64,000 nucleotides of DNA from contig BEIQ01000001.1 of the NCBI GenBank assembly GCA_002898275.1, positions 861,899-925,898 of the forward strand, in the 5' to 3' direction. The DNA comes from a bacterium HR40. Its GTDB lineage: Bacteria > Pseudomonadota > Alphaproteobacteria > Geminicoccales > Geminicoccaceae. Below the pieces are notes generated by a model. That model ran no database searches. It saw nothing but the letters and a program-made list of their open reading frames with translations, and was not told the DNA's origin. The position numbers were made by a program, and so were the translations under genes. This document shows, one piece after another, positions 1 to 64,000 of this stretch (positions are counted from its first letter, which is position 1; every line of letters starts with the position of its first letter).

Positions 1-1024
1 TGTCCGCCATCCCGGGGCGGTTGGGCAGTTTGACGATGAACGCATCGCTGCCGAGAAGGGCCAGTCTCAACCGCAGATGGTCGCCGTGATAGACCGTCTC
101 CAGCAGGCGGCCGGCAAACCGGTTCGGCAGGTGGTGGGCCGCTTCGCCCGTCACCACCCGCTCCGGGCGCAACGAGAGAGTCGTGGGTTTGCCGATCCCG
201 GCGACGTTCACCGCCAGTGCCCGCACCTCCGCCTCGCCCACTCGCACCCGGCACACTCCCCCCTCGATCCCCTCGACGATACCGCGGAATCGATTGTTCT
301 CGCCGATGAAACGAGCCACGAAGGCGTTCTTCGGCTCCTCGTAGAGCTCGCGCGGGGTAGCGAGCTGCTGGATGCGGCCCGCCTCGAAGACCGCGACCCG
401 GTCGGACATGGTGAGCGCCTCGGATTGGTCATGGGTGACATAGACCACCGTGAGCCCGAGTTGCTCGTGGAGCTGGGCGATCTCGTACTGCATGCTCTCG
501 CGCAACTGCTTGTCGAGGGCGCCGAGTGGCTCGTCCATGAGCACGAGCTTGGGCTCGAAGACCAGCGCCCGGGCGAGCGCTACCCGCTGCTGCTGGCCGC
601 CCGAGAGCTGCGCTGGCCTGCGATGCTCGAAGCCAGACAGGCGCACCATGGCGAGGGCACGCCGCACCCGCTCCTCGATCTCGGCCCGGCCCAGGCGGCG
701 GACCTCGAGCGGAAAAGCGAGGTTTTCCGCCACCGTCATGTGCGGGAAGAGGGCGTAGCTCTGGAACACCACACCGATGTCGCGACGGTGCGGCGGCACC
801 CGCGACAGGGGCCTGCCCTCGAGACGGATCTCGCCCGCCGTCGGTTGTTCGAAGCCGGCCAGCATCATGAGACAGGTCGTCTTGCCGGAACCCGAGGGAC
901 CGAGCAGGGTGAGGAACTCGCCGCGCGCGATCTCGAGGTCGAGGTGGTCGACCACGAGATGGACCCCGTCGTAGCTCTTCGTCACACCCTCGAACCGCAC
1001 GAACGCGTCGTCGGCCCTCGGCAT
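1..1024 (-). CDS. PotA-like ABC transporter ATP-binding protein (C-terminus outside window)
   Basis: Translating the minus strand gives an ATPase subunit of a polyamine/iron-type ABC importer. Walker A (GPSGSGKT), the Q-loop region (VVFQSYALFPHM), the signature LSGGQQQRVALARAL, Walker B (LVLMDEPLGALD) and the switch region (YVTHDQSEALTMSD) appear in the right order, followed by the start of a TOBE-like C-terminal domain (SLRPERVV) that binds or senses substrate. The reading frame is open to base 1, so the C-terminus lies outside the window. Two ATGs are possible, at 1033 and 1024; the purine-rich GGGGAGGG abuts the first and lies about 9-10 nt before the second, so 1024 is preferred. Permease and binding-protein partners would be expected beyond the left edge. 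Substrate (putrescine, spermidine, Fe3+ or other) cannot be decided here. Confidence 0.88.
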   Translation of the reverse strand, partial: MPRADDAFVRFEGVTKSYDGVHLVVDHLDLEIARGEFLTLLGPSGSGKTTCLMMLAGFEQPTAGEIRLEGRPLSRVPPHRRDIGVVFQSYALFPHMTVAENLAFPLEVRRLGRAEIEERVRRALAMVRLSGFEHRRPAQLSGGQQQRVALARALVFEPKLVLMDEPLGALDKQLRESMQYEIAQLHEQLGLTVVYVTHDQSEALTMSDRVAVFEAGRIQQLATPRELYEEPKNAFVARFIGENNRFRGIVEGIEGGVCRVRVGEAEVRALAVNVAGIGKPTTLSLRPERVVTGEAAHHLPNRFAGRLLETVYHGDHLRLRLALLGSDAFIVKLPNRPGMAD

Positions 1025-1107
1025 CGGCGCCATCCCTCCCCTGTCGGCCTGACCGCGGCCTCAGCTAGAGACCGGCGATCGCGCGGTAAAGACCTCGACC
1101 GCCCCCC

Positions 1108-1136
1108 TTGAGCTCGCCCGCGAGGGTACCTATCGA
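1108..1136 (+). promoter_or_regulatory. Sigma70-type promoter of the CAT-anticodon tRNA
   Basis: TTGAGC, then exactly 17 nt, then TATCGA. The predicted start point at about 1143 lies one base before the tRNA 5' end at 1144, which is a natural arrangement for a tRNA gene. Match and spacing are seen in the sequence; activity is inferred. Confidence 0.55.
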
Positions 1137-1143
1137 GCGGTTC

Positions 1144-1216
1144 GGGCCCGTAGCTCAGCGGTGAGAGCGGACCGCTCATAACGGTCTGGTCGCAGGTTCG
1201 AATCCTGCCGGGCCCA
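1144..1216 (+). tRNA. tRNA with CAT anticodon, probably tRNA-Ile2 (lysidine type)
   Basis: The full cloverleaf can be folded by eye: acceptor GGGCCCG pairs with CGGGCCC, the D stem is GCTC/GAGC, the anticodon stem GACCG/CGGTC encloses the loop CTCATAA (anticodon CAT), and the T arm is GCAGG-TTCGAAT-CCTGC. The discriminator is A at 1216 and CCA is not encoded in full (the next bases are CCG). The C4-G69 and C5-G68 acceptor pairs and the variable/T region resemble tRNA-Ile2, whose C34 is converted to lysidine by TilS, more than elongator tRNA-Met; the other CAT tRNA at 11354 looks like Met. The assignment to Ile2 is therefore an inference. It is not an initiator tRNA because G1-C72 is paired. 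Confidence 0.9.
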
Positions 1217-1321
1217 CCGACCGACCGCGCCGTTCTCCACCCGTCTCGCCCATCCTCAGCCGCAGATGCGAATCGAATCGGTGGGCGTCGGCCGTGTTGC
1301 CGCTTTGCAACGCTATTTCGC

Positions 1322-1350
1322 TCGACAGAGCCCTAGCATCGAGATACAAA
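1322..1350 (+). promoter_or_regulatory. Predicted promoter of the XRE-hyf operon
   Basis: TCGACA (five of six matches to the -35 consensus), 17 nt, TACAAA (-10-like). The predicted transcription start is near 1357, leaving a leader of only about 17 nt before the ATG at 1374. It is the only recognisable promoter upstream of the coupled regulator and hyf genes, so it probably drives the whole operon. Confidence 0.5.
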
Positions 1351-1354
1351 ATCC

Positions 1355-1371
1355 CTGAACTGATGTTTCAG
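1355..1371. promoter_or_regulatory. Possible operator: CTGAA-N7-TTCAG inverted repeat
   Basis: Two 5-base arms (CTGAA at 1355-1359, TTCAG at 1367-1371) separated by 7 bases cover the predicted transcription start and end two bases before the XRE start codon. XRE-family dimers commonly bind such dyads, so autoregulation is an obvious guess. The arms are short and could be chance. Confidence 0.35.
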
Positions 1372-1373
1372 AC

Positions 1374-1655
1374 ATGATCACAGGACGTCAGATGCGTGCC
1401 GCCCGCGCCCTGCTCGGCTGGGATCAGCGCCAGCTCGCCGAAGCGGCCGGCCTGTCGCTGCCGACGATCCAGCGCATGGAGGGCTGCGAGGGAACAGTGC
1501 GAGGCAATGTGGAATCGCTGATGAGGGTGGTGGAGGCTCTCGAGCGTGCCGGTATCGAACTCATCCGCGAAGGCGACGTCAGCCGCGACGGAGGCCGCGG
1601 AGTGCGCTTGAAGCGGCCGTCCAGCGGCGAGAGCAGCGGGAGCAGCAACCCGTGA
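1374..1655 (+). CDS. Small XRE-family helix-turn-helix regulator, first gene of the hyf operon
   Basis: A 93-residue protein. Residues 1-60 form a single HTH_XRE domain: the stretch LLGWDQRQLAEAAGLSLPTI contains helix, turn and recognition helix, and VVEALERAGIELI is the usual last helix. The remaining 25 residues are polar and low in complexity. There is no sensor domain, so it probably acts as a small repressor. No Shine-Dalgarno sequence is visible before ATG 1374. Its TGA overlaps the GTG start of hyfB by 4 bases, so the regulator and the membrane complex are translationally coupled, and the regulator most likely controls the operon through the dyad just upstream. The effector is unknown. 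Confidence 0.85.
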   Translation: MITGRQMRAARALLGWDQRQLAEAAGLSLPTIQRMEGCEGTVRGNVESLMRVVEALERAGIELIREGDVSRDGGRGVRLKRPSSGESSGSSNP

Positions 1656-3670
1656 GCGCTCTCGCGATCGAGCTGGTCGTGGCGGCGGTGCAGGGCACGG
1701 TTGGGCTGCTGGCTGCCGCGAGTCGTCCCGGAAGGGGATGGGCTTTCTTCGTCTACGGCGCGACCGCGGTGGCCTCGGCCATCGGCTTTCTTACCGTCCT
1801 CGTCTTCCTGTCGTCCGGGTCGCCACCGGCCGCGGTGGTCCTGCCGCTCGGACTGCCGTGGATCGGCGCGCACCTGCGACTGGACCCGCTGGCCGCCTGG
1901 TTCTTGCTCGTCCTCCATCTCGGATCGGCGGCAGCCAGTCTTTTCGCCCTCGGTTACGATGCCGAGCCGCCACGGCCGCGGGCCGTGCTGCCCGCCTATG
2001 CGGGGTTTCTCGCGGCGATGAACGTCGTACCCCTGGCCGCCGACGCATTCAGCTTCCTTTTTGCTTGGGAAGCCATGTCGCTGTTCTCCTTCCTGCTCGT
2101 GCTCGTGCACCACGAGGAGGGGGAAAACCGGCGTGCCGCCTACGTCTATTTGTTGATGGCAGGCTTCGGTTCGGTATGCCTGCTCCTCGCCTTCGGCCTG
2201 CTCGCCGGCCGCGACGGCTCCTATGCCTTTGCCGACATGGTGCAGCATCGGCTCGCACCCTGGGCCGCTGCAGCCGTCTTCCTCCTCGCGGTGCTCGGGG
2301 CCGGTTCGAAAGCGGGACTGTTCCCGTTGCACGTCTGGCTGCCGCTCGCCCATCCGGCGGCGCCGAGCCATGTCTCCGCGCTCATGAGCGGCGTCATGAC
2401 GAAGCTCGCCGTCTACAGCTTCGTGCGGATCGTCTTCGATCTGGTGGGGCCGTCGCCCTGGTGGTGGTCGGTACCGCTGCTGGTGGTCGCCGCGGCGACC
2501 GCGGTGATGGGCGTGCTCTATGCCCTCATGCAGCATGACCTCAAGCGCTTGCTCGCGTATCACACGGTCGAGAACATCGGCATCATCTTCCTCGGGCTCG
2601 GCCTCGCCCTCGCCTTTCGGGCCTCCGGTCTCGCCCTCGGCGCGGCCATCGCGCTCACGGCTGCCCTCCTCCACGTGCTCAACCACATGCTGTTCAAGAG
2701 CCTGTTGTTCCTGAGTGCTGGGGCGGTGCTGCAAGCGACCGGCGAGCGCGACATGGAGCATCTCGGCGGGCTCGTGCACCGCATGCCGGCGACCGCTCTC
2801 GCCTTCCTGCTCGGCTCCATGGCGATCTCGGCGCTGCCTCCCCTCAATGGCTTTGTCTCGGAATGGCTGACCTTCCAGGCGATCCTCGTGAGCCCGGCGC
2901 TGCCGCAGCCGCTTCTCCACTATCTGGTGCCGGTGGCCGGGGCGCTTTTGGCGCTCGCCGCCGCCCTCGCCGCCGCCTGTTTCGTCAAGGCCTTCGGCGT
3001 CACCTTCCTCGGACGAGCGCGCTCGTCCGCGGTGGCCGACGCGCGAGAGGTCGACCGCTTCCAGCTCGCCGCGATGTTCGGTTTGGTGGCTTTGTGCGTG
3101 TTCGTGGGCATCGTCCCGGCCGGGGCGATCGGGCTGTTGCGCGGCGTCACGCAGACCCTCGCGGAGGGCGCCGTGCTCGGCGAAGGCTGGCTCACCGGCT
3201 GGCTGTCGCTAGCCCCGGCAGGAGCCTTGCGCAGCTCCTACAACGGCCTCGTCGTCCTCTCCTTCGTGCTGTTCTCGGCCGGCGCTTCGGCGTGGTCGGT
3301 GCACCGGTTCGCTTCCGCCCGCCTCGTGCGGGGCCCGATCTGGGACTGCGGCTATCCCGATCCTAGTCCGGCGACCCAATACACCGCTGCCAGTTTCGCC
3401 CAGCCGATCCGCCGCGTCTTCGGCAGCGTGGTGTTCCGAGCTCGCGAGCAGGTCGACATGCCGCCGCCCGGCGATCCGACGCCCGCCCGGCTGGTGGTCC
3501 GGCTCGTCGATCCGGCATGGAACTGGCTCTTCGAGCCGCTCGCCGCCCGGGTCGCGGAGGTCACGGAACGGCTCAATCGCATGCAGTTCCTGACCATCCG
3601 TCGCTATTTGGTGCTCGTCTTCCTCGCTCTCGTGGCACTCCTCGTGGTGATCGCGCTGTGGCAGGTCTGA
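1652..3670 (+). CDS. hyfB: Hydrogenase-4 component B-like antiporter subunit
   Basis: 672 residues, a long hydrophobic protein with about 15-17 membrane segments, in the MrpA/NuoL-like proton-translocating family. The conserved core includes FAWEAMSLFSFLLV, GSKAGLFPLHVWLP followed by HPAAPSHVSALMSGVMTK, and the LLAYHTVENIG stretch; these carry the conserved Glu and Lys of the transport channel. The C-terminal 150 residues, after the main membrane region, contain the WDCGYPDP motif typical of HyfB/HycC. Start is GTG 1652, within the stop of the regulator; its own stop overlaps hyfC by 13 bases. It should be one of two ion-pumping subunits of the complex (the other is HyfF); HyfD is absent. Membrane-embedded. 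Confidence 0.9.
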   Translation: MSALAIELVVAAVQGTVGLLAAASRPGRGWAFFVYGATAVASAIGFLTVLVFLSSGSPPAAVVLPLGLPWIGAHLRLDPLAAWFLLVLHLGSAAASLFALGYDAEPPRPRAVLPAYAGFLAAMNVVPLAADAFSFLFAWEAMSLFSFLLVLVHHEEGENRRAAYVYLLMAGFGSVCLLLAFGLLAGRDGSYAFADMVQHRLAPWAAAAVFLLAVLGAGSKAGLFPLHVWLPLAHPAAPSHVSALMSGVMTKLAVYSFVRIVFDLVGPSPWWWSVPLLVVAAATAVMGVLYALMQHDLKRLLAYHTVENIGIIFLGLGLALAFRASGLALGAAIALTAALLHVLNHMLFKSLLFLSAGAVLQATGERDMEHLGGLVHRMPATALAFLLGSMAISALPPLNGFVSEWLTFQAILVSPALPQPLLHYLVPVAGALLALAAALAAACFVKAFGVTFLGRARSSAVADAREVDRFQLAAMFGLVALCVFVGIVPAGAIGLLRGVTQTLAEGAVLGEGWLTGWLSLAPAGALRSSYNGLVVLSFVLFSAGASAWSVHRFASARLVRGPIWDCGYPDPSPATQYTAASFAQPIRRVFGSVVFRAREQVDMPPPGDPTPARLVVRLVDPAWNWLFEPLAARVAEVTERLNRMQFLTIRRYLVLVFLALVALLVVIALWQV

Positions 3671-4617
3671 TCGACATCTTCGCCCAAGGCCTCGAGATGT
3701 TGCTCGTGGTCGGGCTGGCGCCGTTGCTCGTGGGCTGGGTTCGCAAGGTCAAGGCGCACGTGTTCCGCCGCCGCGGACCTTCTCTGCTCCAGCCCTACCG
3801 CGATCTCCTGCGGCTGTTCTCGAAAGACGCGCTGCTCGCGGAGAATGCCTCCTGGATCTCTCGCACCGCTCCCTATGTGGTGTTCGCCGCTGTCTGGGTG
3901 GCGGCGGCGTTGATCCCGACCTTCGCCGCCGGCCTCGTCTTTCACTGGGCCGCAGATCTCATCGCCATCGTCGGTCTCTTCGGACTCGCGCGCTTCGCCC
4001 TCGCCGTCGCCGGGATGGATGTCGGTACCAGTTTCGGCGGCATCGGCAGTTCGCGGGAAATGCTGCTCGCATCGCTGGCCGAGCCGGCCATGCTCATGGT
4101 CGTGTTCACCATCTCCCTGTTCGCCGGTAGCAGCCAGCTCGCTTCGATCGTCGATTTCGTCCTGGCAGGCGGCATCGGCATCCGACCCTCCCTCGGGCTG
4201 GCGCTGGTGGCCGTGGCCATCGTGGCCATCGCCGAGAATGCTCGTATCCCCGTGGACAATCCGGCGACCCACCTCGAACTGACCATGGTGCACGAGGCGA
4301 TGGTGTTCGAATATTCCGGCCGCCACCTGGCGATGATCGAGGCGGCGGCAGCCGTGAAGCTCCTCGCTTGGTTGTCGCTGATCGCCGCCATTTTCCTTCC
4401 CTTCGGGATGGCACCGGGACCGCACTCCGGGTTCGGCGCCATGGCGGTGGGCCTTCTCGCTTGGTTGGCCAAGCTCGCGGTGCTCGCCACCTTGCTCGGT
4501 CTGTTCGAGGCCTCGATCGCCAAGATGCGGGTGTTCCGTGTGCCGGAATTCCTCGGCGGCGCCTTCGCACTCGGGGTGCTGGCGACGGTGCTCCTGTTCG
4601 TCTCGCGAGGCTTGTGA
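3658..4617 (+). CDS. hyfC: Hydrogenase-4 component C / NuoH-like membrane anchor
   Basis: 319 residues from GTG 3658, inside the end of hyfB. It has about eight membrane segments and the signatures of the NuoH/HycD/EchB family: RGPSLLQPYRDLLRLFSKD near the N-terminus, and ENARIPVDNPATHLELTMVH with EAMVFEYSGRHLAMIEAAAA further on, which include the acidic residues of the quinone-chamber-like region. In complex I and group 4 hydrogenases this subunit connects the peripheral redox arm to the antiporter subunits. Upstream in-frame codons exist, but they lie within hyfB and have no start or ribosome-binding site of their own. It ends TGATG-style, giving a 1-base overlap with hyfE. Confidence 0.92.
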   Translation: MAGLIDIFAQGLEMLLVVGLAPLLVGWVRKVKAHVFRRRGPSLLQPYRDLLRLFSKDALLAENASWISRTAPYVVFAAVWVAAALIPTFAAGLVFHWAADLIAIVGLFGLARFALAVAGMDVGTSFGGIGSSREMLLASLAEPAMLMVVFTISLFAGSSQLASIVDFVLAGGIGIRPSLGLALVAVAIVAIAENARIPVDNPATHLELTMVHEAMVFEYSGRHLAMIEAAAAVKLLAWLSLIAAIFLPFGMAPGPHSGFGAMAVGLLAWLAKLAVLATLLGLFEASIAKMRVFRVPEFLGGAFALGVLATVLLFVSRGL

Positions 4618-5279
4618 TGAGCGGGATCGATATCGAACTCGCGCGCCTGATGGCGACCCTCATGTTGGTGGTCAGCTTCATGCTGCTCTACCAGGATCGC
4701 TTGGCTGGTCTCATCAATGCCTACGCCCTGCAAAGCGGGCTCCTCGCCTTGGCGGTGGCGGCTCAGGCACATGCCCAGGAAGCGCCCCATCTCTACGTGA
4801 CCGCCCTGCTCGCCCTCGTGGTCAAGGGCTTGGCGATCCCCCTCGCCCTCCACCGCATCGTGCTGCGGCTCGGCGTTCACCGCGAGATCGAGAAGGTCAT
4901 CGGGGTCGGCACGACCATGTTGTTCGGCCTCGCCGTGACCATGCTCGCCGTGCTCGTGGTGCTGCCGGTGACCGAGACCGCCGCAGCGCTGACGCGCGAG
5001 GATCTGGGCTTCGCCCTGGCCATCGTGCTCCTCGGCCTGCTCACCATGATCAGCCGCCGCAATGCCGTGAGCCAGGTCATCGGCTTCATGAGCCTCGAGA
5101 ATGGTCTGATCCTCGCCGCCACCGGCGCCCGTGGGATGCCGCTCGTGGTCGAGGTGAGCGTCGCCTTCTCGATCCTGATCGCCTTCATCGTGGTCGGTAT
5201 CTTTCTCTTCCGCATCCGCGAGCGGTTCGACAGTGTCGATGTCCACGCCCTCGACCGTTTCCGCGGAGAACTGCCGTGA
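4617..5279 (+). CDS. hyfE: Hydrogenase-4 component E (NuoK-like extended subunit)
   Basis: 220 residues, about six to seven membrane helices. The N-terminal half (LVVSFMLLYQDRLAGLINAY) and the middle (ISRRNAVSQVIGFMSLENGL) match HyfE, the longer relative of MrpC/NuoK; the conserved Glu of the NuoK-like half is in SLENG. ATG 4617 is used because it overlaps the hyfC stop by one base; a GTG lies one codon upstream. It ends with a 4-base overlap with hyfF. It contributes part of the ion path next to HyfC. Confidence 0.88.
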   Translation: MSGIDIELARLMATLMLVVSFMLLYQDRLAGLINAYALQSGLLALAVAAQAHAQEAPHLYVTALLALVVKGLAIPLALHRIVLRLGVHREIEKVIGVGTTMLFGLAVTMLAVLVVLPVTETAAALTREDLGFALAIVLLGLLTMISRRNAVSQVIGFMSLENGLILAATGARGMPLVVEVSVAFSILIAFIVVGIFLFRIRERFDSVDVHALDRFRGELP

Positions 5280-6718
5280 GCGACCTCTTGCTGATTGCGG
5301 TCCTGCTGGTACCGGCGGTAGCCGCGCTGTCGCTCGCCTTCGTGCGCGACTATCGCACCGGTGCCACTCTCAATGTGACGGCGGCGCTCCTCGCCTTCGC
5401 CGCGAGCGTGGCGCTGTTGCTCGGCGATCGTCCCCCCGCGGGCGAGCTGCTGATCGTCGACGACCTCAACACCACCTTCGTGGTGCTGAACACCTTGGTC
5501 GGTTTCACCACCAGCGTCTTCAGCGCCAGCTACATCGGCCACGAGCTCGACAGCGGCCGGCTCACGCCGGTACTGCTGCGCTTCTACCACGCCATGTACC
5601 AGGTCATGCTCGGGTCGATGAGCCTCGCACTCTTGGCCAATAACCTCGGCCTGCTGTGGGTCGGGGTCGAGGTCGCGACTCTCACCACCGTGGTCATGGT
5701 CGGCATCTACCGCACCGAGCCGGCCCTCGAGGCGGCATGGAAGTATTTCATTCTTGGCTCGGTGGGTATCGCCCTCGCCTTCTTTGGCACCGTCCTCGTC
5801 TATCTCGCGGCGCAGGAAGTGCTCGGCGAAGGCCTGCCGGCGCTCGCCTGGAATCGGGTGCTCGAGGTGGCACCGCGGCTCGACCCGCGCCTGCTCGACC
5901 TCGCCTTCGTCTTCCTGCTCGTCGGCTATGGCACCAAAGCTGGCCTGGTCCCCTTCCACGCCTGGCTGCCGGATGCCCACGCCGAAGGCCCGACCCCGAT
6001 CTCGGCGGTCCTCTCGGGGCTTCTGCTCAACGTCGCCCTCTACGCCCTCTTGCGCTTCAAGTTCTTGCTCGCCGGCAATCCCGAAGCCTTTGCCCCTGGC
6101 CCGCTCATGATCCTGCTCGGGCTGGGTTCGCTATGGTTTTCCGCCCTCATGCTGTACCGTCGCAGGGACATCAAACGGTTCTTCGCCTACAGCTCCATCG
6201 AACACATGGGCATCGCGTCCTTTGCCTTCGGCGTCGCCGGCCCGCTCGCTAATTTCGCCGGCCTTTTGCACATGGCCATGCACAGCCTCACCAAATCGGC
6301 GATCTTCATGGCGGTCGGCCATGTGGCGCAAGCTCGCGGTACTCAGAAAATCGCCGACCTCGGCGGTCTCGTGCGCACCCACCCCATGCTCGCGGTCGGG
6401 CTCGGTGCCGGCATGGTGGCGATCGCTGGGCTACCGCCTTTTGGCGTGTTCACGAGCGAGTTCCTCGTCTTGAACTCGGCCTTCGCTGCCGTGCCGTCGC
6501 TCGCGATCCCGCTCGCCATCGGTCTGCTCGTCGCCCTGGGCGCCCTGCTGTTGCGATTCGTCCAGATCCTCTTTGGCGAACCCAGTGCACAGGGCGAGCC
6601 GGTCCAGGCGGCTGTCTGGCCCCTCGTGCTGCACCTCGGGCTCGTCCTGATCGCTGGCGTCGTCTTGCCGGACCCCCTCGTGCGCTGGTTCCAGCATGTC
6701 GCCGCCTTGCTCGGATGA
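5276..6718 (+). CDS. hyfF: Hydrogenase-4 component F-like antiporter subunit
   Basis: 480 residues from GTG 5276. A NuoL/M/N-type antiporter protein with about 14 membrane helices. The diagnostic central motif is GTKAGLVPFHAWLPDAHAEG followed by PTPISAVLSGLLLN, and later FFAYSSIEHMGIASFAFG and HSLTKSAIFMAVGH. It pairs with HyfB as the second proton- or sodium-channel subunit. Gene order and the 4-base overlap with hyfE put it in the same transcript. The gap of 7 bases to hyfG is the widest between the membrane genes and the soluble arm. Confidence 0.9.
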   Translation: MSDLLLIAVLLVPAVAALSLAFVRDYRTGATLNVTAALLAFAASVALLLGDRPPAGELLIVDDLNTTFVVLNTLVGFTTSVFSASYIGHELDSGRLTPVLLRFYHAMYQVMLGSMSLALLANNLGLLWVGVEVATLTTVVMVGIYRTEPALEAAWKYFILGSVGIALAFFGTVLVYLAAQEVLGEGLPALAWNRVLEVAPRLDPRLLDLAFVFLLVGYGTKAGLVPFHAWLPDAHAEGPTPISAVLSGLLLNVALYALLRFKFLLAGNPEAFAPGPLMILLGLGSLWFSALMLYRRRDIKRFFAYSSIEHMGIASFAFGVAGPLANFAGLLHMAMHSLTKSAIFMAVGHVAQARGTQKIADLGGLVRTHPMLAVGLGAGMVAIAGLPPFGVFTSEFLVLNSAFAAVPSLAIPLAIGLLVALGALLLRFVQILFGEPSAQGEPVQAAVWPLVLHLGLVLIAGVVLPDPLVRWFQHVAALLG

Positions 6719-6725
6719 TCCGCCC

Positions 6726-8234
6726 ATGAGCGAGCTTCTCGCCTGCTTCGAAGGTCTGCGCGCCGAGCCGGACCACCACCCGTGGCCCCGCTTTCGGGTC
6801 GACCGGGAACGCTGGCTGGCGCTGCGCCAGGGGCTCGCGCGCGATCGCTTCGCGTTGCTCGCGGAATTCGGCGAACCGCAGGAAGTCCATGCCATCCTCT
6901 TCGATGGCGAGTCGCTCGCCCTCGTTGTCGCCAGCCTGGCTTGTCCCACCGGGCGCTTTCCTTCGCTCGCCGTGGACCATCTGCCGGCAGTCCGCTTCGA
7001 GCGCACCCTCCGGGACCTCGTCGGACTCGAACCAGAAGGCCTCTTCGACCTGCGACCTTGGCTCGATCATGGCAAATGGCCCCTGTCGCGGCCGCTGGCA
7101 TCGAATCCAGGCGCGCCGGAGGTGGCCTTCGACTATGCCTTCCTACCGGTCGAAGGCGAGGGGCTGCATCAGATTCCGGTCGGGCCCATCCACGCCGGCA
7201 TCATCGAACCGGGCCACTTCCGCTTCACGGCGAGCGGCGAGACCGTGGTGCGGCTCGAGGAGCGGCTAGGCTGGGTGCACAAGGGCATCGAAAAGCGTCT
7301 CGTCGGTCTCGACCTCGAGAGCGCGTGCCGGATCGTCGGTCGGGTCTCCGGCGATAGCACCGTAGCCTTCGCGTGGGCGTTCGCCCGCGCTGCCGAAGCG
7401 ATCGCCGGAGTGGTCCCGCCGGCTCGGGCGGTATGGCTGCGCGCGCTCATGCTCGAGCTCGAGCGCATCGCGAACCATTTCGGCGATATCGGCGCGATCT
7501 GCAACGATGCCGCCTTCACCCTGATTCACGCCCACTGCGGCATCCTCCGCGAGCGGGTCCTGCGGGCGGCCCACGAGGTCTTCGGCCATCGCCTGATGAT
7601 GGACCGGGTGGTACCGGGTGGTGTCGCGGTCGACCTCGACCCTGGCGGGATCGCGCGGCTGCATCGGCTCGTCGACGAGCTCGCGCCGGCCTTCGACAAG
7701 GTGGTGTCCGCCTACGACAACACCCCTTCGCTTCTCGACCGCACCGCCGAGACCGGGCGCGTGTCACCCTCTCTCGTGCGCCGTTTCGCCGCCGGTGGCC
7801 ACGTCGGACGTGCCGCAGGCCGGCCCTTCGATAGCCGTGCTCATCTCGCGACCGAACCCTATGACGACCTCGGCTTCCGGCCAGTGGTGCGCGAGGCAGG
7901 CGATGTCGACGCCCGGGTGTGGATCCGGATCGAGGAGGTACGCGAGAGCCTGCGGCTGGTGCGCGAGATCCTCGCGAAACTGCCGGCTGGACCGGTACGG
8001 GTGGAACTCCCGGTGCGGGCTGGCTGCGGCCTCGGGGTGGCGGAGGCGTTCCGCGGCGAAGTCCTCGTGTGGCTGCGGCTCGACGAGGCGGGACGTGTCC
8101 GCCGCTGCTACCCGCGCGATCCCTCCTGGCTCCAATGGCCCCTGCTCGAAGCGGCGATCGAAGGCAACATCGTCGCCGATTTCCCCCTCTGCAACAAGAG
8201 CTTCAATTGTTCCTATTCGGGACACGACCTGTGA
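6726..8234 (+). CDS. hyfG: Hydrogenase-4 component G-like large subunit without Ni ligands (Ehr type)
   Basis: 502 residues: an N-terminal NuoC-like domain (about 1-130) and a C-terminal NuoD/hydrogenase-large-subunit domain (from about 150: HQIPVGPIHAGIIEPGHFRF, then RLGWVHKGIEKRLVG). In real NiFe hydrogenases two CxxC pairs hold nickel. Here the first is replaced by CRIVGRVSGDS (residues 201-211), where only Cys201 remains and not in CxxC spacing. The second is replaced by LCNKSFNCSYSGHDL at the C-terminus, with Cys489 and Cys495 five residues apart. The protein therefore almost certainly cannot bind a NiFe centre. This is the hallmark of energy-converting-hydrogenase-related (Ehr) complexes, whose redox partner is unknown. 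Start ATG 6726. Confidence 0.88.
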   Translation: MSELLACFEGLRAEPDHHPWPRFRVDRERWLALRQGLARDRFALLAEFGEPQEVHAILFDGESLALVVASLACPTGRFPSLAVDHLPAVRFERTLRDLVGLEPEGLFDLRPWLDHGKWPLSRPLASNPGAPEVAFDYAFLPVEGEGLHQIPVGPIHAGIIEPGHFRFTASGETVVRLEERLGWVHKGIEKRLVGLDLESACRIVGRVSGDSTVAFAWAFARAAEAIAGVVPPARAVWLRALMLELERIANHFGDIGAICNDAAFTLIHAHCGILRERVLRAAHEVFGHRLMMDRVVPGGVAVDLDPGGIARLHRLVDELAPAFDKVVSAYDNTPSLLDRTAETGRVSPSLVRRFAAGGHVGRAAGRPFDSRAHLATEPYDDLGFRPVVREAGDVDARVWIRIEEVRESLRLVREILAKLPAGPVRVELPVRAGCGLGVAEAFRGEVLVWLRLDEAGRVRRCYPRDPSWLQWPLLEAAIEGNIVADFPLCNKSFNCSYSGHDL

Positions 8235-8244
8235 GAGAGCACCC

Positions 8245-8802
8245 ATGCGCCGGCTCTATTTCCACTCCCTCCTCTCCCGAGCGGTCACCGAGCCCGCACC
8301 GACTCCCGACGAGCGTGCGCTCGCCGAGCTCGGCGCGAGCCTGCGGGCACGTGCCCGCGCCCGGCTCGGTCGTTCGCTCGCCATCCGCGAGGTAGATGCC
8401 GGCTCGTGCAACGGCTGCGAGCTCGAGATCCACGCGCTCAACAACGCTTTTTACGACCTCGAGCGATTCGGCATCCGCTTCGTCGCTTCGCCGCGACACG
8501 CCGACGTGCTGCTGGTGACCGGTCCGGTCACGCGCAACATGGCCTTCGCGCTCAAACGCGCCTTCGACTGCACGCCCGATCCCAAATGGGTGGTGGCGGC
8601 CGGTGACTGCGCTTGCGGCCGCGGTCTCTTTGCCCCCTCCTACGCGCTCGAGGGCGAGGATGGCGCCGTAGCTCGCGTATTGCCGGTCGATCTCCATATT
8701 CCCGGCTGTCCCCCCACGCCTGTCGACCTCCTGCGCGGCCTGCTGGCGCTGCTCGAGGCAGCCGATGGCCGCATCCCCCATGCCGCCTGTCCGACCTGCT
8801 GA
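8245..8802 (+). CDS. hyfI: Hydrogenase-4 component I-like small subunit (NuoB family)
   Basis: 185 residues. The NuoB-like fold carries the [4Fe-4S] cluster next to the quinone/active-site cavity. Ligands are visible: Cys55 and Cys58 (SCNGCE), Cys122 or Cys124 (GDCACGRG) and Cys155 (IPGCPPTP), so the N2-like cluster should be intact although HyfG has lost nickel. The usual electron-relay ferredoxin subunit (HyfH/HyfA) is not next to it. Start ATG 8245, ten bases after hyfG, with GAGAGAGC as a weak ribosome-binding site. It is the last gene of the operon and its stop abuts the convergent choline-sulfatase stop with no space, so no terminator lies between them. Confidence 0.9.
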   Translation: MRRLYFHSLLSRAVTEPAPTPDERALAELGASLRARARARLGRSLAIREVDAGSCNGCELEIHALNNAFYDLERFGIRFVASPRHADVLLVTGPVTRNMAFALKRAFDCTPDPKWVVAAGDCACGRGLFAPSYALEGEDGAVARVLPVDLHIPGCPPTPVDLLRGLLALLEAADGRIPHAACPTC

Positions 8803-10341
8803 TCAGTCGACAGCCGCTCCGTCCCCGCTGGATCGGGTCGCTGGCGGAAAGCGACGCCCGGCCTCGAGCTCGTTGAGGTCGAGGTGGTTGCGCATGTATT
8901 GCCGCGAAGCATCGGTGAAGGGCTGGAAATCCCAAGCCCGCCAAGTCCCTTGGCGCAAGGCCGAAAACACGAAGCGGCGCCGCCTCTGGCTCTCGAGGAC
9001 GGCACGATGCAGCGACTCCGGCTGCCAATGACGCCGGATCTCGGCCAGCCATTCCTCGACTCGTGCCGCCGACGAGGGTTCGGTGGCGAGATCGACGAGC
9101 TCGAGCGGGTCGGCCGCGAGATCGAAGAGGAGCGGCGGATCGGCCGGCGACCAGATGAACTTGTACCGGTCGTCGCGGATCATCAGGATCGGGGCGATCG
9201 CCCCTTCCGCCGTGTATTCGGCGAGCACCGGGCGAGGGGCGAGCGGCTCGCCACCGAGCGCCGGCAACAGACTGCGGCCGTCTAGCCCCCGCGGCGGAGT
9301 CCCACCCGCGAGCTCCACGAGCGTGGGAAAGAGATCGAGATGCGAGACGGGCTCGCGCACCCGAGCCGGCGGGAAGCGGTTCGGCGCATGGACGAGAAGC
9401 GGGACGCGCACCGCCGGCTCGAAGAAATGCATTTTGTACCACATGCCGCGTTCGCCGAGCATTTCACCGTGATCGGCGGTGAAGATCACGATCGTATCGT
9501 CGAGACCGAAGGTCGCCAAGGTCGAGAGCAGCCGGCCCAACTGCTCGTCGATATAGGAGATGGCCCCGTAGTAGGCGCGGCGAGCCCGTTCGACATGGAA
9601 GGCACCGATCGCCGCGCGGTCCATGGCGTTGGCGAAATAGAGGCGCCGACTGTGGGCATCCATTTCGGCGAGGGGGATGGGAGGAACCCGTGGAGGGTCG
9701 ATCGCGATCCCCTCGTAGAGATCCCAAAAACGCCTAGGTATGGCAAAGGGATCGTGGGGATGGGTAAAGGACACGCAGAACAGAAAGGGACGGCGATCGC
9801 GCTCGCGGGCGCGGTCCGCGAGCCAGCGGTTGGCGACGAACCCCACCTCCTCGTCGAAGTCGAGCTGGTTGGTGGCCTCGGCCACTCCTGCTTGGAGCAC
9901 CGAGTCCATGTTGTGGTACCACCAGTCGATGCGCTCCTGCGGATGGTCCCAGTCGGGCGTCCAGCCAAAGTCGGCGGGGTAGATATCGGTCGTCAGACGC
10001 TCCTCGAAGCCGTGCAGCTGATCGGGACCGACGAAGTGCATTTTTCCGGCCAGTGCCGTACGATAGCCGAGGTTCCTTAGCGCATGGGCGAAGGTCGGGA
10101 TTTCGGCCCGGAACTCGGCGGCGTTATCGTACACCCCCACACGGGTGGCGAGCTGCCCGCTCATGAGCGCCGCCCGCGCCGGCGCGCACAAGGGGAAGTT
10201 GCAATAGGCGTGGTCGAAAACGACACCGTCGGCGGCCAGCCGGTCGAGGTGCGGGCTGCGGCTCACCGGATGACCGTAGGCTCTGAGGGCGAGCGCCGAC
10301 AGTTGGTCGGCGACGACGAGGAGAATGTCCGGCCGCTTCAC
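8803..10341 (-). CDS. betC: Choline-sulfatase
   Basis: 512 residues, the usual length for choline-sulfatase, which hydrolyses choline-O-sulfate to choline and sulfate. The sulfatase signature C-x-P-x-R is CAPAR at residues 52-56; Cys52 would become formylglycine. Metal-binding regions VVADQ (N-terminus) and FTADHGEMLGERGMW are present. The C-terminal extension specific to this group is visible: WDFQPFTDASRQYMRNHLDL. It starts at GTG 10341, 9 bases after the SDR gene, so the two probably share a transcript. No betA, betB or betI is in the window. It is cytoplasmic, as no signal peptide is present. A formylglycine-generating enzyme must be encoded elsewhere. Confidence 0.9.
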   Translation of the reverse strand: MKRPDILLVVADQLSALALRAYGHPVSRSPHLDRLAADGVVFDHAYCNFPLCAPARAALMSGQLATRVGVYDNAAEFRAEIPTFAHALRNLGYRTALAGKMHFVGPDQLHGFEERLTTDIYPADFGWTPDWDHPQERIDWWYHNMDSVLQAGVAEATNQLDFDEEVGFVANRWLADRARERDRRPFLFCVSFTHPHDPFAIPRRFWDLYEGIAIDPPRVPPIPLAEMDAHSRRLYFANAMDRAAIGAFHVERARRAYYGAISYIDEQLGRLLSTLATFGLDDTIVIFTADHGEMLGERGMWYKMHFFEPAVRVPLLVHAPNRFPPARVREPVSHLDLFPTLVELAGGTPPRGLDGRSLLPALGGEPLAPRPVLAEYTAEGAIAPILMIRDDRYKFIWSPADPPLLFDLAADPLELVDLATEPSSAARVEEWLAEIRRHWQPESLHRAVLESQRRRRFVFSALRQGTWRAWDFQPFTDASRQYMRNHLDLNELEAGRRFPPATRSSGDGAAVD

Positions 10342-10350
10342 GGAAGGGCC

Positions 10351-11130
10351 TCAGCGGGTGCGCAGGGTCTCGGTGCCACCGTCGACGGCGATGGCTTGGC
10401 CGGTGATCCGCCGTCCGAGGTCGGAACAGAGAAAGAGGATCATGTTGGCGATGTCCCTGGCCTCGACGAAAGTCCGCAGCGCATTGGTGCGGAGATAGGC
10501 GGCGCGCGTTTCCTCGATGCTCCGCCCGGTCACCTGGGCATCGGCGGCGATCACCCGTTCGATGCGCGGCCCCTCGACCGGTCCCGGGCAGATGGCGTTG
10601 ACCCGTATGCCGCGCGGCCCGAGCTCCATGGCGAGCGTCTTGGTGAGGCCGATAATACCCCATTTGGCGGTGGCATAGGGGGTGCGGTTGGGAAAGCCGA
10701 AGAGGCCGGCGGTCGACGACAGATTGACGATCGAGCCGCCACCCGCCTTCACCAGCTCGGGCACGGCGCGGCGGGTGCAAAGAAAGGTGCCATCGAGGTT
10801 CACGGCCAGGCAATGCTTCCAACCCGCGAGGTCGAGGCTCTCGACAGGCCCCGTGGGCCCGGCGATGCCGGCATTGTTGACGAGGATGTCGAGCCCGCCG
10901 AGCGCTGCGAGTGCCGCCGCGAACAGCCGCTCGACATCCTCCTCCCGGGCGACATCGGCATGAATGCGGCCAATCTCCGGCCGCTTGGCGGCGACATCGG
11001 CGAGGGCACGATCGTCGATGTCGCACACGAACACCCGCGCCCCGGCATCGACGAAGGCCTCGGCCGTCACCCGGCCGATGCCCGCGGCACCGGCGGTCAC
11101 GATCACCCGTTTCCCGGCAAGTCCCTGCAC
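10351..11130 (-). CDS. SDR-family oxidoreductase
   Basis: 259 residues with the classical short-chain dehydrogenase layout: the cofactor motif TAGAAGIG near the N-terminus, DILVNNAG, the catalytic Ser in NLSST, YATAKWG (Tyr and Lys), and the C-terminal GQAIAVDGG. The start chosen is GTG 11130 because GGGGAGGA lies 5 bases before it; an ATG further upstream at 11169 would add 13 residues without a good site. An acidic residue after the second strand (CDIDD) favours NAD over NADP. Substrate is unknown. Position directly upstream of choline-sulfatase suggests a related alcohol or hydroxyacid, but this is only context. Confidence 0.85.
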   Translation of the reverse strand: MQGLAGKRVIVTAGAAGIGRVTAEAFVDAGARVFVCDIDDRALADVAAKRPEIGRIHADVAREEDVERLFAAALAALGGLDILVNNAGIAGPTGPVESLDLAGWKHCLAVNLDGTFLCTRRAVPELVKAGGGSIVNLSSTAGLFGFPNRTPYATAKWGIIGLTKTLAMELGPRGIRVNAICPGPVEGPRIERVIAADAQVTGRSIEETRAAYLRTNALRTFVEARDIANMILFLCSDLGRRITGQAIAVDGGTETLRTR

Positions 11131-11314
11131 CTCTGTCCTCCCCTGAGCGGTCGTGGCGTCAAACTGCACGGACCATCCATGGCCCGGAGCATGGAAAACG
11201 TCGCATGCCTGCGCAAGCCCGACATGGCCTAAAAGAAGCCCGAGGCCGCGGCTTTACCGCTCTCTCCTCGGCAGGACGGCCCGAAGCGGGCGAGACCCCG
11301 TGCGGCCCAGGCGC

Positions 11315-11343
11315 TTGACGGCCGGCGGTGGCGGCCATAGATC
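11315..11343 (+). promoter_or_regulatory. Sigma70-type promoter of tRNA-Met
   Basis: TTGACG, 17 nt, TAGATC; predicted start near 11350, four bases before the tRNA at 11354. Same geometry as the promoter of the other CAT tRNA in this window. Confidence 0.55.
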
Positions 11344-11353
11344 GGCGCGCGGG

Positions 11354-11428
11354 GGCGGAGTAGCTCAGCGGTAGAGCAGCGGAATCATAATCCGTTGGTC
11401 GGGGGTTCGAATCCCTCCTCCGCTACCA
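11354..11428 (+). tRNA. tRNA-Met (CAT), elongator type
   Basis: Cloverleaf: acceptor GGCGGAG with CTCCGCT (one G-U closing pair), D stem GCTC/GAGC, anticodon stem GCGGA/TCCGT with loop ATCATAA (anticodon CAT), T arm GGGGG-TTCGAAT-CCCTC with one G-T pair, discriminator A and encoded CCA at 11426-11428. Sequence closely follows the alphaproteobacterial elongator tRNA-Met pattern. It lacks the unpaired first base pair of initiator tRNA. Confidence 0.93.
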
Positions 11429-11486
11429 TCTCCCGAGTTCGGGCGCCGATCCCATCCGGCTCCGGCCGGTCCGCCGGTGCCGGGCC

Positions 11487-12854
11487 CTAATAGGCATATT
11501 CCGCGAACACCGGATCGACGCTGCCCTGCCACGGCCCGTAGAACTTCTCGAGCTTCTCTTCGGCCGGGGTGCGGCCGCTCTCGGCGATCTCGAATAAACG
11601 GGCGAGGAATTGCCGCTCGTCATTGCCCTCGAGGTCGGTGTAGGAGCGGCGGGCGAGTCCGCCGGCGGCGATGGCGAGCGCATCGAGCGCCCATTCGCGC
11701 AAGGTGCGGTCGCGAAACGGGGTACGGAGCGCGGTGCGCGGCACCTCGCGGCGCAAATAGAGGTGCTCCTCGATCGTCCAGTCGCGGCACAGCTCGAGCG
11801 CCGCATCGAGCGCCGCGGGATCGTAGAGCAACCCCGCCCAGAATGCCGGTAAGCCACAGAGCTCGCGCCAAGGGCCGCCGTCGGCACCGCGCATCTCGAG
11901 GTAGCGCTTGAGCCGCACCTCGGTGAAAATGGTCGTCAGATGGTCGGCCCAGTCGGAAAGGGTCGCCACCTCGCCGGGCAGGGCGGGCAGCCGACCAGCG
12001 AGGAAATCGCGAAACGACTGGCCAGCGGCATCGATGTAGCGGCCGTCGCGATAGACGAAGTACATGGGGACATCCAGCGCATAGTCGACGTAGCGCTCGA
12101 AGCCCATGCCGTCCTCGAAGACGAAAGGGAGGATTCCGCAGCGGTCGGGATCGGTGTCGGTCCACACATGGCTCCGGTAACTGAGGTAGCCGGAGGGCCG
12201 CCCATCGACGAAGGGAGAATTGGCGAAGAGGGCAGTGGCGATCGGCTGGAGGGCCATGCCGACACGGAATTTGCGCACCATGTCGGCCTCGTCGGCGAAA
12301 TCCAAATTCACCTGGATCGTGCAGGTGCGCAACATCATGTCGAGGCCGAGCCGCCCTTTCTTGGGCATGTAGGCGCGCATGATGCGATATCGCCCCTTCG
12401 GCATCCAAGGGATCTCCTCGCGCCGCCACTTCGGCTGAAAGCCCATGCCCAGCATGCCGACGCCAAGCGGCTCTGCCACCTGCCGAACCTGCTCGAGATG
12501 CTCGTGGACCTCGCAACAGGTCTCGTGGACGTTCTGCAAAGGAGCGCCCGAGAGCTCGAACTGACCGCCCGGCTCGAGGGTGATGGCACAGCGCCCGCGG
12601 ACCAGGGCGATCGGCAGGCCGTTCTCGAGGACCGGCTGCCAGCCGAAACGGTGCGACAGCCCCTCGAGCAAAGATCGGATACCGGCTGGGCCCTCATAGG
12701 CGAGGGGCCGCAGCGTGTCTTTGTGGAAGGCGAACTTCTCGTGTTCGGTGCCGATCCGGAACTCGCTGCGCGGTTTGCAGCCCGCTTCCAGCCATTCGAC
12801 GAGCTGGCGACGGCTCGTAATCGGCTCCCCCCTTCCGGCGGGCGGTCCCGACAT
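11487..12854 (-). CDS. gshA: Glutamate-cysteine ligase (plant/alphaproteobacterial type)
   Basis: 455 residues from ATG 12854, which has GAGGAG 4 bases upstream; an ATG further up at 12914 would add 20 residues lacking similarity. First step of glutathione synthesis: ATP-dependent joining of glutamate and cysteine. Family features include [12 protein letters not shown] near the N-terminus, [13 protein letters not shown] (ATP/Mg-binding Glu), [13 protein letters not shown] in the middle, and YADLEG-like SYTDLEGND near the C-terminus. This is the GCS2-like group of alphaproteobacteria and plants, not the E. coli type. It is transcribed alone or after ghrA. A gshB is not in the window. Confidence 0.93.
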
Positions 12855-13211
12855 CGCTCTCCTCTCCCCCTTGCCTGACAGGGCCGCTGGCCATCTCTCC
12901 GCGACCCCTGCCAAAGACGATCACAAGCCCGAAGACCAGCGCCAGATCACCCCTGCCCCTCGCGTCCCGCGGGCACCGGCGAACCGCGCGCGGCCGCCCA
13001 TCGGCTTTCGCCACACCCGTCGCGATCGGCCGGGGCGGCGCCAGGGGTTGGGGTCTTCGCGAGCCGGCAGTCCTTCCTGCCCCGCGCTCGCGCCAGTCTC
13101 GCCGCGCACCGGCCAATGGCGAACCTCCGGTGGCGGCGGGCGGCGGTTCGTGCGGGTTGTCCTTCGTGGGCAACGCTGCGCGTCATATCGGCTCCGGCAA
13201 GCGGGCGGCCG
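12855..13211. other. Intergenic region, no supported gene
   Basis: 357 bp between ghrA and gshA, both on the minus strand. Open frames here are antisense-like, rich in Arg/Gly/Pro, and show no recognisable domain. The last 20 bases before gshA carry its ribosome-binding site. No clear promoter or hairpin-plus-T terminator was found. Confidence 0.5.
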
Positions 13212-14138
13212 TCAATAGCCGCGCTCGCGTTGCACCAGATGGAGCAGCGGGCGGCCGTCGCGCAAGCGGCGAATGTTCGCGGCGACCACCGCCGCTCCGG
13301 TCGCCGGCAGGGAATAGCCGGCGACGTGGGGGGTGATGCGGATGCGCGGATGCCGCCAGAACGGATGGTCGGACGGCAGCGGTTCGGTGGCAAAGACATC
13401 GAGTACGGCCCCGCGCAGCTGGCCGCACGCCAACATGGCCAGCAGATCCGACTCGACGAGCTGCGGTCCGCGGCCGACATGGACGAGGACCGCGCCCGCC
13501 GGCAGGGTGGAGAACAGTCGGCGATCGAGGATGCCCCGCGTCTCGGCGGTGAGCGGCAAGAGGCAAACGAGGACCTCGCTCTTGCGCAAGAAGGCGTCGC
13601 GCTCGGCGCTGCCGGCGAAGGTTTCGACGCCCTCGATGCGATGGCGCGAGCGGCTGTAGCCACACACGCGAAAACCCGCGTCGGCGAGGGTGCGGGCGAC
13701 GGCGCTGCCGACAGCGCCCAGCCCCATCACCCCGACCGTGCGCTCCGCTGCCGGTCGTGGCATGCGGAAACGCCATTCCGCCCGCCGCTGCTGCTCCTCG
13801 AACAGATCGAGATCGCGATGGTAGAACAGCGCTTGGGCGAGAACGTATTCGGCCATGGTGCGGGTCAGCGACTCGTCGACCATGCGGCAGAGCGGTACCG
13901 GCGGCAGGGTGGGATCCGCGAGGAGGCCGTCGACTCCGGCCGAGAGCGCCTGGATCAAGCGGAGGTTCGGGAGCTGAGCGAGCAGGCCGGGCGGCGGTTG
14001 CCAGACGAGCGCCACCTCGATGTCGGCGGGATCGCCGATTTCGGGATAGACGCGGAAGTCGAGCTCGGGCAGCTCGCGCGCGAGCGCCTGCCGCCAAGCC
14101 TCGGGGTCGTCGACTGGACTGACGAACAAAAGGGCCAT
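13212..14138 (-). CDS. ghrA: D-2-hydroxyacid dehydrogenase, glyoxylate/hydroxypyruvate reductase A type
   Basis: 308 residues from ATG 14138. NAD(P)-dependent reductase of the D-isomer 2-hydroxyacid dehydrogenase family. The cofactor motif is GVMGLGAVGSAVA; HVGRGPQLVE and the DVFATEPLP - HPFWRHPRIRITPHVAG end carry the catalytic Arg, Glu and His. The C-terminus (NIRRLRDGRPL...VQRERGY) is the usual GhrA ending. It reduces glyoxylate or hydroxypyruvate to glycolate or glycerate. A longer in-frame extension to 14378 exists but lacks family similarity and runs under the divergent transporter gene. Gap to the divergent substrate-binding protein is 182 bp. Confidence 0.87.
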   Translation of the reverse strand: MALLFVSPVDDPEAWRQALARELPELDFRVYPEIGDPADIEVALVWQPPPGLLAQLPNLRLIQALSAGVDGLLADPTLPPVPLCRMVDESLTRTMAEYVLAQALFYHRDLDLFEEQQRRAEWRFRMPRPAAERTVGVMGLGAVGSAVARTLADAGFRVCGYSRSRHRIEGVETFAGSAERDAFLRKSEVLVCLLPLTAETRGILDRRLFSTLPAGAVLVHVGRGPQLVESDLLAMLACGQLRGAVLDVFATEPLPSDHPFWRHPRIRITPHVAGYSLPATGAAVVAANIRRLRDGRPLLHLVQRERGY

Positions 14139-14320
14139 GGGTCGCCTCGGAGGGTGCCGGCGATGCTGGCTAGCGCCGGGCCGAGCAGCGGTCCAGCCCA
14201 TCGTGCTCGCCATCCCCCTCGGGAGAGCCTGCACGCGGACCGCGATCTGCCCTTCGACCCTCTGGACAAGCGGCGCATGCCGCGTCACCAAGGAGGCGTG
14301 GCACAAGGGAGGAGGCGGGG

Positions 14321-15496
14321 ATGAAACGACCGTTTTCCTTGGCACTCGCGGCCTGCGCGCTGGTGTTCGCAGGTACACCCGTGGGTGCGCAAGAACTGCG
14401 CATCGGCATGCTGACCACCTTGTCCGGGCCCGGTTCGGGTCTGGGCATCGATATCCGCGACGGCTTTCGCCTCGGCATCGAACATCTGGGTGGCAAGCTC
14501 GGCGGGCTCGAGACGGTGGTGGTCGAGGCCGACGACGAGCGGAAGCCGGATGTCGCGGTCCAGAAGACCGACGAGATGATCTCGCGCGAACGAATCTACA
14601 TCATGACCGGCCAGGTGTGGTCGAACCTGGCGCTCGCCATGATGCCGACGCTCGCGCGCAACCAGGTGTTCTTCATCAGCCCCAACGCCGGCCCTTCCCA
14701 GCTCGCTGGCAAGCAGTGCAACCCTTGGTTCTTCAACACCGCCTGGCAGAACGACAACAACCACGAAGCGACCGGCGCCTACGTCCAGAAGCGCGGCTTC
14801 AACCGGGTTTATTTGCTCGCACCGAATTATCCGGCGGGCCACGACTCCCTCAACGGCTTCAAGCGCTATTATAAGGGCGGAATCGCCGGCGAAGTCTATA
14901 CGCCGCTCGAGCAGATGGACTATGCGGCCGAGATCGCCAACCTTCGCGCCGCCCAGCCGGATGCGGTGTTCTTTTTCCTGCCCGGTGGCCTCGGCATCAA
15001 CTTCATCAAGCAATACGCTCAAGCCGGTCTCAAGGACCGTATCCCCTTGTTCGGCCCCGCCTTCTCCTTCAGCCAGGATATTCTCCAAGCCGTGGGCGAA
15101 GCCGCCGTCGGAGCCTACAACGGAGCCCAGTGGAGCCCGGATCTGCCGAACGAACTGAACCGGAAGTTCGTCGACAGCTTCAAGCAGACCTACGGCCGCC
15201 TGCCCTCCCTCTACGCCTCTCAAGGCTACGACACGGCGCTCGTCATCGACGCAGCGCTGCGCAGCGCTGGCGACAAGTGGATGGACAAAGCGACCTTCCG
15301 ACTCGCCCTCGAGAAGGTGGTGCTGGAGACGACACGCGGAGCCTTCCGCTTCAACCGCAATCACTTCCCCGTCCAGGACTATTACATCCGTCAGGTGGTC
15401 AAGCTCGAAGACGGCACGATCACCAATCGCATTGTCGAGAAGATCTTCGAGGACCACGAGGATGCCTATGTCCAAGAGTGCCCGATGAACCGATGA
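14321..15496 (+). CDS. ABC transporter substrate-binding protein (Leu/Ile/Val-binding family)
   Basis: 391 residues. A signal peptide (MKRPFSLALAACALVFA, cleavage after GAQ near residue 23) sends it to the periplasm. The mature part starts ELRIGMLTTLSGPGSGLGID, typical of the type I periplasmic fold of LivJ-like proteins, with later motifs NVFFISPNAG-like and YDTALVIDAALR. Start ATG 14321 is preceded by GGGAGGAGGCGGGG, a strong ribosome-binding site. Next comes a full LivHMGF set, so these five genes form one importer. The family also binds amides, urea, aromatic acids and others; the ligand is not evident. Confidence 0.9.
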   Translation: MKRPFSLALAACALVFAGTPVGAQELRIGMLTTLSGPGSGLGIDIRDGFRLGIEHLGGKLGGLETVVVEADDERKPDVAVQKTDEMISRERIYIMTGQVWSNLALAMMPTLARNQVFFISPNAGPSQLAGKQCNPWFFNTAWQNDNNHEATGAYVQKRGFNRVYLLAPNYPAGHDSLNGFKRYYKGGIAGEVYTPLEQMDYAAEIANLRAAQPDAVFFFLPGGLGINFIKQYAQAGLKDRIPLFGPAFSFSQDILQAVGEAAVGAYNGAQWSPDLPNELNRKFVDSFKQTYGRLPSLYASQGYDTALVIDAALRSAGDKWMDKATFRLALEKVVLETTRGAFRFNRNHFPVQDYYIRQVVKLEDGTITNRIVEKIFEDHEDAYVQECPMNR

Positions 15497-15545
15497 GTCG
15501 CACACCCGCGCGGTCCGGTCGACCGCGCGGGGCGGATCACAGCCG

Positions 15546-16463
15546 ATGGACCCGCTTCTGCTTCTGCAACAGACTCTCAACGGTCTGCAGCTCGGCGTCA
15601 TGCTCTTCCTGATGGCAGCCGGGCTTACCCTGATTTTCGGCATCATGGATTTCATCAACCTCGCCCACGGGGCGTTCTATATGCTGGGCGCCTATCTCGC
15701 CGCCTGGCTCGCGGGCCTGTTCGACGCTTTTGTGCCTTCCGTCGCCGTCGCGCTCCTGTTGACTGCCATCGTCGGGTTTCTGGTCGAGCTCGTGGTGGCG
15801 CGCGAGCTCTATCGCCGCGACCATCTCTATCAGGTGCTCGCCACCTTCGGTCTCGTGTTGTTCTTCGACGAACTGGTGAAGCTCCTCTTCGGCCCTCAGC
15901 CGATTTTCCTCGAACCGCCGCCTTGGCTCGAGGGCCAAGTGGAGCTCTTCGGCGCTCCCTATCCGGTGGTGCGGCTCGCCATCATCGCCACAGGGCTCGC
16001 GAGCGCGGTCTTCCTGTGGTGGCTGATCGCCCGCACTCGCCTCGGCATGCTGATCCGGGCGGGCGCGGACAATCGGGAGATGGTGCAGGCGCTAGGGGTC
16101 GATATCGCCACCCTCTTCGCCCTCGTCTTCGCCCTCGGAGCGGCCTTTGCCGCCCTCGCCGGGGCGATGGCCGGGACCATCGTGGCCGTGCGCATCGGGA
16201 TGGGCGAGGAGATCTTGATCCTCACCTTTGTCGTGGTGGTCGTCGGGGGCATCGGTTCGATTCGCGGCGCCTTCGTCGGAGCGCTCCTGGTCGGCCTCGT
16301 CGATACTTGGGGCCGCGCCCTCTTGCCCGGCCTCTTGGGACTCGTCTTCGAGCGCAGCGTTGCCGATGCGGCCGGAGCGGCACTCGCGCCCATGGCGATC
16401 TACGTGCTCATGGCCCTGGTCCTGGCGTTCCGGCCCCAGGGCCTGCTGCCGGCGAGGGGCTGA
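15546..16463 (+). CDS. livH: Branched-chain-type ABC transporter permease (LivH family)
   Basis: 305 residues with about eight membrane helices. Starts LLLLQQTLNGLQLGVMLFLM, followed by GLTLIFGIMDFINLAHGAFY, the conserved first-helix motif of LivH, and RTRLGMLIRAGADNREM, the cytoplasmic EAA-like loop that contacts the ATPases. It forms the transmembrane channel with LivM. The gene begins 49 bp after the binding protein and ends 3 bp before livM. Confidence 0.92.
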   Translation: MDPLLLLQQTLNGLQLGVMLFLMAAGLTLIFGIMDFINLAHGAFYMLGAYLAAWLAGLFDAFVPSVAVALLLTAIVGFLVELVVARELYRRDHLYQVLATFGLVLFFDELVKLLFGPQPIFLEPPPWLEGQVELFGAPYPVVRLAIIATGLASAVFLWWLIARTRLGMLIRAGADNREMVQALGVDIATLFALVFALGAAFAALAGAMAGTIVAVRIGMGEEILILTFVVVVVGGIGSIRGAFVGALLVGLVDTWGRALLPGLLGLVFERSVADAAGAALAPMAIYVLMALVLAFRPQGLLPARG

Positions 16464-16466
16464 GCG

Positions 16467-17495
16467 GTGCCGCGGCTGCGGGAGCTCGCTCCCCTGCAGA
16501 CGCTCGCTCTCGCCCTTTTCTTCGGTTTCCTCGTGGCCGCTCCCCTCGCCGAGGAATGGCTGCTCAAGCTCGCCACGCGGATGGCCATCTTTGCCATGGC
16601 CGCCGCCGCTCTCGACCTCGCCCTCGGCGTCGGCGGGATGGTGAGCTTCGGTCATGCCGCCTTTCTCGGCCTCGGCGCCTATGTGGTAGGCATCGCCTTC
16701 GTCCACGGCTTCGAGGGCTCGACCCTCGCGGGTTTCGAACCGCCCGCCGACATCTGGCGGCAAATGCTGATCGCCATGCTGGCAGCCAGCGCTTTTGCCC
16801 TTGTCACCGGCTGGGTCAGCCTGCGCACGCGCGGTGTCGCCTTCATCATGATCACCCTTGCCTTCGCCCAGATGCTCTACTGGTTCTTCGTGTCGCTCAG
16901 GCGCTATCAGGGCGAAGACGGCATCGCGCTGTGGAATCGCTCCCAGGGCCTCTTCGTCGACCTCGAGCCACAGCCGAACTTCCACCTCTTTGCCGTGCTC
17001 TGCCTGCTGCTCTTCACCCTCCTGGCCCTGCGCCTCTACCACAGCCGCTTCGGGCGCGTCCTGCGGGCTGCCCGCGACAACGAGCGCCGGGTGAGCGCCC
17101 TCGGCTTCCCGATCGTGCGGTTTCGCCTCGTCGCCTACGGGATCTCGGCAGCGGCCACAGCCGTCGCCGGCGTGCTCCTCGCCAATGCCACTTGGTTCGT
17201 CGGACCCTCCTACCTCTCCTGGCCGGTCTCCGGCCAGCTCATCGTCATGGTGGTGCTGGGGGGGATGGGCACGATTTTCGGGCCGATGCTGGGCGCGGCG
17301 CTGTTCGTGCTGCTGGAGCAGTTCCTCCCCGATCTCCTCGATCTCCTGGAACCGGGTGCAGGCGAACATTGGAAGCTCGTGCTCGGGCCGCTCCTCGTCC
17401 TGCTCGCCCTCCGACTGCGCCGCGGGCTCTTCCCCGCCCTCGCTCGCGGACGGCCGGGCGCAGGAGCGGTGCTGCCGGAGGTCGACCGTGGCTGA
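16467..17495 (+). CDS. livM: Branched-chain-type ABC transporter permease (LivM family)
   Basis: 342 residues, GTG start at 16467. LivM motifs are GVGGMVSFGHAAFLGLGAYV, VTGWVSLRTRGVAFIMITLA and SRFGRVLRAARDNERRVSAL, the ATPase-contact loop. Near the C-terminus GQLIVMVVLGGMGTIFGPML matches the family. About ten membrane helices. It overlaps livG by 8 bases. Confidence 0.92.
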   Translation: MPRLRELAPLQTLALALFFGFLVAAPLAEEWLLKLATRMAIFAMAAAALDLALGVGGMVSFGHAAFLGLGAYVVGIAFVHGFEGSTLAGFEPPADIWRQMLIAMLAASAFALVTGWVSLRTRGVAFIMITLAFAQMLYWFFVSLRRYQGEDGIALWNRSQGLFVDLEPQPNFHLFAVLCLLLFTLLALRLYHSRFGRVLRAARDNERRVSALGFPIVRFRLVAYGISAAATAVAGVLLANATWFVGPSYLSWPVSGQLIVMVVLGGMGTIFGPMLGAALFVLLEQFLPDLLDLLEPGAGEHWKLVLGPLLVLLALRLRRGLFPALARGRPGAGAVLPEVDRG

Positions 17496-18239
17496 GCCCG
17501 TGCTGGTCGCCGAAGGGTTGGTGCGCCGTTTCGGCGCCATCGCTGCCGTCGACGGCGTATCCCTTGCGCTCGCGACGGGCGAGATCCACGCCCTCATCGG
17601 CCCCAATGGGGCCGGCAAGACCACTCTCGTCAATTTGCTGAGCGGCGAGCTCGCACCCCAGGCCGGCCGCATCCTCTTTCTCGGCCGCGACATCACCCCC
17701 CTGCCGGTGCACGCGCGCGCCCGCCTCGGGCTCGCCCGCAGTTACCAGATCGCGAGCGTCGTCGGCGGTCTGACCGCGCTCGAGAACGTCGCCTTGGCGC
17801 TCCAGGCGCACGCCGGCTCGAGCTTTCGCTTCTTCGCGGATTGCAGCGGCGAGGCCGAGCTCGAAGCGGGTGCCAAGGAGCTGCTCGCGCGCGTCGGCCT
17901 TGCCGCCCGTGCCGAGGTCCCGGCGGGACTCCTCGCCCACGGCGAGAAGCGGGCGCTCGAGCTGGCCATGGTGCTCGCCGGCTCGCCGAAGGTCCTGCTG
18001 CTCGACGAGCCGCTCGCCGGTGCCGGGACGGAAGAGAGCCGGAGGATCGTCGAGCTCGTGGCCGGACTGCGCGAGGGTCGGGCCATCCTCCTCATCGAGC
18101 ACGATATGGACGCGGTGTTCAGGCTGGCCGATCGCGTCACCGTCCTCGTCTACGGCCGGGTCATCGCCTCCGGGACCCCAGCCGAGGTACGCCGCGATGC
18201 CGGCGTGCGCGCAGCTTATCTCGGCGAGGAGGCGATGGC

Positions 18240-18243
<4 letters not shown>
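17488..18243 (+). CDS. livG: Branched-chain-type ABC transporter ATPase (LivG family)
   Basis: 251 residues from GTG 17488 within the end of livM. Walker A GPNGAGKTTLVN, the LivG-typical ARLGLARSYQI, and Walker B VLLLDEPLAGAGTEE then the H-loop LIEHDMDAVF. The signature LSGG motif is altered: the corresponding stretch reads LAHGEKRALELAMVLA, the usual form in LivG proteins. Stop overlaps livF by 4 bases. Confidence 0.93.
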
Positions 18244-18931
<688 letters not shown>

Positions 18932-18947
<16 letters not shown>

Positions 18948-19486
18948 GCGCGGGCGATGGCCCGCAGCGCATCCTCGAGGATGACCGCAGCGGCGAAATG
19001 GTCGAGATGGCGCGAGCGGCGCTGACGGCGGCCGATCCTTCCCTCCGCGATCGCCGCTTCCACGGCGAAGGTCGAAAGTCGCTCGTCCTGCAGCAGCACC
19101 GGTAGACCCACGACGGCCGCTAGCCGCGCGGCGAATTCGCGCATCGCCCGGGCCGGCGGCCCTTCGCTTCCATCCATGGAAAGCGGCAGGCCGAGGACCA
19201 GGCCCACAGCCCCTCTCTCGCGCGCCATCCGGGCGACGCGCACCATGTCCGAGGCCTCGTTGCCGCGCAGGAAAGTGAGAAGCGGAGTGACCAGCATCCG
19301 TCCGGGGTCGGTGGCCGCCACCCCGATTCGCCTCGGACTGACATCGAGCGCGAGCAAAGCGCCTCTTTCTGGCAGCGCAGCGACGAAAACCGCGGCATCG
19401 GTGGTGACGGTTGCGCATCCTGGGGGCTGGCACCCTCCGCCTTCCCCCTTATATGGCAGATGTTCGTCTTCCGTTCGCGCGGCCAT
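18932..19486 (-). CDS. ruvX: RuvX/YqgF-family Holliday junction resolvase-like protein; start uncertain
   Basis: Up to 184 residues. The RNase H-like fold of YqgF is visible: LLALDVSPRRIGVAATDP (first acidic strand), GLVLGLPLSMDGSEGPPA, LQDERLSTFAVE (second acidic residue) and HLDHFAAAVILEDAL (third). Implicated in pre-16S rRNA maturation and possibly recombination. The ATG at 19486 yields about 25 extra N-terminal residues (with the alien stretch EGGGCQPPGCA), whereas the family starts about 15 residues before LLALD. No ATG or GTG lies in that window; a TTG just before LLALD has AGAGG upstream. The real start is therefore open. The upstream ATG shares its CATG with the divergent PrimPol start. 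Confidence 0.85.
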
Positions 19487-20315
19487 GCCCGGTTCCGGCC
19501 TTCTCGCGCACGCCCTCTTCTACGCTTCGCGCGGGTTTTCCGTCATCCCCCTCGAACCGCGCGGCAAGCGACCCCTCGCGCGCTGGCAGCGCTTTCAGTC
19601 GGAGCGCGCCAGTCCGGCACTCCTGACACGGTGGCTGCGGCGGTTCGCCGAAGCCAATCTGGCGATCGTGACGGGTGCCGTCTCCGATCTCGTGGTGCTC
19701 GACGTCGACCCGGCCCACGGCGGCGCGGACAGCCTCAAGGCACTCGAGCGGCGGTACGGCCGCTTGCCGCACACGGTCGAAGTGCTCACCGGCGGCGGCG
19801 GTCGCCATCTGTGGTTCCGCCATCCCGGAGGGTTCTTCCCCAACCGTGTCGGTCTCGAGCCGGGGATCGACCTGCGCGGCGATGGAGGCTATGTGGTGGT
19901 CCCACCCTCCATCCACCCTTCCGGACGGCCCTACGCCTTCGAAGTCGATCGTCACCCTGAGGAGGTAGCGGTCGCCGCCATGCCGGTTTGGCTCCGCGAC
20001 CTCGTGCATCGGGGACCGCGACGGGAGGGACATCCGCGGGGGTACTGGCGCGCACTGGTCGTCACCAGGGTGGAGGAAGGTCTGCGCAACACCACTCTTG
20101 CCTCCTTTGCCGGCCACCTCATCTGGCACGGCGTCGATCCGCTGGTGATCGAGGAGCTGCTGCAATGCTGGAACCGGGTGCGCTGCCGACCGCCGCTTCC
20201 AGCCGACGAGGTGACGCGAACGGTGTGGAGCATCGTGCGCACCCATAGTCGCCATGCGGGCCGGCCCGGAGGCGGCAGCGACAGGCGGGCTACGGGCGGC
20301 GAAGCCGGGAGATGA
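19485..20315 (+). CDS. Stand-alone PrimPol-like protein (archaeo-eukaryotic primase fold plus PriCT-1)
   Basis: 276 residues from ATG 19485. The first 165 residues match the bifunctional primase-polymerase N-terminal domain: IPLEPRGKRPLARWQ, metal-binding DVDPAHGG (Asp73, Asp75), GGGGRHLWF (His108) and GIDLRGDGGYVVVPPSIHPS (Asp129). Residues about 196-253 resemble PriCT-1, a helical domain after such primases (FAGHLIWHGVDPLVIEELL). No helicase domain follows, unlike plasmid and prophage primases. No strong ribosome-binding site is seen. It overlaps the hydantoinase start by 4 bases, so these are cotranscribed. It may do primer synthesis or damage-tolerant synthesis; its placement next to ruvX is suggestive only. 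Confidence 0.82.
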   Translation: MPGSGLLAHALFYASRGFSVIPLEPRGKRPLARWQRFQSERASPALLTRWLRRFAEANLAIVTGAVSDLVVLDVDPAHGGADSLKALERRYGRLPHTVEVLTGGGGRHLWFRHPGGFFPNRVGLEPGIDLRGDGGYVVVPPSIHPSGRPYAFEVDRHPEEVAVAAMPVWLRDLVHRGPRREGHPRGYWRALVVTRVEEGLRNTTLASFAGHLIWHGVDPLVIEELLQCWNRVRCRPPLPADEVTRTVWSIVRTHSRHAGRPGGGSDRRATGGEAGR

Positions 20316-21793
20316 GGATGGAGGAAGCGCGCTACGATCTGGTGTTGCGCGGTGGCCGGGTGGCGACAGCGGCCGGCTGTTGCGAGGCCGATATCGCGAT
20401 CTCGGGGGAAGTCATCGTCGCCCTCGGCCGGGACTTGCCGGCCGGCCGCAGCGAGCTCGATGTGCGCGGTCGCATCGTCACCCCGGGCGGGGTCGACCCC
20501 CACTGCCACATCGAACAGTTGGCGGCAAGCGGCCTCAGGAATGCGGATACCTTCGAGACTGCGACGCGCGCCGCGCTCGCCGGCGGAACCACGACGGTGA
20601 TCCCCTTCGCCGCCCAGCACGTCGGTATGTCGCTCGCCGAGGTGGTGGCGGACTATCACGCGCGCGCCCGGCGCGGTGCGATGGCCGATTACGCCTTCCA
20701 CCTGATCCTCGCCGATCCTCGCCCCGAGGTGCTGCGAGAGGAGCTGCCCGCGCTCGCCCGCGAAGGGCACGGCTCGCTCAAGTTGTTCATGACTTACGAC
20801 AGGTTGCGGGTGGACGACGAGCAGCTGCTCGACGTGCTGTGGACGGCACGGGGCCTCGGCCTCATGGTGTGCGTGCATGCCGAAAACCACGGCATGATCC
20901 GCTTCATGGGCCGGCGGCTCGTGGAAGCCGGCTATACCGCGCCCCGCTACCATGTACCGAGCCATCCCCGCCTCGGCGAGGCGGAGGCGATCGGCCGGTT
21001 GGCCGCCCTCTCGGCGCTCGTCGACCAGCCGGTGATGGTGTTCCATGTGTCCACCCGCGAAGGGGTCGCTGCGGTCCAGCGAGCGCGCGGCGAAGGTGTC
21101 AAGATGTTCGCCGAAACTTGCACCCAGTACCTGCTCTTGACCTCCGAGGCCCTCGATCGGCCGGGGATCGAGGGGGCGATGTGGATCTGCAGCCCGCCGC
21201 TGCGCGAGCCTGCGGACCGCGAGGCGCTGTGGTGGGGACTCGAGATCGGGGCGCTGCAATGCGTCTCCTCCGACCATGCGCCCTACCGCATGGATGCGTC
21301 GGGCAAGCTCGCGCGCGGTCCCGAGCCCAGCTTTCGGGAGATCGCGAATGGCATGCCCGGCATCGAGCTCCGCTTGCCGCTCCTCTTCGATGCCATGGTG
21401 AGCCGCGGCCGGCTCGGGCTCGAGCGCTTCGTCGAACTCACCGCCACCGCCCCGGCGCGAATCTACGATCTCTTCCCCAAGAAGGGCACCATCGCACCCG
21501 GCGCGGATGCCGATCTCGTCGTGTGGGACGCCCAGCGCTCGGTGCGCATCGAACAGGGCCCGCGCTATGACAATGCCGGCTACACTCCCTACGCCGGCTT
21601 CGAGATCCGCGGCTTTCCCGAACTCGTCCTGCGCCGCGGCGAAGTGGTGGCGGAAAACGGCGTGGTCCTGGCACAGCCCGGTTCCGGGCGGTTTCTGCCG
21701 CGCGGCGGCGGCCAAGCTGCCCGCCCGCGCGGTTTGCCGGCACCCGAGTTCGATCCCGCCCGCAATTTCGGCGCCAGGCTCGAGCCGCGCTGA
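20312..21793 (+). CDS. hydA: Dihydropyrimidinase / D-hydantoinase
   Basis: 493 residues. A cyclic amidohydrolase of the dihydropyrimidinase group that opens dihydropyrimidines or hydantoins. All binuclear-zinc ligands are present: His64 and His66 (VDPHCHIEQ), carboxylated Lys157 (LKLFMTYDR), His189 (CVHAEN), His245 (FHVST) and Asp321 (SSDHAPY). ATG 20312 overlaps the PrimPol stop; a second ATG two codons later is possible. Tyr162 in MTYD, which contacts the substrate, is kept. Could serve pyrimidine degradation or hydantoin scavenging; no carbamoylase or dihydropyrimidine dehydrogenase is nearby. Confidence 0.9.
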   Translation: MRMEEARYDLVLRGGRVATAAGCCEADIAISGEVIVALGRDLPAGRSELDVRGRIVTPGGVDPHCHIEQLAASGLRNADTFETATRAALAGGTTTVIPFAAQHVGMSLAEVVADYHARARRGAMADYAFHLILADPRPEVLREELPALAREGHGSLKLFMTYDRLRVDDEQLLDVLWTARGLGLMVCVHAENHGMIRFMGRRLVEAGYTAPRYHVPSHPRLGEAEAIGRLAALSALVDQPVMVFHVSTREGVAAVQRARGEGVKMFAETCTQYLLLTSEALDRPGIEGAMWICSPPLREPADREALWWGLEIGALQCVSSDHAPYRMDASGKLARGPEPSFREIANGMPGIELRLPLLFDAMVSRGRLGLERFVELTATAPARIYDLFPKKGTIAPGADADLVVWDAQRSVRIEQGPRYDNAGYTPYAGFEIRGFPELVLRRGEVVAENGVVLAQPGSGRFLPRGGGQAARPRGLPAPEFDPARNFGARLEPR

Positions 21794-21886
21794 GGACGCG
21801 AGGCGAGCGGCGTCTTCGCCGGCTTGCCGCGTGACCCGCGATCGTCTAACCCCCATTCGATTCCGGATGCATGCAGGATCCCCTCG

Positions 21887-22171
21887 ATGTTCGCCCTTTG
21901 CCGGCTCGTCGATACCGTGGTGACCCTCTACATTTGGCTGCTGATCGCCTCCGTGGTCCTGAGCTGGCTCGTCGCCTTCAACGTGGTCAACACCCACAAC
22001 CGCTTCGTTCGCCAGCTCGGCGACTTCCTCTTTCGCGTCACCGAACCGTTGCTCGCACCGATCCGGAGCGTGCTGCCGGCTATGGGCGGATTCGACATCT
22101 CGCCGGTGATCCTGATCCTCGCTCTCTACTTCCTTCGCGACCTGTTCTTCGAGTACGTGTGCTTTCGGTAG
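21887..22171 (+). CDS. YggT-family membrane protein
   Basis: 94 residues with two hydrophobic halves (LYIWLLIASVVLSWLVAF, then VILILALYFLRDLFF) separated by NRFVRQLGDFLFRVTEPLLA, the characteristic YggT core with the T-E-P-L-L/P-I-R motif. In many bacteria it is encoded with yggU as here and is linked to osmotic or division functions without known biochemistry. Start ATG 21887, with AGGATC upstream. Confidence 0.9.
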   Translation: MFALCRLVDTVVTLYIWLLIASVVLSWLVAFNVVNTHNRFVRQLGDFLFRVTEPLLAPIRSVLPAMGGFDISPVILILALYFLRDLFFEYVCFR

Positions 22172-22177
22172 ATCGAC

Positions 22178-22510
22178 ATGAACGAGCCCTGGCGCACCCA
22201 GGCCGAGGGCCTCGAGATCGCGGTCCGCGCGACGCCGCGCGGCGGCCGCGACGCCATCGAGGGTATCCGTGAGGATGCCGCCGGGACGCGGTGGCTCCTG
22301 GTGCGGGTGAGTGCCCCACCCGAGGATGGGCGGGCCAACCAGGCGGTGATCCGGGTCGTCGCCCGCGCCTTGGGAGTGTCACCTTCGGCTGTTACCCTCC
22401 TCGCCGGCGCCGGCGCCCGCAGCAAGCGCCTGTTCGTGCGGGGCGATCCGGTCGCCCTCGCGCAACGCGCCGTCGCCCTGTGGCGCGCCGATTCCGGCGG
22501 CCGCCGCTAG
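22178..22510 (+). CDS. DUF167 (YggU) family protein
   Basis: 110 residues. Small alpha/beta protein with the family pattern [32 protein letters not shown] and [16 protein letters not shown]. Function is unknown. It starts 6 bp after yggT and ends 28 bp before folD, so is part of the same run of genes. Confidence 0.9.
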
Positions 22511-22538
22511 CCGCGACGGGAAGCCAGAGGAGAGGCGG

Positions 22539-23471
22539 ATGAGCTCGATCCTGGACGGCCGCGCCTTCGCCGCCGAACTCCGCAGCTGGGTGGCGGAGCG
22601 CGCGCGCGAGCTTGCGATGCGGACCGGCGTTCGGCCACGGCTCGAGGTGCTGCTCGTGGGCGATCATCCGGCGAGCCGCGCCTATGTCCGCACCAAAGCG
22701 CGCATGGCACAGGAGGCCGGGATCGCGGGCGGTGTGCGGGAACTCCCCGCTTCCATCGACACGGCTGGCCTGCTCGCCGAAATCGCTCGTCTCGGGGCGG
22801 ATCCGAGCGTCCACGGCATCCTCGTGCAATTGCCACTGCCGTCGGCGATCGACGTCGCCGCGGTGCTGGCGGCGATTCCGCCCGAAAAAGACGTCGACGG
22901 CTTCCATCCGCTCAACGTCGGTCGACTGTGGAGCGCGCCGCGGCCCCTCGAGTCCGGCCTGCTCCTGCCGTGCACACCCCTCGGCTGCATGCTCCTGCTC
23001 GAGGCCGTGTGCGGCAAAGACGGGCTCGCCGGCAAACGGGCGCTCGTCGTCGGCCGCTCCAACATCGTCGGCAAACCGATGGCAGCCCTCCTGCTCGCTC
23101 GCGACTGTACGGTCACCATCGCCCATTCGAAGAGCCGCGATCTCCCTGCGCTCTGCCGCGAGGCGGAGATCCTGGTCGCCGCCGTGGGCCGACCGCGAAC
23201 CATCCGCGGCGACTGGATCCGGGAGGGAGCGGTGGTGCTCGATGTCGGCATCAACCGGGTGCCGACGCCCGAAGGTTCGCGCTTGGTCGGCGACGTGGCC
23301 TTCGAGGAAGCGACGCGCCGGGCCGCTGCGATCACCCCGGTCCCTGGCGGCGTCGGACCGATGACGGTGGCCTGCCTGCTCGCCAATACGCTCGTCGCGG
23401 CGAGCCGCGCTGTCGGCGCGACACCGCCTGCCCTGCCGCGCTTGCGCCGCCATCTGGTAGCTGCCGGTTGA
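22539..23471 (+). CDS. folD: Methylenetetrahydrofolate dehydrogenase / methenyltetrahydrofolate cyclohydrolase
   Basis: 310 residues, slightly longer than E. coli FolD owing to a C-terminal tail. It interconverts 5,10-methylene-, methenyl- and 10-formyl-tetrahydrofolate with NADP. Motifs are [17 protein letters not shown] (catalytic Lys and Tyr region), [56 protein letters not shown] (cofactor) and [16 protein letters not shown]. Ribosome-binding site AGGAGAGGCGG is just before ATG 22539. Confidence 0.96.
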
Positions 23472-23521
23472 CATCGGTGCGGCCGTGGCCTTCTTGCGGA
23501 CGAGTGCAAGGGAGGCCAGTC

Positions 23522-24334
23522 ATGGTCCGTGTGGCGATCGCCGGCTGTGCCGGACGGATGGGTCGGACGAACCTCGCCCAGGCCCTCGCCGATCCCGACG
23601 TCGAGCTCGTTGGCGGCTGCGAACGGCCCGGTCACCCCGACCTCGGCCGCGACCTCGGGGAACTCGCCGGCCGCAGTCCGCTCGGACTGGTGGTGAGCGA
23701 GGATTTCCAGGCCGTCGCCAGGCAGGCCGAGGTGGTGGTCGAGTTCTCGACACCCGCGGCGACGCTCGAGCACGCCGAACTCTGTGCCCGCATCGGCTGC
23801 GCCCATGTCATCGGCACCACCGGGCTCGATTCCGCTGCCGAAGCACGGCTGCGCGAGCTCGCCCGACACATACCGATCCTCTGGGCACCCAATATGAGCC
23901 AGGGCGTCAATCTGCTCCTCGCCCTCGTCGAGCGCGTCGCTCGCACCCTCGATGCCGGCTTCGACATCGAGATCGTCGAGATGCACCATCGCCACAAGGT
24001 CGATGCCCCGTCGGGTACCGCGCTCGCCCTCGGGCGGGCGGCGGCCCGCGGCCGGGGCATCGACTTCGCCACTCAGGCGGTGTTGACCCGCGCCGGCGAG
24101 ATCGGGCCCCGACCCGAAGGTGCGATCGGCTTTGCGGTCCTGCGCGGGGGCGACGTGGTGGGCGACCACACCGTGATCTTTGCCGGTCCGGGCGAGCGGA
24201 TCGAGCTCGCCCACCGCGCCTCCGACCGGGCCATCTACGCCCGCGGGGCCATGCGCGCAGCACGGTGGATCGCCAGACAGCCACCCGGCTTCTACGGCAT
24301 GGCCGACGTCCTCGGCTTTGGCTCCCCTCAGTAG
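23522..24334 (+). CDS. dapB: 4-hydroxy-tetrahydrodipicolinate reductase
   Basis: 270 residues. NAD(P)H-dependent step of lysine and diaminopimelate synthesis. Cofactor motif GCAGRMG at residues 8-14, then VVVEFSTPAATLEHAELC, GTTGLD, WAPNMSQGVNLLLALV, the active-site block EMHHRHKVDAPSGTALALG and the C-terminal HRASDRAIYARGAMRAARW. AGGGAGGCC precedes ATG 23522. Its 3' end overlaps the convergent DUF4332 gene by 7 bp. Confidence 0.96.
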   Translation: MVRVAIAGCAGRMGRTNLAQALADPDVELVGGCERPGHPDLGRDLGELAGRSPLGLVVSEDFQAVARQAEVVVEFSTPAATLEHAELCARIGCAHVIGTTGLDSAAEARLRELARHIPILWAPNMSQGVNLLLALVERVARTLDAGFDIEIVEMHHRHKVDAPSGTALALGRAAARGRGIDFATQAVLTRAGEIGPRPEGAIGFAVLRGGDVVGDHTVIFAGPGERIELAHRASDRAIYARGAMRAARWIARQPPGFYGMADVLGFGSPQ

Positions 24335-24789
24335 GTGACGAGGGGTTCCAGCTGCCGCGCCTGGGCGATCCAGTCGGCGACCTCTTCGGGAGTCGGCGAG
24401 CGACGCGCGAGGCGCATCCGCTGATTGTAACGCCGCAGTCGCTCGTGCAGTTCCGCCGGATCCTGAACCGCCAGCGTCTGCACGTCGCGGATCCCGAGGT
24501 CCTCGAGCATCATACCGAAGATCGCACCCACACCGCGGATCCGACTCATGTCGGCGCGCTGGACGAGGGTGGTGAGAAGCGCGGGGTCGATGCCGGTGAG
24601 CTCGGCGAGGCTTGCCCGCCATTCGGCCTTGCCCGCCGCCCGCAATAACTGGCCGCAGCTCGAGATCCGCCGCGCCTTGAGAGCCATGCGCACACGCGGC
24701 GGCACACCGCGGAGCTTGCTGACCGGCAAGGACGAGCGGCTATTCGGGGCCTGTCTGATGATCTGAGCGAGATCCTGCTCTTCCGTCAT
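24328..24789 (-). CDS. DUF4332-like helix-hairpin-helix protein
   Basis: 153 residues from ATG 24789 (an ATG ten codons further up is possible). Two helix-hairpin-helix-like units can be seen: LRGVPPRVRMALKARRISSC, then TLVQRADMSRIRGVGAIFGM, LEDLGIRDVQTLA, the pattern of DUF4332 proteins, which look like non-specific DNA- or protein-binding modules. A C-terminal helix ends QARQLEPLVTY. No catalytic residues can be assigned. It is convergent with dapB. Confidence 0.72.
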   Translation of the reverse strand: MTEEQDLAQIIRQAPNSRSSLPVSKLRGVPPRVRMALKARRISSCGQLLRAAGKAEWRASLAELTGIDPALLTTLVQRADMSRIRGVGAIFGMMLEDLGIRDVQTLAVQDPAELHERLRRYNQRMRLARRSPTPEEVADWIAQARQLEPLVTY

Positions 24790-24823
24790 GGCCGGATCGG
24801 ACTCTCGACAATCGATCACGACA

Positions 24824-24910
24824 ATGTCTCGTCGTAAAGTTCCATATCATTTCCGCAAAGAGCGTGCCAAGATCGAACAGGCACTCGAGAAAAGCTGGGC
24901 CCGGGGCTGA
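24824..24910 (+). CDS. Possible 28-residue microprotein
   Basis: A short frame from ATG 24824 encodes a basic peptide beginning MSRRKVPYHFRKERAKIEQ and ending in a short Trp-containing tail. Codons are less GC-extreme than those of neighbours. No strong ribosome-binding site is present and no family is recognised. It lies just upstream of, and divergent from, the DUF4332 gene. It could be a real small protein or chance. Confidence 0.25.
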   Translation: MSRRKVPYHFRKERAKIEQALEKSWARG

Positions 24911-25209
24911 AAAAGGGCGATGGCGCTACTTCTAGGTGAAGATATTGTGGCGTTCCCTATCTCGAGGCGTCCGGAGTCGGCGAGGAAACGCGCTCGGCCT
25001 AGGCATCGCGTCGGCTGGACTTGCGAGCTCTCTGCAGACTGTAAGAAATTCTGACGGAACCGACCGGTGAGCGGGCAGGAAGGTCGCGGCGACCGTGGTC
25101 GCCGATTTCGGCCGACTCGTTTTCCGGGCTAGCAGCACCGGCCCGGAGCCCGTCACGCTGTCACAGGCCGCTTTCGAGCTCAGCGGTGGCCGGAACCGGG
25201 AGGCCGGCG
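24911..25209. other. Intergenic region with lower GC stretches
   Basis: 299 bp without a convincing gene, between the possible microprotein and the end of the DUF2244 gene. The first 150 bases have visibly lower GC than the rest of the window. It contains one long inverted repeat (listed separately). No promoter with good spacing was found. Confidence 0.45.
25087..25104. repeat. Perfect 8-bp-arm inverted repeat
   Basis: CGGCGACC-GT-GGTCGCCG. Symmetry is perfect over 16 of 18 bases. As RNA it would give a 7-bp stem with a 4-base loop. It is not followed by a T-run on either strand, so it is not a classical terminator; a protein-binding site or a factor-independent pause/processing hairpin for the DUF2244 transcript is possible. 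Confidence 0.45.
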
Positions 25210-25698
25210 TCAGAAGAGCGGACGGCGGAAGCGCCGGAGCGCGTCGCTCAGCGCCTGTGCGAATTCGCGCCGTTCCTCGGGGGTGAGAAAGCTGCCGAGC
25301 GCAATCCGCCTTCCGTGGGAGGACAGCACCACCAGACTATGGGGTTGCGGCGGCTCGTCGAAATGGATCTGCACCCAAGAGGGTTCGAACTGCCACTCGG
25401 CGGTGCGCCCATCGGGCGCCACACGCCGCACGGTCACCGCCCCGGCGTCGACCCTGACCCATTCCTGCCAGCGGGCGTTGCGGCGGGCGGCGCGGAAGGC
25501 GAGCCACAACAGCAAGAGATCGAGGCCGAAAAAGCCGCCGACCGGCCAGGCCCCCAGGGAGACGAACAGGCTCGCCATCGCCACGGTAACAGCGCCGGTG
25601 AGGGCCATGAACAGCCAAAAAGCCCGGTCGCTGAGGGCTGGATTGGGGTAGAGCACCGCTTCGAAGGCGTGCTCGGCAGTGGATGCGCCCGCCGTCAC
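25210..25698 (-). CDS. DUF2244-family integral membrane protein
   Basis: 162 residues from GTG 25698, which has a near-perfect GGAGGT 6 bases upstream; longer starts would run into nth. The protein has two membrane helices (AFWLFMALTGAVTVAMASLF and GGFFGLDLLLLWLAFRAARR) after YPNPALS, followed by a beta-rich C-terminal domain (VRVDAGAVTVRRV, SWVQIHFDEP, GSFLTPEERREFAQALSDAL). DUF2244 proteins are common in alphaproteobacteria and have no assigned function. Divergent from nth, with 67 bp between starts. Confidence 0.85.
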   Translation of the reverse strand: MTAGASTAEHAFEAVLYPNPALSDRAFWLFMALTGAVTVAMASLFVSLGAWPVGGFFGLDLLLLWLAFRAARRNARWQEWVRVDAGAVTVRRVAPDGRTAEWQFEPSWVQIHFDEPPQPHSLVVLSSHGRRIALGSFLTPEERREFAQALSDALRRFRRPLF

Positions 25699-25765
25699 TC
25701 CCGCACCTCCGCTTGCCGCGACGGCAAATATACGGCTAGGACCGGCAGCGCCAAGGGAGCCGAAC

Positions 25766-26515
25766 ATGGACGCGTCCAGGGCCGCCCGTCGCCGCCAGGG
25801 GCGAGGCCCCAACCTCCCGGGCCCGCTCCTGAGCCCCGAGGAGATCGACGCCTTCTTCGCGCGGCTCGCCGCCGAGCGCCCGAATCCGGCTACCGAACTC
25901 CGCTACCGCGATCCCTTCACTCTCCTGGTGGCGGTGGTGCTTTCGGCCCAGTCCACGGATGCCGGAGTGAACCGCGCGACCGAGAGGCTGTTCGCGCTCG
26001 CGCGCACGCCGCAGGAGATGGTAGCTCTCGGCGAGGAGCGGATCGCGCAGATCATCCGCACCCTCGGCCTCTATCGCAGCAAGGCCAAGAACTTGGTCGC
26101 CCTCTCGCGCATGCTGATCGACCGCTTCGGCGGCGAGGTGCCGCGTTCCCGCGAGGACCTCGAGAGCCTGCCCGGGGTCGGGCGCAAGACCGCCAATGTG
26201 GTGCTCAACGAGGCCTTCGGCGAACCGACGATCGCCGTCGACACTCACGTCTTCCGGGTGTGCAACCGCACCGGTCTCGCTCCCGGCCGCAGCCCCCGCG
26301 AGGTCGAGGAAACCCTGGCGCGAGTGGTGCCCGAACGCTTTCGCCGCGGCGCCCACCATTGGCTGATCCTGCTCGGCCGCTATACCTGTCGGGCGCGCCG
26401 CCCGGAGTGTTGGCGCTGTCCGGTGGCCGACCTCTGCCGCTATCCCCACAAGACTCCTGCCCCGCCGACGGCAGTCAGTCCGGATCGAAGCGGCCAACAG
26501 GGCCGGAAGGCGTGA
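25766..26515 (+). CDS. nth: Endonuclease III
   Basis: 249 residues, DNA glycosylase/AP lyase for oxidised pyrimidines. The helix-hairpin-helix LPGVGRKTA holds catalytic Lys141; Asp159 lies in AVDTHVFRV. The [4Fe-4S] cluster ligands Cys208, 215, 218 and 224 have the standard C-x6-C-x2-C-x5-C spacing. AAGGGAG precedes ATG 25766. The 3' end overlaps the convergent sulfatase gene by 41 bp, so the last 13 residues, rich in Ser/Gly/Pro, are read on both strands. Confidence 0.96.
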   Translation: MDASRAARRRQGRGPNLPGPLLSPEEIDAFFARLAAERPNPATELRYRDPFTLLVAVVLSAQSTDAGVNRATERLFALARTPQEMVALGEERIAQIIRTLGLYRSKAKNLVALSRMLIDRFGGEVPRSREDLESLPGVGRKTANVVLNEAFGEPTIAVDTHVFRVCNRTGLAPGRSPREVEETLARVVPERFRRGAHHWLILLGRYTCRARRPECWRCPVADLCRYPHKTPAPPTAVSPDRSGQQGRKA

Positions 26516-27962
26516 GGCGAACCCGGCTCAGACGCCGTTCGCCCATGCACATGCGAAAGGCGAGCAGAGCCTCGGCGCAGGCGAGCCGGTCGGAAAGCCG
26601 GGCCGGCTGCGCAGCGAGATCGCGGCAACAATCGGGGTCGCTCGCGAGATCGAAGAGCAGCGGCGGCAAGCCGAAGAAGTGCACGTAGAGCGAGCGGCGG
26701 TCGACACGCAGGATGAGCCCACAGGCGTCCTCGGACAGCCCCAGGCGCTGTTCGTAGGTGCGGCTCGCGGGATCGGCGAAATGGTGCTCGCATACCGCAG
26801 CCTGGCGCCAGATCACCGGGCGTTCACCTGTAAGGTGTCTCGACAGCGACAGGCCATCGCATTGGAGGGGAACGCGCGTGCCGGCCGCCTCGCAGAGGGT
26901 GGGGAACAGGTCGACGTGCTCGGTGAAATCCCGGACGACGAGGCCGCGCGCTGCCCCCGGTCGGGGATCGCGGATCACGAGCGGGACGCGGAAGGCCTGT
27001 GGAAAGAAACCCGACTTCCCGAACAGGCCGTGGTCGCCCAGCATCTCGCCGTGATCGGAGGTGACCACGAGGAGGGTGCGGTCGAGCAGCTCGCGGCGGG
27101 CGAGCGCCTCGAGGATCCGACCGAGATGGAAGTCGACCTCCGAGACCAGCCCGTAGTAGACCGCCCGGGCCTCCACCAGACGGTCGGGCGCGATCCTGCC
27201 CGGCTGCCCGACGTGGCGACCGACCCAGCCCTCGTAGCCGATCGCCCGGTGGGCGATCAACCAAGGATGATCGGGACCTGAGCAGGCAACCGCGGCCGGG
27301 ACCCGGGCGCGATCGACCAATCCGTGCCAGGGCTGGGCCGCGAGCCAAGGCGGGTGAGGCTTGATCCAGGAGAGATGGACGAACCACGGCTCGGCTGGGC
27401 GGCGGTCGAGCCAGGCGAGGAAGGCGTCGGTGAGGAAGGCCGTCTCGCTGTCCTCGGCTCGCCAAGGGGCGGGACGTTCGACCGGGCGATCGTGGAGATC
27501 GGCGAGCGTATGGCGACCGTAACCGCGTTCGGCGAGATGGGCGAGCCACGGCTCGAGGTCCTCGAGGAGCAGGAGCTCGGGGCAAAAGCCGGCCGCCACC
27601 CCCTCGTAGGTGAACAATCGCGGATCGCCAGGCGGCACGGTGCGGGGGTCGACGCTCGTATCGGTATAGCCAAAGAGCCGGCACGCATAACCGGCACGCG
27701 CGAGGATCTCGGCGATGGTCCGGTGGCGGGCATCGAGCGGCGTGCCGTTGGTGATGGAGCGATGGTTGAACGCATAGGTGCCGGTGAGCAGGGAGGCGCG
27801 CGCCGGACCGCAGGGGGTGGCTTGGCTCCAGTGGTTGGCAAAGAGGACACCCTGGCGTGCGAGACGGTCGAGGTTGGGCGTCCGCACACTCGGATGCCCG
27901 AGGATGGAGAGACAGTCGGCACGCCATTGGTCAGCGGTGATCAAGAGAATGTTCGGGACCAC
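26475..27962 (-). CDS. Sulfatase-superfamily hydrolase, phosphonate monoester hydrolase-like
   Basis: 495 residues from GTG 27962 with AGGGGG upstream. Formylglycine signature CGPAR at residues 51-55, within ATPCGPARASLLTGTYAFNH, is closer to phosphonate monoester hydrolases and their promiscuous arylsulfatase relatives than to choline-sulfatase. Metal-binding ITADQ and VTSDHGEMLGDHGLFGKSG are present, as is a FGYTDTS stretch. No signal peptide. Could hydrolyse phosphonate, phosphodiester or sulfate esters. It is a single gene and the required maturation enzyme is not in the window. Confidence 0.85.
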   Translation of the reverse strand: MVPNILLITADQWRADCLSILGHPSVRTPNLDRLARQGVLFANHWSQATPCGPARASLLTGTYAFNHRSITNGTPLDARHRTIAEILARAGYACRLFGYTDTSVDPRTVPPGDPRLFTYEGVAAGFCPELLLLEDLEPWLAHLAERGYGRHTLADLHDRPVERPAPWRAEDSETAFLTDAFLAWLDRRPAEPWFVHLSWIKPHPPWLAAQPWHGLVDRARVPAAVACSGPDHPWLIAHRAIGYEGWVGRHVGQPGRIAPDRLVEARAVYYGLVSEVDFHLGRILEALARRELLDRTLLVVTSDHGEMLGDHGLFGKSGFFPQAFRVPLVIRDPRPGAARGLVVRDFTEHVDLFPTLCEAAGTRVPLQCDGLSLSRHLTGERPVIWRQAAVCEHHFADPASRTYEQRLGLSEDACGLILRVDRRSLYVHFFGLPPLLFDLASDPDCCRDLAAQPARLSDRLACAEALLAFRMCMGERRLSRVRLTPSGPVGRFDPD

Positions 27963-27982
27963 TCTGCCCCCTCGCGCTGGGA

Positions 27983-28011
27983 TTGCCAGGTCATGTCTAG
28001 GATGATATACC
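27983..28011 (+). promoter_or_regulatory. Sigma70-type promoter for the DUF900 hydrolase
   Basis: TTGCCA, exactly 17 nt, TATACC in the 61-bp gap between divergent genes. The predicted start point near 28018 gives a leader of about 27 nt to ATG 28045, and leaves no room for a ribosome-binding site before the upstream ATG at 28024. Confidence 0.6.
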
Positions 28012-28044
28012 TACTACAGGTCCATGTTCCTGCAAGGTGCCCCC

Positions 28045-29031
28045 ATGCTCTTCCTCACCAACCGCGCTCTGGTCGAAGGTCCTCGCTCGCAGCCGGGGCG
28101 CCGCGTCCACTTCGATCTCGCCGACAACGAGCCACGCGCCTCGCTGTTCTTTTGCGAGCGACGGGGCCCCGGGGATGTGATCGAATTGGGCGCGGCAGCC
28201 TGGTTCGACCGGCTGCGCCGTAGCCCGAGGCGGCAGGTGCTGCTGTTCGTCCATGGTTTCAACGTCCAGCCCGAACCCTCGGCGTTCCCGACCGCCCTTC
28301 GATTGCAATCGGGCCTCGATCGGCTGCTCGGGCCGGAGGTCGAGGTGGTACCGGTGATCTGGCCGTGCGACGACGATTTCGGCCTCCTGCTCGACTATTT
28401 CGACGACCAGGAGGCGGCCGAGATGAGCGGCTTCGCCTACGCCCGAGCGATCGGCAAGTTCCTCGCCGACCGCGAGCGTTCCGCCGTCCAGTGCCTCAAG
28501 CACGTGAACCTGCTCGCCCATTCCATGGGCAACCGCCTGCTGCGCTTCGCGCTCGCCCGTTTCGCCGAGACCCATGGGGCGGTGCCGGCGCTCTTCCGCT
28601 CGATCTTCATGGTCGCCGCCGACGTCGCCAACGAGACTCTCGAGCCCGGCCGACCGGGATTCGCCATCACCCGCGCCGCCCGCAATGTCGTCGTCTACTT
28701 CGCCGCGGACGACTTCGCTCTGCGTTCGAGCAAGATCGCCAATCTGAAGAACCGCGTCGTGAGCCGCCGCCTCGGCCATACCGGTCCCGAGAATCCGGAT
28801 CGCACCCCGCGCAATGTCTTTGCGGTCGACTGCGATGCCGTCAACGGCTGCTACGACCGACTCGGTCATACCTATTTCCTCGACGATGCCGATGGCCGTC
28901 CCGGCGCCGTGCTGCAGCACATCGCCGCGACCCTGGCGACCGGCACTCCGCCGGGCTTCCAGAACGGCAGCCGCTCTTTCCGTCTTCCGGCCGACTTCGC
29001 CTTTGTCGCCCACAGCCGTCGCGCGGCCTAG
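28045..29031 (+). CDS. Alpha/beta hydrolase of the DUF900 family
   Basis: 328 residues. Core alpha/beta-hydrolase features: VLLFVHGFNVQ (oxyanion-hole strand), then the nucleophile elbow LLAHSMGNRLL, DVANETLEPG, and a late His in the LGHTYFLDDAD stretch. DUF900 members resemble esterases with no known substrate. ATG 28045 is chosen because AAGGTG lies five bases upstream and the promoter-derived leader fits; ATG 28024 would add seven residues. No signal peptide. Isolated gene. Confidence 0.85.
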   Translation: MLFLTNRALVEGPRSQPGRRVHFDLADNEPRASLFFCERRGPGDVIELGAAAWFDRLRRSPRRQVLLFVHGFNVQPEPSAFPTALRLQSGLDRLLGPEVEVVPVIWPCDDDFGLLLDYFDDQEAAEMSGFAYARAIGKFLADRERSAVQCLKHVNLLAHSMGNRLLRFALARFAETHGAVPALFRSIFMVAADVANETLEPGRPGFAITRAARNVVVYFAADDFALRSSKIANLKNRVVSRRLGHTGPENPDRTPRNVFAVDCDAVNGCYDRLGHTYFLDDADGRPGAVLQHIAATLATGTPPGFQNGSRSFRLPADFAFVAHSRRAA

Positions 29032-29064
29032 AGGCCGCGGGAGGCAACGCAGCGCTAGGCCGGT

Positions 29065-29460
29065 TCACAGCCAGGACGTGAGGGCAGGCGGGCGGTCGAA
29101 ACGGTCATTGGCCCCGTCGACATACACGATCGGCAGGGCGGCGAGCTGCTCCGGCGAGAGATCGTCGAGACAGGTGATTTGGACGGCAACACTGCGACCA
29201 TCGGTCGACATGCCGAACGGTCGCACCCCGCAGCTCCGGCAGAACCGATGGCGGATGCGGCCGGGGCCGAAGCGGTAGTCCGCGAGCATCTCCTCGCCGG
29301 CCAGCAGCCGGAAGCGGTCCGCCGGTACGAGCGCGAGCCAGGCGCGGGTCTTGCGGCAAATGGAGCAGTTGCAGCGCAGCGTGCCGGCTTCGAGATCGGC
29401 ATCGACCTCGAAGCGCACGGCCCCGCAGTGACAGCTGCCGCGATGGGTCAAAAGTGCCAT
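29065..29460 (-). CDS. GFA (CENP-V/glutathione-dependent formaldehyde-activating) family protein
   Basis: 131 residues. Zinc-binding cysteines in the family pattern: SCHCGAV, CNCSICRKT and FCRSCGV. The beta-rich fold ends with VYVDGANDRFDRPPA. GFA proteins are small zinc proteins once linked to S-hydroxymethylglutathione formation; most have no proven activity. Start ATG 29460 follows GGGGGAACGAGG. Single gene convergent with the DUF900 hydrolase. Confidence 0.9.
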   Translation of the reverse strand: MALLTHRGSCHCGAVRFEVDADLEAGTLRCNCSICRKTRAWLALVPADRFRLLAGEEMLADYRFGPGRIRHRFCRSCGVRPFGMSTDGRSVAVQITCLDDLSPEQLAALPIVYVDGANDRFDRPPALTSWL

Positions 29461-29618
29461 CCTCGTTCCCCCTGAGCGGTTGACGCCAGCGGGCCTATCC
29501 TGGAACAGGAGCGCCGGCTGGTGCAACCGCCGCGTCCGGCTTCCCGCCTGTCCGGAGGGCAGCTGGGCAGGGCTCGCCGGACCTTGTAAAAGCCGGCGCG
29601 GCGAGCGAGGAGGCAGAG

Positions 29619-31193
29619 TTGGTCTCGTTGCTCCATCTCGGCGAGGTCGTCGCCACCCACGCGCGCATCCACCCCGACCGGGTGGGAGTACGCGATCTCG
29701 ATCGCCAACTGACCTTCGCCCAGTGGAATCGACGTGCCTGTCGACTGGCCAATGCGCTTTTGGGTCTCGGGCTGACCAAGGGCGACCGGGTGGCGGTGCT
29801 CGCCTACAACCGCCTCGAATGGATGGAGATCTACGCGGCGGTGGCGAAAGCCGGGCTCGTCGTCGTGCCCGTCAACTTCCGCCTCGTCGGTTCGGAGATC
29901 GCCTTCATCGTCCAGGATAGCGGGGCGAAGGTGCTCATCTGCGAAGACGAGCTCGTCGAGCGCCTCGAGGGGATTCGCGCCGAGTTGCCCCTTTTGCCGC
30001 AGGGGTGGGTTCATCTCGGCGGGCGACGTCCGCCCGCGGGCTTTATCGCTTACGAGGAGCTGGTCGCCGCGGCATCCGAGCGCGAGCCTGGCGTATCGGT
30101 GACGGCCTCGGATCCCTGGGCCTTCATGTACACCTCCGGTACGACCGGTCGCCCCAAGGGCGCCATCCGCTCCCATGGCGCCTCGGCGCTGTTGTCGCTC
30201 GTCACCGAGGTGGAACTCGGCTTTCACCGGCGCGACACCGCTCTCCTCGTCATGCCCATGTGCCACGCCAACTCCCTCTATTTCGCCACCTCCCTCGCCT
30301 ACTGTGGCGGCGGCTGTTTCGTCTACAATCGCCGGAGCTTCGATCCCGAGCACGTGCTCGCGACCCTCGCTGCGGGTGGCGCCACCTTCACCTCTCTCGT
30401 GCCCACCCAGTATGTGATGATGCTCGAGCTGCCGAAGGCGGTCCGCGCGCGCTACGATCTCTCGCAGGTGCGCCGGCTCATGATCTCCTCCGCCCCGGCG
30501 CGGCGCGACACCAAGCTCGGGATCATGGAGCTCTTCCCGAACTCGGGTCTGTTCGAGCTCTATGGCTCCACCGAACAGGGCTGGGTGACGATGCTGCACC
30601 CCGAGGAGCAACTCGCCAAACTCGGCTCGGTCGGACGCGAGTGTGTGGGAAGCCGTCGCGTGCGGCTGCTCGACGATGCCGGACGAGAAGTGCCGGACGG
30701 CGAAGTGGGGGAGCTGTTCGCCTGGACGCCCTATCTCTTCGACGGCTACTGGAACGCGCCGGAGAAGACGGCAGCGGCGATGCGGGATGGATTTTGCTCG
30801 GTGGGCGATATGGCGCGACGCGACGAGGACGGCTTCATCTGGCTCGTCGACCGCAAGAGCAACATGATCATCTCCGGCGGCGAGAACGTCTACCCGTCCG
30901 AGGTCGAGGCGGTGCTCCTCGGCCATCCCGCGGTTCGCGAGGCGGCGGTGATCGGCCTGCCGGATCCTTTGTGGGGCGAGCGGGTCCACGCCGTGGTGGT
31001 CTTGCATCCGGGCGCGGCGCTGGATTCCGCCGAACTCCTCGAGTGGTGCCGGCCGCGCTTGGCCGGCTACAAGCGTCCGCGCTCGCTGACGTTCATGGCA
31101 GCCGAGGACATCCCCCGCACCGCCACCGGCAAGATCCAGCATCGCCTGCTGCGCAACCGCATCCTCGAGCAGGAAAGGGGACCGACCCCATGA
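29619..31193 (+). CDS. Acyl-CoA ligase (AMP-binding family), coupled to ThDP enzyme
   Basis: 524 residues, TTG start at 29619 supported by GAGGAGG a few bases before it. ANL-family enzyme that adenylates a carboxylic acid and transfers it to CoA. The P-loop-like motif [11 protein letters not shown] is at residues 171-181, [10 protein letters not shown] is the A5 motif, [20 protein letters not shown] carries the ribose-binding Asp and hinge, and catalytic Lys505 lies in [10 protein letters not shown]. Substrate is not obvious; the next gene, overlapping by 4 bases, suggests a 2-hydroxy acid that is then cleaved by a ThDP lyase. Confidence 0.88.
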
Positions 31194-32929
31194 CCGCCCC
31201 AGCCGTCGCCGACCATGGCGCTGCCGAGACCAGCGCCGCCGCCTGGGTCGCGCGCTTCCTCGAGCGGCGCGGGGTGGACCGGGTCTTCGGCCTCCAGGGG
31301 GGCCACATCCAGCCCATCTGGGACTGGCTCGCCCGGCTCGGCATTCGCATCGTCGACGTCCGCCACGAGGGCGCCGCCGTGCTCATGGCGCAGGCGCATG
31401 CCGAGCTCACGGGCACCCTCGGTGTCGCCATGGTGACCGCCGGGCCGGGAATCACCAACACCGTCACGGCCGTCGCGAACGCCAGTCTCGCCCGCGCCCC
31501 GGTGCTGGTGATCGGCGGCTGTCCACCGCGGCCGCAAGCCCATATGGGGCCACTGCAGGACATCCCCCATGTCGACATCCTCCGGCCCGTCACCCGCCGG
31601 GCGCGGACCTTGCGGGTCGCCGAACAGGTGGTGCGCGAGCTCGACGAAGCGGTCGCCTTGGCTCTCGGCGATGGAGGCGAACCCGGACCCGTCTTCGTCG
31701 AAATCCCGACCGATGTGCTGCGGGAAAGGGTCGCTCCGACACTCGTCCTCGAGGAGTGGCTCGCACCCAAACCACCGAGGCAGATTTTGCCCGATCCGGC
31801 AGCGATCGAGGTGGCGCAGCGACTCATCTGGCAGGCCAAGCGGCCGCTCGTCATTTCCGGGCGAGGCGCACGGGAGGCCGGAGAGGCGCTGTTGCGACTG
31901 CTCGATGCTTCGCACGCTCTCTACCTCGACACGCAGGAAAGTCGCGGACTCGTTCCCTTCGATCATCCCGCCTTTGTCGGGGCCGCGCGGGCGCGGGCCA
32001 TGCGCGAGGCCGACCTCGTCGTCCTCGTGGGTCGCAAGCTCGACTATCAGCTCGGTTACGGCTCCCCCGCGGTGTTCCCCAACGCCCGCTTTCTCCGCAT
32101 CTCGCAAAGCCCTCTCGAGCTCGTCGACAACCGCCGGGGCGTGGTCGAGATCCTTGCCACGCCAGGGTTGGCATTGCGGGCCATCGTCGAGGCGGCGGGC
32201 AATGCCCGACCGGCCGCCGACCCCGACTGGATCGCCGAGCTGCGGGCACTGCACCGCAAGCGCTCGGCCGCTCCCTTTGGCGACGCGCCGACCTCGGGCC
32301 CGGACGGACGGCTGCATCCGCGGGTGATTTTCGAGGCCATCGAAGCGCTCGCCTCGCCCGACTTCGTCGCCGTGGCCGATGGCGGCGATCTGCTGAGCTT
32401 CGCCCGCATCGGTCTCGGCCGTGCCCGCACCTATCTCGATTCCGGCGCCTTTGGCTGTCTGGGCGTCGGCGTGCCGTTCGCCGTCGCCGCCGCCCTGGCC
32501 TTCCCTGGCCGGCAGGTGATTTCGGTCAATGGCGATGGCGCCTTCGGTCTGCACGCCATGGAAGTCGACACCGCCGTCCGGCACGGAGCACGGGCGGTGT
32601 TCGTCATCTCCAACAACGCTGCCTGGAACATCGAGCGCGTCGATCAGGAAATGAATTACGGCGGCCGCGTGATCGGCACCACCCTGCGCCACTGCGACTA
32701 TGCCGGGCTCGCCCGGGCCCTCGGAGCGCGGGGGGAACGGGTGGAAAGGGCGGAGGAGATGTTGCCGGCGCTCGAACGGGCCCTCGCCGATCCGCCGGCG
32801 GTGGTGGACGTCCTCACCTCGCAGCAGACGATCTCTTCGGACGCCCGCAAAGGGCTCGGTTTCGTGCCCGACTTCCAGCCCCTCCTGGACTGGGACGAAG
32901 CGGAGCGGCAGCGGCGTGCCGGCAACTGA
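31190..32929 (+). CDS. Thiamine diphosphate-dependent enzyme, possible 2-hydroxyacyl-CoA lyase
   Basis: 579 residues with the three domains of the acetolactate synthase/oxalyl-CoA decarboxylase superfamily. N-terminal pyrimidine-binding domain with catalytic Glu60 (VRHEGAA), central domain, and C-terminal diphosphate-binding domain with Gly448-Asp449-Gly450 and Asn475-Asn476 (GDG...NN motif). Coupled to an acyl-CoA ligase, as in 2-hydroxyisobutyryl-CoA lyase gene pairs of some bacteria. Other members such as acetolactate synthase catabolic forms or sulfoacetaldehyde acetyltransferase are not excluded. ATG 31190 overlaps the ligase stop. Confidence 0.82.
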
Positions 32930-32943
32930 GCCCGTCCGCTCGA

Positions 32944-33017
32944 CGCCCGAGGTCGAACGCCCCAAAATGCCGCGTCCTTTCGCGGTCGAGCGGCACCTCG
33001 GGCGATCGGAGCGCCCG
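32944..33017 (+). other. Predicted structured RNA/DNA element with alternative pairings upstream of cobQ
   Basis: CGCCCGAGGT at 32944-32953 pairs perfectly over 10 bases with ACCTCGGGCG at 32995-33004. Inside, CCGCG (32970-32974) pairs with CGCGG (32981-32985). The last six bases of the right arm can instead pair with CGCCCG at 33012-33017 across a 7-base loop, so the two folds exclude each other. It lies in the 304-bp gap between the ThDP gene and cobQ. No cobalamin-riboswitch consensus (such as the GCCACTG box) is visible. Could be a terminator, a leader switch, or chance in GC-rich DNA. Confidence 0.35.
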
Positions 33018-33233
33018 ACTCTCCGGCCGAGCCGCACAAGCCCACGAGAAAGCTCCCTCCGCCTGCCGAGGCGCAACCCTCTCCCCCAGCGCCGGTGGCT
33101 CCATCCCATGTCCCCGATCGCCATACGCTCGGCCACCGGCAGCCGCATCCGTCATCGAGGCAGCCGCTCCTGCGCCTGTGCCGATGGCATCGCCGTGCTA
33201 GGAGGTGACAGCGACGAGACTGCGGGAGCGAGC

Positions 33234-34766
33234 ATGCGCCCCACCCCTGCCCTCATGTTCCAAGCCACCTGTTCGAATGCCGGCAAGTCGCTGATCGTCG
33301 CCGGCTTGTGTCGGGCGTACCAGCGTCGCGGCCTGCGCGTGCTTCCCTTCAAGCCGCAGAACATGAGCAACAATGCCGCCCCGGCCGAAGGTGGCGAGAT
33401 CGGCCGCGCCCAGGCGCTGCAGGCGCGGGCGGCGCGGGTTCCCCCCTCGGTGCACATGAACCCGGTGTTGCTCAAGCCGGAAAGCGAGAGCGGTGCCCAG
33501 GTGGTGGTCCATGGCCGAAGGCGGGCCACGGTGTCGGCGCGCGACTACCAAAGGCTCAAGCCGAGCTTGCTCGCGGAGGTGCTCGCGAGCTTCCATCGCC
33601 TCGAGGCCGAAGCCGAACTCCTGCTGGTGGAAGGGGCCGGCAGCGCCGCGGAGGTCAATCTGCGCGCCGGCGACATCGCCAACATGGGCTTCGCCCTCGC
33701 AGCCGGCGTGCCCGTGGTGTTGGTGGGCGACATCGATCGCGGCGGGGTGATCGCGGCCCTCGTCGGCACCCACAGGCTGCTCGCCGAAGACGAGCGGCGA
33801 TTGCTCGGCGGCTATGTCATCAACAAGTTCCGCGGCGATCCGACGCTGTTTTCCGGCGCTCTGCCGCGCATCGAGGAGGAGACCGGGCTCGCGTGCCTGG
33901 GCATCGTCCCCTGGTTCGCCGATGCCCGACTGCTGCCGGCCGAGGATGCCCTCGGGCTCGAGGAGCGCAGTCGGCGGGGTCCCGCCCCCATCCACATCGC
34001 CGTCCCCAAGCTGCCGCGCATCGCCAATTTCGACGATCTCGACCCGCTCGCCCAGGAACCCGACGTCGCCCTCGCCCTCCTCGATCTCGACGAGCCTCTG
34101 CCGGTCGACACCGACCTCGTGCTTTTGCCGGGCAGCAAGGCAGTGATCGACGATCTGCTGGCCCTCCGGGCCTCCGGCTTCGCCTCGGACATCTACGCTC
34201 ACGTCCGCCGCGGCGGTTGGGTGCTCGGTATCTGCGGCGGTTATCAGATGCTCGGTCGCAGCGTCGCCGATCCCCATGGTCTCGAGGGCCCGCCGCGCAC
34301 CGTTCCGGGGCTCGGGCTTCTCGCCCACACGACCCTGCTGCTGCCGGACAAACAGGTGCGCGCCGTCTCCGGCAGGGAGTACGAGAGTGGATTCGGCCTG
34401 ACGGGCTACGAGATCCACCTCGGACGCAGCGAGCGCGGGGGCGACGACGAGCCGTGGCTCGAGATCGAGGGCAGGCCGGAGGGCAGCGTGCGACGCGACC
34501 GTCGCGTCTTCGGCACCTATGTGCACGGTCTCTTTGCCAACGATGCCTTCCGTCGTGCCTTTCTCGCGCGCCTTCGGCCGGACGTGCGCTCCCGTCTCGA
34601 TTACGAGGCACGGATCGAGGATACCCTCGACCGCCTCGCCGACCATCTCGAAGCGGCCATCGACCTCGACCGGCTCTATCGACTCGCCGAGACCAGGACG
34701 AGGCCTGCCGCCACCGTGGCCACGAGCAGCGAGAACGCCCGTCGCACCAGCCGCAGCGCGCGGTAG
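33234..34766 (+). CDS. cobQ: Cobyric acid synthase
   Basis: 510 residues from ATG 33234. Amidates adenosylcobyrinic acid a,c-diamide at four carboxyls with glutamine. N-terminal ATPase domain [15 protein letters not shown]..., then KPQNMSNNA and [13 protein letters not shown]-terminal class I glutamine amidotransferase with Cys334 ([11 protein letters not shown]) and His431 (GTYVHGLF). The C-terminus overlaps the convergent cobD by 91 bp, and the last 30 residues, rich in Arg and Thr, look non-conserved. Fits a cobalamin pathway split over the genome. Confidence 0.94.
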
Positions 34767-35656
34767 ATGTCGGCGGCGTCGAGATCCGCCCGTCCGTCGC
34801 CTATCCAGGGCTCGTCGCTCGCCACCCCACCATAGCTGCGCGGTCCCGACAGACGGAAACCCAGCGCGCCGGCCGTAGCGGCCTCGGGGAAACCGGCATT
34901 GGGCGAACGATGGCGACGGGCGTCCCGGCGCAGGATGCGCAGCGCCTGTCGTGCGTCGGCATCGGCGGCAAGGCCCGCCGCCGCCACGAGCAGCAAGGCG
35001 GTGAGGCGGGCCGGCAGGAAGTTCAGGGCATCGTCCAGCCTGGCACTCGCTCGCCCGAAATGGAGGTAGCGGGGGGTACGATAGCCGAGCATACTGTCGA
35101 GCGTGTTGATCGCCTTGGCGGCGAAGAGACCGGGCAGACCCAAGAGCAGCATCCAAAAGAGCGGCGCCACCAGCCCGTCGGAGAAGTTCTCGGCGAGGGA
35201 CTCGATCGCTGCCCGCGCTATCCCGTGTCGGTCGAGGGCCTGGGGATCGCGACCGACAATGTGGCGGACGGCGTTCCGCCCGCCCTCGAGACCCTGCTCG
35301 AGGCCGCGCGCCACCGCCACCACGTGCCGCTCGAGGCTACCCCAGGCGAAGAGCACGCCCGCTGCGAGACCGGATGCGAGCGCACCTGCTGGCAGGGCAG
35401 CGAAGAGAGCGGTCAAGCCGTAGCCGATCGCCGCTGCCAGTCCCACGACCCCGAGACAAAGCGCCGTGCCGCGCAGGAGGGCGGCGCGGGGCCGTGGCAC
35501 ATGCAGACGTCGATCGAGCCAAGCGATCGCATGCCCGAGCAGGGCAACGGGATGCGGCAAGCGATCCCAGAGGGCCGCGGGATCGCCGACGAGGGCATCG
35601 AGCAGCAGGCCCACGAGAGCCGCGAGGAGGATGTGTTGGGGATCCTCGAACAGCAT
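34676..35656 (-). CDS. cobD: Adenosylcobinamide-phosphate synthase
   Basis: 326 residues with four to five membrane helices. The CobD/CbiB family joins cobyric acid to aminopropanol phosphate. Recognisable blocks: [20 protein letters not shown] (N-terminal), [56 protein letters not shown] and the C-terminal [14 protein letters not shown]. Start ATG 35656. It overlaps cobQ in the opposite direction at its 3' end. Confidence 0.94.
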
Positions 35657-35680
35657 CGCCCGGCGATCGGTCCTTCGGGG

Positions 35681-36448
35681 TTACGGCCGCCCATGCAGGC
35701 GAGCGAGGAGCAAGCCCGGGAGCGGCCAGTGCGGAGGAAGGGTCTTGAGGCGCAGCGGATCGAAACCCGCCTGCGCGAGTCTCGCCAGGCGGCTGCGCGC
35801 GAGGCGGCGGGTCAGCATCGGTGCGAGCAGCCGCCGCGGCGGACGGCCGTTTCCAGCTTCCGCCAGTGCCGTCTCGGCGAGCTGCGCGAGACTGCCGGCG
35901 AGCCGGCACAGATCCGTCTCTTCGCCCGGCGCGAAGCCAGCCTGTCGCAAGTCCGGTAGGAGTGCGGCGAGGCGCAGCAAGGCGAGCGCTCGGCCGGCCG
36001 CAAAGGCGCGTTCGCACCAGTCGCTCCCACCGCCCAAAAGCTGCATGGCGAGAACGAGGGTGCGCGCCCCGCTGCGATCGGCGAGACTGACCGCCTCGGC
36101 CGGGGCCGGCAACCGGCGGCGTTCGAAGAACGCCTCGTGCGCCGCCAGCAAATCCAGGAGCTCGTCCACCGGGAACCGGCCGGTCGCCAGCTCCGGCGAG
36201 AGGGCCTCGAGGAAGGGGTGCGGCGCGCCGGATGCGCCCGCTGCTACCCGCTCCAGGGCCTCCCGCCACCAGGCGAAGCGGACCAACCCGGCCATCGGCT
36301 CCTCGATCGCGAGGGCGATCCGCGCGAGCTCGGCGTCGAGCCCGAAGAGGCCGGCGATGGCTGCGCGCGCCGCAACCGGGGCGAGCAGGGCGAGCCAGCC
36401 TCGCTCGCGGTCGAGGCGAAGGAGCTCCTCGAAGAGGATGCGCTCAGA
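35681..36448 (-). CDS. Squalene/phytoene synthase-like protein, NDUFAF6 type; start unresolved
   Basis: About 255 residues. The typical beginning of this group, [20 protein letters not shown], is followed by [20 protein letters not shown] and [17 protein letters not shown], the squalene-synthase-fold helices; the Asp-rich catalytic motifs of real prenyl synthases are not preserved, as in the mitochondrial complex I assembly factor NDUFAF6. The C-terminus ([20 protein letters not shown] and [14 protein letters not shown]) is also typical. No ATG, GTG or TTG occurs in frame between the ilvD stop region and the conserved N-terminus; the frame stays open back through ilvD. Translation may start at a non-standard codon. 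Coordinates at the 5' end are approximate. Confidence 0.75.
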
Positions 36449-38171
36449 GGTCGGGATAGGCGACCACCTCGCCCTTCGCCCCGGGATGGGTGACCGCGCC
36501 CTTGTAGGCCGGACCCACGGTCTGAGCGTATTTCCAGAGCGCCCCCGAGCCGTAGAAAGTGGGCTTGGGCTTCCAGTGGCGGCGACGCTCTTCGAGCTCT
36601 TGCGGCGACAGCTCGACATCGAGCCTCCCCGCCTCGGCGTCGATGGCGATGATGTCGCCGTCGCGCAAGAGGGCGATCGGACCCCCCACCGCCGCCTCCG
36701 GGCCGACGTGACCGATGCAAAAGCCGCGGGTCGCACCCGAGAAGCGACCGTCCGTGACGAGCGCCACTTTGTGCCCCATGCCCTGGCCGTAGATGGCGCT
36801 CGTCACGCCCAGCATCTCGCGCATGCCCGGGCCTCCCTTCGGCCCTTCGTAACGGATCACGATCACTTCGCCTTCGCGGTAGCGGCGCGCCTGGACAGCC
36901 GCCATCGCCTCTTCCTCGCTGTCGAAGACGCGGGCGGGGCCGCGGAACTTCAAGTGTTCGAGACCGGCGACCTTGACGATCGCACCCTCCGGCGCAAGCG
37001 AACCCTTGAGGCCCACCACACCACCCCAGGGGGTGATCGGCCGATCGATCGGTCGCACCACGTCCTGATGGGGATTCCACGCCACCTCGGCGAGGTTCTC
37101 GGCGACGGTTCGGCCGGTCACGGTGATGCAGTCGCCGTGCAGGAACCCACCTTCGAGGAGCGTTTTCATGATCAGGGGCACGCCACCCACTTCCCCGAGA
37201 TCCTTCATGACGTAACGCCCGGCGGGCTTGAGATCGGCGATATAGGGGGTCTCGCGGAAGATGCGGGCGACGTCGAAGAGATCGAAATCGATCCCGGCCT
37301 CGTGGGCGATGGCCGGAAGGTGCAAGGCAGCGTTGGTCGAGCCGCCCGAGGCGGCGACCACGCGGGCGGCGTTCTCGAGACTCTCGCGGGTCACGATATC
37401 GCGCGGGCGGATGCCGAGCTCGAGGAGTCGCATGACCGCTTCGCCCGAGGCTTCGGCCCAGCGATCGCGCGCCTCGTACGGAGCCGGAGTGCCGGCCGAA
37501 CCGGGCAGGGCGAGACCGATCGCCTCCGACACGCAGGCCATGGTGTTGGCGGTGAATTGGCCTCCACAGGCACCGGCGGAGGGGCAGGCATGGCGCTCGA
37601 GGTCCTCGAGCTCCTCCTCGCTCATCTCGCCGACGGCATATTTGCCGACCGCCTCGAAGACGTCCTGGACCGTGACGTCGCGTCCGCGCCAGCGACCGGG
37701 CAGGATCGAACCGCCATAGAGGAACACCGAGGGCACGTTGAGGCGGACCATGGCCATCATCATGCCCGGCAGCGATTTGTCACAGCCGGCAAGCCCGACG
37801 AGAGCGTCGTAGGCGTGACCGCGCACCGTGAGTTCGATGGAATCGGCAATCACCTCGCGCGACACGAGCGAGGCCTTCATCCCTTGGTGGCCCATGGCGA
37901 TGCCGTCGGTCACCGTGATGGTGGTGAATTCCCGCGGCGTGCCACCCGCGCGCGCCACCCCGACCTTGACCGCCTGCGCCTGACGGTGCAGGGCGATGTT
38001 GCACGGTGCCGCCTCGTTCCACGCCGTCACCACGCCGACGAAGGGTTTCGCGATATCCTCCTTCGACAGGCCCATCGCATAGTAGTAGGAGCGGTGCGGC
38101 GCCCGGTCCGGACCGACCGTGGCGTGGCGGCTCGGCAGCCTGGACTTATCGAAGATGGTGATGGTCGGCAT
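36444..38171 (-). CDS. ilvD: Dihydroxyacid dehydratase
   Basis: 575 residues. Fe-S dehydratase of valine/isoleucine synthesis. The cluster and substrate motifs are visible: [27 protein letters not shown] and [16 protein letters not shown] (three conserved Cys), then [13 protein letters not shown] and [30 protein letters not shown] precedes ATG 38171, so that start is chosen over one 23 codons upstream. The 3' end runs into the frame of the NDUFAF6-like gene. Confidence 0.96.
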
Positions 38172-38256
38172 GGCTCCTCCCGCGCTGCGACGCAGGCGCA
38201 ACATAGCCCCGGCTCGCCGGGCCGACCAGATCGTCGCCAAGAGCTAGGGTCCGGGC

Positions 38257-39294
38257 GTGTCGCAATTCCCCGTCACTGGACGACCGCCCCGTCCGCCTGC
38301 CAACGGGCTCGAGCCGATCGCCGGCCTGCCGGGTCCGATCGTCCCGGCGCCACGCCGCCGGCGATGGCTCGGCGATCGCCGGGAGATGCGCAAGCGCATG
38401 CGCCGTCGGCTGGCGCCACTGCGCGCCGTCCTCGCCGACGCGATCTCGGACTTCTTTCTCGGCGACAGTCTCATCCTCGCGGGCTATGTCGCCTTCACCG
38501 CGATTTTCGCCGCCTTTCCCTTCCTCATCTGTCTTTTGACGATCGCCGGCTTCGCCGGTCAAACCGAGGCGGTCCGCCGCTCGATCGAGCTCGCGCTGGA
38601 ACTGATGCCGCCCGAAGTGGCGTCGGTGCTGCGTCCCGCCGTCGAGGAAGTGGTTCGCGGGGCCAGCGCCGGGGTACTCACCATCAGCGCCGTGCTCTCG
38701 GTGTGGTTCGCCTCCTCCGGCCTCGAGAGCCTGCGCCACGCTGTCAACCACGCCTTCAAGGTACCGGAACCGCCGCATTTTCTGGTCGGCCGCCTGCAGA
38801 GCATTCTCCTCACCATCGCCTCGGCCCTCGTCATCCTGATCGCCACCGTGGCCCTCGTCGGCTGGCCGGTAGCGCAGGAGATCGTCGCCTGGTTGGCCGA
38901 GCGTACGGTGTTCGAACGCAATCTCTACGCCATCGCCCGCTACGGGCTCGGGGTCGGGCTCCTGTTCGCGCTGACCTGCACCCTCTATCTGGTGCTGCCG
39001 GCCATCGACCTGCGTTTTTCCGAAGTGGTGCCCGGTGCCCTGTTCGCCGTGCTCGCCTGGACCGCCCTCGCCGAGGCGTTCTCTTGGTATCTGCGCAATT
39101 TCGCTCGCTACAGCGTCATCTATGGCAGCCTCGCGGGCATTGTTCTGACCCTGTTCTTCTTCTACATCTCCGCCGCCCTGTTCATCTTCGGGGCGGTCCT
39201 CAACAGCGCCATCCGCCGCCATCGCATCGAGCGGGCGCGTGCCGCGCAGCGCGAAGGGGCCGCCGAGCGCGAAGGACCCGGTCGATCCGCCTGA
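38257..39294 (+). CDS. YihY/BrkB-family membrane protein
   Basis: 345 residues, GTG start. After about 65 polar, Arg/Pro-rich residues come six membrane helices. Family motifs: DSLILAGYVAFTAIFAAFPF, SVWFASSGLESLRHAVNHAF, LRNFARYSVIYGSLAGIVLT. Sometimes called ribonuclease BN-like in older annotation, which is wrong for this family; the role is unknown, possibly envelope or transport. Divergent from ilvD and 23 bp upstream of fabI. Confidence 0.9.
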   Translation: MSQFPVTGRPPRPPANGLEPIAGLPGPIVPAPRRRRWLGDRREMRKRMRRRLAPLRAVLADAISDFFLGDSLILAGYVAFTAIFAAFPFLICLLTIAGFAGQTEAVRRSIELALELMPPEVASVLRPAVEEVVRGASAGVLTISAVLSVWFASSGLESLRHAVNHAFKVPEPPHFLVGRLQSILLTIASALVILIATVALVGWPVAQEIVAWLAERTVFERNLYAIARYGLGVGLLFALTCTLYLVLPAIDLRFSEVVPGALFAVLAWTALAEAFSWYLRNFARYSVIYGSLAGIVLTLFFFYISAALFIFGAVLNSAIRRHRIERARAAQREGAAEREGPGRSA

Positions 39295-39317
39295 GACAGC
39301 CCGTGGAGCCTATCTGC

Positions 39318-40142
39318 ATGTCCGATCCCAATCCGCTCATGGCAGGCAAGAAAGGTCTGGTCATGGGCATCGCCAACGAACGGTCGCTCGCCTGGGGTAT
39401 CGCACGCGCAGTGGCCGAAGCGGGTGCCGAACTCGCCATCACCTATCAGGGTGCCACGCTCGAAAAACGCGTGCGACCGCTTGCCGAAAAGCTCGAGGCC
39501 AGTATCGTCCGCGACGCCGACGTCACCGATTCCGCCAGCCTCGACCGGCTGTTCGAAACGATCGCCGCCGTCTGGGGCAGACTCGACTTCCTCGTCCATG
39601 CCGTAGCCTGGAGCGACAAGGAGCAGCTCAAGGGACGCTACATCGACACCACGCGCGACAACTTCGCTCGCACCCTCGACATATCGTGCTATTCCTTCAC
39701 TGACCTCGCCCGCCGCGCAGAACCGCTCATGCAAGACAAGGGCGGCAGCCTCCTCACTCTCACCTATCATGGCTCCGAGCGGGTGATGCCGCACTACAAT
39801 GTCATGGGGGTGGCGAAGGCCGCCCTCGAGGCCTCGGTGCGCTACCTCGCCATGGACCTCGGGCCGCGCAGCATCCGCGTCAATGCCATCTCCGCCGGCC
39901 CCGTGCGCACCCTCGCCGCCTCGGGGATCGGCGACTTCCGCTATATCCTCAAATGGAATCAGTACAATTCGCCCCTCCGCCGCAACATCACGCTCGAAGA
40001 CGTCGGCGGTGCCGCGCTCTTCCTGCTCTCCGACCTCGGTAGCGGGGTGACCGGGGAGATTCTCCACGTCGACAGCGGCTACCACGTGGTCGGCATGAAG
40101 GCCGTGGACGCGCCCGATATCTCGGTGGTCAAGGACGATTGA
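39318..40142 (+). CDS. fabI: Enoyl-ACP reductase I
   Basis: 274 residues. NADH-dependent last step of fatty acid elongation. Cofactor site [13 protein letters not shown]; catalytic Tyr150 and Tyr160 and Lys167 ([20 protein letters not shown]) match FabI geometry; [14 protein letters not shown] is the substrate loop. ATG 39318 has GGAG nine bases upstream. Followed 8 bp later by aroC, an arrangement common in alphaproteobacteria. Confidence 0.95.
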
Positions 40143-40150
40143 TCCGGACC

Positions 40151-41224
40151 ATGGCCGGCAACAGCTTCGGTACCTTGTTCCGTTTCACGACCTGGGGCGA
40201 GAGCCACGGGCCAGCCATCGGGGTGGTCGTCGACGGCGTCCCGCCCCGGATCCCGTTGCACGAATCGGATATCCAGCACTGGCTCGACCGGCGGCGTCCC
40301 GGGCAGAGTCGCTTCACCACCCAGCGCCGCGAAGCCGATCGGGTCGAGATCCTCTCGGGCGTGTTCGCGGGGTTCACCACCGGCGCGCCGATCAGCCTCC
40401 TCATTCGCAACGAGGACGTCCGCTCGCGCGACTACTCCGACATCCAGGAGGTCTACCGGCCGGGTCACGCCGACTTCACCTACGACATGAAGTACGGCAT
40501 CCGCGACTGGCGGGGCGGCGGCCGCGCCTCGGCGCGCGAGACCGCTTGTCGCGTGGCAGCCGGCGCCGTGGCCCGCAAAGTGCTCGGCGAGCGGATCCGC
40601 ATCCGCGGCTATCTCGTGCAGATGGGCGATCTGGCGATCGATCGCGACCGCTTCGATGACGCCGAAATCGACCGCAATCCCCTGTTCTGTCCGGACGCCG
40701 AGACGGCAAAGCGGTGGGAAGAGCTCTTGCTCGACGTGCGCAAACAGGGCTCGTCGATCGGAGCCATCGTCGAGGTGGTCGCCTCGGGCGTGCCGCCCGG
40801 GCTCGGCGAGCCCGTCTACGACAAGCTCGACGCCGACTTGGCCAAGGCGATGATGAGCATCAACGCCGTCAAGGGCGTGGAGATCGGCGCCGGTTTCGCC
40901 GCGGCGCGGCTGCGGGGCGAGGAGAACGCCGACGAGATCGTCCGCCGCGAGGGCCGCCCGCATTTCCTCTCCAACCGGGCAGGCGGCATCCTCGGGGGTA
41001 TTTCCACCGGTCAAGACATCGTCGTGCGCTTCGCCGTCAAGCCCACCTCCTCGATCCTGGTGCCGCGCCGCACCATCGATCGGCTCGGACGCGAGCGCGA
41101 GATCGTGACCAGAGGCCGCCACGATCCCTGCGTCGGGATCCGCGCCGTTCCCGTCGGCGAGGCGATGATGGCCTGCGTACTCGCCGATCACTTGCTGCGC
41201 CAGCGGGCGATCGCCGACGGGTGA
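40151..41224 (+). CDS. aroC: Chorismate synthase
   Basis: 357 residues. Converts EPSP to chorismate with reduced FMN. N-terminal [56 protein letters not shown] (FMN region) and [17 protein letters not shown] are all present, as are the conserved His residues in GESHG and RHDPC. ATG 40151 is chosen over TTG 40139 as it gives the canonical MAGNSFG start. Stop lies 4 bp from the stop of the convergent DUF1931 gene. Confidence 0.96.
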
Positions 41225-41228
41225 GCCT

Positions 41229-41678
41229 CTACCACAGCACATCGAGCAGCTGTTCGAGGCGATCCCAGTGCTCGCTCTGCGGGTTCTTGAGCTCGGGGTC
41301 GAGGACCTTGAAGGTCTTCGCCACGGCGATGGTGAGCGCGCCCACGAGCTCCGGCAGCTGTGCCTCGAGCTCGGCGCTCGGAGCGAGTTCGAGTGGCGGG
41401 AGGCGCGCGAGATTCTCGAGCACCGGCTGCAGGCCGACAGCCACTCCGAGATGCCGGAACTCGTGCAGCCGCTCCTGCAAGCCCTTGGTCACCGGCAGGT
41501 CCCATGCCTCGATCACATCGCGGCCGTTAGCCTTGGCGTGGGCGACTCCGACCACCAGCATGTCGTGCAGCTTGCGATGGACGTAGTCGGACAGTCGCCG
41601 GACGTCGGCCTTGTCGATGTCCAGCGATGCCGCCTGGCGAAACAGCCGTTCGAAATGCGTAACTCCATGGACGACCAT
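41229..41678 (-). CDS. DUF1931 pseudo-dimeric histone-fold protein
   Basis: 149 residues from ATG 41678, with GGGAGGGG four bases upstream. The protein looks like two histone folds in one chain: residues about 6-75 (FERLFRQAASLDIDKADVRR, HRKLHDMLVVGVAHAKANGR, DVIEAWDLPVTKGLQE, with an Arg-Asp clamp in GRDVIEAWD) and about 78-149 (VALGLQPVLENL-like helix, LPELVGALTIAVAKTFKVLD, then a C-terminal helix). It matches the DUF1931 family known from Aquifex and Thermus structures. Basic surface is modest, so DNA binding is uncertain. Confidence 0.8.
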   Translation of the reverse strand: MVVHGVTHFERLFRQAASLDIDKADVRRLSDYVHRKLHDMLVVGVAHAKANGRDVIEAWDLPVTKGLQERLHEFRHLGVAVGLQPVLENLARLPPLELAPSAELEAQLPELVGALTIAVAKTFKVLDPELKNPQSEHWDRLEQLLDVLW

Positions 41679-41794
41679 ACGACCCCTCCCGCAATATCGG
41701 GGACACCCTGGCGCGGGGTGTGCCCATCGATGACCTTCTCGCAGGTGGGGATCCGTTCGCCGGGCCACAAGACGGGCGAGGCAGCGGTGGCCCG

Positions 41795-42796
41795 TCAGGG
41801 CTCCTCGAGGAGGACGGTGCGACCGCTGCGCAGCGACTCGTAGGCGGCGTCGGCGAGCCTCAACGCCCGTCTGCCGTCCTCGAAGCTGACGGGAGGACTG
41901 CGTCCGTCGAGGACGGCAGCGAGGAAGGCGTCGAGCTCCCGCACATAGGCCTCGCGATAGCGCTCGACGAAGAAGTGGAGGAGCGGCTCTTTCGCCTCGG
42001 TCGCCTCCCTCGACCAGTATTCCAGGGTGGTGGCGCGCCGGTTACCGGCGACGATCACCCCGTGCTCGCACACCGCCTCGATTCGCTGATCGTAGCCATA
42101 GACGGCGCGGCGATAGTTGTTGATGCAGACCTGGATGCCGCTCGCCGTGCGCAACAGCACCATGGCGGTATCGTGGTCGCCGAGCTCCGCCACCCTGGGA
42201 TCGATCAAGGCGGAAGCGAAGCAGGTGACCTCGACCGGTTCTTCGGGCAAGAGGAAGCGCGCCATGTCGAAATCGTGGATCGTCATGTCGCGCAAAAGCC
42301 CGCCCGCGCCCCTCATATACTCGACCGAGGGGATATCCGGATCGCGGCTGGTGATGATGAGCTGCCGCAGACCGCCGAGTCGCCCTTCCCGCAGTTCCCG
42401 GTGGAGTTTCTCGAAGGAGGGATCGAAACGGCGGTTGAAACCGATCTGGATAACGGGGTTGAGGTCCTTGATCGCCTCCCAGCAGGCCTCGACCCGGGCC
42501 ATGTCCAGATCGATCGGCTTCTCGCAAAGGATCGCTTTGCGTGCCCGGGCGGCGCGGGCGATGAGGTCGACATGCGTGTCGGTCGAGGAAGCGATCAGCA
42601 CCGCCTCGACCTCGGGATCGGCGAGGGCCTCGTCGACCGAATGGGCGATCCTCCCGCCATAGCGTTCGACCACCGCTGCCGCGGCCGCCGGCACCACGTC
42701 GAAAACGCGCACCAGCCGGCAGCGTGGATGGGCCGCGATGTTGGCGGCGTGCATGCAGCCAATGCGGCCGGCACCGAAGAGCGCGAAGCCGAGCAC
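41795..42796 (-). CDS. Gfo/Idh/MocA oxidoreductase, inositol 2-dehydrogenase-like
   Basis: 333 residues from GTG 42796, seven bases after GGGGAGGA. N-terminal Rossmann domain: FALFGAGRIGCMHAANIAAH, AVLIASSTDTHVDL, and AILCEKPIDLD with the conserved Glu-Lys-Pro. C-terminal domain includes GFNRRFDPSFEKLHRELREG and LLRDMTIHDFDMARFLL, the catalytic Asp/His region of inositol dehydrogenases. Likely oxidises myo-inositol or a related polyol or sugar with NAD; no other iol genes are present. Confidence 0.87.
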   Translation of the reverse strand: MLGFALFGAGRIGCMHAANIAAHPRCRLVRVFDVVPAAAAAVVERYGGRIAHSVDEALADPEVEAVLIASSTDTHVDLIARAARARKAILCEKPIDLDMARVEACWEAIKDLNPVIQIGFNRRFDPSFEKLHRELREGRLGGLRQLIITSRDPDIPSVEYMRGAGGLLRDMTIHDFDMARFLLPEEPVEVTCFASALIDPRVAELGDHDTAMVLLRTASGIQVCINNYRRAVYGYDQRIEAVCEHGVIVAGNRRATTLEYWSREATEAKEPLLHFFVERYREAYVRELDAFLAAVLDGRSPPVSFEDGRRALRLADAAYESLRSGRTVLLEEP

Positions 42797-42837
42797 GGAC
42801 CCGTCCTCCCCGCAACGACGGCCGCCTTCTAGCCGCT

Positions 42838-43773
42838 TCAGTGGGGCGCGACCAGCCGATATTCCTCGCAGGCCGAGACCTCGCCCTCGAACTCCATCTC
42901 GAGGGTCGTGTGCGCGATTCCCCAGCGCTCGCGCAGCATGCGCTTGGCTTCGGCCTTGATGGCCTCCATGCGGGCGGGGCTCACCTCGGGGATCACGATA
43001 TGCGCCTCGAGCGACAGTTCGTGCTCGGCAAGCGCCCACACGTGCAGGTGATGGACCCCTCGCACTCCCGGGATCGCCAGGAGGTCCTGCTCGATGTGCG
43101 CGAGCTCGATCTCGGCCGGCGTGCCGCCCATGAGCATGCGCACCACCGGCACGGTGTCGCGCCCGGCATGGACGAGGATATAGCCGGCAATCAGCAGGGT
43201 GACGAGCGGGTCGACGATGGCGAGCTGCCACAAGAGCGCCGCGGCTCCCGCTACGATCACCGCGAGCGACCCCAGGGCATCCGCCACATTGTGGAGGAAA
43301 GCCGCGCGGACGTTGACGCTCGTGCGCGCGAGGCGGTGGGTCAGCAAGGCGGTGGCGAGATCGACCGCGAGTGCCACCGCTGCGACCCATACGACCATCC
43401 AGCCATCGATCGGCGGCGGTGCCACGAGCCGGACGAGCGCCTCCGCCACGAGGTAGAGGCCGATAGCTACGAGAGTCGTGAGGTTGACGAGCGCCGCCAC
43501 CAGTTCGGCGCGGCCATAGCCGAAAGTCATGCCGTGGTGGGCCGGCCAGCGGGTGATGCGGCGAGCGAGAAGCGCGATCGCCAGCGACAGCGCGTCGCTC
43601 AGATTGTGCACGGCATCGGCAACGAGCGCCAGGCTGCCGGCGATCACGCCACCCGCGATCTGCAGCAGCGTGAGCAAGAGATTGACCGCCACGGCGAGCG
43701 CCAGCCGGCGATCGCCCGCGGCCGCCTCGGGGCCGTGCCGGTGGCGATGATGGAGATGACCGTCCGCGGGCAT
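42838..43773 (-). CDS. Cation diffusion facilitator metal exporter (CzcD/ZitB type)
   Basis: 311 residues. His-rich cytoplasmic N-terminus (GHLHHRHRHG), six membrane helices and a ferredoxin-like C-terminal domain. Metal site residues are in SLALVADAVHNLSDALSLAI (HxxxD) and LHNVADALGSLAVI (HxxxD), and the C-terminal domain has HVWALAEHELSLEAHIVI. Exports Zn2+ or Co2+/Cd2+ in exchange for protons. ATG 43773, 37 bp after the Cdd-PNP fusion gene. Confidence 0.92.
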   Translation of the reverse strand: MPADGHLHHRHRHGPEAAAGDRRLALAVAVNLLLTLLQIAGGVIAGSLALVADAVHNLSDALSLAIALLARRITRWPAHHGMTFGYGRAELVAALVNLTTLVAIGLYLVAEALVRLVAPPPIDGWMVVWVAAVALAVDLATALLTHRLARTSVNVRAAFLHNVADALGSLAVIVAGAAALLWQLAIVDPLVTLLIAGYILVHAGRDTVPVVRMLMGGTPAEIELAHIEQDLLAIPGVRGVHHLHVWALAEHELSLEAHIVIPEVSPARMEAIKAEAKRMLRERWGIAHTTLEMEFEGEVSACEEYRLVAPH

Positions 43774-43810
43774 GGCGTCGCTCGCACCCTGGCGCCAGAT
43801 TGGCGTCGCT

Positions 43811-45058
43811 TCATCGCGACGGCAAGCGACAAGCTCCGTCGTCGACGAGCGCCACGAGGCGCGGCAGGGCGCTCCGCAAGAGGCGCTCGAGATCCGAGGC
43901 CGCACGAGCCGCAGCAGCGAGCGTCTCGGCGTGCGAGAGCGGTGTCGGTGCCCATCCGGCTGCGAAGTTGGTGACCACCGCGATGGCCGCGACCCGAAGT
44001 CCGAAGTGCCGAGCAGCGACGGCCTCGGGCACGGTCGACATGCCGACGAGATCGGCGCCGAGCGCCCGGAAGGCTCGGATCTCGGCTGGAGTCTCGAAGC
44101 AGGGTCCGAGAGTCGCGAGATAGACGCCGGATGCGAGCGGCAGGCCGAGGAGCGCGGCCGTGTCGTCGAGCGCGCGGGCGAGCTCGCGGTCGTAGACAGC
44201 GGAGAGATCGAGGAAGCTCGGGCCGCTTCCCGTCTCGAGACCGACCAGCGGATTGGTCGGGAGCAGGCTGATGTGGTCGTCGAGACGCACGAGCCGCCCC
44301 GGCCCGAGATCGGGGCGCAAGGATCCCGCGGCACAAGTGAGGAGGAGCGCCCGGCAACCGAGATCGGCCGCGAGCCGCACGTACGGCAGAACGGCGGAGG
44401 CCGGACGGCCCTCGTAGAGATGGATGCGCCCGCGAAAGCAACAGACTTCGACCCCGCCCAACCGCCCGAGGACCAGTCTTCCGGCATGGCCCGGAACCGT
44501 GGGGTGCGGCAGGCCGGGAAGGTCGGCGAAAGGAACGACCACCGCCTCTTCGATCGCGTCGGCGAGGGAATCGAGGCCGGATCCCAGGATGAGCCCGAGG
44601 CGCGGTCGCAGCCGTGGCACCCTCGCCTGCACTGCCGCTGCGGCATCCTTTCCCCCCTCTCCTCGCGACTCGTGGCCGAGCGCCGCGAAGGCATGGGGAA
44701 GGAGTTCGCCGAGGGACAGGCTCAGGAGACGATGGCCGTCGCCCGAGACCATATGGACGCGGCTTTCGGGGTGGGCGAATTCGGCGAGCCGTTGCCGGCA
44801 GCCCCCGCAGGGCGGACAGGGATCCGGCCCGCTGCCGACGATGGCGATTTCGCGAATCCGGCGCTCGCCCGCCGCCACCATGGCTCCGATCGCCACGGCT
44901 TCGGCGCACTGGCCTTCGGGGTAGGAGGCGTTCTCGACATTGCAGCCCAGGTAAACGGCCCCCGAAGTGGTGCGGATCGCGGCTCCCACCCGAAAGCCGG
45001 AGTAGGGCGCATAGGCTCGCTCGCGCACCCGGAAGGCTGCCTCGATCAGATCCCTCAT
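43811..45058 (-). CDS. Cytidine deaminase - purine nucleoside phosphorylase fusion
   Basis: 415 residues in one open frame. Residues 1-126 are a homotetrameric-type cytidine deaminase: Zn ligands Cys51 with catalytic Glu53 (CAEAVAIG) and Cys84/Cys87 (PCGGCRQ), start AYAPYSGFRVGAA. Residues about 140-415 are a trimeric-type purine nucleoside phosphorylase: LGLILGSGL, GHAGRLVLG, RIHLYEG, TLGPCFETPAE, GMSTVPEAVAAR and VVTNFAAG (purine-binding Asn364). A 14-residue linker (GHESRGEGGKDAAA) joins them. No stop separates the domains. An in-frame GTG in the linker with a purine-rich run upstream might also give free PNP. Start ATG 45058 follows GAGGGGAAG. Confidence 0.88.
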   Translation of the reverse strand: MRDLIEAAFRVRERAYAPYSGFRVGAAIRTTSGAVYLGCNVENASYPEGQCAEAVAIGAMVAAGERRIREIAIVGSGPDPCPPCGGCRQRLAEFAHPESRVHMVSGDGHRLLSLSLGELLPHAFAALGHESRGEGGKDAAAAVQARVPRLRPRLGLILGSGLDSLADAIEEAVVVPFADLPGLPHPTVPGHAGRLVLGRLGGVEVCCFRGRIHLYEGRPASAVLPYVRLAADLGCRALLLTCAAGSLRPDLGPGRLVRLDDHISLLPTNPLVGLETGSGPSFLDLSAVYDRELARALDDTAALLGLPLASGVYLATLGPCFETPAEIRAFRALGADLVGMSTVPEAVAARHFGLRVAAIAVVTNFAAGWAPTPLSHAETLAAAARAASDLERLLRSALPRLVALVDDGACRLPSR

Positions 45059-45391
45059 CTTCCCCTCGCCTGCCTGCCATCCGGTAGAGCTGCTGCGCGC
45101 AGCGGGAAGGTCCAGAGACCGAGAAGGTTCGCTCGGATCGAAACCGACAAGACGGGAAATCCGGGCATGGGCGACGCGGCGCGCGCGGCCGCGGCTGCGG
45201 CAAGCCGAAGAGGGAGCGGAGGGCGGGGAGAAAAGCCAGCTGCGAGCCGGCGAGGATCGCCACCGCGCACGTCGCGACATCCTCGCCTCCGGCGGTCCTC
45301 GACGCTGGTTTCGGGGCGACAGGGCCGCCGATCGCGGCACCCGCCGACCCGGCGAGACGGCCGGCGAAAGGGCGCGCGCGGCGGATGCCGC
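45059..45391. other. Intergenic region, no supported gene
   Basis: 333 bp between yjbQ and the Cdd-PNP gene, both on the minus strand. Very GC-rich, open in several frames with Arg/Gly/Ala-rich translations, no recognisable domain, no clear promoter. Probably a leader/promoter region for cdd-punA. Confidence 0.4.
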
Positions 45392-45847
45392 TCATCCCTC
45401 TTTCTCTGCACCTCGCGCGAACTCGCCCCACAGGGTGAGGGCCAGGCTGCGGCGACGCGGGCCGTCGAGCTCGACGAACAGCAGCCGTTGCCAAGTGCCC
45501 AGCGCGAGCGCCCCGCCGCTCACCGCCACGGTCTGCGATGGACCGAGCAGCATGGCGGCGAGATGGGCACGGGTGTTCTCGGGCTCGCCAGGAAGCGAGC
45601 GCGCGAGCGCATCGTGCTTCCAGCCGCCGGCTGGCACGATGTCGCGCAGCCAGCGGCCGAGGTCCTCGAGCAGGTTGGGTTCGTACTCGTTGATGACCAC
45701 GGCCGCCGTCGTGTGACGCGAGGCGATATGGACGAGCCCGTCCCTCAGCCCCGCCCGTTCCACCTGCCGGAGGACCGCCGCCGTCACGTCCTGGACCTCG
45801 AACGCCTCATGGGTGTGGAGCTCGAGCTCTGCCCGAATCAGTCTCAT
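45392..45847 (-). CDS. yjbQ: YjbQ (UPF0047) family protein
   Basis: 151 residues from ATG 45847. Trimeric fold of UPF0047, some members of which act as secondary thiamin-phosphate synthase. Family blocks are HIASRHTTAAVVINEYEPNL (metal-binding His and Glu), WKHDALARSLPGEPENTRAH, LLGPSQTVAVSGGALALGTW and QRLLFVELDGPRRR. The conserved His/Asp residues for metal binding are kept. Physiological role unsure. Confidence 0.9.
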   Translation of the reverse strand: MRLIRAELELHTHEAFEVQDVTAAVLRQVERAGLRDGLVHIASRHTTAAVVINEYEPNLLEDLGRWLRDIVPAGGWKHDALARSLPGEPENTRAHLAAMLLGPSQTVAVSGGALALGTWQRLLFVELDGPRRRSLALTLWGEFARGAEKEG

Positions 45848-46233
45848 GTCCTGGCCTCCGCGCGATCGCCCAACCCTCGGGGAGGCGTCCCTCGCTCCCC
45901 GCGCCGATTCCACGGCTCGTTCGCCAACTGCGCCCATGCCCGAAGGGGATCTCCGGGTGGGAGTCGATGCCGAAGCCGGCGCGCCGGGCTTCCGCCCGAC
46001 GCCCGCCGTCCCGCTCGCGCCCGTCCCCACGGCTACGGCCGCGGTCGGGCGAGCACAGCCGCGACGGGACAGGTGCGAAAATCGCCTGACCACAGCAGCG
46101 GTCGGCGAGGACCGCAGGGAGCCTTGCGGGCGCTCCGACCGCGAGCGGCGCTTCGCGCGGCTGGCGCTCGCGAGCCGCGAGAGTCCCGCACCGGGCCGAA
46201 GTCTCGTCGTCTCCTCGCCTCCCCAGCCCTCGG
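45848..46233. other. Intergenic region, no supported gene
   Basis: 386 bp between the ABC-F gene and yjbQ (both minus strand). GC-rich with several small palindromes (such as CTCGCGAG) and long Arg/Ser-rich open frames without family resemblance. Nothing I can support as a gene or a terminator. Confidence 0.4.
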
Positions 46234-48123
46234 TCAATCGCGCGGGCTCGCGACGGTCGCCGACTCGCCAACGGTGAGCGCCTCGATCTGCCCCTCTGCC
46301 TCGAGCCAGGCCTCCTCCGCAGCGGCGATCTCCGTTTCCAATTCGGCGAGCCGCCGCCGCAGAGCCGCCACCCGTGCCCCGTCGCTATAGGTCGAAGGAC
46401 GTGCCAGCGCCGCATCGATCTCCGCTTTTTCCGCCTGCAATGCGAGCAGCTGCCGCTCCACTTCGCGGGCGCGAGCGCGAAGCGGCACGAGGGCGGCACG
46501 CCGCTGCGCAGGGGTGAGGCCGGGGCGCGGGCTCCGCGCCGGGGCGACGGTCTGGGGGCGTTCGTCGGCGGCAAGCAAACGGTCACGATAGGCCTCGAGA
46601 TCGCCCTCGAAGGGTTGCACCCTGCCGCCCTCCACCAGCCACAGACGATCGCAGACCAGCTGCACGAGGTGCCAGTCGTGACTGACGAGGAGGATGGCCC
46701 CGGGATAATCGTTGAGCGCGCGCACGAGAGCCTCGCGCGAGTCCATGTCGAGATGGTTGGTGGGCTCGTCGAGCACCAGGATGTGGGGATCGTGCGCGGA
46801 GAGGAGCGCGAAGCACAGACGCGTTTTCTCGCCGCCCGAAAGCGAGCGCGCCGGGGTCTCGGCGCGCTGGCCGGAAAGACCGAAGCGCGCGAGTCGGGCC
46901 CTGACCTCCTCCTCGCGGAGACTGGGCAGGAGACGCGCGAGATGGCGAATCGCATCGGCTTCTGGATCGAGGTCCTCGATCTGGTGTTGGGCGAAGAAGC
47001 CGACCCGAAGCCCGCGGGCGCGGGTGACGATGCCCGAAAGCGGCTCGAGTCTTCCGGCAACGAGCTTGGCGAAGGTGCTCTTGCCGTTGCCGTTGCGGCC
47101 GAGGAGCGCGATGCGGTCATCCGGGTCGATCCGCAGCGACAGACGGGAGAGCACCGGCCGACCATGATAGCCGACACTGACCTCCTCGAGAGTCAGAAGC
47201 GGGGGTGCCGGCAGGTCTCGGCAGGGGAAGGCGAAGTGCACCTCGGGCTCGAAGACGACCGGGTCGAGTTCGGGCAGACGTTCGAGCATCTTGAGCCGGC
47301 TCTGCGCCTGGCTGGCCTTGCTCGCCTTGGCTCGGAACCGGTCGATGAAGGCGCGGATGCGGCGCCGTTCCGCCTCCAGGCGGGCGCGTTCCCGCTCTTG
47401 CCGCAGGAGCCGCTCGGCGCGGGTGCGGGCGAAGCGGTCGTAGTTGCCAGGATAGACGGCGAGCTTGCCGCCCTCGAGATGGCAGATCCGCTCGGGCACT
47501 CGGTTCAAAAGGTCGCGATCGTGGCTCACGAGCAACAGGGTGCGCGGATAGCGGCGCAGGTGCTCCTCGAGCCAGGCCACAGCCTCGAGGTCGAGGTGAT
47601 TGGTGGGCTCGTCGAGCAGCAGCAAGTCGGGCTCGAGGAACAGCACGCGCGCCAGCGCCACCCGCATGCGCCAGCCACCCGAGAAGCTGCTCAACGGCCG
47701 CGCCTGCATCTGCGGATCGAAACCGAGCCCGGCGAGGATCCGGGCGGCACGGGCAGGAGCAGCCTCCGCACCGATCTCGGCGAGCCGGGTATGGATCTCG
47801 GCGATGGTCGCGCCATCCTCCGCAGTCTCGGCTCGCGCGAGCAGCATCCGCCGCTCGCTGTCGGCTTCCAAAACGGCTTCGAGCGGCGTGAGGTCGCCGC
47901 CCGGCGCCTCCTGGGCGATCATGCCGACGCGGGCAGCGCGCTGCAGCCGGATCTCGCCGCCATCCGGTACGATCTCGCCGGCAATCGCACGCAGGAGAGT
48001 CGTCTTGCCGGTGCCATTGCGACCGATCAGTGCCATGCGACAGCCGGCTGGCACATGCAAACTGGCGCGATCGAGCAGCGTGCGGCCGGCAATGCGAAGA
48101 GTGACGTCCTCGAGATGCAGCAT
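46234..48123 (-). CDS. ABC-F family ATPase
   Basis: 629 residues with two ABC domains and no membrane helices. First domain: GRNGTGKTTLL, SSFSGGWRMRVALARVLF, LLLLDEPTNHLDLEAVAWLE. The linker after it (ERLLRQERERARLEAERRRI) is the tRNA-interacting antenna. Second domain: GRNGNGKSTF, RSLSGGEKTRLCFALL, VLDEPTNHLDMDSREALV. The C-terminal coiled coil (REVERQLLALQAEKAEIDAA) resembles the YheS/Uup group. These proteins act on ribosomes rather than in transport. It begins at ATG 48123 with AAGGGAT upstream. Confidence 0.93.
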   Translation of the reverse strand: MLHLEDVTLRIAGRTLLDRASLHVPAGCRMALIGRNGTGKTTLLRAIAGEIVPDGGEIRLQRAARVGMIAQEAPGGDLTPLEAVLEADSERRMLLARAETAEDGATIAEIHTRLAEIGAEAAPARAARILAGLGFDPQMQARPLSSFSGGWRMRVALARVLFLEPDLLLLDEPTNHLDLEAVAWLEEHLRRYPRTLLLVSHDRDLLNRVPERICHLEGGKLAVYPGNYDRFARTRAERLLRQERERARLEAERRRIRAFIDRFRAKASKASQAQSRLKMLERLPELDPVVFEPEVHFAFPCRDLPAPPLLTLEEVSVGYHGRPVLSRLSLRIDPDDRIALLGRNGNGKSTFAKLVAGRLEPLSGIVTRARGLRVGFFAQHQIEDLDPEADAIRHLARLLPSLREEEVRARLARFGLSGQRAETPARSLSGGEKTRLCFALLSAHDPHILVLDEPTNHLDMDSREALVRALNDYPGAILLVSHDWHLVQLVCDRLWLVEGGRVQPFEGDLEAYRDRLLAADERPQTVAPARSPRPGLTPAQRRAALVPLRARAREVERQLLALQAEKAEIDAALARPSTYSDGARVAALRRRLAELETEIAAAEEAWLEAEGQIEALTVGESATVASPRD

Positions 48124-48153
48124 GGGGCGGATCCCTTGACCGCGGCGGGCTTC

Positions 48154-49140
48154 CTACCGCCAGCCGTGGTAGCTCCGATGCCATTCGACGAAGCGCCGCA
48201 CCCCCTCCTCGATCGGTGTCTGCGGCACGAAGCCGAGATCGCGCCGGCTCGCTTCGATGTCGGCAAAGGTTTCGACGACATCGCCGGGCTGCAGCTCGGC
48301 GAGCCTCACCTCGGCCGGCCGGCCGATGGCGCGCTCGAGAAGACGTACGAGTTCGACCAGCTCCACCGGTCGGTTGTTGCCCAGATTGTAGAGACGATGG
48401 GGTACACCGCCCTCGCGAGGAGGTGGACGGTCGAGCGCCGCCAGCACCCCTTGCACGATGTCGTCGATGTAGGTGAAGTCGCGCCGCATCCTGCCGTAAT
48501 TGTAGAGGGTGAGAGGTCTGCCGGCGACGATGGCATCGGCGAAGATGTAGAGGGCCATGTCCGGCCGGCCCCACGGTCCGTAAACGGTGAAGAAACGCAG
48601 TCCAGTCTGGGGAATACCATAGAGTCGAGCGTAGCACTCGCTCAATAGCTCGTCGGCGCGCTTGGTGGCGGCGTAGAGCGAAACCGGCTGATCGACCCGG
48701 TCCTCCACCGAAAAGGGCACTTTGGCATTGGCGCCGTAGACCGAGCTCGAACTCGCGTACACCAGATGTACGAGCCCCGGCAAATGGTGCCGGCAGGTCT
48801 CGAGCACCACCATATGGCCCACGAGGTTGGATCGCACATAGTCGAAGGGATGCGTGAGCGACCACCGCACGCCCGCTTGGGCCGCGAGATGCACGACCCG
48901 GTCGATCTGGTCGGCATATCGCGCGGCCAGCGCCGCCATCGCCTCGTGATCGGCGATGTCGAGAAGCTCGAAGGAGAAGCCCGGCCGCCCCGCGAGTCGT
49001 GCGAGCCGCGCCTGCTTGAGGGCCGGATCGTAGTAAGGGTTGAGGTTGTCGACGCCGATCACCCGTTCGCCACGCGCGAGGAGGGCCTCGGCCACATGCG
49101 CGCCGATGAAACCAGCGACACCCGTGAGCAGGACCGTCAC
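48154..49140 (-). CDS. NAD-dependent epimerase, UDP-glucuronate 4-epimerase-like
   Basis: 328 residues, GTG start preceded by GGGAGAAAA. Extended SDR: TGVAGFIGAHVAEAL, HLAAQAGVRWSLTHP, YASSSSVYG, YAATKRADELL (Tyr/Lys), GLRFFTVYGPWGRPDMAL, and RDFTYIDDIVQGVL. NPYYDPALKQARL and the GPWGRPDMA stretch are typical of UDP-glucuronate epimerases used in capsule or LPS synthesis. No polysaccharide cluster surrounds it. Confidence 0.9.
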   Translation of the reverse strand: MTVLLTGVAGFIGAHVAEALLARGERVIGVDNLNPYYDPALKQARLARLAGRPGFSFELLDIADHEAMAALAARYADQIDRVVHLAAQAGVRWSLTHPFDYVRSNLVGHMVVLETCRHHLPGLVHLVYASSSSVYGANAKVPFSVEDRVDQPVSLYAATKRADELLSECYARLYGIPQTGLRFFTVYGPWGRPDMALYIFADAIVAGRPLTLYNYGRMRRDFTYIDDIVQGVLAALDRPPPREGGVPHRLYNLGNNRPVELVELVRLLERAIGRPAEVRLAELQPGDVVETFADIEASRRDLGFVPQTPIEEGVRRFVEWHRSYHGWR

Positions 49141-49152
49141 CGCGTTTTCTCC

Positions 49153-49692
49153 CTAGGGCTCGAGGTCGGCGAGCAGCCGTGCCCGCAGCAGCCGCGAGGG
49201 CCGGGCGGGCGGCGAGCCGGGGGCGAGTGCATCCACATGTTCCATGCCCTCGACCACCTGGCCCCAGACGGTGTACTGGCCGTTCAAGTGCGGGGCCGGC
49301 GCGAGGCAGATGAAGAATTGGCTGTCGGCACTGTCGGGATCTCGGGTGCGCGCCATACCCACCGTTCCGCGCTCGAAGGGCAGACCCGAGAACTCGGCGG
49401 GAAGGCTGCCACGGCCGGAGCCGCCCCGGCCGCTGCCGGTGGGATCGCCGGTCTGGGCGACGAAGCCGGGAATGACACGGTGAAAGATCACGCCATCGTA
49501 GAAGCCGGCCCGAGCGAGCTCGCGGATGCGGGCGACGTGCCGCGGTGCCGTCTCGGGCAACATGCGGATCACCACCCGGCCGGTCTCGAGCTCGAGCACG
49601 AGGGTGTTCTCGGGATCGAGGGGCTTTGCCTGCGCCGTCGAGAGGACGAGAGCGTGGGCGATCGCGAGCGCCATGAGCGAAAAGGACCGCAC
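49153..49692 (-). CDS. Cyclophilin-type peptidyl-prolyl isomerase, exported
   Basis: 179 residues. GTG start 49692 (ATG six codons later is also possible). Signal peptide MALAIAHALVLSTAQA implies the periplasm. Catalytic blocks: IFHRVIPGFVAQTGDPTGSG (Arg, Gln), ADSQFFICLAPAPHLNGQYT and VWGQVVEGMEHVDAL. PPIase domain covers almost the whole mature protein. Starts only 2 bp from the divergent lipoprotein gene. Confidence 0.92.
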   Translation of the reverse strand: MRSFSLMALAIAHALVLSTAQAKPLDPENTLVLELETGRVVIRMLPETAPRHVARIRELARAGFYDGVIFHRVIPGFVAQTGDPTGSGRGGSGRGSLPAEFSGLPFERGTVGMARTRDPDSADSQFFICLAPAPHLNGQYTVWGQVVEGMEHVDALAPGSPPARPSRLLRARLLADLEP

Positions 49693-49694
49693 GC

Positions 49695-50948
49695 GTGACC
49701 TCCAGTCAAGCCTGCCAGGACCTGCTCCCAGTTAGTGCGCGGCTTCGCCTGGCGAAAGCACCGCGTCCCCGATGGGCATACCCGCTCCGGTACGCGGCCC
49801 TCGTCCTCGTCCTTGCCTGGCTCGCCGCCTGCAGTCGGCCGATGCTGCCGTTCGACACCGAAACCCCTCCCCTCGTCTTGGCGCCGGCTCGTCTTGCCGG
49901 CATTCGCGACGACCGCGGTCGCTTCCGCGAGATCGTCTGCGATATCCTCGCGCGCGAGGGCGAAGACTGCGAGACACGCCTGTGGCGCATGGCGGCCGAG
50001 CCGCCAGGAGTCGGGGCCGAACCGGGCGCGGGCCCGCTGGCTCGCCGCTATCGGCTGTTACTGGTCACGGGCTTCGGCGCCCAATGCTTTTTCCATCTCG
50101 TGCGCGCCTTCGAAGATGCCGAAGCACGGCTTGCCGCGATGGGTGCGCAGCTCGTCCACGTCCCGGTGACCGCCTTCGGCAGTGTGCGGCAGAACGCAGC
50201 GATCGTGCGCGACGCGGTGCTCGCCGAAGCCGCGTCGGATGACGCCGCCCTCGTGCTCCTCGGCTACTCCAAGGGAGCGGCGGACGCGATCGAGGCTCTT
50301 CGCCGGTACCCCGAGGTGGCGAGGCGGATCGTCGCCTTCGTGAGCATCGCCGGCGCGGTCAACGGTTCGCCGCTCGCGGAAGCGGTGCCCGATTGGCTCC
50401 AGCAATTCGTCGCCTTCCTGCCCGCGACCCGTTGCGATCCGGGCGACTGGGGGGCACTCGCCGATCTCTTTCCCCGGCGCCGACTGGCCGCCCTCGCCGA
50501 GATCCCAGGTTCCCTTCCGGTGCCCACCTTCGCCCTCGTGGCTTTCGCGGAAGAGGAGCGAATCTCGACGCTCCTGCGCCCCTTCTGGTCGCGGCTCGCG
50601 GCGGCCGATCCGCGCAACGACGGCCAGGTCCTGTGGCATGACCAGATTCCGCCGGGCGCGACACTGCTCGGTTACCTGCGCGGCGACCATCTGGCGGTGG
50701 CGGTACCGGTAGCGCAGAAGCTCCCCCGACTCGCGCACCAGCGCATCGACCGCAACGATTTCCCCCGCGCCCTCGTGATGGAAGCGCTGATGCGCTATCT
50801 CGATGCGACGCTTCCTGCCACGAGTGGCGGTTCGGTGTCTGGGAACAACGGCTCCGGCTCGCCCACCACCAGCACCCGGCAAATGTCCTCGCCCTTGAGC
50901 CCGACCAGCCCGGGTCGCGCGCATCCCGGCACCAGCGCCAGATCGTAG
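49695..50948 (+). CDS. Putative lipoprotein with an alpha/beta-hydrolase-like domain
   Basis: 417 residues, GTG start. A hydrophobic segment YAALVLVLAWLAAC ends in a lipobox (LAAC), so it is probably an anchored lipoprotein, after an unusually long 28-residue N-terminal stretch. The domain has LLLVTGFGAQCF (oxyanion strand), the nucleophile elbow LLGYSKGAADAIEAL, and later LRGDHLAVAVPV with a His. No specific family is recognised; esterase/lipase-like. The last roughly 45 residues are Ser/Pro/Thr-rich and overlap the 3' end of the opposite TIGR03032 gene by 154 bp, which may mean the tail is not constrained. Confidence 0.65.
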   Translation: MTSSQACQDLLPVSARLRLAKAPRPRWAYPLRYAALVLVLAWLAACSRPMLPFDTETPPLVLAPARLAGIRDDRGRFREIVCDILAREGEDCETRLWRMAAEPPGVGAEPGAGPLARRYRLLLVTGFGAQCFFHLVRAFEDAEARLAAMGAQLVHVPVTAFGSVRQNAAIVRDAVLAEAASDDAALVLLGYSKGAADAIEALRRYPEVARRIVAFVSIAGAVNGSPLAEAVPDWLQQFVAFLPATRCDPGDWGALADLFPRRRLAALAEIPGSLPVPTFALVAFAEEERISTLLRPFWSRLAAADPRNDGQVLWHDQIPPGATLLGYLRGDHLAVAVPVAQKLPRLAHQRIDRNDFPRALVMEALMRYLDATLPATSGGSVSGNNGSGSPTTSTRQMSSPLSPTSPGRAHPGTSARS

Positions 50949-51904
50949 AGCTCGCCGACGACGCCGGAAAAGCGCAGCCAATGACGAACGATCCCGGTTG
51001 CGAGCTCGACCACCAGCACGCCACAGCGCGGCTCGGCGCCTCGGCGAGCCAGCTCCGCCTCGAGCGGCAGTCCGCCGAAGCTCGCCACATCGCGCGGGCG
51101 CGACAGGCCGATCACGGCATGACCGTCGACGAAAGCGAGCCCGCGCGCATAGCCGGGACAGAAGCAGAGCGGCTCGAAGCGGCCGGTCTCGGGATCGAGG
51201 CTACCGAGCCAGCCGGTGCCGGACTCGAGCAACCATAGCCGGCCGGCGTGCCAGCGCGGCGAATGGGGCATCGACAGGCCGCGGGCTATCACGCGGTCGC
51301 GGCGCAGGTCCATCACTACCCCACCGTCCTGCCGCCGGTCCCTCCAGCCGTCGGCGACATCGCAGTCGGCGACGGCCGTGGCAAAGGCGGGTTCCCCCGC
51401 CACCAGGGCGAGACCGTTGAGATGGCAACGGTCCTCGGGGACGAGCCGACTCACGAAGGGGGGCCGCCACAGGGGAACGAAGCTCTTGCCCTGGCCGAGG
51501 GTGGCGATGCAGTTCACTCGGGTGGCGACGAACAGGACACGACCGCGGCGGTCGACGGCGATGTCGTGGATGTCGAGCTCGCCCGTGGTCCAGGCGATCC
51601 GCGGCACGAACAGCCGGTCCCGAGGTCCGATGGCGGCTACCGTGTCGAGCGCGTCCTCGAACTGCCAGAGCTGGAAGAGGGTCGCGAGCCAAAGCCGCCT
51701 GCCGTCGGCAGCCGCCCAGAGACCCATGGCGCGCGGGAAACTGCGCTCGACGATGGCGAGCCTACGGCCGTCACCGCCCCCGACCACGAAGAGCTTGCCG
51801 GTCTCGTACGTCGAAAGAGCGAGGGCGAGCCGTCGTTGCGCGAGGAAGGCTGGAAAGCCGGTGGAACAGTCGATGCGCAGTGCGGGCTCGACGACCGCTG
51901 CCAT
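50795..51904 (-). CDS. TIGR03032 family protein
   Basis: 369 residues from ATG 51904. The repeated beta-propeller-like pattern fits TIGR03032: CSTGFPAFLAQRRLALALST, NCIATLGQGKSFVPLWRPPF, LVPEDRCHLNGLALV, LSMPHSPRWHAGRLWLLESG, YARGLAFVDGHAVIGLSRPR. The end GELYDLALVPGCARPGLVGL is also typical. Function is unknown. Ribosome-binding site is weak. Large convergent overlap with the hydrolase upstream on the plus strand. Confidence 0.88.
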   Translation of the reverse strand: MAAVVEPALRIDCSTGFPAFLAQRRLALALSTYETGKLFVVGGGDGRRLAIVERSFPRAMGLWAAADGRRLWLATLFQLWQFEDALDTVAAIGPRDRLFVPRIAWTTGELDIHDIAVDRRGRVLFVATRVNCIATLGQGKSFVPLWRPPFVSRLVPEDRCHLNGLALVAGEPAFATAVADCDVADGWRDRRQDGGVVMDLRRDRVIARGLSMPHSPRWHAGRLWLLESGTGWLGSLDPETGRFEPLCFCPGYARGLAFVDGHAVIGLSRPRDVASFGGLPLEAELARRGAEPRCGVLVVELATGIVRHWLRFSGVVGELYDLALVPGCARPGLVGLKGEDICRVLVVGEPEPLFPDTEPPLVAGSVASR

Positions 51905-52082
51905 GGGCCGAAGCGAACGCGGACACCGAAACGAAGCGTAAAGGGATGCCGTGGAAGATTCAACCACAGCGCGCGAGGCTGCGGGCTGTCCGCACCGTTT
52001 CGGGCTTGCCGGGACAGGAGCGAGCGGCTAGCTGGCGGCCCGTCGCCACCTGTCTTTGCCCTGCCCGGCCGGGGACGTACCG

Positions 52083-52886
52083 ATGGATCCAGCAACTTTG
52101 GCCCATGCTGCTCTGCTCGGCATCGTCGAGGGTCTCACCGAGTTCCTGCCGGTCTCCTCGACCGGGCATTTGATCCTCCTCGTCGATCTCCTGGGGTTTC
52201 GCGGTCCGCCCGGCAAGCTGTTCGAGGTAGTGATCCAGTGCGGAGCCATCCTCGCCGTGTGTCTCGCCTACGCCGGACGCTTCGCGCGCGTGCTCTCGAC
52301 CCTCGACCGCGACCGCGCAAGCCGGGCGTTCGTGCGCAACATCCTGCTCGCCTTCCTGCCCGCGATGGTACTGGGAGCGAGCCTGCACGGGTTCATCAAG
52401 GACGTGCTGTTCGACCCGCGGGTGGTGTCGATAGCGCTCGTCGCCGGCGGCATCGCCATTCTCGTCATCGAACGGCGGATCCATGTGCCGCGCGTGCAGA
52501 GCGTCGAGACGATGCCGGCACGAACCGCGCTCGGCATCGGCTTCTGCCAGACCCTGGCGATGATCCCAGGGGTGTCCCGCTCGGGTGCCACCATCATGGG
52601 CGCCCTCCTGCTCGGGGTCGAACGCCGCACCGCCGCCGAGTTCTCGTTCTTCCTCGCGGTCCCGACCATGTTCGCCGCGGCGGTGTTCGATCTCTACAAG
52701 AACCGCGAGTTCCTCTCGGCCGATGGGCTCGGCCTCATCGCCACGGGCTTCTTGGCTGCCTTCCTGTCGGCGCTGCTCGTGGTGCAGACGTTCGTCGCCT
52801 TCGTCGGACGACACGGCTTTGCTCCCTTCGCCTGGTACCGGATCGTCCTCGGCTGCCTGATGCTGAGCGGACTCGCGTGGCGCTGA
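52083..52886 (+). CDS. uppP: Undecaprenyl-diphosphatase
   Basis: 267 residues, about eight membrane helices. Recycles the lipid carrier for peptidoglycan and O-antigen synthesis. Signature motifs LGIVEGLTEFLPVSSTGHLI (E-rich and PGSTH-like regions) and MIPGVSRSGATIMGALLLGV are complete, with the catalytic Ser/Arg/Glu residues. ATG 52083 chosen over an upstream in-frame ATG. Convergent with the NDUFA9-like gene, 14 bp apart. Confidence 0.95.
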   Translation: MDPATLAHAALLGIVEGLTEFLPVSSTGHLILLVDLLGFRGPPGKLFEVVIQCGAILAVCLAYAGRFARVLSTLDRDRASRAFVRNILLAFLPAMVLGASLHGFIKDVLFDPRVVSIALVAGGIAILVIERRIHVPRVQSVETMPARTALGIGFCQTLAMIPGVSRSGATIMGALLLGVERRTAAEFSFFLAVPTMFAAAVFDLYKNREFLSADGLGLIATGFLAAFLSALLVVQTFVAFVGRHGFAPFAWYRIVLGCLMLSGLAWR

Positions 52887-52900
52887 GCCGGGCCTTTGGC

Positions 52901-53842
52901 TCACAGCACGGGGACGCGCAGCGACCGGCGAGCGAAGGTCACGAGATACTGCGGCACCACCACCTCGACCGGGGTCGGCCGGATGCCCAGATCGGCCAGA
53001 CCCCTAGCGCCTGCGGCGACGATGTTGTCGCGCCCGAGCAACAGGATCTGGTCGCGCGTGAGGGGCGGCTCGGGAAGCCACTCGGCCAACGCCGCGACGA
53101 AACGCGCGACCGGCAGCGGCAGGTCGATCACGAGGCGCCTGCGGCCGGTCACCTCGAGCACATAGTGGACGAGTTCGACGAAGCTGTAGATGCGCGGGCC
53201 GCCGAGCTCGAACGTGGCACTCGCCTCTTCCGCGAAGGCCGCAGCGATCACCGCATCCGCCACATCGCCCACATAGACCGGCTGGAAGCGCGTGCGCCCT
53301 CCCACGATCGGCAATACCGGCGACAACTGGGCCATGCGCGCGAAGCGGTTGAAGAACTTGTCCTCGGGGCCGAAAACGATGCTCGGTCGCAAGATGGCAG
53401 CCTGCGGGAAGGCGGTTCGCACCGCGGCCTCGCCTTCGGCTTTGGTACGGGCATAGACGCTCGCCGACAGGCGATCGGCGCCGATCGCCGAGACGTGGAC
53501 GAGCCGCCTGCAGCCGGCTGCCGCTGCGGCTTCCGCCACTGCACCGGCGAAGCGGACATGCACCGCTTCGAAGTCGCCGGGTCGGCGCTCGAACAGGATG
53601 CCCGCGAGATTGACGACGAGATCGGCCCCTCGCACCAGCGGCGCGAGGGCGGCTGGCGTGGGTTCTCCGGCGAGAGGCAGCAGCACGATCTGCCCGACCT
53701 CGCCGAGCGGCTTCAGATGCAAGGCGCGGTCGGGATCGCGAGTGACCGCCCGGATCACCGCGCCGCGCTCGGCGAGGCGCTTGACGAGATGACGCCCGAT
53801 GAAGCCGGAAGCCCCGAAAACCGTCGCCGTGTCGAGACGCAT
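52901..53842 (-). CDS. NDUFA9-like NAD(P)-binding protein
   Basis: 313 residues from ATG 53842, with GAGGAGAGG upstream. Atypical SDR with FGASGFIGRHLVKRLAERG, GADLVVNLAGILFE, HVSAIGADRLSASVYARTKA, ILRPSIVFGPEDKFFNRFA and QPVYVGDVADAV. This is the alphaproteobacterial counterpart of the complex I accessory subunit NDUFA9. The classical active-site Tyr/Lys pattern is loose, so it may be structural or a sugar-nucleotide reductase. Last gene of the proS-lol cluster. Confidence 0.9.
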   Translation of the reverse strand: MRLDTATVFGASGFIGRHLVKRLAERGAVIRAVTRDPDRALHLKPLGEVGQIVLLPLAGEPTPAALAPLVRGADLVVNLAGILFERRPGDFEAVHVRFAGAVAEAAAAAGCRRLVHVSAIGADRLSASVYARTKAEGEAAVRTAFPQAAILRPSIVFGPEDKFFNRFARMAQLSPVLPIVGGRTRFQPVYVGDVADAVIAAAFAEEASATFELGGPRIYSFVELVHYVLEVTGRRRLVIDLPLPVARFVAALAEWLPEPPLTRDQILLLGRDNIVAAGARGLADLGIRPTPVEVVVPQYLVTFARRSLRVPVL

Positions 53843-53924
53843 GCCGCCTCTCCTCTGCCCGTCCTCAGCCCATGTTCGCGGATCCGCAAACCGCGCCAAC
53901 GGGACGTCGCACCGCGAGACCAGG

Positions 53925-54299
53925 TCAAGCCGGCTCGCAAAAGGCGAGCTCGACCTTCACCCCGTTGGGATCGCGCAGGAAGATCTGCCGCAGCCCGCCG
54001 CCCGTTGCCATGCGCGCCTCGTAGGGGACACCGGCGGCATCGAGCCGCCTCCGCACCTGGTCGAAATCCCTGCAGGCGAAGGCGATGTGGTCGATCGCTC
54101 CGGTCGTCGGACCGCTCTCGGCCTCGGACCGGTGGACGAGATGGATCGCCGCCCGCTCGCCGAGATCGAACCACGCTGCCGGCGAAGCGAAAGCGGGTCG
54201 CCGCCCTTCGGTGAGCCCCAGGACGTCGCGGTAGAAGCGAACGGGGGCCTCGAGGTCGGATGCGAGGATGTTCACATGGGCGAGCTCGAACACCGTCAT
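53925..54299 (-). CDS. VOC-family (glyoxalase/dioxygenase fold) protein
   Basis: 124 residues. Starts at ATG 54299 overlapping the lolD stop (ATGA) with GGAGGA upstream. Metal-binding pattern of VOC proteins: His in FELAHVNILASDLE, His in GAIDHIAFACRDFDQVRRRL, and Glu in GVKVELAFCE. DVLGLTEGRRPAF follows the first half. Substrate unknown (glyoxalase I, fosfomycin resistance and dioxygenases share the fold). Its coupling to lolD is probably just operon packing. Confidence 0.9.
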   Translation of the reverse strand: MTVFELAHVNILASDLEAPVRFYRDVLGLTEGRRPAFASPAAWFDLGERAAIHLVHRSEAESGPTTGAIDHIAFACRDFDQVRRRLDAAGVPYEARMATGGGLRQIFLRDPNGVKVELAFCEPA

Positions 54300-55009
54300 G
54301 CCTGTCCTCCCTCGGCCAGGCTTCGGAGCGACCGCTCGGCGAGATGGCCGTCCGCGAGAGCATAGATCCGGTCGCAGCGGCGGGCGAGCTCGAGATTGTG
54401 GGTCGCCACCAGCGCCGCCGCACCCCGCTCGCGGACGACCCGCAGCATGAGGGCGAAGACCTCTTCGGCGGTATGGGGATCGAGATTGCCGGTGGGCTCG
54501 TCGGCCAGCACCAGATGCGGACCGTTGGCAAGCGCTCGGGCAATGGCCACCCGCTGTTGCTCCCCGCCTGACAGACGACCGGGACGATGGCGCAGCCGGT
54601 CGGCAAGACCGAGGCCCGCGAGCAGTTCCCGCGCCCGCGCCCGCGCCACACCCGGGGGGCAGCCGCGCAGCAGCTGGGGCATCATGACGTTCTCTTCCGC
54701 CGAGAAATCGGCGAGGAGATGGTGGAACTGGTAGACGAAGCCGATGGTCTCGCGGCGGATGCGGGTCCGCTCGCGATCTGCGAGCGCCCCGCACGCCCGT
54801 CCCGAGATCACCACTTCGCCGGCGGTGGGCGGCTCGAGCAGCCCGGCAATATGCAACAGCGTCGACTTCCCGGATCCCGAGGGCCCGACCAGGGCCACGA
54901 ACTCCCCCGCAGCGAGCCGGAGATCGACCCCCTTGAGCACCTCGAGCACGGTATCGCCCTGGCGGAAACTGCGGCGGATCGCCTTGAGCTCGAGGACAAG
55001 CTCATTCAT
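54296..55009 (-). CDS. lolD: Lipoprotein-releasing ABC transporter ATPase
   Basis: 237 residues. Walker A GPSGSGKSTLLHIAGLLE, Q-loop IGFVYQFHHLLADFSAEENV (the LolD-specific FQ...LLPDFSALENV pattern), signature LSGGEQQRVAIARALAN, Walker B LVLADEPTGNLD and VATHNLELARRCDR. Energises release of outer-membrane lipoproteins from the inner membrane. ATG 55009 overlaps lolC by 8 bases; stop overlaps the VOC gene start. Confidence 0.95.
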   Translation of the reverse strand: MNELVLELKAIRRSFRQGDTVLEVLKGVDLRLAAGEFVALVGPSGSGKSTLLHIAGLLEPPTAGEVVISGRACGALADRERTRIRRETIGFVYQFHHLLADFSAEENVMMPQLLRGCPPGVARARARELLAGLGLADRLRHRPGRLSGGEQQRVAIARALANGPHLVLADEPTGNLDPHTAEEVFALMLRVVRERGAAALVATHNLELARRCDRIYALADGHLAERSLRSLAEGGQA

Positions 55010-56246
55010 GGCGCAGGGCCTCGACGGGATCCGTCCGCGCCGCCCGCCAAGCGGGATAGAGCGTGGCGAGGAAGGAGAGCGCGAGCGCCATCGCCACCAC
55101 TTGCACGACGTCGCCGGGCAACACTTTCGCTGGCAGCCGCGAGAGGAAGCGGATTTCCGCGCTCCACAGCTCGAAACCGGTAAGTCCCTCGAGCCATAGG
55201 CGGATGGTATCGATGTTGAGAGCAAAGGTGAGGCCGAGGGCGAATCCGACGAACGTCCCGATCGTTCCTATGGTCGCGCCCGCCAGGAAAAAGATTCGCA
55301 CGATCGCCGCTCGGGTCGCACCCATGGTGCGCAGGATCGCTATATCTCGCGTCTTGCTGCGCACCAGCATAGTGAGTCCCGTGATGATGTTGAACGCGGC
55401 AACGAGCACGATCAAAGTCAGGATGAGAAACATCACATTGCGCTCGACTTCGAGTGCGGCGAAGAAGTGCGAATTGAGCTGTTTCCAGTCGACCAGTCGC
55501 GCCTCGGGTGAAAGCCATCGCTCGATGTCCGCCCGAAAGCGTTCGACCTGTTCGGGATCCGCGACCATGATTTCGATCGCGTTCACCCGTCCGGGAAGCT
55601 GGAAATAGACCTGAGCGTCGGCGAGCGGCAGGTAGACGAAGCCATTGTCGTACTCGTACATGCCGACTTCGAAGATCGCCGCCACCCGGTAGGAGGCGGT
55701 ACGCGGCACGGTGCCGAGCGCCGTGGCGACCCCTTGCGGCGAGATCAGGGTGATGCGATCGCCCACCGACAGTCCCATGCGACTGGCCATGCGGCTGCCG
55801 ATCGCGGCCGTTCCGGTATCGGCGAGAGCGGCGAGCGAGCCGGCGACGAGGTGATCGCGGAGCAGCGCCTGCGGTGCCAGATCCTCGGGCCGGAGGCCGC
55901 GCACGATCGCCCCCGAGGCGATGCCATGGGCCGATGCCAACACCTGGCCTTCGACATAGGGTGTGACCGAGACGACACCCTCGACTCGGCGGATCCGCTC
56001 CGCGAGCGCCTCGAAATCGGCAATGCCATCCGGCCCGGTCACCACCGTGGCATGGCCGTTGAAACCAAGCACGCGGCCCAGTAACTCCACCCGGAAGCCG
56101 TTCATCACCGCCATGACCACGATGAGAGTGCCGACCCCGAGAGCGATGCCGAGAAGGGCAAAGGCGGCGACGAAAGAGATGAAGCCCTCCTGCCTGGTCG
56201 GCCGGAGATAGCGCCAGGCGACGAGGCGCTCCGCGCGGGTGAACAT
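55002..56246 (-). CDS. lolC: Lipoprotein-releasing system transmembrane protein (LolC/E type)
   Basis: 414 residues, one N-terminal and three C-terminal membrane helices around a large periplasmic MacB-like domain. Landmarks: WRYLRPTRQEGFISFVAAFA, VVMAVMNGFRVELLGRVLGF, IVRGLRPEDL, GTVPRTASYRVAAIFEVGMY, NIITGLTMLVRSKTRDIAIL with RTMGATRAAIVRIFFLAG, and YPAWRAARTDPVEALRHE. Single LolC/E subunit as usual in alphaproteobacteria (LolF-like homodimer possible). Stop/start overlap TGATG with proS. Confidence 0.94.
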   Translation of the reverse strand: MFTRAERLVAWRYLRPTRQEGFISFVAAFALLGIALGVGTLIVVMAVMNGFRVELLGRVLGFNGHATVVTGPDGIADFEALAERIRRVEGVVSVTPYVEGQVLASAHGIASGAIVRGLRPEDLAPQALLRDHLVAGSLAALADTGTAAIGSRMASRMGLSVGDRITLISPQGVATALGTVPRTASYRVAAIFEVGMYEYDNGFVYLPLADAQVYFQLPGRVNAIEIMVADPEQVERFRADIERWLSPEARLVDWKQLNSHFFAALEVERNVMFLILTLIVLVAAFNIITGLTMLVRSKTRDIAILRTMGATRAAIVRIFFLAGATIGTIGTFVGFALGLTFALNIDTIRLWLEGLTGFELWSAEIRFLSRLPAKVLPGDVVQVVAMALALSFLATLYPAWRAARTDPVEALRHE

Positions 56247-57535
56247 CAGCCCGTCAGGCGCGCGAGAGCCGATTCGGGCGAGAGCTCCTGGCGTTCGGCT
56301 GTCGCCCGCGACCGCAGTTCGACCAGCCCGACTCGCGCACCCCTCGGCCCCACCACGAGCTGCCAAGGCAGACCGATCAAATCCATGGTCGCGAACTTGC
56401 TGCCAGCTCGCTCTTCGGTATCGTCGTAGAGGGTCTCGACCCCAGCGGCGCGCAACTTCGCATAGAGGTCGTCCGCCAGTCGACTGCACTCCGCCTCGTC
56501 GGGGCGCAGATTGACCAGCCCGACTCGGAAGGGCGCGACGGCCTCCGGCCAGACGATGCCGCGCTCGTCGTGGAATGCTTCGATCAAGGCGCCCACCAGC
56601 CGGGACACGCCGATCCCATAGGAGCCCATCTCGACCGGGACCTCTCGCCCGTCGGGACCGGTGACGGTCGCCCCCATGGGCTTGGAGTACTTGGTGCCGA
56701 AATAGAAGATGTGGCCGACCTCGATACCCCGGCCGGTCCGCAGCCGCTCTGGCGGCACCGGACAGCGGGCCGGGTCGTGCTTCTCGTCGGTCGCGGCATA
56801 GAGGTTCGTCAGCTGTTCGACGTCGATCTCGCCGGAGCCCAGATCGAGCTCCTCGAAGGCGGCATCGTAGTAGACCTGGCTCTCACCGGTGGACGCGAGG
56901 ATCTGGAACTCGTGGCTCATGTTGCCGCCGATCGGGCCACTCTCGGCCTGCATCGGGATGGCAGTGAGCCCCATGCGGCGGAACGTGCGCAGATAGGCGA
57001 CGAACATGTTCTCGTAAGAGCGCTTGGCGCCAGCGTAATCATAGTCGAAACTGTAGGCGTCCTTCATGAGGAACTCGCGCCCGCGCATCACGCCGAAGCG
57101 CGGCCGCACTTCGTCGCGGAACTTCCACTGGATATGGTAGAGGTTGAGGGGTAGCTGCCGGTAGCTCCTCACGTGGCGGCGGAAAATATCGGTGACGTTC
57201 TCCTCGTTGGTCGGCCCGTAGAGCATCTCTCGGTCGTGCCGGTCGCGGACGCGCAACATTTCCTTGCCGTAATCGTCATAACGGCCGCTCTCGCGCCACA
57301 GATCGGCAGGCTGGATCGTCGGCATGAGGATCTCCAGCGCCCCGGCGCGATCCATCTCCTCGCGCACGATCTGCTCGACTTTCTTGAGCACCCGGAAGCC
57401 CAGCGGCAGCCAATTGTAGATACCGGCAGCGAGCTGCTGGATCATGCCGGCTCGCAACATCAGCCGGTGCGAGACGATCTCCGCCTCGGCCGGATCTTCT
57501 TTGAGGACAGGCAGGAAATAGCGCGAAAGTCGCAT
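56246..57535 (-). CDS. proS: Prolyl-tRNA synthetase (short alphaproteobacterial form)
   Basis: 429 residues from ATG 57535, lacking the about 180-residue editing insertion of the E. coli type. Class II motifs: [19 protein letters not shown] (motif 1 region), [20 protein letters not shown] (motif 2), [19 protein letters not shown] (motif 3), and a C-terminal anticodon-binding domain ([20 protein letters not shown]). Charges tRNA-Pro; Ala mischarging must be corrected in trans. Upstream neighbour is the UDP-sugar dehydrogenase (93 bp). Confidence 0.97.
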
Positions 57536-57628
57536 GACGTGGCTCGCCCGGGGTTGTCCGCCCATCGCGCCGGCAATCTAGGGGGCACCGGTGGTGCGGG
57601 CAATCGGGGCCCTCGGCCGCAGAGGCCG

Positions 57629-58909
57629 CTAGAGGCTCCAATAGAGACGGCCGGCCGGTATGTCTTCGGGCTCCAACATCGACTTGACGTCGACGAATAC
57701 GCCGTTGGGCGCCAGCATCTCGCCGAGCCTCTGCGGCAGAAGCGGCCGGTAGGCGGCATGGGCCACCGCCCAGACGAGCCCATCGAGGTTCGAGAAGGCC
57801 TCGAGCGCCGACAATCGGATCGCCGCGATTCGCTCGGCCTCTGCCGGATCGGCGAGCGGATCGTGGACGAGGGGCGCGATTCCGAAGCTTGCGAGCTCGC
57901 GCACCATGTCCACCACCCGGCTGTTGCGGATGTCGGGGACGTTTTCCTTGAAGGCGAGGCCGAGGATGCCGACCCGCGCTTGGCGCACCGGTATGTCGCG
58001 CGCGATCAGGAGCTTCACGAGCTTCTGGGCGAGGAAGACGCCCATGCCGTCGTTGATGCGCCGACCGGCGAGGATGACTTCCGGGTGGTAGCCGAGGCTC
58101 TCGGCTCGCGAGGTGAGGTAATAGGGGTCGACCCCGATGCAGTGGCCGCCGACGAGGCCGGGGGTGAAGCGCAGGAAATTCCACTTGGTCCCCGCCGCCT
58201 GGAGCACCTCCTTGGTGCGGATGCCGAGCCGGTCGCAGATGAGGGCGATCTCGTTGACGAGCGCGATGTTGAGATCGCGCTGAGTGTTCTCGATCACCTT
58301 GGCGGCTTCGGCCACCTCGATCGAGCTCGCCTCGAACAGTCCTGCCCGGACCACCGGGCCGTAGGCATGGCGGAGCCGGGCGAGGGTCGCCGGGCTGTCG
58401 CCGGCGATGACTTTGACGATGGTCTCGAGCCGGTGCTCGCGGTCGCCGGGATTGATCCGCTCGGGCGAATAGCCGACCCCGAAGTCCTGACCAGCCCGGA
58501 GTCCCGAGCAGGCCTCGAGAAGAGGCACGCAGACCTCGCGCGTGGCCCCGGGGAACACCGTCGATTCGAACACCACCACCGCCCCGGGCGCGAGCGCCTG
58601 GCCGACGGTGCGGCAAGCGGCACACAGCGGTCGCAGATCGGGCTGGCGATTGCCGTCGATCGGGGTGGGCACCGTGACGACGAGGAAGCTCCGGCCCGCG
58701 AGAGCCTGGGGATCGGTGGAAAAGCGCAGGCCGGGAAGGCGCAGGTCCGCCGCCTCGACCTCGCCGGTACGATCGAAGCCGGCCTCGAGCTCGGCGATCC
58801 GCCGGGCGTCGATGTCGAAGCCGAGGACATCGCCGTGGGCGCGGGCGAAGCCCACCGCCACGGGCAACCCGACATAGCCAAGACCGATGACGGCAAAACG
58901 CTCGCCCAT
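57629..58909 (-). CDS. Nucleotide-sugar dehydrogenase (TviB/WbpA-like)
   Basis: 426 residues. Oxidises the C6 of a UDP-N-acetylhexosamine to the uronate with NAD. Cofactor motif VIGLGYVGLPVAVGFARAHG, VPTPIDGNRQPDLRPL, ESTVFPGATREVCVPLLE, SPERINPGDREH, catalytic Lys and Asn in TKWNFLRF and Cys in GLVGGHCIGVDPYYLT, and GLAFKENVPDIRNSRVVDMV. The INPGDREH/GGHCIGVDPYY pattern favours the UDP-GlcNAc/GalNAc group over UDP-glucose. ATG 58909 with GGAGGCGGGAAGG upstream. No surface-polysaccharide cluster adjoins. Confidence 0.92.
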   Translation of the reverse strand: MGERFAVIGLGYVGLPVAVGFARAHGDVLGFDIDARRIAELEAGFDRTGEVEAADLRLPGLRFSTDPQALAGRSFLVVTVPTPIDGNRQPDLRPLCAACRTVGQALAPGAVVVFESTVFPGATREVCVPLLEACSGLRAGQDFGVGYSPERINPGDREHRLETIVKVIAGDSPATLARLRHAYGPVVRAGLFEASSIEVAEAAKVIENTQRDLNIALVNEIALICDRLGIRTKEVLQAAGTKWNFLRFTPGLVGGHCIGVDPYYLTSRAESLGYHPEVILAGRRINDGMGVFLAQKLVKLLIARDIPVRQARVGILGLAFKENVPDIRNSRVVDMVRELASFGIAPLVHDPLADPAEAERIAAIRLSALEAFSNLDGLVWAVAHAAYRPLLPQRLGEMLAPNGVFVDVKSMLEPEDIPAGRLYWSL

Positions 58910-59123
58910 CGCCTTCCCGCCTCCGCGACGCGCACCGTGCCGCCAGTCGACCCCTTTTCGCCCGACGCGGCAAGCGCCCCCGCGGGATGGGGAAGATTCT
59001 GTCAGTGTACCCGACAGGGCAGCCGTGCTGCCCGCAGGAGAACCGACGGGAAGGAGAAAAGAGTCCGACGGACCTCTACCGCCCGCGAGAGCTTTCGCCA
59101 GCGGATCGCCAGTGGCGACGCGC

Positions 59124-59768
59124 TCAGCCAGAGAGCGGCAAGCTGCCCGCGGCGGAATCCTCGACACCCACGAGCTCCGAGTGGGACAGCACGATCATGC
59201 GGCATCCCTTGGCCAAGCGGGCGCGGTAGTCGGCGGGATCGAGGGCTCCGACCTCGACCCGGCAGAGGATGTCCCCCAAGCCGCAGACGAAGAGGATCCA
59301 GAGCTGGCGAAGGTAGAGCTGGCTGCCCTGGGCGGTCACATGCTGGCTCAGTCGATCGATGGCGATGGGCTGCAAGGCCTCCCGCGCCCGGCCGAACGCC
59401 TTTTCGAGCAGCGGTCGGTCCGGCCCGAAGAGAGGCTGGTTAATCACCTGCTCCGGGCTCGGCGAGGGGTGGAGATCGAAAAGGCGTAGGAGCGGGTCGG
59501 AAACCGCCAAAACCTCGAGCCGCTCGTCGAGCAAGGCCACCGCCACCGGCGACAGCCGGACGAGGGTGATCAGGGTTCGCCGGCCCTCGCCGGTGATCGC
59601 CTCCACGGCCTGCTGGATGCGGCGTCGTTCGCCCACCGTCGGCACCTGTTTGCCCGCTTCCCAGCGGGAGAGCGTGGCCTGGCTCACCTGGAGCAAGGCT
59701 GCCGCCTGCTTCTGCGTCAATCCTCGGACGCGTCGAAAGCGTGCAATGTAATTCGCCCAGCTCTGCAT
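59124..59768 (-). CDS. XRE-family regulator with C-terminal PAS-like sensor domain
   Basis: 214 residues. An N-terminal HTH_XRE domain (RRVRGLTQKQAAALLQVSQA, TLSRWEAGKQVPTVGERRRI) is followed by a PAS-like domain starting about residue 68 (SPVAVALLDERLEVLAVSDP, LLRLFDLHPSPSPEQVINQ). The C-terminal domain has a Cys pair (CGLGDILCR) that might sense redox or metal. It is divergent from the GGDEF-EAL gene with 390 bp between them. Signal unknown. Confidence 0.82.
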   Translation of the reverse strand: MQSWANYIARFRRVRGLTQKQAAALLQVSQATLSRWEAGKQVPTVGERRRIQQAVEAITGEGRRTLITLVRLSPVAVALLDERLEVLAVSDPLLRLFDLHPSPSPEQVINQPLFGPDRPLLEKAFGRAREALQPIAIDRLSQHVTAQGSQLYLRQLWILFVCGLGDILCRVEVGALDPADYRARLAKGCRMIVLSHSELVGVEDSAAGSLPLSG

Positions 59769-60158
59769 CGCCTATTGGATTGGCGCACCGTGGCGCCCCC
59801 GCTTGCACTTCGCCGTGGCAGGTGCCAGCCGACAGAGCCGCCCCTCCGTGGCCGATGATCCGTGCCTCGCGTCTGCTGTCGGGAACAGCAGACGGTCCTC
59901 GCTTCGCGGAACGCGTGTCGCCGTCGCCATACGGTCCAGCGCTCCCGCAGCGGCCCCGAGATCCGCCAAGGAGCCAGGAGACGGCAAGGGGTCGGCAGGT
60001 CGGGGCGCCGACAGGTGCCGTTCTTATACGTATCGATCCGCATAAAACGTTCGCCTCGGAGTTCAGTTCTCGGGCCGCTTGACAGCACGTTAATTGCTAT
60101 GGGGCGATGTCAAGGCCCGCGTGCCGCCACCGTCGCGGCAGAGTGGGGAAGAACGAGT
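59769..60158. other. Divergent regulatory region between XRE/PAS and GGDEF-EAL genes
   Basis: 390 bp. The right half, 60020-60110, is the least GC-rich stretch here: it contains ATACGTAT (palindrome), CATAAAACG, a perfect TTGACA at 60079-60084 and TTAATTGCTATGG. No -10 box at proper spacing to the TTGACA was found, so the promoter is not fixed. On the minus strand the same region holds TATAAG, possibly for the regulator. No gene supported. Confidence 0.4.
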
Positions 60159-62069
60159 ATGGCCAATTCAGCGGAGTCGGGGCAAAGCTTGCGCTCGCGG
60201 CCGGCCCGAGAGCTCGAGACCCAGCTCGAGGAGCTGGCTGCGGAGCCGCTCGCGCCGGCTGTCGCCCGTGCCGTCGAACAAGCGATCGCCAGCGTGCACG
60301 CCGAGATCCACCGTGACGTCGAGCGGCGTGCCGAGTCCGTCGGCCTGCTCGCCGATCGCAGCCGGGCGGCGCGCATGGCAGAGGCCCATGCTTGCCACTC
60401 CTACCGGGCGTTGCTCGGGAGCGGTGCCGACGCGACCACGGTCACCAGCCGCGAGGCGGGAGCCCTGCACTTCCATCGCGGCATCGATCTCGAGAGCATG
60501 ATCGCGGCGTTCGGCCTCCTCCTGATCCGCACCCTCCGGCAGGCCCTGTCGGCGATCCCCGCTTCTTCCCACGAAGCCGCGGCGGGGTCGTTGGTAGCAC
60601 GCGGTATCCACGAGATCCTGCGCTTTTCCGCCGGCTATGTCGCGGCCATGCGCGAGGAGCAGCGGGAGATCACCGAGCAATTGCGGGATCTCGCGTTCCG
60701 CGATCCGCTCACCGGGCTCGCCAACCGGCGCCTGTTCGAGGAACACCTCCTGCTCGCTCTCAAGAGCGCCCGCCGCCAGGGTCATCGCGTCGGGCTGCTG
60801 CGCCTCGATGTGGACCATTTCAAGAGCCTCAACGACTCCTACGGGCACGAAGCGGGCGATCTCGTGCTGGTGGAATTTGCTCGCCGTCTGCGCGGGTGCG
60901 TGCGCGAATCGGACCTCGCGGCGCGCGTCGGCGGCGACGAGTTCGCCGTTCTCCTCCCGGCTGTCGGAACGGCGGACGAGCTGGCGCGGATCGCCGATCG
61001 GATCATCCGGGCGACCCGCGTCCCCGTTCCCTGGCGCGGTGGCGTCCTCGAGTTCGGAGTGAGTGCGGGTGGTACCATGTCCAACGGCGACGTCGATGCC
61101 GACGTGCTCCTCCGCGCTGCCGACCGCGCGCTCTATCGCGTCAAGTCTGGCGAACGCGGCCGCTACGCTTTCCGCCGGGCCGATCCCGAACACAACCGAC
61201 CGAGCGATCTGCTCTCCGACTTCGCCCGCGCCCTCGATGGCGGCCAGATCGAGTTCCACTACCAGCCACAGGTCGCCCTCGCCACCGGCGCGGTGATCGG
61301 CATCGAGGCCTTGCTGCGCTTCCGCTCGCCGCCCTTGTCGCAGATCCGACCGGACGTGGTGTTGCGCAGCGTTCAGGCTTCCCGCCTCCTCGGCCGGTTC
61401 ACGGCCTACAGCTGTCAGCGGATCGCCGACGACATGCACGTCCTCGCCGCCTCGACGCCATTTCGCGGGATCGTCGCGATCAATCTCTCTCAGGCCCAGA
61501 TCCACAGCGGCGGAGCGTTGCGGGACGTCCTGCGGCTGCGCCGTCAGTTGCAGAAGCTCGGCATGGCCCTCGAAGTCGAGGTGACCGAAGACGTGTTCGG
61601 AGGAACGGACGTTTCGGTCATCGCCCACACCATCCGTCGGATCCGGAACGGCGGCATCCACCTCGCTCTCGACGATTTCGGCACGGGTTACGCCTCCCTG
61701 TCGCACCTGCGGATCGTCCCCGTCAACCGGCTCAAGATCGACCGCCAGTTCGTGCGCGACATTGGCACCTCGGGCATCGCTCGCAGCATCGTCAAGGCGA
61801 TCCTCGAACTCGCCCGCCAGGCTTCGGCGACCGTGGTGGCGGAAGGGGTCGAGACCGCCGAGCAGGCCACTCTGCTCGAGCGCTATGGCTGTGAAGCTGC
61901 GCAAGGCTTTCTCTTTGCCAAGGCGATGCCGCTCGCGGGCTTGCTCGCCTGGCTCCGGGACTGGCAGGAGAAGGGGGAACGAACATCCTGGCATGTCGCT
62001 GGATACGGCTTCCTGCCGGCTGCGCTGGCAGCGGGCGCGGTATCGCCGTCTACCTCCTCCCCTCTCTGA
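60159..62069 (+). CDS. GGDEF-EAL protein (c-di-GMP cyclase/phosphodiesterase) with helical N-terminal sensor
   Basis: 636 residues. Residues 1-170 form an all-helical cytoplasmic sensor I do not recognise; it is vaguely like the second half of globin-coupled sensors. Then a diguanylate cyclase domain with intact GGDEF (258-262) and an RxxD inhibitory site (Arg249-Asp252). Then a phosphodiesterase domain with EALLR (383-387), INLS, VEVTEDVFGG, LDDFGTGYASL, LKIDRQFV and VAEGVETAEQ; all catalytic metal residues seem present. Both activities are possible. ATG 60159 has GGGGAAG nine bases upstream; ATG 60099 is an alternative. No membrane helix. Confidence 0.93.
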   Translation: MANSAESGQSLRSRPARELETQLEELAAEPLAPAVARAVEQAIASVHAEIHRDVERRAESVGLLADRSRAARMAEAHACHSYRALLGSGADATTVTSREAGALHFHRGIDLESMIAAFGLLLIRTLRQALSAIPASSHEAAAGSLVARGIHEILRFSAGYVAAMREEQREITEQLRDLAFRDPLTGLANRRLFEEHLLLALKSARRQGHRVGLLRLDVDHFKSLNDSYGHEAGDLVLVEFARRLRGCVRESDLAARVGGDEFAVLLPAVGTADELARIADRIIRATRVPVPWRGGVLEFGVSAGGTMSNGDVDADVLLRAADRALYRVKSGERGRYAFRRADPEHNRPSDLLSDFARALDGGQIEFHYQPQVALATGAVIGIEALLRFRSPPLSQIRPDVVLRSVQASRLLGRFTAYSCQRIADDMHVLAASTPFRGIVAINLSQAQIHSGGALRDVLRLRRQLQKLGMALEVEVTEDVFGGTDVSVIAHTIRRIRNGGIHLALDDFGTGYASLSHLRIVPVNRLKIDRQFVRDIGTSGIARSIVKAILELARQASATVVAEGVETAEQATLLERYGCEAAQGFLFAKAMPLAGLLAWLRDWQEKGERTSWHVAGYGFLPAALAAGAVSPSTSSPL

Positions 62070-62168
62070 GGGCGGACGTCGTCGCTGGCCACCGACCTGC
62101 GTCGGCTGGACGACCGACCGGGGCACCGTTAAAGTGAATCTCGACCCCAGGAGGGATGCGCGGCCGGC

Positions 62169-62654
62169 ATGACCGGAATGCCAGCGGATATCCGCGTCCT
62201 TCGCCGGGACGTGGTCCCGGACCGACGACGGACCGCCCATCCGGAGCCGTACGCCGCCGCTCGGCGGGACCGCTATCGGCGAGCTTTCGGCGATCGCTTG
62301 CGATTGTCCGATATCCGGGTCCACCTCGCCCGGCTCGAGCCCGGTGCCGCGACCTCGCAGCGCCCCTGGCATATGCGAGAGGGCGAGCTCGTGATGGTGC
62401 TCGAGAACGAGGCGGGGCGCGTGTGCGACGAGAGCGAGACGGCGATGCCTGCCGGCAGGGGCATCGGCTTCTTGCGCGAGGGGGTCGCGAACGCGCACCG
62501 GCTCGTCCATCGCGGCGAGGTCGCGGCTCTCGTGCGCGAGGTCGCAACGCGACGCCCCGACATCGACGAGGTCCCCTATCCCGACATCGGTCTCCGCTGT
62601 CGGCCAGGGCGGAGGTTCGTCCCCCGCGACGGCACACCCTGGGAGAGGCCGTGA
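62169..62654 (+). CDS. Cupin-domain protein
   Basis: 161 residues. Small single-domain cupin: DRLRLSDIRVHLARLEPGAA, then WHMREGELVMVLENEAG and AMPAGRGIGFLREGVANAHR; the metal-ligand pattern is partial (one His and Glu in the first motif, His in the second). Similar proteins with a C-terminal YPDIGL stretch are widespread and of unknown function. AGGAGGG lies 13 bases before ATG 62169, rather far. Its stop overlaps the transpeptidase start by 4 bases. Confidence 0.8.
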   Translation: MTGMPADIRVLRRDVVPDRRRTAHPEPYAAARRDRYRRAFGDRLRLSDIRVHLARLEPGAATSQRPWHMREGELVMVLENEAGRVCDESETAMPAGRGIGFLREGVANAHRLVHRGEVAALVREVATRRPDIDEVPYPDIGLRCRPGRRFVPRDGTPWERP

Positions 62655-63598
62655 ACGGAACGTCGCTGCCGCGCCGGTCGGTCCTCGCCGGCATGGCCGC
62701 CATGGTCACCGGTTTGCCAGGCTGCTCGGTGCTTTCACCCCCGCGGAACGAGGGGCCGGCCTCGGTCGTCCCGGCCGATGCGGCCTTCGCCGTCTACCGG
62801 GCGCGGCACGAGGATACGTTGATCGAGCTCGCCCGCCTCTTCCGCCTCGGTTACGTCGAGCTGCAAGCGGCCAATCCCGGGGTCGATCCGTGGCTCCCCC
62901 GAGAAGGCACGGCGATCCGGGTGCCGACCCGCCATCTGCCGCCGGAGGCTCCGCGCCGCGGGCTCGTCGTCAATGTCGGAGACATGCGGGCGTGGTACTA
63001 TGACAAAGATGGCAAGAGCGTGCGCAGTTGGCCGATCGGTATCGGTCGCGAGGGCCACGACACCCCGCTCGGCACCACGCGCATCGTGAAAAAGCAAGAG
63101 CTCCCGACCTGGTATCCTCCCCCGTCGGTCCGGCGCGAACGGCCGGAGCTGCCGAGGGCCGTGCCACCGGGTCCCGACAATCCCCTCGGCAGCCACGCCC
63201 TCTACCTCGGCTGGCCCGCCTATCTGGTGCACGGCACCAACATCCCGTGGAGCGTCGGCCGGCGGCAGAGCAACGGCTGCATCCGCCTGTATCCGGAGGA
63301 TATCGTCGAACTCTATGCCCTCGTGGACGTCGGTACGCCGGTGACCGTCGTCGACCAGCCGGTGAAAGTGGCGTGGCTGTCCGGGCGGCTGTGGGTCGAA
63401 GCGCATCCGACGCGCGACCAAGCCGACGAACTCGAACAGCGGGGCAGCTTCACCCCGGTCGACGACCGCGCCGCTCTCGCCCGCGTGCTGCGCATGGCTG
63501 GCAAGCATCGCGAACGAGTCGACCTGGCGGCGGTGGAGCGGATCCTCGCGGAGCGGCGCGGCTGGGCGGAAGCCGTCACCCCGCCCGTTGCGACCTGA
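62651..63598 (+). CDS. L,D-transpeptidase (YkuD domain), LysM-containing lipoprotein-like
   Basis: 315 residues from GTG 62651. Twin-arginine-like N-terminus (PRRSVLAGMAAMVTG) and a possible lipobox Cys25 (LPGC) indicate export. Residues about 47-97 form a LysM peptidoglycan-binding repeat (HEDTLIELARLFRLGYVELQ). The YkuD domain has WPIGIGREGHDTPLGTTRIV, HGTN with His194, and SNGCIRL with catalytic Cys210. Family members crosslink peptidoglycan 3-3 or attach lipoproteins. Coupled to the cupin gene. Confidence 0.92.
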   Translation: MNGTSLPRRSVLAGMAAMVTGLPGCSVLSPPRNEGPASVVPADAAFAVYRARHEDTLIELARLFRLGYVELQAANPGVDPWLPREGTAIRVPTRHLPPEAPRRGLVVNVGDMRAWYYDKDGKSVRSWPIGIGREGHDTPLGTTRIVKKQELPTWYPPPSVRRERPELPRAVPPGPDNPLGSHALYLGWPAYLVHGTNIPWSVGRRQSNGCIRLYPEDIVELYALVDVGTPVTVVDQPVKVAWLSGRLWVEAHPTRDQADELEQRGSFTPVDDRAALARVLRMAGKHRERVDLAAVERILAERRGWAEAVTPPVAT

Positions 63599-64000
63599 TC
63601 AGCCACGATGTCGGCGCTCGTATTCGGCGAGCGCCCGTGGCATCAGTCGCTGCAGCCGAGCGATGCGGGAGCCGTAAGACGGATGGGTCGAGAGGAACTC
63701 GATCGACGGACCCGAGCCGAACGCGGCGAAGTTCTCCCAGAGTCGGAGCGCCTCGCGCGGATCGTAGCCGGCCCGTGCCATGTAGAGGAGCCCGATTTCG
63801 TCCGCCTCCGCCTCCTGCTCGCGCGAGAAGGGCAGCGAAATCAGAAGGGTCGCGGCGACACCGGCGCCCGCCGCTACGCGTTCGTCACCCACCGCCGCGC
63901 CGAGCCCGGCGACACCGAGCGACAGCAACATCTCCCGCGACATCCGCTCCACCCCGTGGCGGGCGACGGCATGCGCGATCTCGTGGGCGAGCACCGCTGC
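63599..64000 (-). CDS. M48-family zinc metalloprotease (N-terminal part outside window)
   Basis: The frame is open to the right edge; 133 residues are visible. Zinc motif HEIAH in AAVLAHEIAHAVARHGVERM and the third ligand Glu in REQEAEADEIGLLYMARAG are conserved. Then DPREALRLWENFAA and STHPSYGSRIARLQRLMPRA, the Loi/Bep-type C-terminal block. These proteases (BepA/LoiP-like) act in envelope quality control. Missing 5' end is expected to hold a signal sequence. Confidence 0.9.
   Translation of the reverse strand, partial: AAVLAHEIAHAVARHGVERMSREMLLSLGVAGLGAAVGDERVAAGAGVAATLLISLPFSREQEAEADEIGLLYMARAGYDPREALRLWENFAAFGSGPSIEFLSTHPSYGSRIARLQRLMPRALAEYERRHRG

Follow-up and report, generated by a model that had tools for sequence, protein, structure and literature searches.

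Within the window, i.e. the whole stretch of 64,000 nucleotides that was analysed, an ANL acyl-CoA ligase and a ThDP-dependent enzyme are encoded side by side (Table 1). The genome it belongs to comprises 2.89 Mb on 8 contigs. The ligase carries the Pfam domains PF00501 and PF13193 and the ThDP enzyme PF02776, PF00205 and PF02775, all of which scored over their cut-offs. The sequence CCCATGACC at positions 31187-31195 holds the 4-base ATGA stop/start overlap of both genes, as the first-pass annotation had reported. In the mechanical list of open reading frames, the frame of the ThDP enzyme is open back to position 30005; homology to its relatives starts no later than about 16 residues after the ATG at 31190.

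Table 1. Location of the gene pair and of selected residues in the window, with the basis of each assignment
Feature	Position	Strand	Basis
ANL acyl-CoA ligase (LIG family, not HCL)	29619..31193	+	TTG start, 524 aa; PF00501 265 bits, PF13193 77 bits
Trp322 of the ligase, immediately following motif A5, which may form a wall of a small acyl pocket	30582..30584	+	W in 35/36 lyase-linked vs 0/17 other ligases
ATGA stop/start overlap coupling the ligase and lyase genes	31190..31193	+	gap of -4 between the ORFs
Predicted ThDP-dependent 2-hydroxyacyl-CoA lyase, AcHACL/HICL type	31190..32929	+	ATG start, 579 aa; NF058623 972 bits
Glu60, equivalent to AcHACL E65, which activates ThDP N1'	31367..31369	+	alignment; role after PMC8760513 (accessible part)
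Leu122-Gln123, equivalent to L127 and Q128 of AcHACL, which limit substrate size and hold the thioester carbonyl, respectively	31553..31558	+	alignment; roles after PMC8760513 (accessible part)
Ile481-Glu482, equivalent to I492 and E493 of AcHACL, which limit substrate size and act as acid/base catalyst, respectively	32630..32635	+	alignment; roles after PMC8760513 (accessible part)
C-terminal lid, substrate-size-limiting extension of AcHACL-type lyases	32825..32926	+	aligns with AcHACL 556 onward; role after PMC8760513 (accessible part)

Identity of the ThDP enzyme

The ThDP enzyme was best described by the NCBIfam equivalog model for 2-hydroxyacyl-CoA lyase (NF058623), which it matched over residues 9-576 and far above the cut-off of 600 bits. 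Acetolactate synthase followed with 369 bits as the next-best model among the matches listed (24 other families, 53 matched). The enzyme stayed under the cut-offs of the models for acetolactate synthase (369 of 587 and 240 of 538 bits), oxalyl-CoA decarboxylase (229 of 557 and 210 of 739 bits) and sulfoacetaldehyde acetyltransferase (206 bits). Its top five PDB matches were AcHACL, also termed HICL, from Actinomycetospora chiangmaiensis (WP_018331913.1, PDB 7PT1-7PT4) and mutants thereof, with E-values of 1e-210 to 1e-209 (7pt1: 1.1e-210), and the sixth was a chain labelled oxalyl-CoA decarboxylase with 6e-64. In the pairwise comparison with AcHACL, 346 of 558 aligned residues were identical (62%).

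Phylogenetic trees were calculated with 47 lyase rows (46 loci and AcHACL) and with E. coli Oxc and ThDP paralogues of the own and related genomes as outgroups. All 14 outgroups were kept in a quick tree and six of them in a more careful one with bootstrap and SH-aLRT support; in both trees, a fully supported branch separated the 47 lyases from the outgroups. In the careful tree, AcHACL and the window protein both belonged to a crown group of 39 rows with 100/100 (bootstrap/SH-aLRT). AcHACL was represented by the PDB stretch 31-597 only and was the sole actinobacterial HCL-linked lyase included. Left out were L056 (same contig as L039), L052 (a stub of 43 residues), H2 (Cupriavidus basilensis, 64%) and, as an outgroup, L008 (no match).

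Residue numbering and roles were taken from the accessible part of PMC8760513, and 24 residues of AcHACL were compared with the window lyase. The eleven residues of catalysis and of the acyl pocket and lid are all identical (Q41, G43, H44, E65, T88, L127, Q128, I492, E493, L566 and V569), as are the CoA contacts Q255, R273, R362, R417, D561 and K564. Five of the six residues that fill the ADP site of AcHACL are kept (R107, R230, E256, R288 and E316). Only S274 (a CoA contact, replaced by Ala) and D312 (the remaining ADP-site filler, replaced by Gln) differ. In AcHACL, E493 is responsible for acid/base catalysis and Q128 for the contact to the carbonyl, while L127, I492 and the C-terminal lid restrict the enzyme to C4-C5 acyl groups (PMC8760513, accessible part). 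Exchange of this Glu for Gln or Ala lowers the kcat of AcHACL about 50- and 10-fold, respectively. The lid residues L556 and V559 are kept in the window lyase, and the lid could be aligned to residue 576 of 579. Throughout the alignment of 47 rows, E493 is kept in all, L127 and Q128 in 46 and I492 in 45.

The first-pass annotation had read the enzyme as a candidate 2-hydroxyacyl-CoA lyase, and the NF058623 score, the identity to AcHACL, the retained residues and the tree bear this out. A grouping with acetolactate synthases, set beforehand as the observation that would count against this reading, was seen neither in the model scores nor in the tree. At the level of sequence, the same two lines of evidence ruled out acetolactate synthase, oxalyl-CoA decarboxylase and sulfoacetaldehyde acetyltransferase. 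The assignment as an AcHACL-type 2-hydroxyacyl-CoA (2-hydroxyisobutyryl-CoA) lyase is thus strongly supported by the sequence comparisons.

The partner ligase and its pairing with the lyase

The best NCBIfam model of the ligase was PRK06187 with 459 bits, which is under the cut-off of 476. Ligases adjoining relatives of the lyase are 52-68% identical to it. HCL of the hcm operon from Methylibium PM1 (L064, 477 aa, with a C-terminal PF14535 domain) served as stand-in for HCL in place of the one from Actinomycetospora. There was no BLASTP match between the window ligase and PM1 HCL at E<=1e-5, though both have an AMP-binding domain, and the C-terminal domain is PF13193 in the former and PF14535 in the latter. 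On these grounds, the ligase was rejected as an HCL orthologue. The best match of PM1 HCL in the own genome was 33% identical. The initial comparison of the two genes to known pairs of this kind is right for the lyase only, because the described pair has HCL and the window another ligase.

The 36 lyase-linked ligases, termed LIG here, were set off as a single clade against 17 further ligases from the same and related genomes, with a support of 100 in a short search. Nearly all of them share the motifs LVMPxCHANSxxF (A4) and YGS[TS]Ex[GA]WVT (A5). Trp322 occurs in all but one of the 36 lyase-linked ligases and in none of the 17 others, of which five are gapped at this position. In acetyl-CoA synthetase, the acyl pocket is closed off by a Trp in the vicinity of A5, and by analogy Trp322 may mark a small pocket in LIG ligases, too.

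Across the 46 lyase loci, which are partly close kin and not independent (e.g. L041-L043 and L104/L105), the partner is LIG in 37 and HCL in six (PM1, G127, G401, G235, G324 and G258), with neither of them present in the stretch available for three (L046, L057 and L111). As 37 of these loci combine the lyase with a LIG ligase in a single stretch, the pairing is not due to chance. The 37th LIG locus, L106, was labelled from a partial copy of 103 residues at a contig end, and the ligase of L059 was matched in two pieces. L057 and L046 harbour near relatives of the window lyase without a LIG ligase in the stretch available. Another locus, L061, looks decayed or badly assembled, with L127P and Q128R in the lyase and W322R in the ligase.

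At the 36 loci with most of the ligase, the ligase comes first in 29, the lyase in six, all from betaproteobacterial MAGs, and the genes lie on opposite strands in one, the Azoarcus plasmid pAZKH. Overlap or short spacing was observed in most of the same-strand loci. Among 30 genomes in which both genes were searched, LIG was present in five of six lyase-positive and none of 24 lyase-negative ones (Fisher p 4.2e-5, uncorrected for kinship).

The Azoarcus lyase grouped with the PM1 branch in the careful tree (99/99), while the ligase of the same plasmid grouped with the other betaproteobacterial LIGs (97, short search). A single clade of all 37 LIG-paired lyases was rejected with p 3e-32, a value that by itself is no proof of ligase exchange because the rows it was set against include lyases merely lacking a ligase. 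When the tree was rebuilt without the ligase-less rows and with two outgroups, this clade was rejected again (p 5e-38). With AcHACL set aside, the LIG-paired lyases other than that of Azoarcus already formed one clade (100/99), and keeping the Azoarcus lyase together with them was rejected (AU p 3e-5). The trees thus support a pairing that was remade at least once, by which a LIG on the Azoarcus plasmid apparently joined a lyase of the PM1 branch. A position of AcHACL inside the LIG-paired lyases, which would mean a second exchange, was not established, as the 36 others together were not rejected in the rebuild without the Azoarcus row (AU p 0.068).

The occurrence of one lyase branch with HCL in PM1 and with LIG in Azoarcus is best explained by ligases that share a product. 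Overlap or short spacing, the three arrangements, the co-occurrence in genomes and the re-pairing all argue for a ligase and a lyase that work together. From this pairing, LIG can be read as an alternative ligase that would feed the same lyase reaction as HCL.

A GntR/FCD regulator of one family was found near 25 of the 46 loci, of both the LIG and the HCL type (E<=1e-8, query from L040), and none of that family in the 64-kb window. The scan of flanking proteins comprised 116 sequences, namely 114 of 135 listed and two from L106 and L057; 21 were dropped by hand, mostly doubtful or cut ORFs. As ORF calls are rough in GC-rich stretches, some of the flanking ORFs are likely to be shadows. Seventeen of the 116 were GntR proteins, no other family occurred more than four times, and no neighbour gene pointing to the substrate was among them. 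A short-chain dehydrogenase directly follows the lyase in three relatives (L054, L055 and L099), too small a number to draw conclusions from.

At E<=1e-120, a sample of 385 genomes from the window's class yielded the lyase in 23, among them the own genome, spread over 15 family codes. Next to these 23 lyases, the ligase is LIG in 17 (one partial), HCL in five and neither in one. In a phylum-wide sample, two of 398 genomes were positive, again with the own one included. Four of 72,556 plasmid records carry the lyase (E<=1e-100), namely two from Cupriavidus, Azoarcus KH32C and Methylibium PM1, and it was also found in betaproteobacterial MAGs.

Proposed pathway and alternative explanations

The pair probably degrades short tertiary 2-hydroxy acids in two steps, as a module in which LIG would replace HCL; judged from the sequences, the probability of this reading is roughly 0.8. 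In the first step, the ANL ligase would join the 2-hydroxy acid to CoA with consumption of ATP. In the second step, which is strongly supported by sequence, ThDP would attack the thioester carbon in the lyase and Glu482 would deprotonate the tertiary hydroxyl group. Breakage of the C-C bond would follow, with departure of the ketone and release of formyl-CoA, which would presumably be hydrolysed to formate and oxidised. Since the size-limiting residues are retained, substrates of C4-C5 are expected, and 2-hydroxyisobutyrate (yielding acetone) or 2-hydroxy-2-methylbutyrate (yielding butanone) appear to be the likeliest.

The alpha subunit of formate dehydrogenase reached 746 bits in the own genome (cut-off 666) and formate is thus probably handled, but all matches to formyl-CoA transferase were under the cut-off. 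A gamma subunit of acetone carboxylase was detected in 14 of 190 genomes in the class sample, but not in the own genome. The own-genome search for PF02332 monooxygenases gave no match, and the control search was equally silent. The three mutase matches of the own genome are only 43, 35 and 26% identical to HcmA from PM1, by which a 2-hydroxyisobutyryl-CoA mutase route was ruled out there; HcmA of G127, G235, G324 and G401 is 76-78% identical to the PM1 protein.

The same lyase chemistry could serve another natural substrate, for example the isoprene oxidation products 2-hydroxy-2-methylbut-3-enoate or 2-methylglycerate, with the different ligase standing for a different acid. The ligase is indeed not HCL, and AcHACL forms 2-methylglyceryl-CoA and binds the (S) form according to the accessible part of PMC13327070. 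However, the acyl pocket and lid residues of the window lyase equal those of AcHACL, and a single lyase branch occurs with either ligase, in PM1 and in Azoarcus. A different acid is regarded as unlikely, although it is the most probable of the alternatives.

It was also suggested at first that the enzyme might form C-C bonds with formyl-CoA in reverse. Chemically, this is possible, as AcHACL is reversible (PMC8760513, accessible part), and the lyase is clustered with 2-hydroxyisobutyryl-CoA mutase on the PM1 plasmid and in four alphaproteobacteria, where a condensation of formyl-CoA and ketone would give a route from acetone to 3-hydroxybutyryl-CoA. Still, a lyase that acts mainly as synthase in vivo, with the ligase serving another step, is improbable for the window. 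Its genome has neither an Hcm-like mutase nor a formyl-CoA transferase over the cut-off, and the coupled ATP-dependent ligase would provide the same 2-hydroxyacyl-CoA by activating the acid, in keeping with cleavage and in favour of the degradative direction. An acetolactate synthase, oxalyl-CoA decarboxylase or other ThDP enzyme beside an unrelated ligase is very improbable, as the shared superfamily and merely general Pfam domains in its favour are contradicted by the model scores, the tree and the catalytic Glu (E493) in 47 of 47 rows, which is absent from acetolactate synthases and oxalyl-CoA decarboxylases according to the accessible part of PMC8760513.

Comparison with known systems

AcHACL is the closest known system, with the same catalytic, acyl-pocket and lid residues. 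Apart from the two substitutions described above, the window lyase differs from it in its proteobacterial host and its partner ligase. Unlike in the AcHACL system, no MpdB- or MpdC-like dehydrogenase was among the five neighbour genes scanned in the window. The sub-family is named HICL/S and favours ketones (PMC11271303, accessible part).

The lyase-HCL cluster of Actinomycetospora, Pseudonocardia and Rhodococcus likewise consists of adjacent ligase and lyase genes for CoA activation and subsequent cleavage (PMC7176365, accessible part). However, HCL, with 465 aa there, is replaced in the window by the PF13193 ligase, so that no hcl gene but a LIG ligase adjoins the lyase. The ligase comes first in the window, while the lyase does so in Actinomycetospora (PMC7176365, accessible part). 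In that organism, the 2-hydroxy acid acts as inducer and the cells release ketone. The same paper describes the yield of soluble AcHACL from E. coli as poor and recommends expression in a mycobacterium. The mutase cluster of Aquincola and Methylibium PM1 (hcl, hcmAB and meaH) shares the CoA activation of a 2-hydroxy acid, and a related GntR/FCD regulator is found at many lyase loci, but the window's genome has no Hcm-like mutase. PM1 carries both the mutase and an AcHACL-type lyase. Lyases of the oxalyl-CoA decarboxylase/HACL1 type (E. coli Oxc, RuHACL and human HACL1) also depend on ThDP, act on CoA substrates and produce formyl-CoA; E. coli Oxc lies outside the lyase clade, and the best PDB match of this type is 484 bits weaker than AcHACL.

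It is a sound finding that a member of a known, characterised lyase family is paired here with an alternative ligase. Judged from titles, the opening lines of abstracts and selected papers in open-access PMC, no description of a LIG ligase paired with such a lyase was found. A wider reading is tentative and stands at slightly less than even odds: LIG would be an unrecognised 2-hydroxyacyl-CoA ligase family doing the job of HCL, and the module, described only from actinobacteria in the literature covered, would be spread over many alphaproteobacterial families as a widespread natural route for biogenic tertiary 2-hydroxy acids derived from isobutene, isoamylene, isoprene or cyanohydrins. If the proposed pathway holds, these loci would make it possible to test whether 2-hydroxyisobutyrate or the homologous C5 acid arises naturally, a question raised in the accessible part of PMC7176365. 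Another family of ligases would become available for formyl-CoA one-carbon chemistry, together with 46 natural lyase sequences for which a structural template exists. Cleavage of tertiary 2-hydroxy acids to ketones would then no longer be confined to the actinobacteria, from which it was demonstrated.

Gene neighbourhood of the pair

The gene divergent from the ligase/lyase pair belongs to the GFA family (PF04828), which is outside the 25 commonest families among flanking proteins of the other loci. Downstream, no functional link was seen between the pair and the cobyric acid synthase-like and CobD/CbiB genes. In two genomes of the same genus, a gene of the ornithine cyclodeaminase/mu-crystallin family lies immediately 5' of the ligase.

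Features at the pair and at related lyase loci
Feature	Locus	Position	Strand
GFA-family (PF04828) gene	window	29065-29526	-
Cobyric acid synthase-like gene (GATase_3, CbiA)	window	33234-34766	+
CobD/CbiB gene	window	34676-35656	-
Ornithine cyclodeaminase/mu-crystallin family gene	L098	2787-3725	
Ornithine cyclodeaminase/mu-crystallin family gene	L101	10424-11386	
Lyase with altered active site	L062, NZ_AP025173.1, Cupriavidus sp. P-10 plasmid pMTS2	8962-10698	
Lyase/HCL/HcmB/HcmA cluster	L064, NC_008826.1 481481-507193, Methylibium PM1	6516-13737	
HcmB and HCL adjoining lyase	L112	4484-6332	

Lyases with altered residues

In the lyase alignment (AcHACL numbering), seven lyases (L107-L111, L063 and L064) shared an alternative residue set with Cys for Q41, Ser or Gly for Q255 and Ala or Ser for K564, which perhaps reflects a different CoA grip or substrate. 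The lyase of the Cupriavidus plasmid carried the active-site substitutions G43S, H44Y and I492L, and it may act on another substrate. Its neighbours are a ligase of the type found in the window, a GntR regulator and an MFS transporter, with a xanthine/CO-dehydrogenase-like cluster nearby. The pair L061 (genome G030, C61) was altered at otherwise near-invariant sites, namely L127P and Q128R in the lyase and W322R in the ligase, and looks like a decaying copy or an assembly error.

Clusters of lyase and mutase genes

An AcHACL-type lyase, HCL (the ligase of the published actinobacterial cluster) and both 2-hydroxyisobutyryl-CoA mutase genes, HcmB and HcmA, form one cluster in L064 and L107-L110. 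At L112, HcmA had no match within the 11.4-kb stretch searched. Lyase and mutase combined would connect acetone and formyl-CoA with 3-hydroxybutyryl-CoA. Besides the fuel-oxygenate degrader Methylibium PM1, the cluster is present in G127, G401, G235 and G324, all of them small genomes of alphaproteobacteria; G127 also encodes an acetone carboxylase gamma subunit.

Follow-up and report, generated by a model that had tools for sequence, protein, structure and literature searches.

The window, by which we mean the whole stretch of 64,000 nucleotides that was analysed, contains on its minus strand a single gene for two enzymes of nucleoside salvage, a cytidine deaminase (Cdd) and a purine nucleoside phosphorylase (PNP). 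The gene starts with an ATG at 45058 and has 415 codons followed by a TGA stop that ends at 43811; the preliminary description had correctly placed both enzymes in one uninterrupted frame at 43811-45058, leaving the strand unstated. The tetrameric-type Cdd domain (44684-45052, about residues 3-125, as delimited by TIGR01354 and NF004064) is followed by an inter-domain join (44648-44695, residues 122-137), where the C-terminal tail of Cdd continues into the N-terminus of PNP, and then by a trimeric-type PNP domain of the PNP-I/XapA group (43865-44650, residues 137-398, as delimited by NF006054 and the structure 3odg). An AlphaFold model with a mean pLDDT of 84 has two confident domains and a low-confidence dip at residues 122-134, and both domains are recognised by Pfam in each of the 21 aligned Geminicoccaceae fusion proteins. 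On the upstream side, a gap of roughly 330 bases (45059-45391) with no convincing gene separates the fusion from a YjbQ gene; a promoter and terminator scan returned one weak terminator-like hairpin in it, at 45251-45235. About 37 nt past the stop of the fusion starts a gene for a CDF cation-efflux protein (42838-43773, minus strand), which is a new neighbour when compared to relatives, where deoC comes next.

The Cdd part belongs to its family by score, with 133.9 bits against TIGR01354 (cut-off 113.65) and 141 bits against NF004064 (cut-off 74), the matches covering residues 2-125. Its zinc ligands C51, C84 and C87, the catalytic E53, and N40 and E42 are invariant in an alignment of 21 Geminicoccaceae fusions; the catalytic assignment of these residues, and of those in PNP, is established for both families. 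By sequence comparison, the closest solved structures are 2d30, 3dmo, 8x6u and 1uwz; the structural matches listed for the protein were filled by PNP chains and leave Cdd uncovered, and it is by sequence that this part is confirmed. Towards the C-terminal end of the domain, P121 and F124 are also invariant among the 21 fusions, and the equivalent of F124 is a Phe in 27/27 fused and 50/50 separate proteins. In tetrameric CDAs, each active centre is built by three subunits, the C-terminal Phe being supplied by a neighbour (PMC9897663). The conservation in all fusions of this residue, whose equivalent in tetrameric CDAs reaches into the neighbouring active site, argues that the Cdd tetramer would be kept.

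Residue 54 of the window's Cdd (44897-44899, minus strand) is an Ala, within the motif CAEA, and the Arg that T-CDAs usually have beside the zinc site is missing. Such an Arg is found in none of 50 separate proteobacterial Cdds and in 5 of 22 Geminicoccaceae fusions. For the enzyme CDA_F14, the mutation R56L lowered the efficiency about 50-fold; in some T-CDAs the natural residue at this position is His, Cys or Thr (PMC9897663). By analogy, the Ala could reduce the rate of the window's Cdd; the Arg is a common feature of T-CDAs, though neither a defining nor an obligatory one.

The PNP part scores 321 bits with NF006054 (cut-off 218) and 275 bits with TIGR01697 (cut-off 197.1), and stays below the specific equivalog cut-offs of PUNP, XAPA and PNPH. 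S160, R211, H213, Y215, F321/E322, M340/S341, N364 and H376 are invariant in the 21 fusions, and the model superimposes on xanthosine phosphorylase (3odg) with a Z score of 38.2 and a deviation of 1.5 Å over 271 residues. The profile scores and the invariant catalytic residues thus bear out the earlier reading that both salvage enzymes are present with all their key residues. The fused gene is the sole full match in its genome; the other PF01048 and PF00383 members, named by sequence inspection and not by a family scan, read as an MTA/SAH nucleosidase, an AMP nucleosidase, TadA and RibD, and no second Cdd or PNP was found among the PF01048/PF00383 matches. Among solved structures we found no fused Cdd-PNP chain, and the open-access papers searched gave no account of a fusion of Cdd with PNP in nature, which is apparently undescribed so far within that literature.

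A search for the same fusion in related genomes, as the preliminary description had proposed, gave a match in 25 of 31 Geminicoccaceae genomes and both domains in one frame in 23, the window's own included. Counted among the 23 is a genome (G025) in which a contig end cuts the PNP part; outside the count is another (G019) with a contig edge inside Cdd, before the join. The other 22 fused genomes show roughly 48-63% identity, and most genera of the family have conserved the fusion. One genome (G030) has a decayed fused copy (L030, on contig C28), in which Cdd is frameshifted and the PNP part is still open. Six of the 31 genomes gave no match: the four of genus g15 (G014, G021, G026, G028), G011, which is 70% complete, and G022. 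With all four g15 genomes lacking a match to either domain, both salvage steps appear to have been lost in that genus.

In a second alphaproteobacterial family (f53), the genes are fused in 5 of 7 genomes. No further stop-free fusion was found among the matches listed from a 386-genome sample of the class and a 397-genome sample of the phylum, both of which are partial, so that rare fusions could escape them. Outside the two fused families, cdd and pnp are separate in the matches listed, and usually adjacent. Full-span matches in Azospirillum, Mesorhizobium, Labrenzia and others, as well as L022 (G032), were rejected as fusions because a stop lies between the genes; L092 was rejected since its cdd lies downstream of pnp.

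The arrangement of the unfused genes suggests how the two became one. Relatives without the fusion usually have the two genes side by side, cdd first, and in many of these pairs the genes share 4 nt (NTGA), pnp starting at -1 as counted from the cdd stop. For the stretch bounded by the LLP and GSGL motifs, the fusions have 35-46 residues (mean 37.7, n = 26), with 24 of the 26 at 35-40, while the Cdd tail plus PNP N-terminus of overlapping unfused pairs adds up to 27-43 residues (mean 37.2, n = 19). Since the fused and the summed-tail lengths match, the join appears to be two natural tails with no added linker; its sequence is without conservation among the aligned Geminicoccaceae fusions. Where the preliminary description had seen a short Gly/Glu/Lys linker, the composition (HESRGEGGK) is as stated, but the segment is just as long as the two natural tails together, and is not a linker in the sense implied. 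As judged from the sequences, the fusion most simply originated when the cdd stop was lost at the overlap without a linker being added: an ancestral cdd-pnp pair with overlapping stop and start would have become a single frame, for which a one-base shift at the overlap would be enough. In one fusion (L010, in G004) an ATGA is still at the expected position, now in frame; as the motif is short, it is only suggestive of a relic of the overlap.

The number of such events may be one or two. In one tree, the two fused families fall into a supported clade (96/88), which includes a separate gene pair of the family f57 as well. A test of one clade uniting the fusions gave a mild rejection with a first taxon set (AU p 0.021); with a second set, neither this clade (p 0.134) nor monophyly of the Geminicoccaceae fusions (p 0.461) was rejected. 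The f57 loci L133 and L170 have separate cdd and pnp genes with a 4-nt overlap, and their sequences fall beside or within the Geminicoccaceae fusions; they could possibly be a fusion that was split again, or an unfused sister lineage. The trees are compatible with a single fusion that was split again later in f57, and also with two fusions.

In the two relatives examined for their genomic setting (G015 and G018), the fusion gene comes after ABC transporter permeases and before deoC, with deoA present too in G018. The transporter is probably of the nucleoside (Bmp-like) type, a substrate read from the neighbouring genes; the best NCBIfam matches of the permeases are B6-transporter models and fall below the cut-off. 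Just upstream of the gene, many members have the codons for YVKER, followed by a stop codon overlapping with the ATG of cdd. In the window's genome, related permeases are found on contig C2 and deoC-deoA on C3, with the fusion elsewhere; as its gene has left the transporter-deoC-deoA operon, the argument for co-uptake rests on the relatives. We infer that the ancestral cdd-pnp operon would have included a nucleoside-type ABC transporter together with deoC-deoA.

The N-terminal domain would convert cytidine and deoxycytidine to uridine and deoxyuridine, and the C-terminal domain would split purine nucleosides by phosphorolysis into the base and (deoxy)ribose-1-phosphate. Cytidine deamination and purine nucleoside phosphorolysis are parallel steps that share no intermediate, and channelling is therefore unlikely. 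It is likelier that the fusion fixes at 1:1 the dosage of two salvage steps that work on imported nucleosides, and it may be nearly neutral.

The two enzyme families are homotetrameric (Cdd) and trimeric or hexameric (PNP), which makes the question of an oligomer mismatch a sound one; that a tetramer here meets a trimer is soundly predicted from the sequences. Both domains would probably keep their native quaternary contacts, resulting in mixed or higher-order assemblies. With a trimeric PNP and a tetrameric Cdd, satisfying both interfaces arithmetically takes multiples of 12 chains, and the smallest fully satisfied stoichiometry would be 12 chains, made up of three Cdd tetramers and four PNP trimers. 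A 24-chain arrangement of tetrahedral symmetry, in which six tetramers and eight trimers occupy the vertices of a rhombic dodecahedron, would also be geometrically possible. PNP-II of E. coli is a hexamer, and such a form would alter the chain arithmetic. Taken as a whole, we consider it highly probable that the gene encodes a bifunctional Cdd-PNP that arose from the overlap, provides the two salvage steps at 1:1 dosage and keeps both sets of native contacts.

In principle, such a gene could be mimicked if a stop codon had been lost through an error in sequencing or assembly. The same in-frame fusion is found in 22 other Geminicoccaceae genomes and in a second family, and since fused frames free of internal stops are seen throughout Geminicoccaceae, an indel artefact is excluded and the chance of an error is practically nil. 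Separate genes in every near relative, the outcome that the preliminary description had named as speaking against the fusion, are not what is seen: near relatives are fused. The fusion is a genuine, old and conserved joining of two ordinary enzymes. The full-length protein might still be accompanied by free PNP (or Cdd), arising from internal initiation or from proteolytic cleavage in the exposed join, which would ease the mismatch. The low confidence of the model at residues 122-134, as in disordered stretches, is consistent with this, as is the presence in the window of a purine run with an in-frame GTG (codon 143, 44630-44632, minus strand), from which, as had earlier been suggested, extra free PNP could be made. 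This candidate start is unsupported, however: the tested stretch before the GTG has no SD-like match, the nearest SD-like sequence, AAAGGA, being 13 nt away, the ATG beside the purine run lies in another frame, and the joins of L009, L014 and L015 contain no in-frame ATG, GTG or TTG along their entire length. The purine run is adequately explained by the Gly/Glu/Lys codons. Given the poor spacing and the lack of conservation, the GTG is rejected as a conserved start; some leakiness particular to the window is conceivable, and we regard additional free PNP or Cdd as very unlikely.

It could also be that the assembly itself was selected, with the D2 tetramer and the C3 trimer combining into a defined particle of 12 or 24 chains that co-locates both activities. 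The occurrence of the fusion in most Geminicoccaceae genera, the narrow join length (35-40 residues in 24/26) and the invariant tetramer-contact Phe are all in line with this idea, whereas a join that equals the summed ancestral tails, with no tuned linker evident, and that is unconserved in sequence speaks against it; on balance, we think selection for assembly unlikely. That Cdd-PNP is, family-wide, a natural protein that reconciles D2 with C3 symmetry as a defined 12n-chain particle (for example a 24-chain cage) seems to us distinctly unlikely; if true, it would be a natural counterpart of designed symmetry-mismatch fusions.

We favour the overlap-derived bifunctional enzyme, which would be a clean case of an overlapping stop and start giving rise to a gene fusion of enzymes on parallel, and not consecutive, salvage branches. 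As Cdd-PNP joins enzymes with incompatible native symmetries, it is of moderate interest through the question of its assembly. Its Cdd shares with homotetrameric T-CDAs (B. subtilis CDA, 1jtk/1uwz; CDA_F14, 7zob) the three-Cys zinc site (CAE...PCGGCRQ) and the C-terminal LLPxxF with the Phe that enters the neighbouring subunit. While these enzymes have a free C-terminus, the Cdd of the fusion continues into the PNP domain, and it has an Ala in place of their usual zinc-site Arg, which its unfused proteobacterial relatives also lack. The PNP has the fold and active-site residues of the PNP-I/XapA group (the E. coli xapA product, 1yqq; Y. pseudotuberculosis, 3odg) and retains the N-terminal helix of that group, yet its N-terminus, unlike theirs, is continuous with Cdd. 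In engineered T. thermophilus PNP I/TP fusions, a linker of 12 residues likewise ties a PNP to another nucleoside enzyme with a different oligomeric state; these are man-made, with thymidine phosphorylase as the partner, unlike the natural Cdd-PNP (PMC11430618). Because these engineered proteins, with their mismatch in oligomeric state, formed a range of oligomeric species and were impaired in TP activity (PMC11430618), the assembly of Cdd-PNP may, by analogy, not be benign. With the engineered equivalent behaving so poorly, the way in which the natural Cdd-PNP assembles would inform the design of fusion enzymes.
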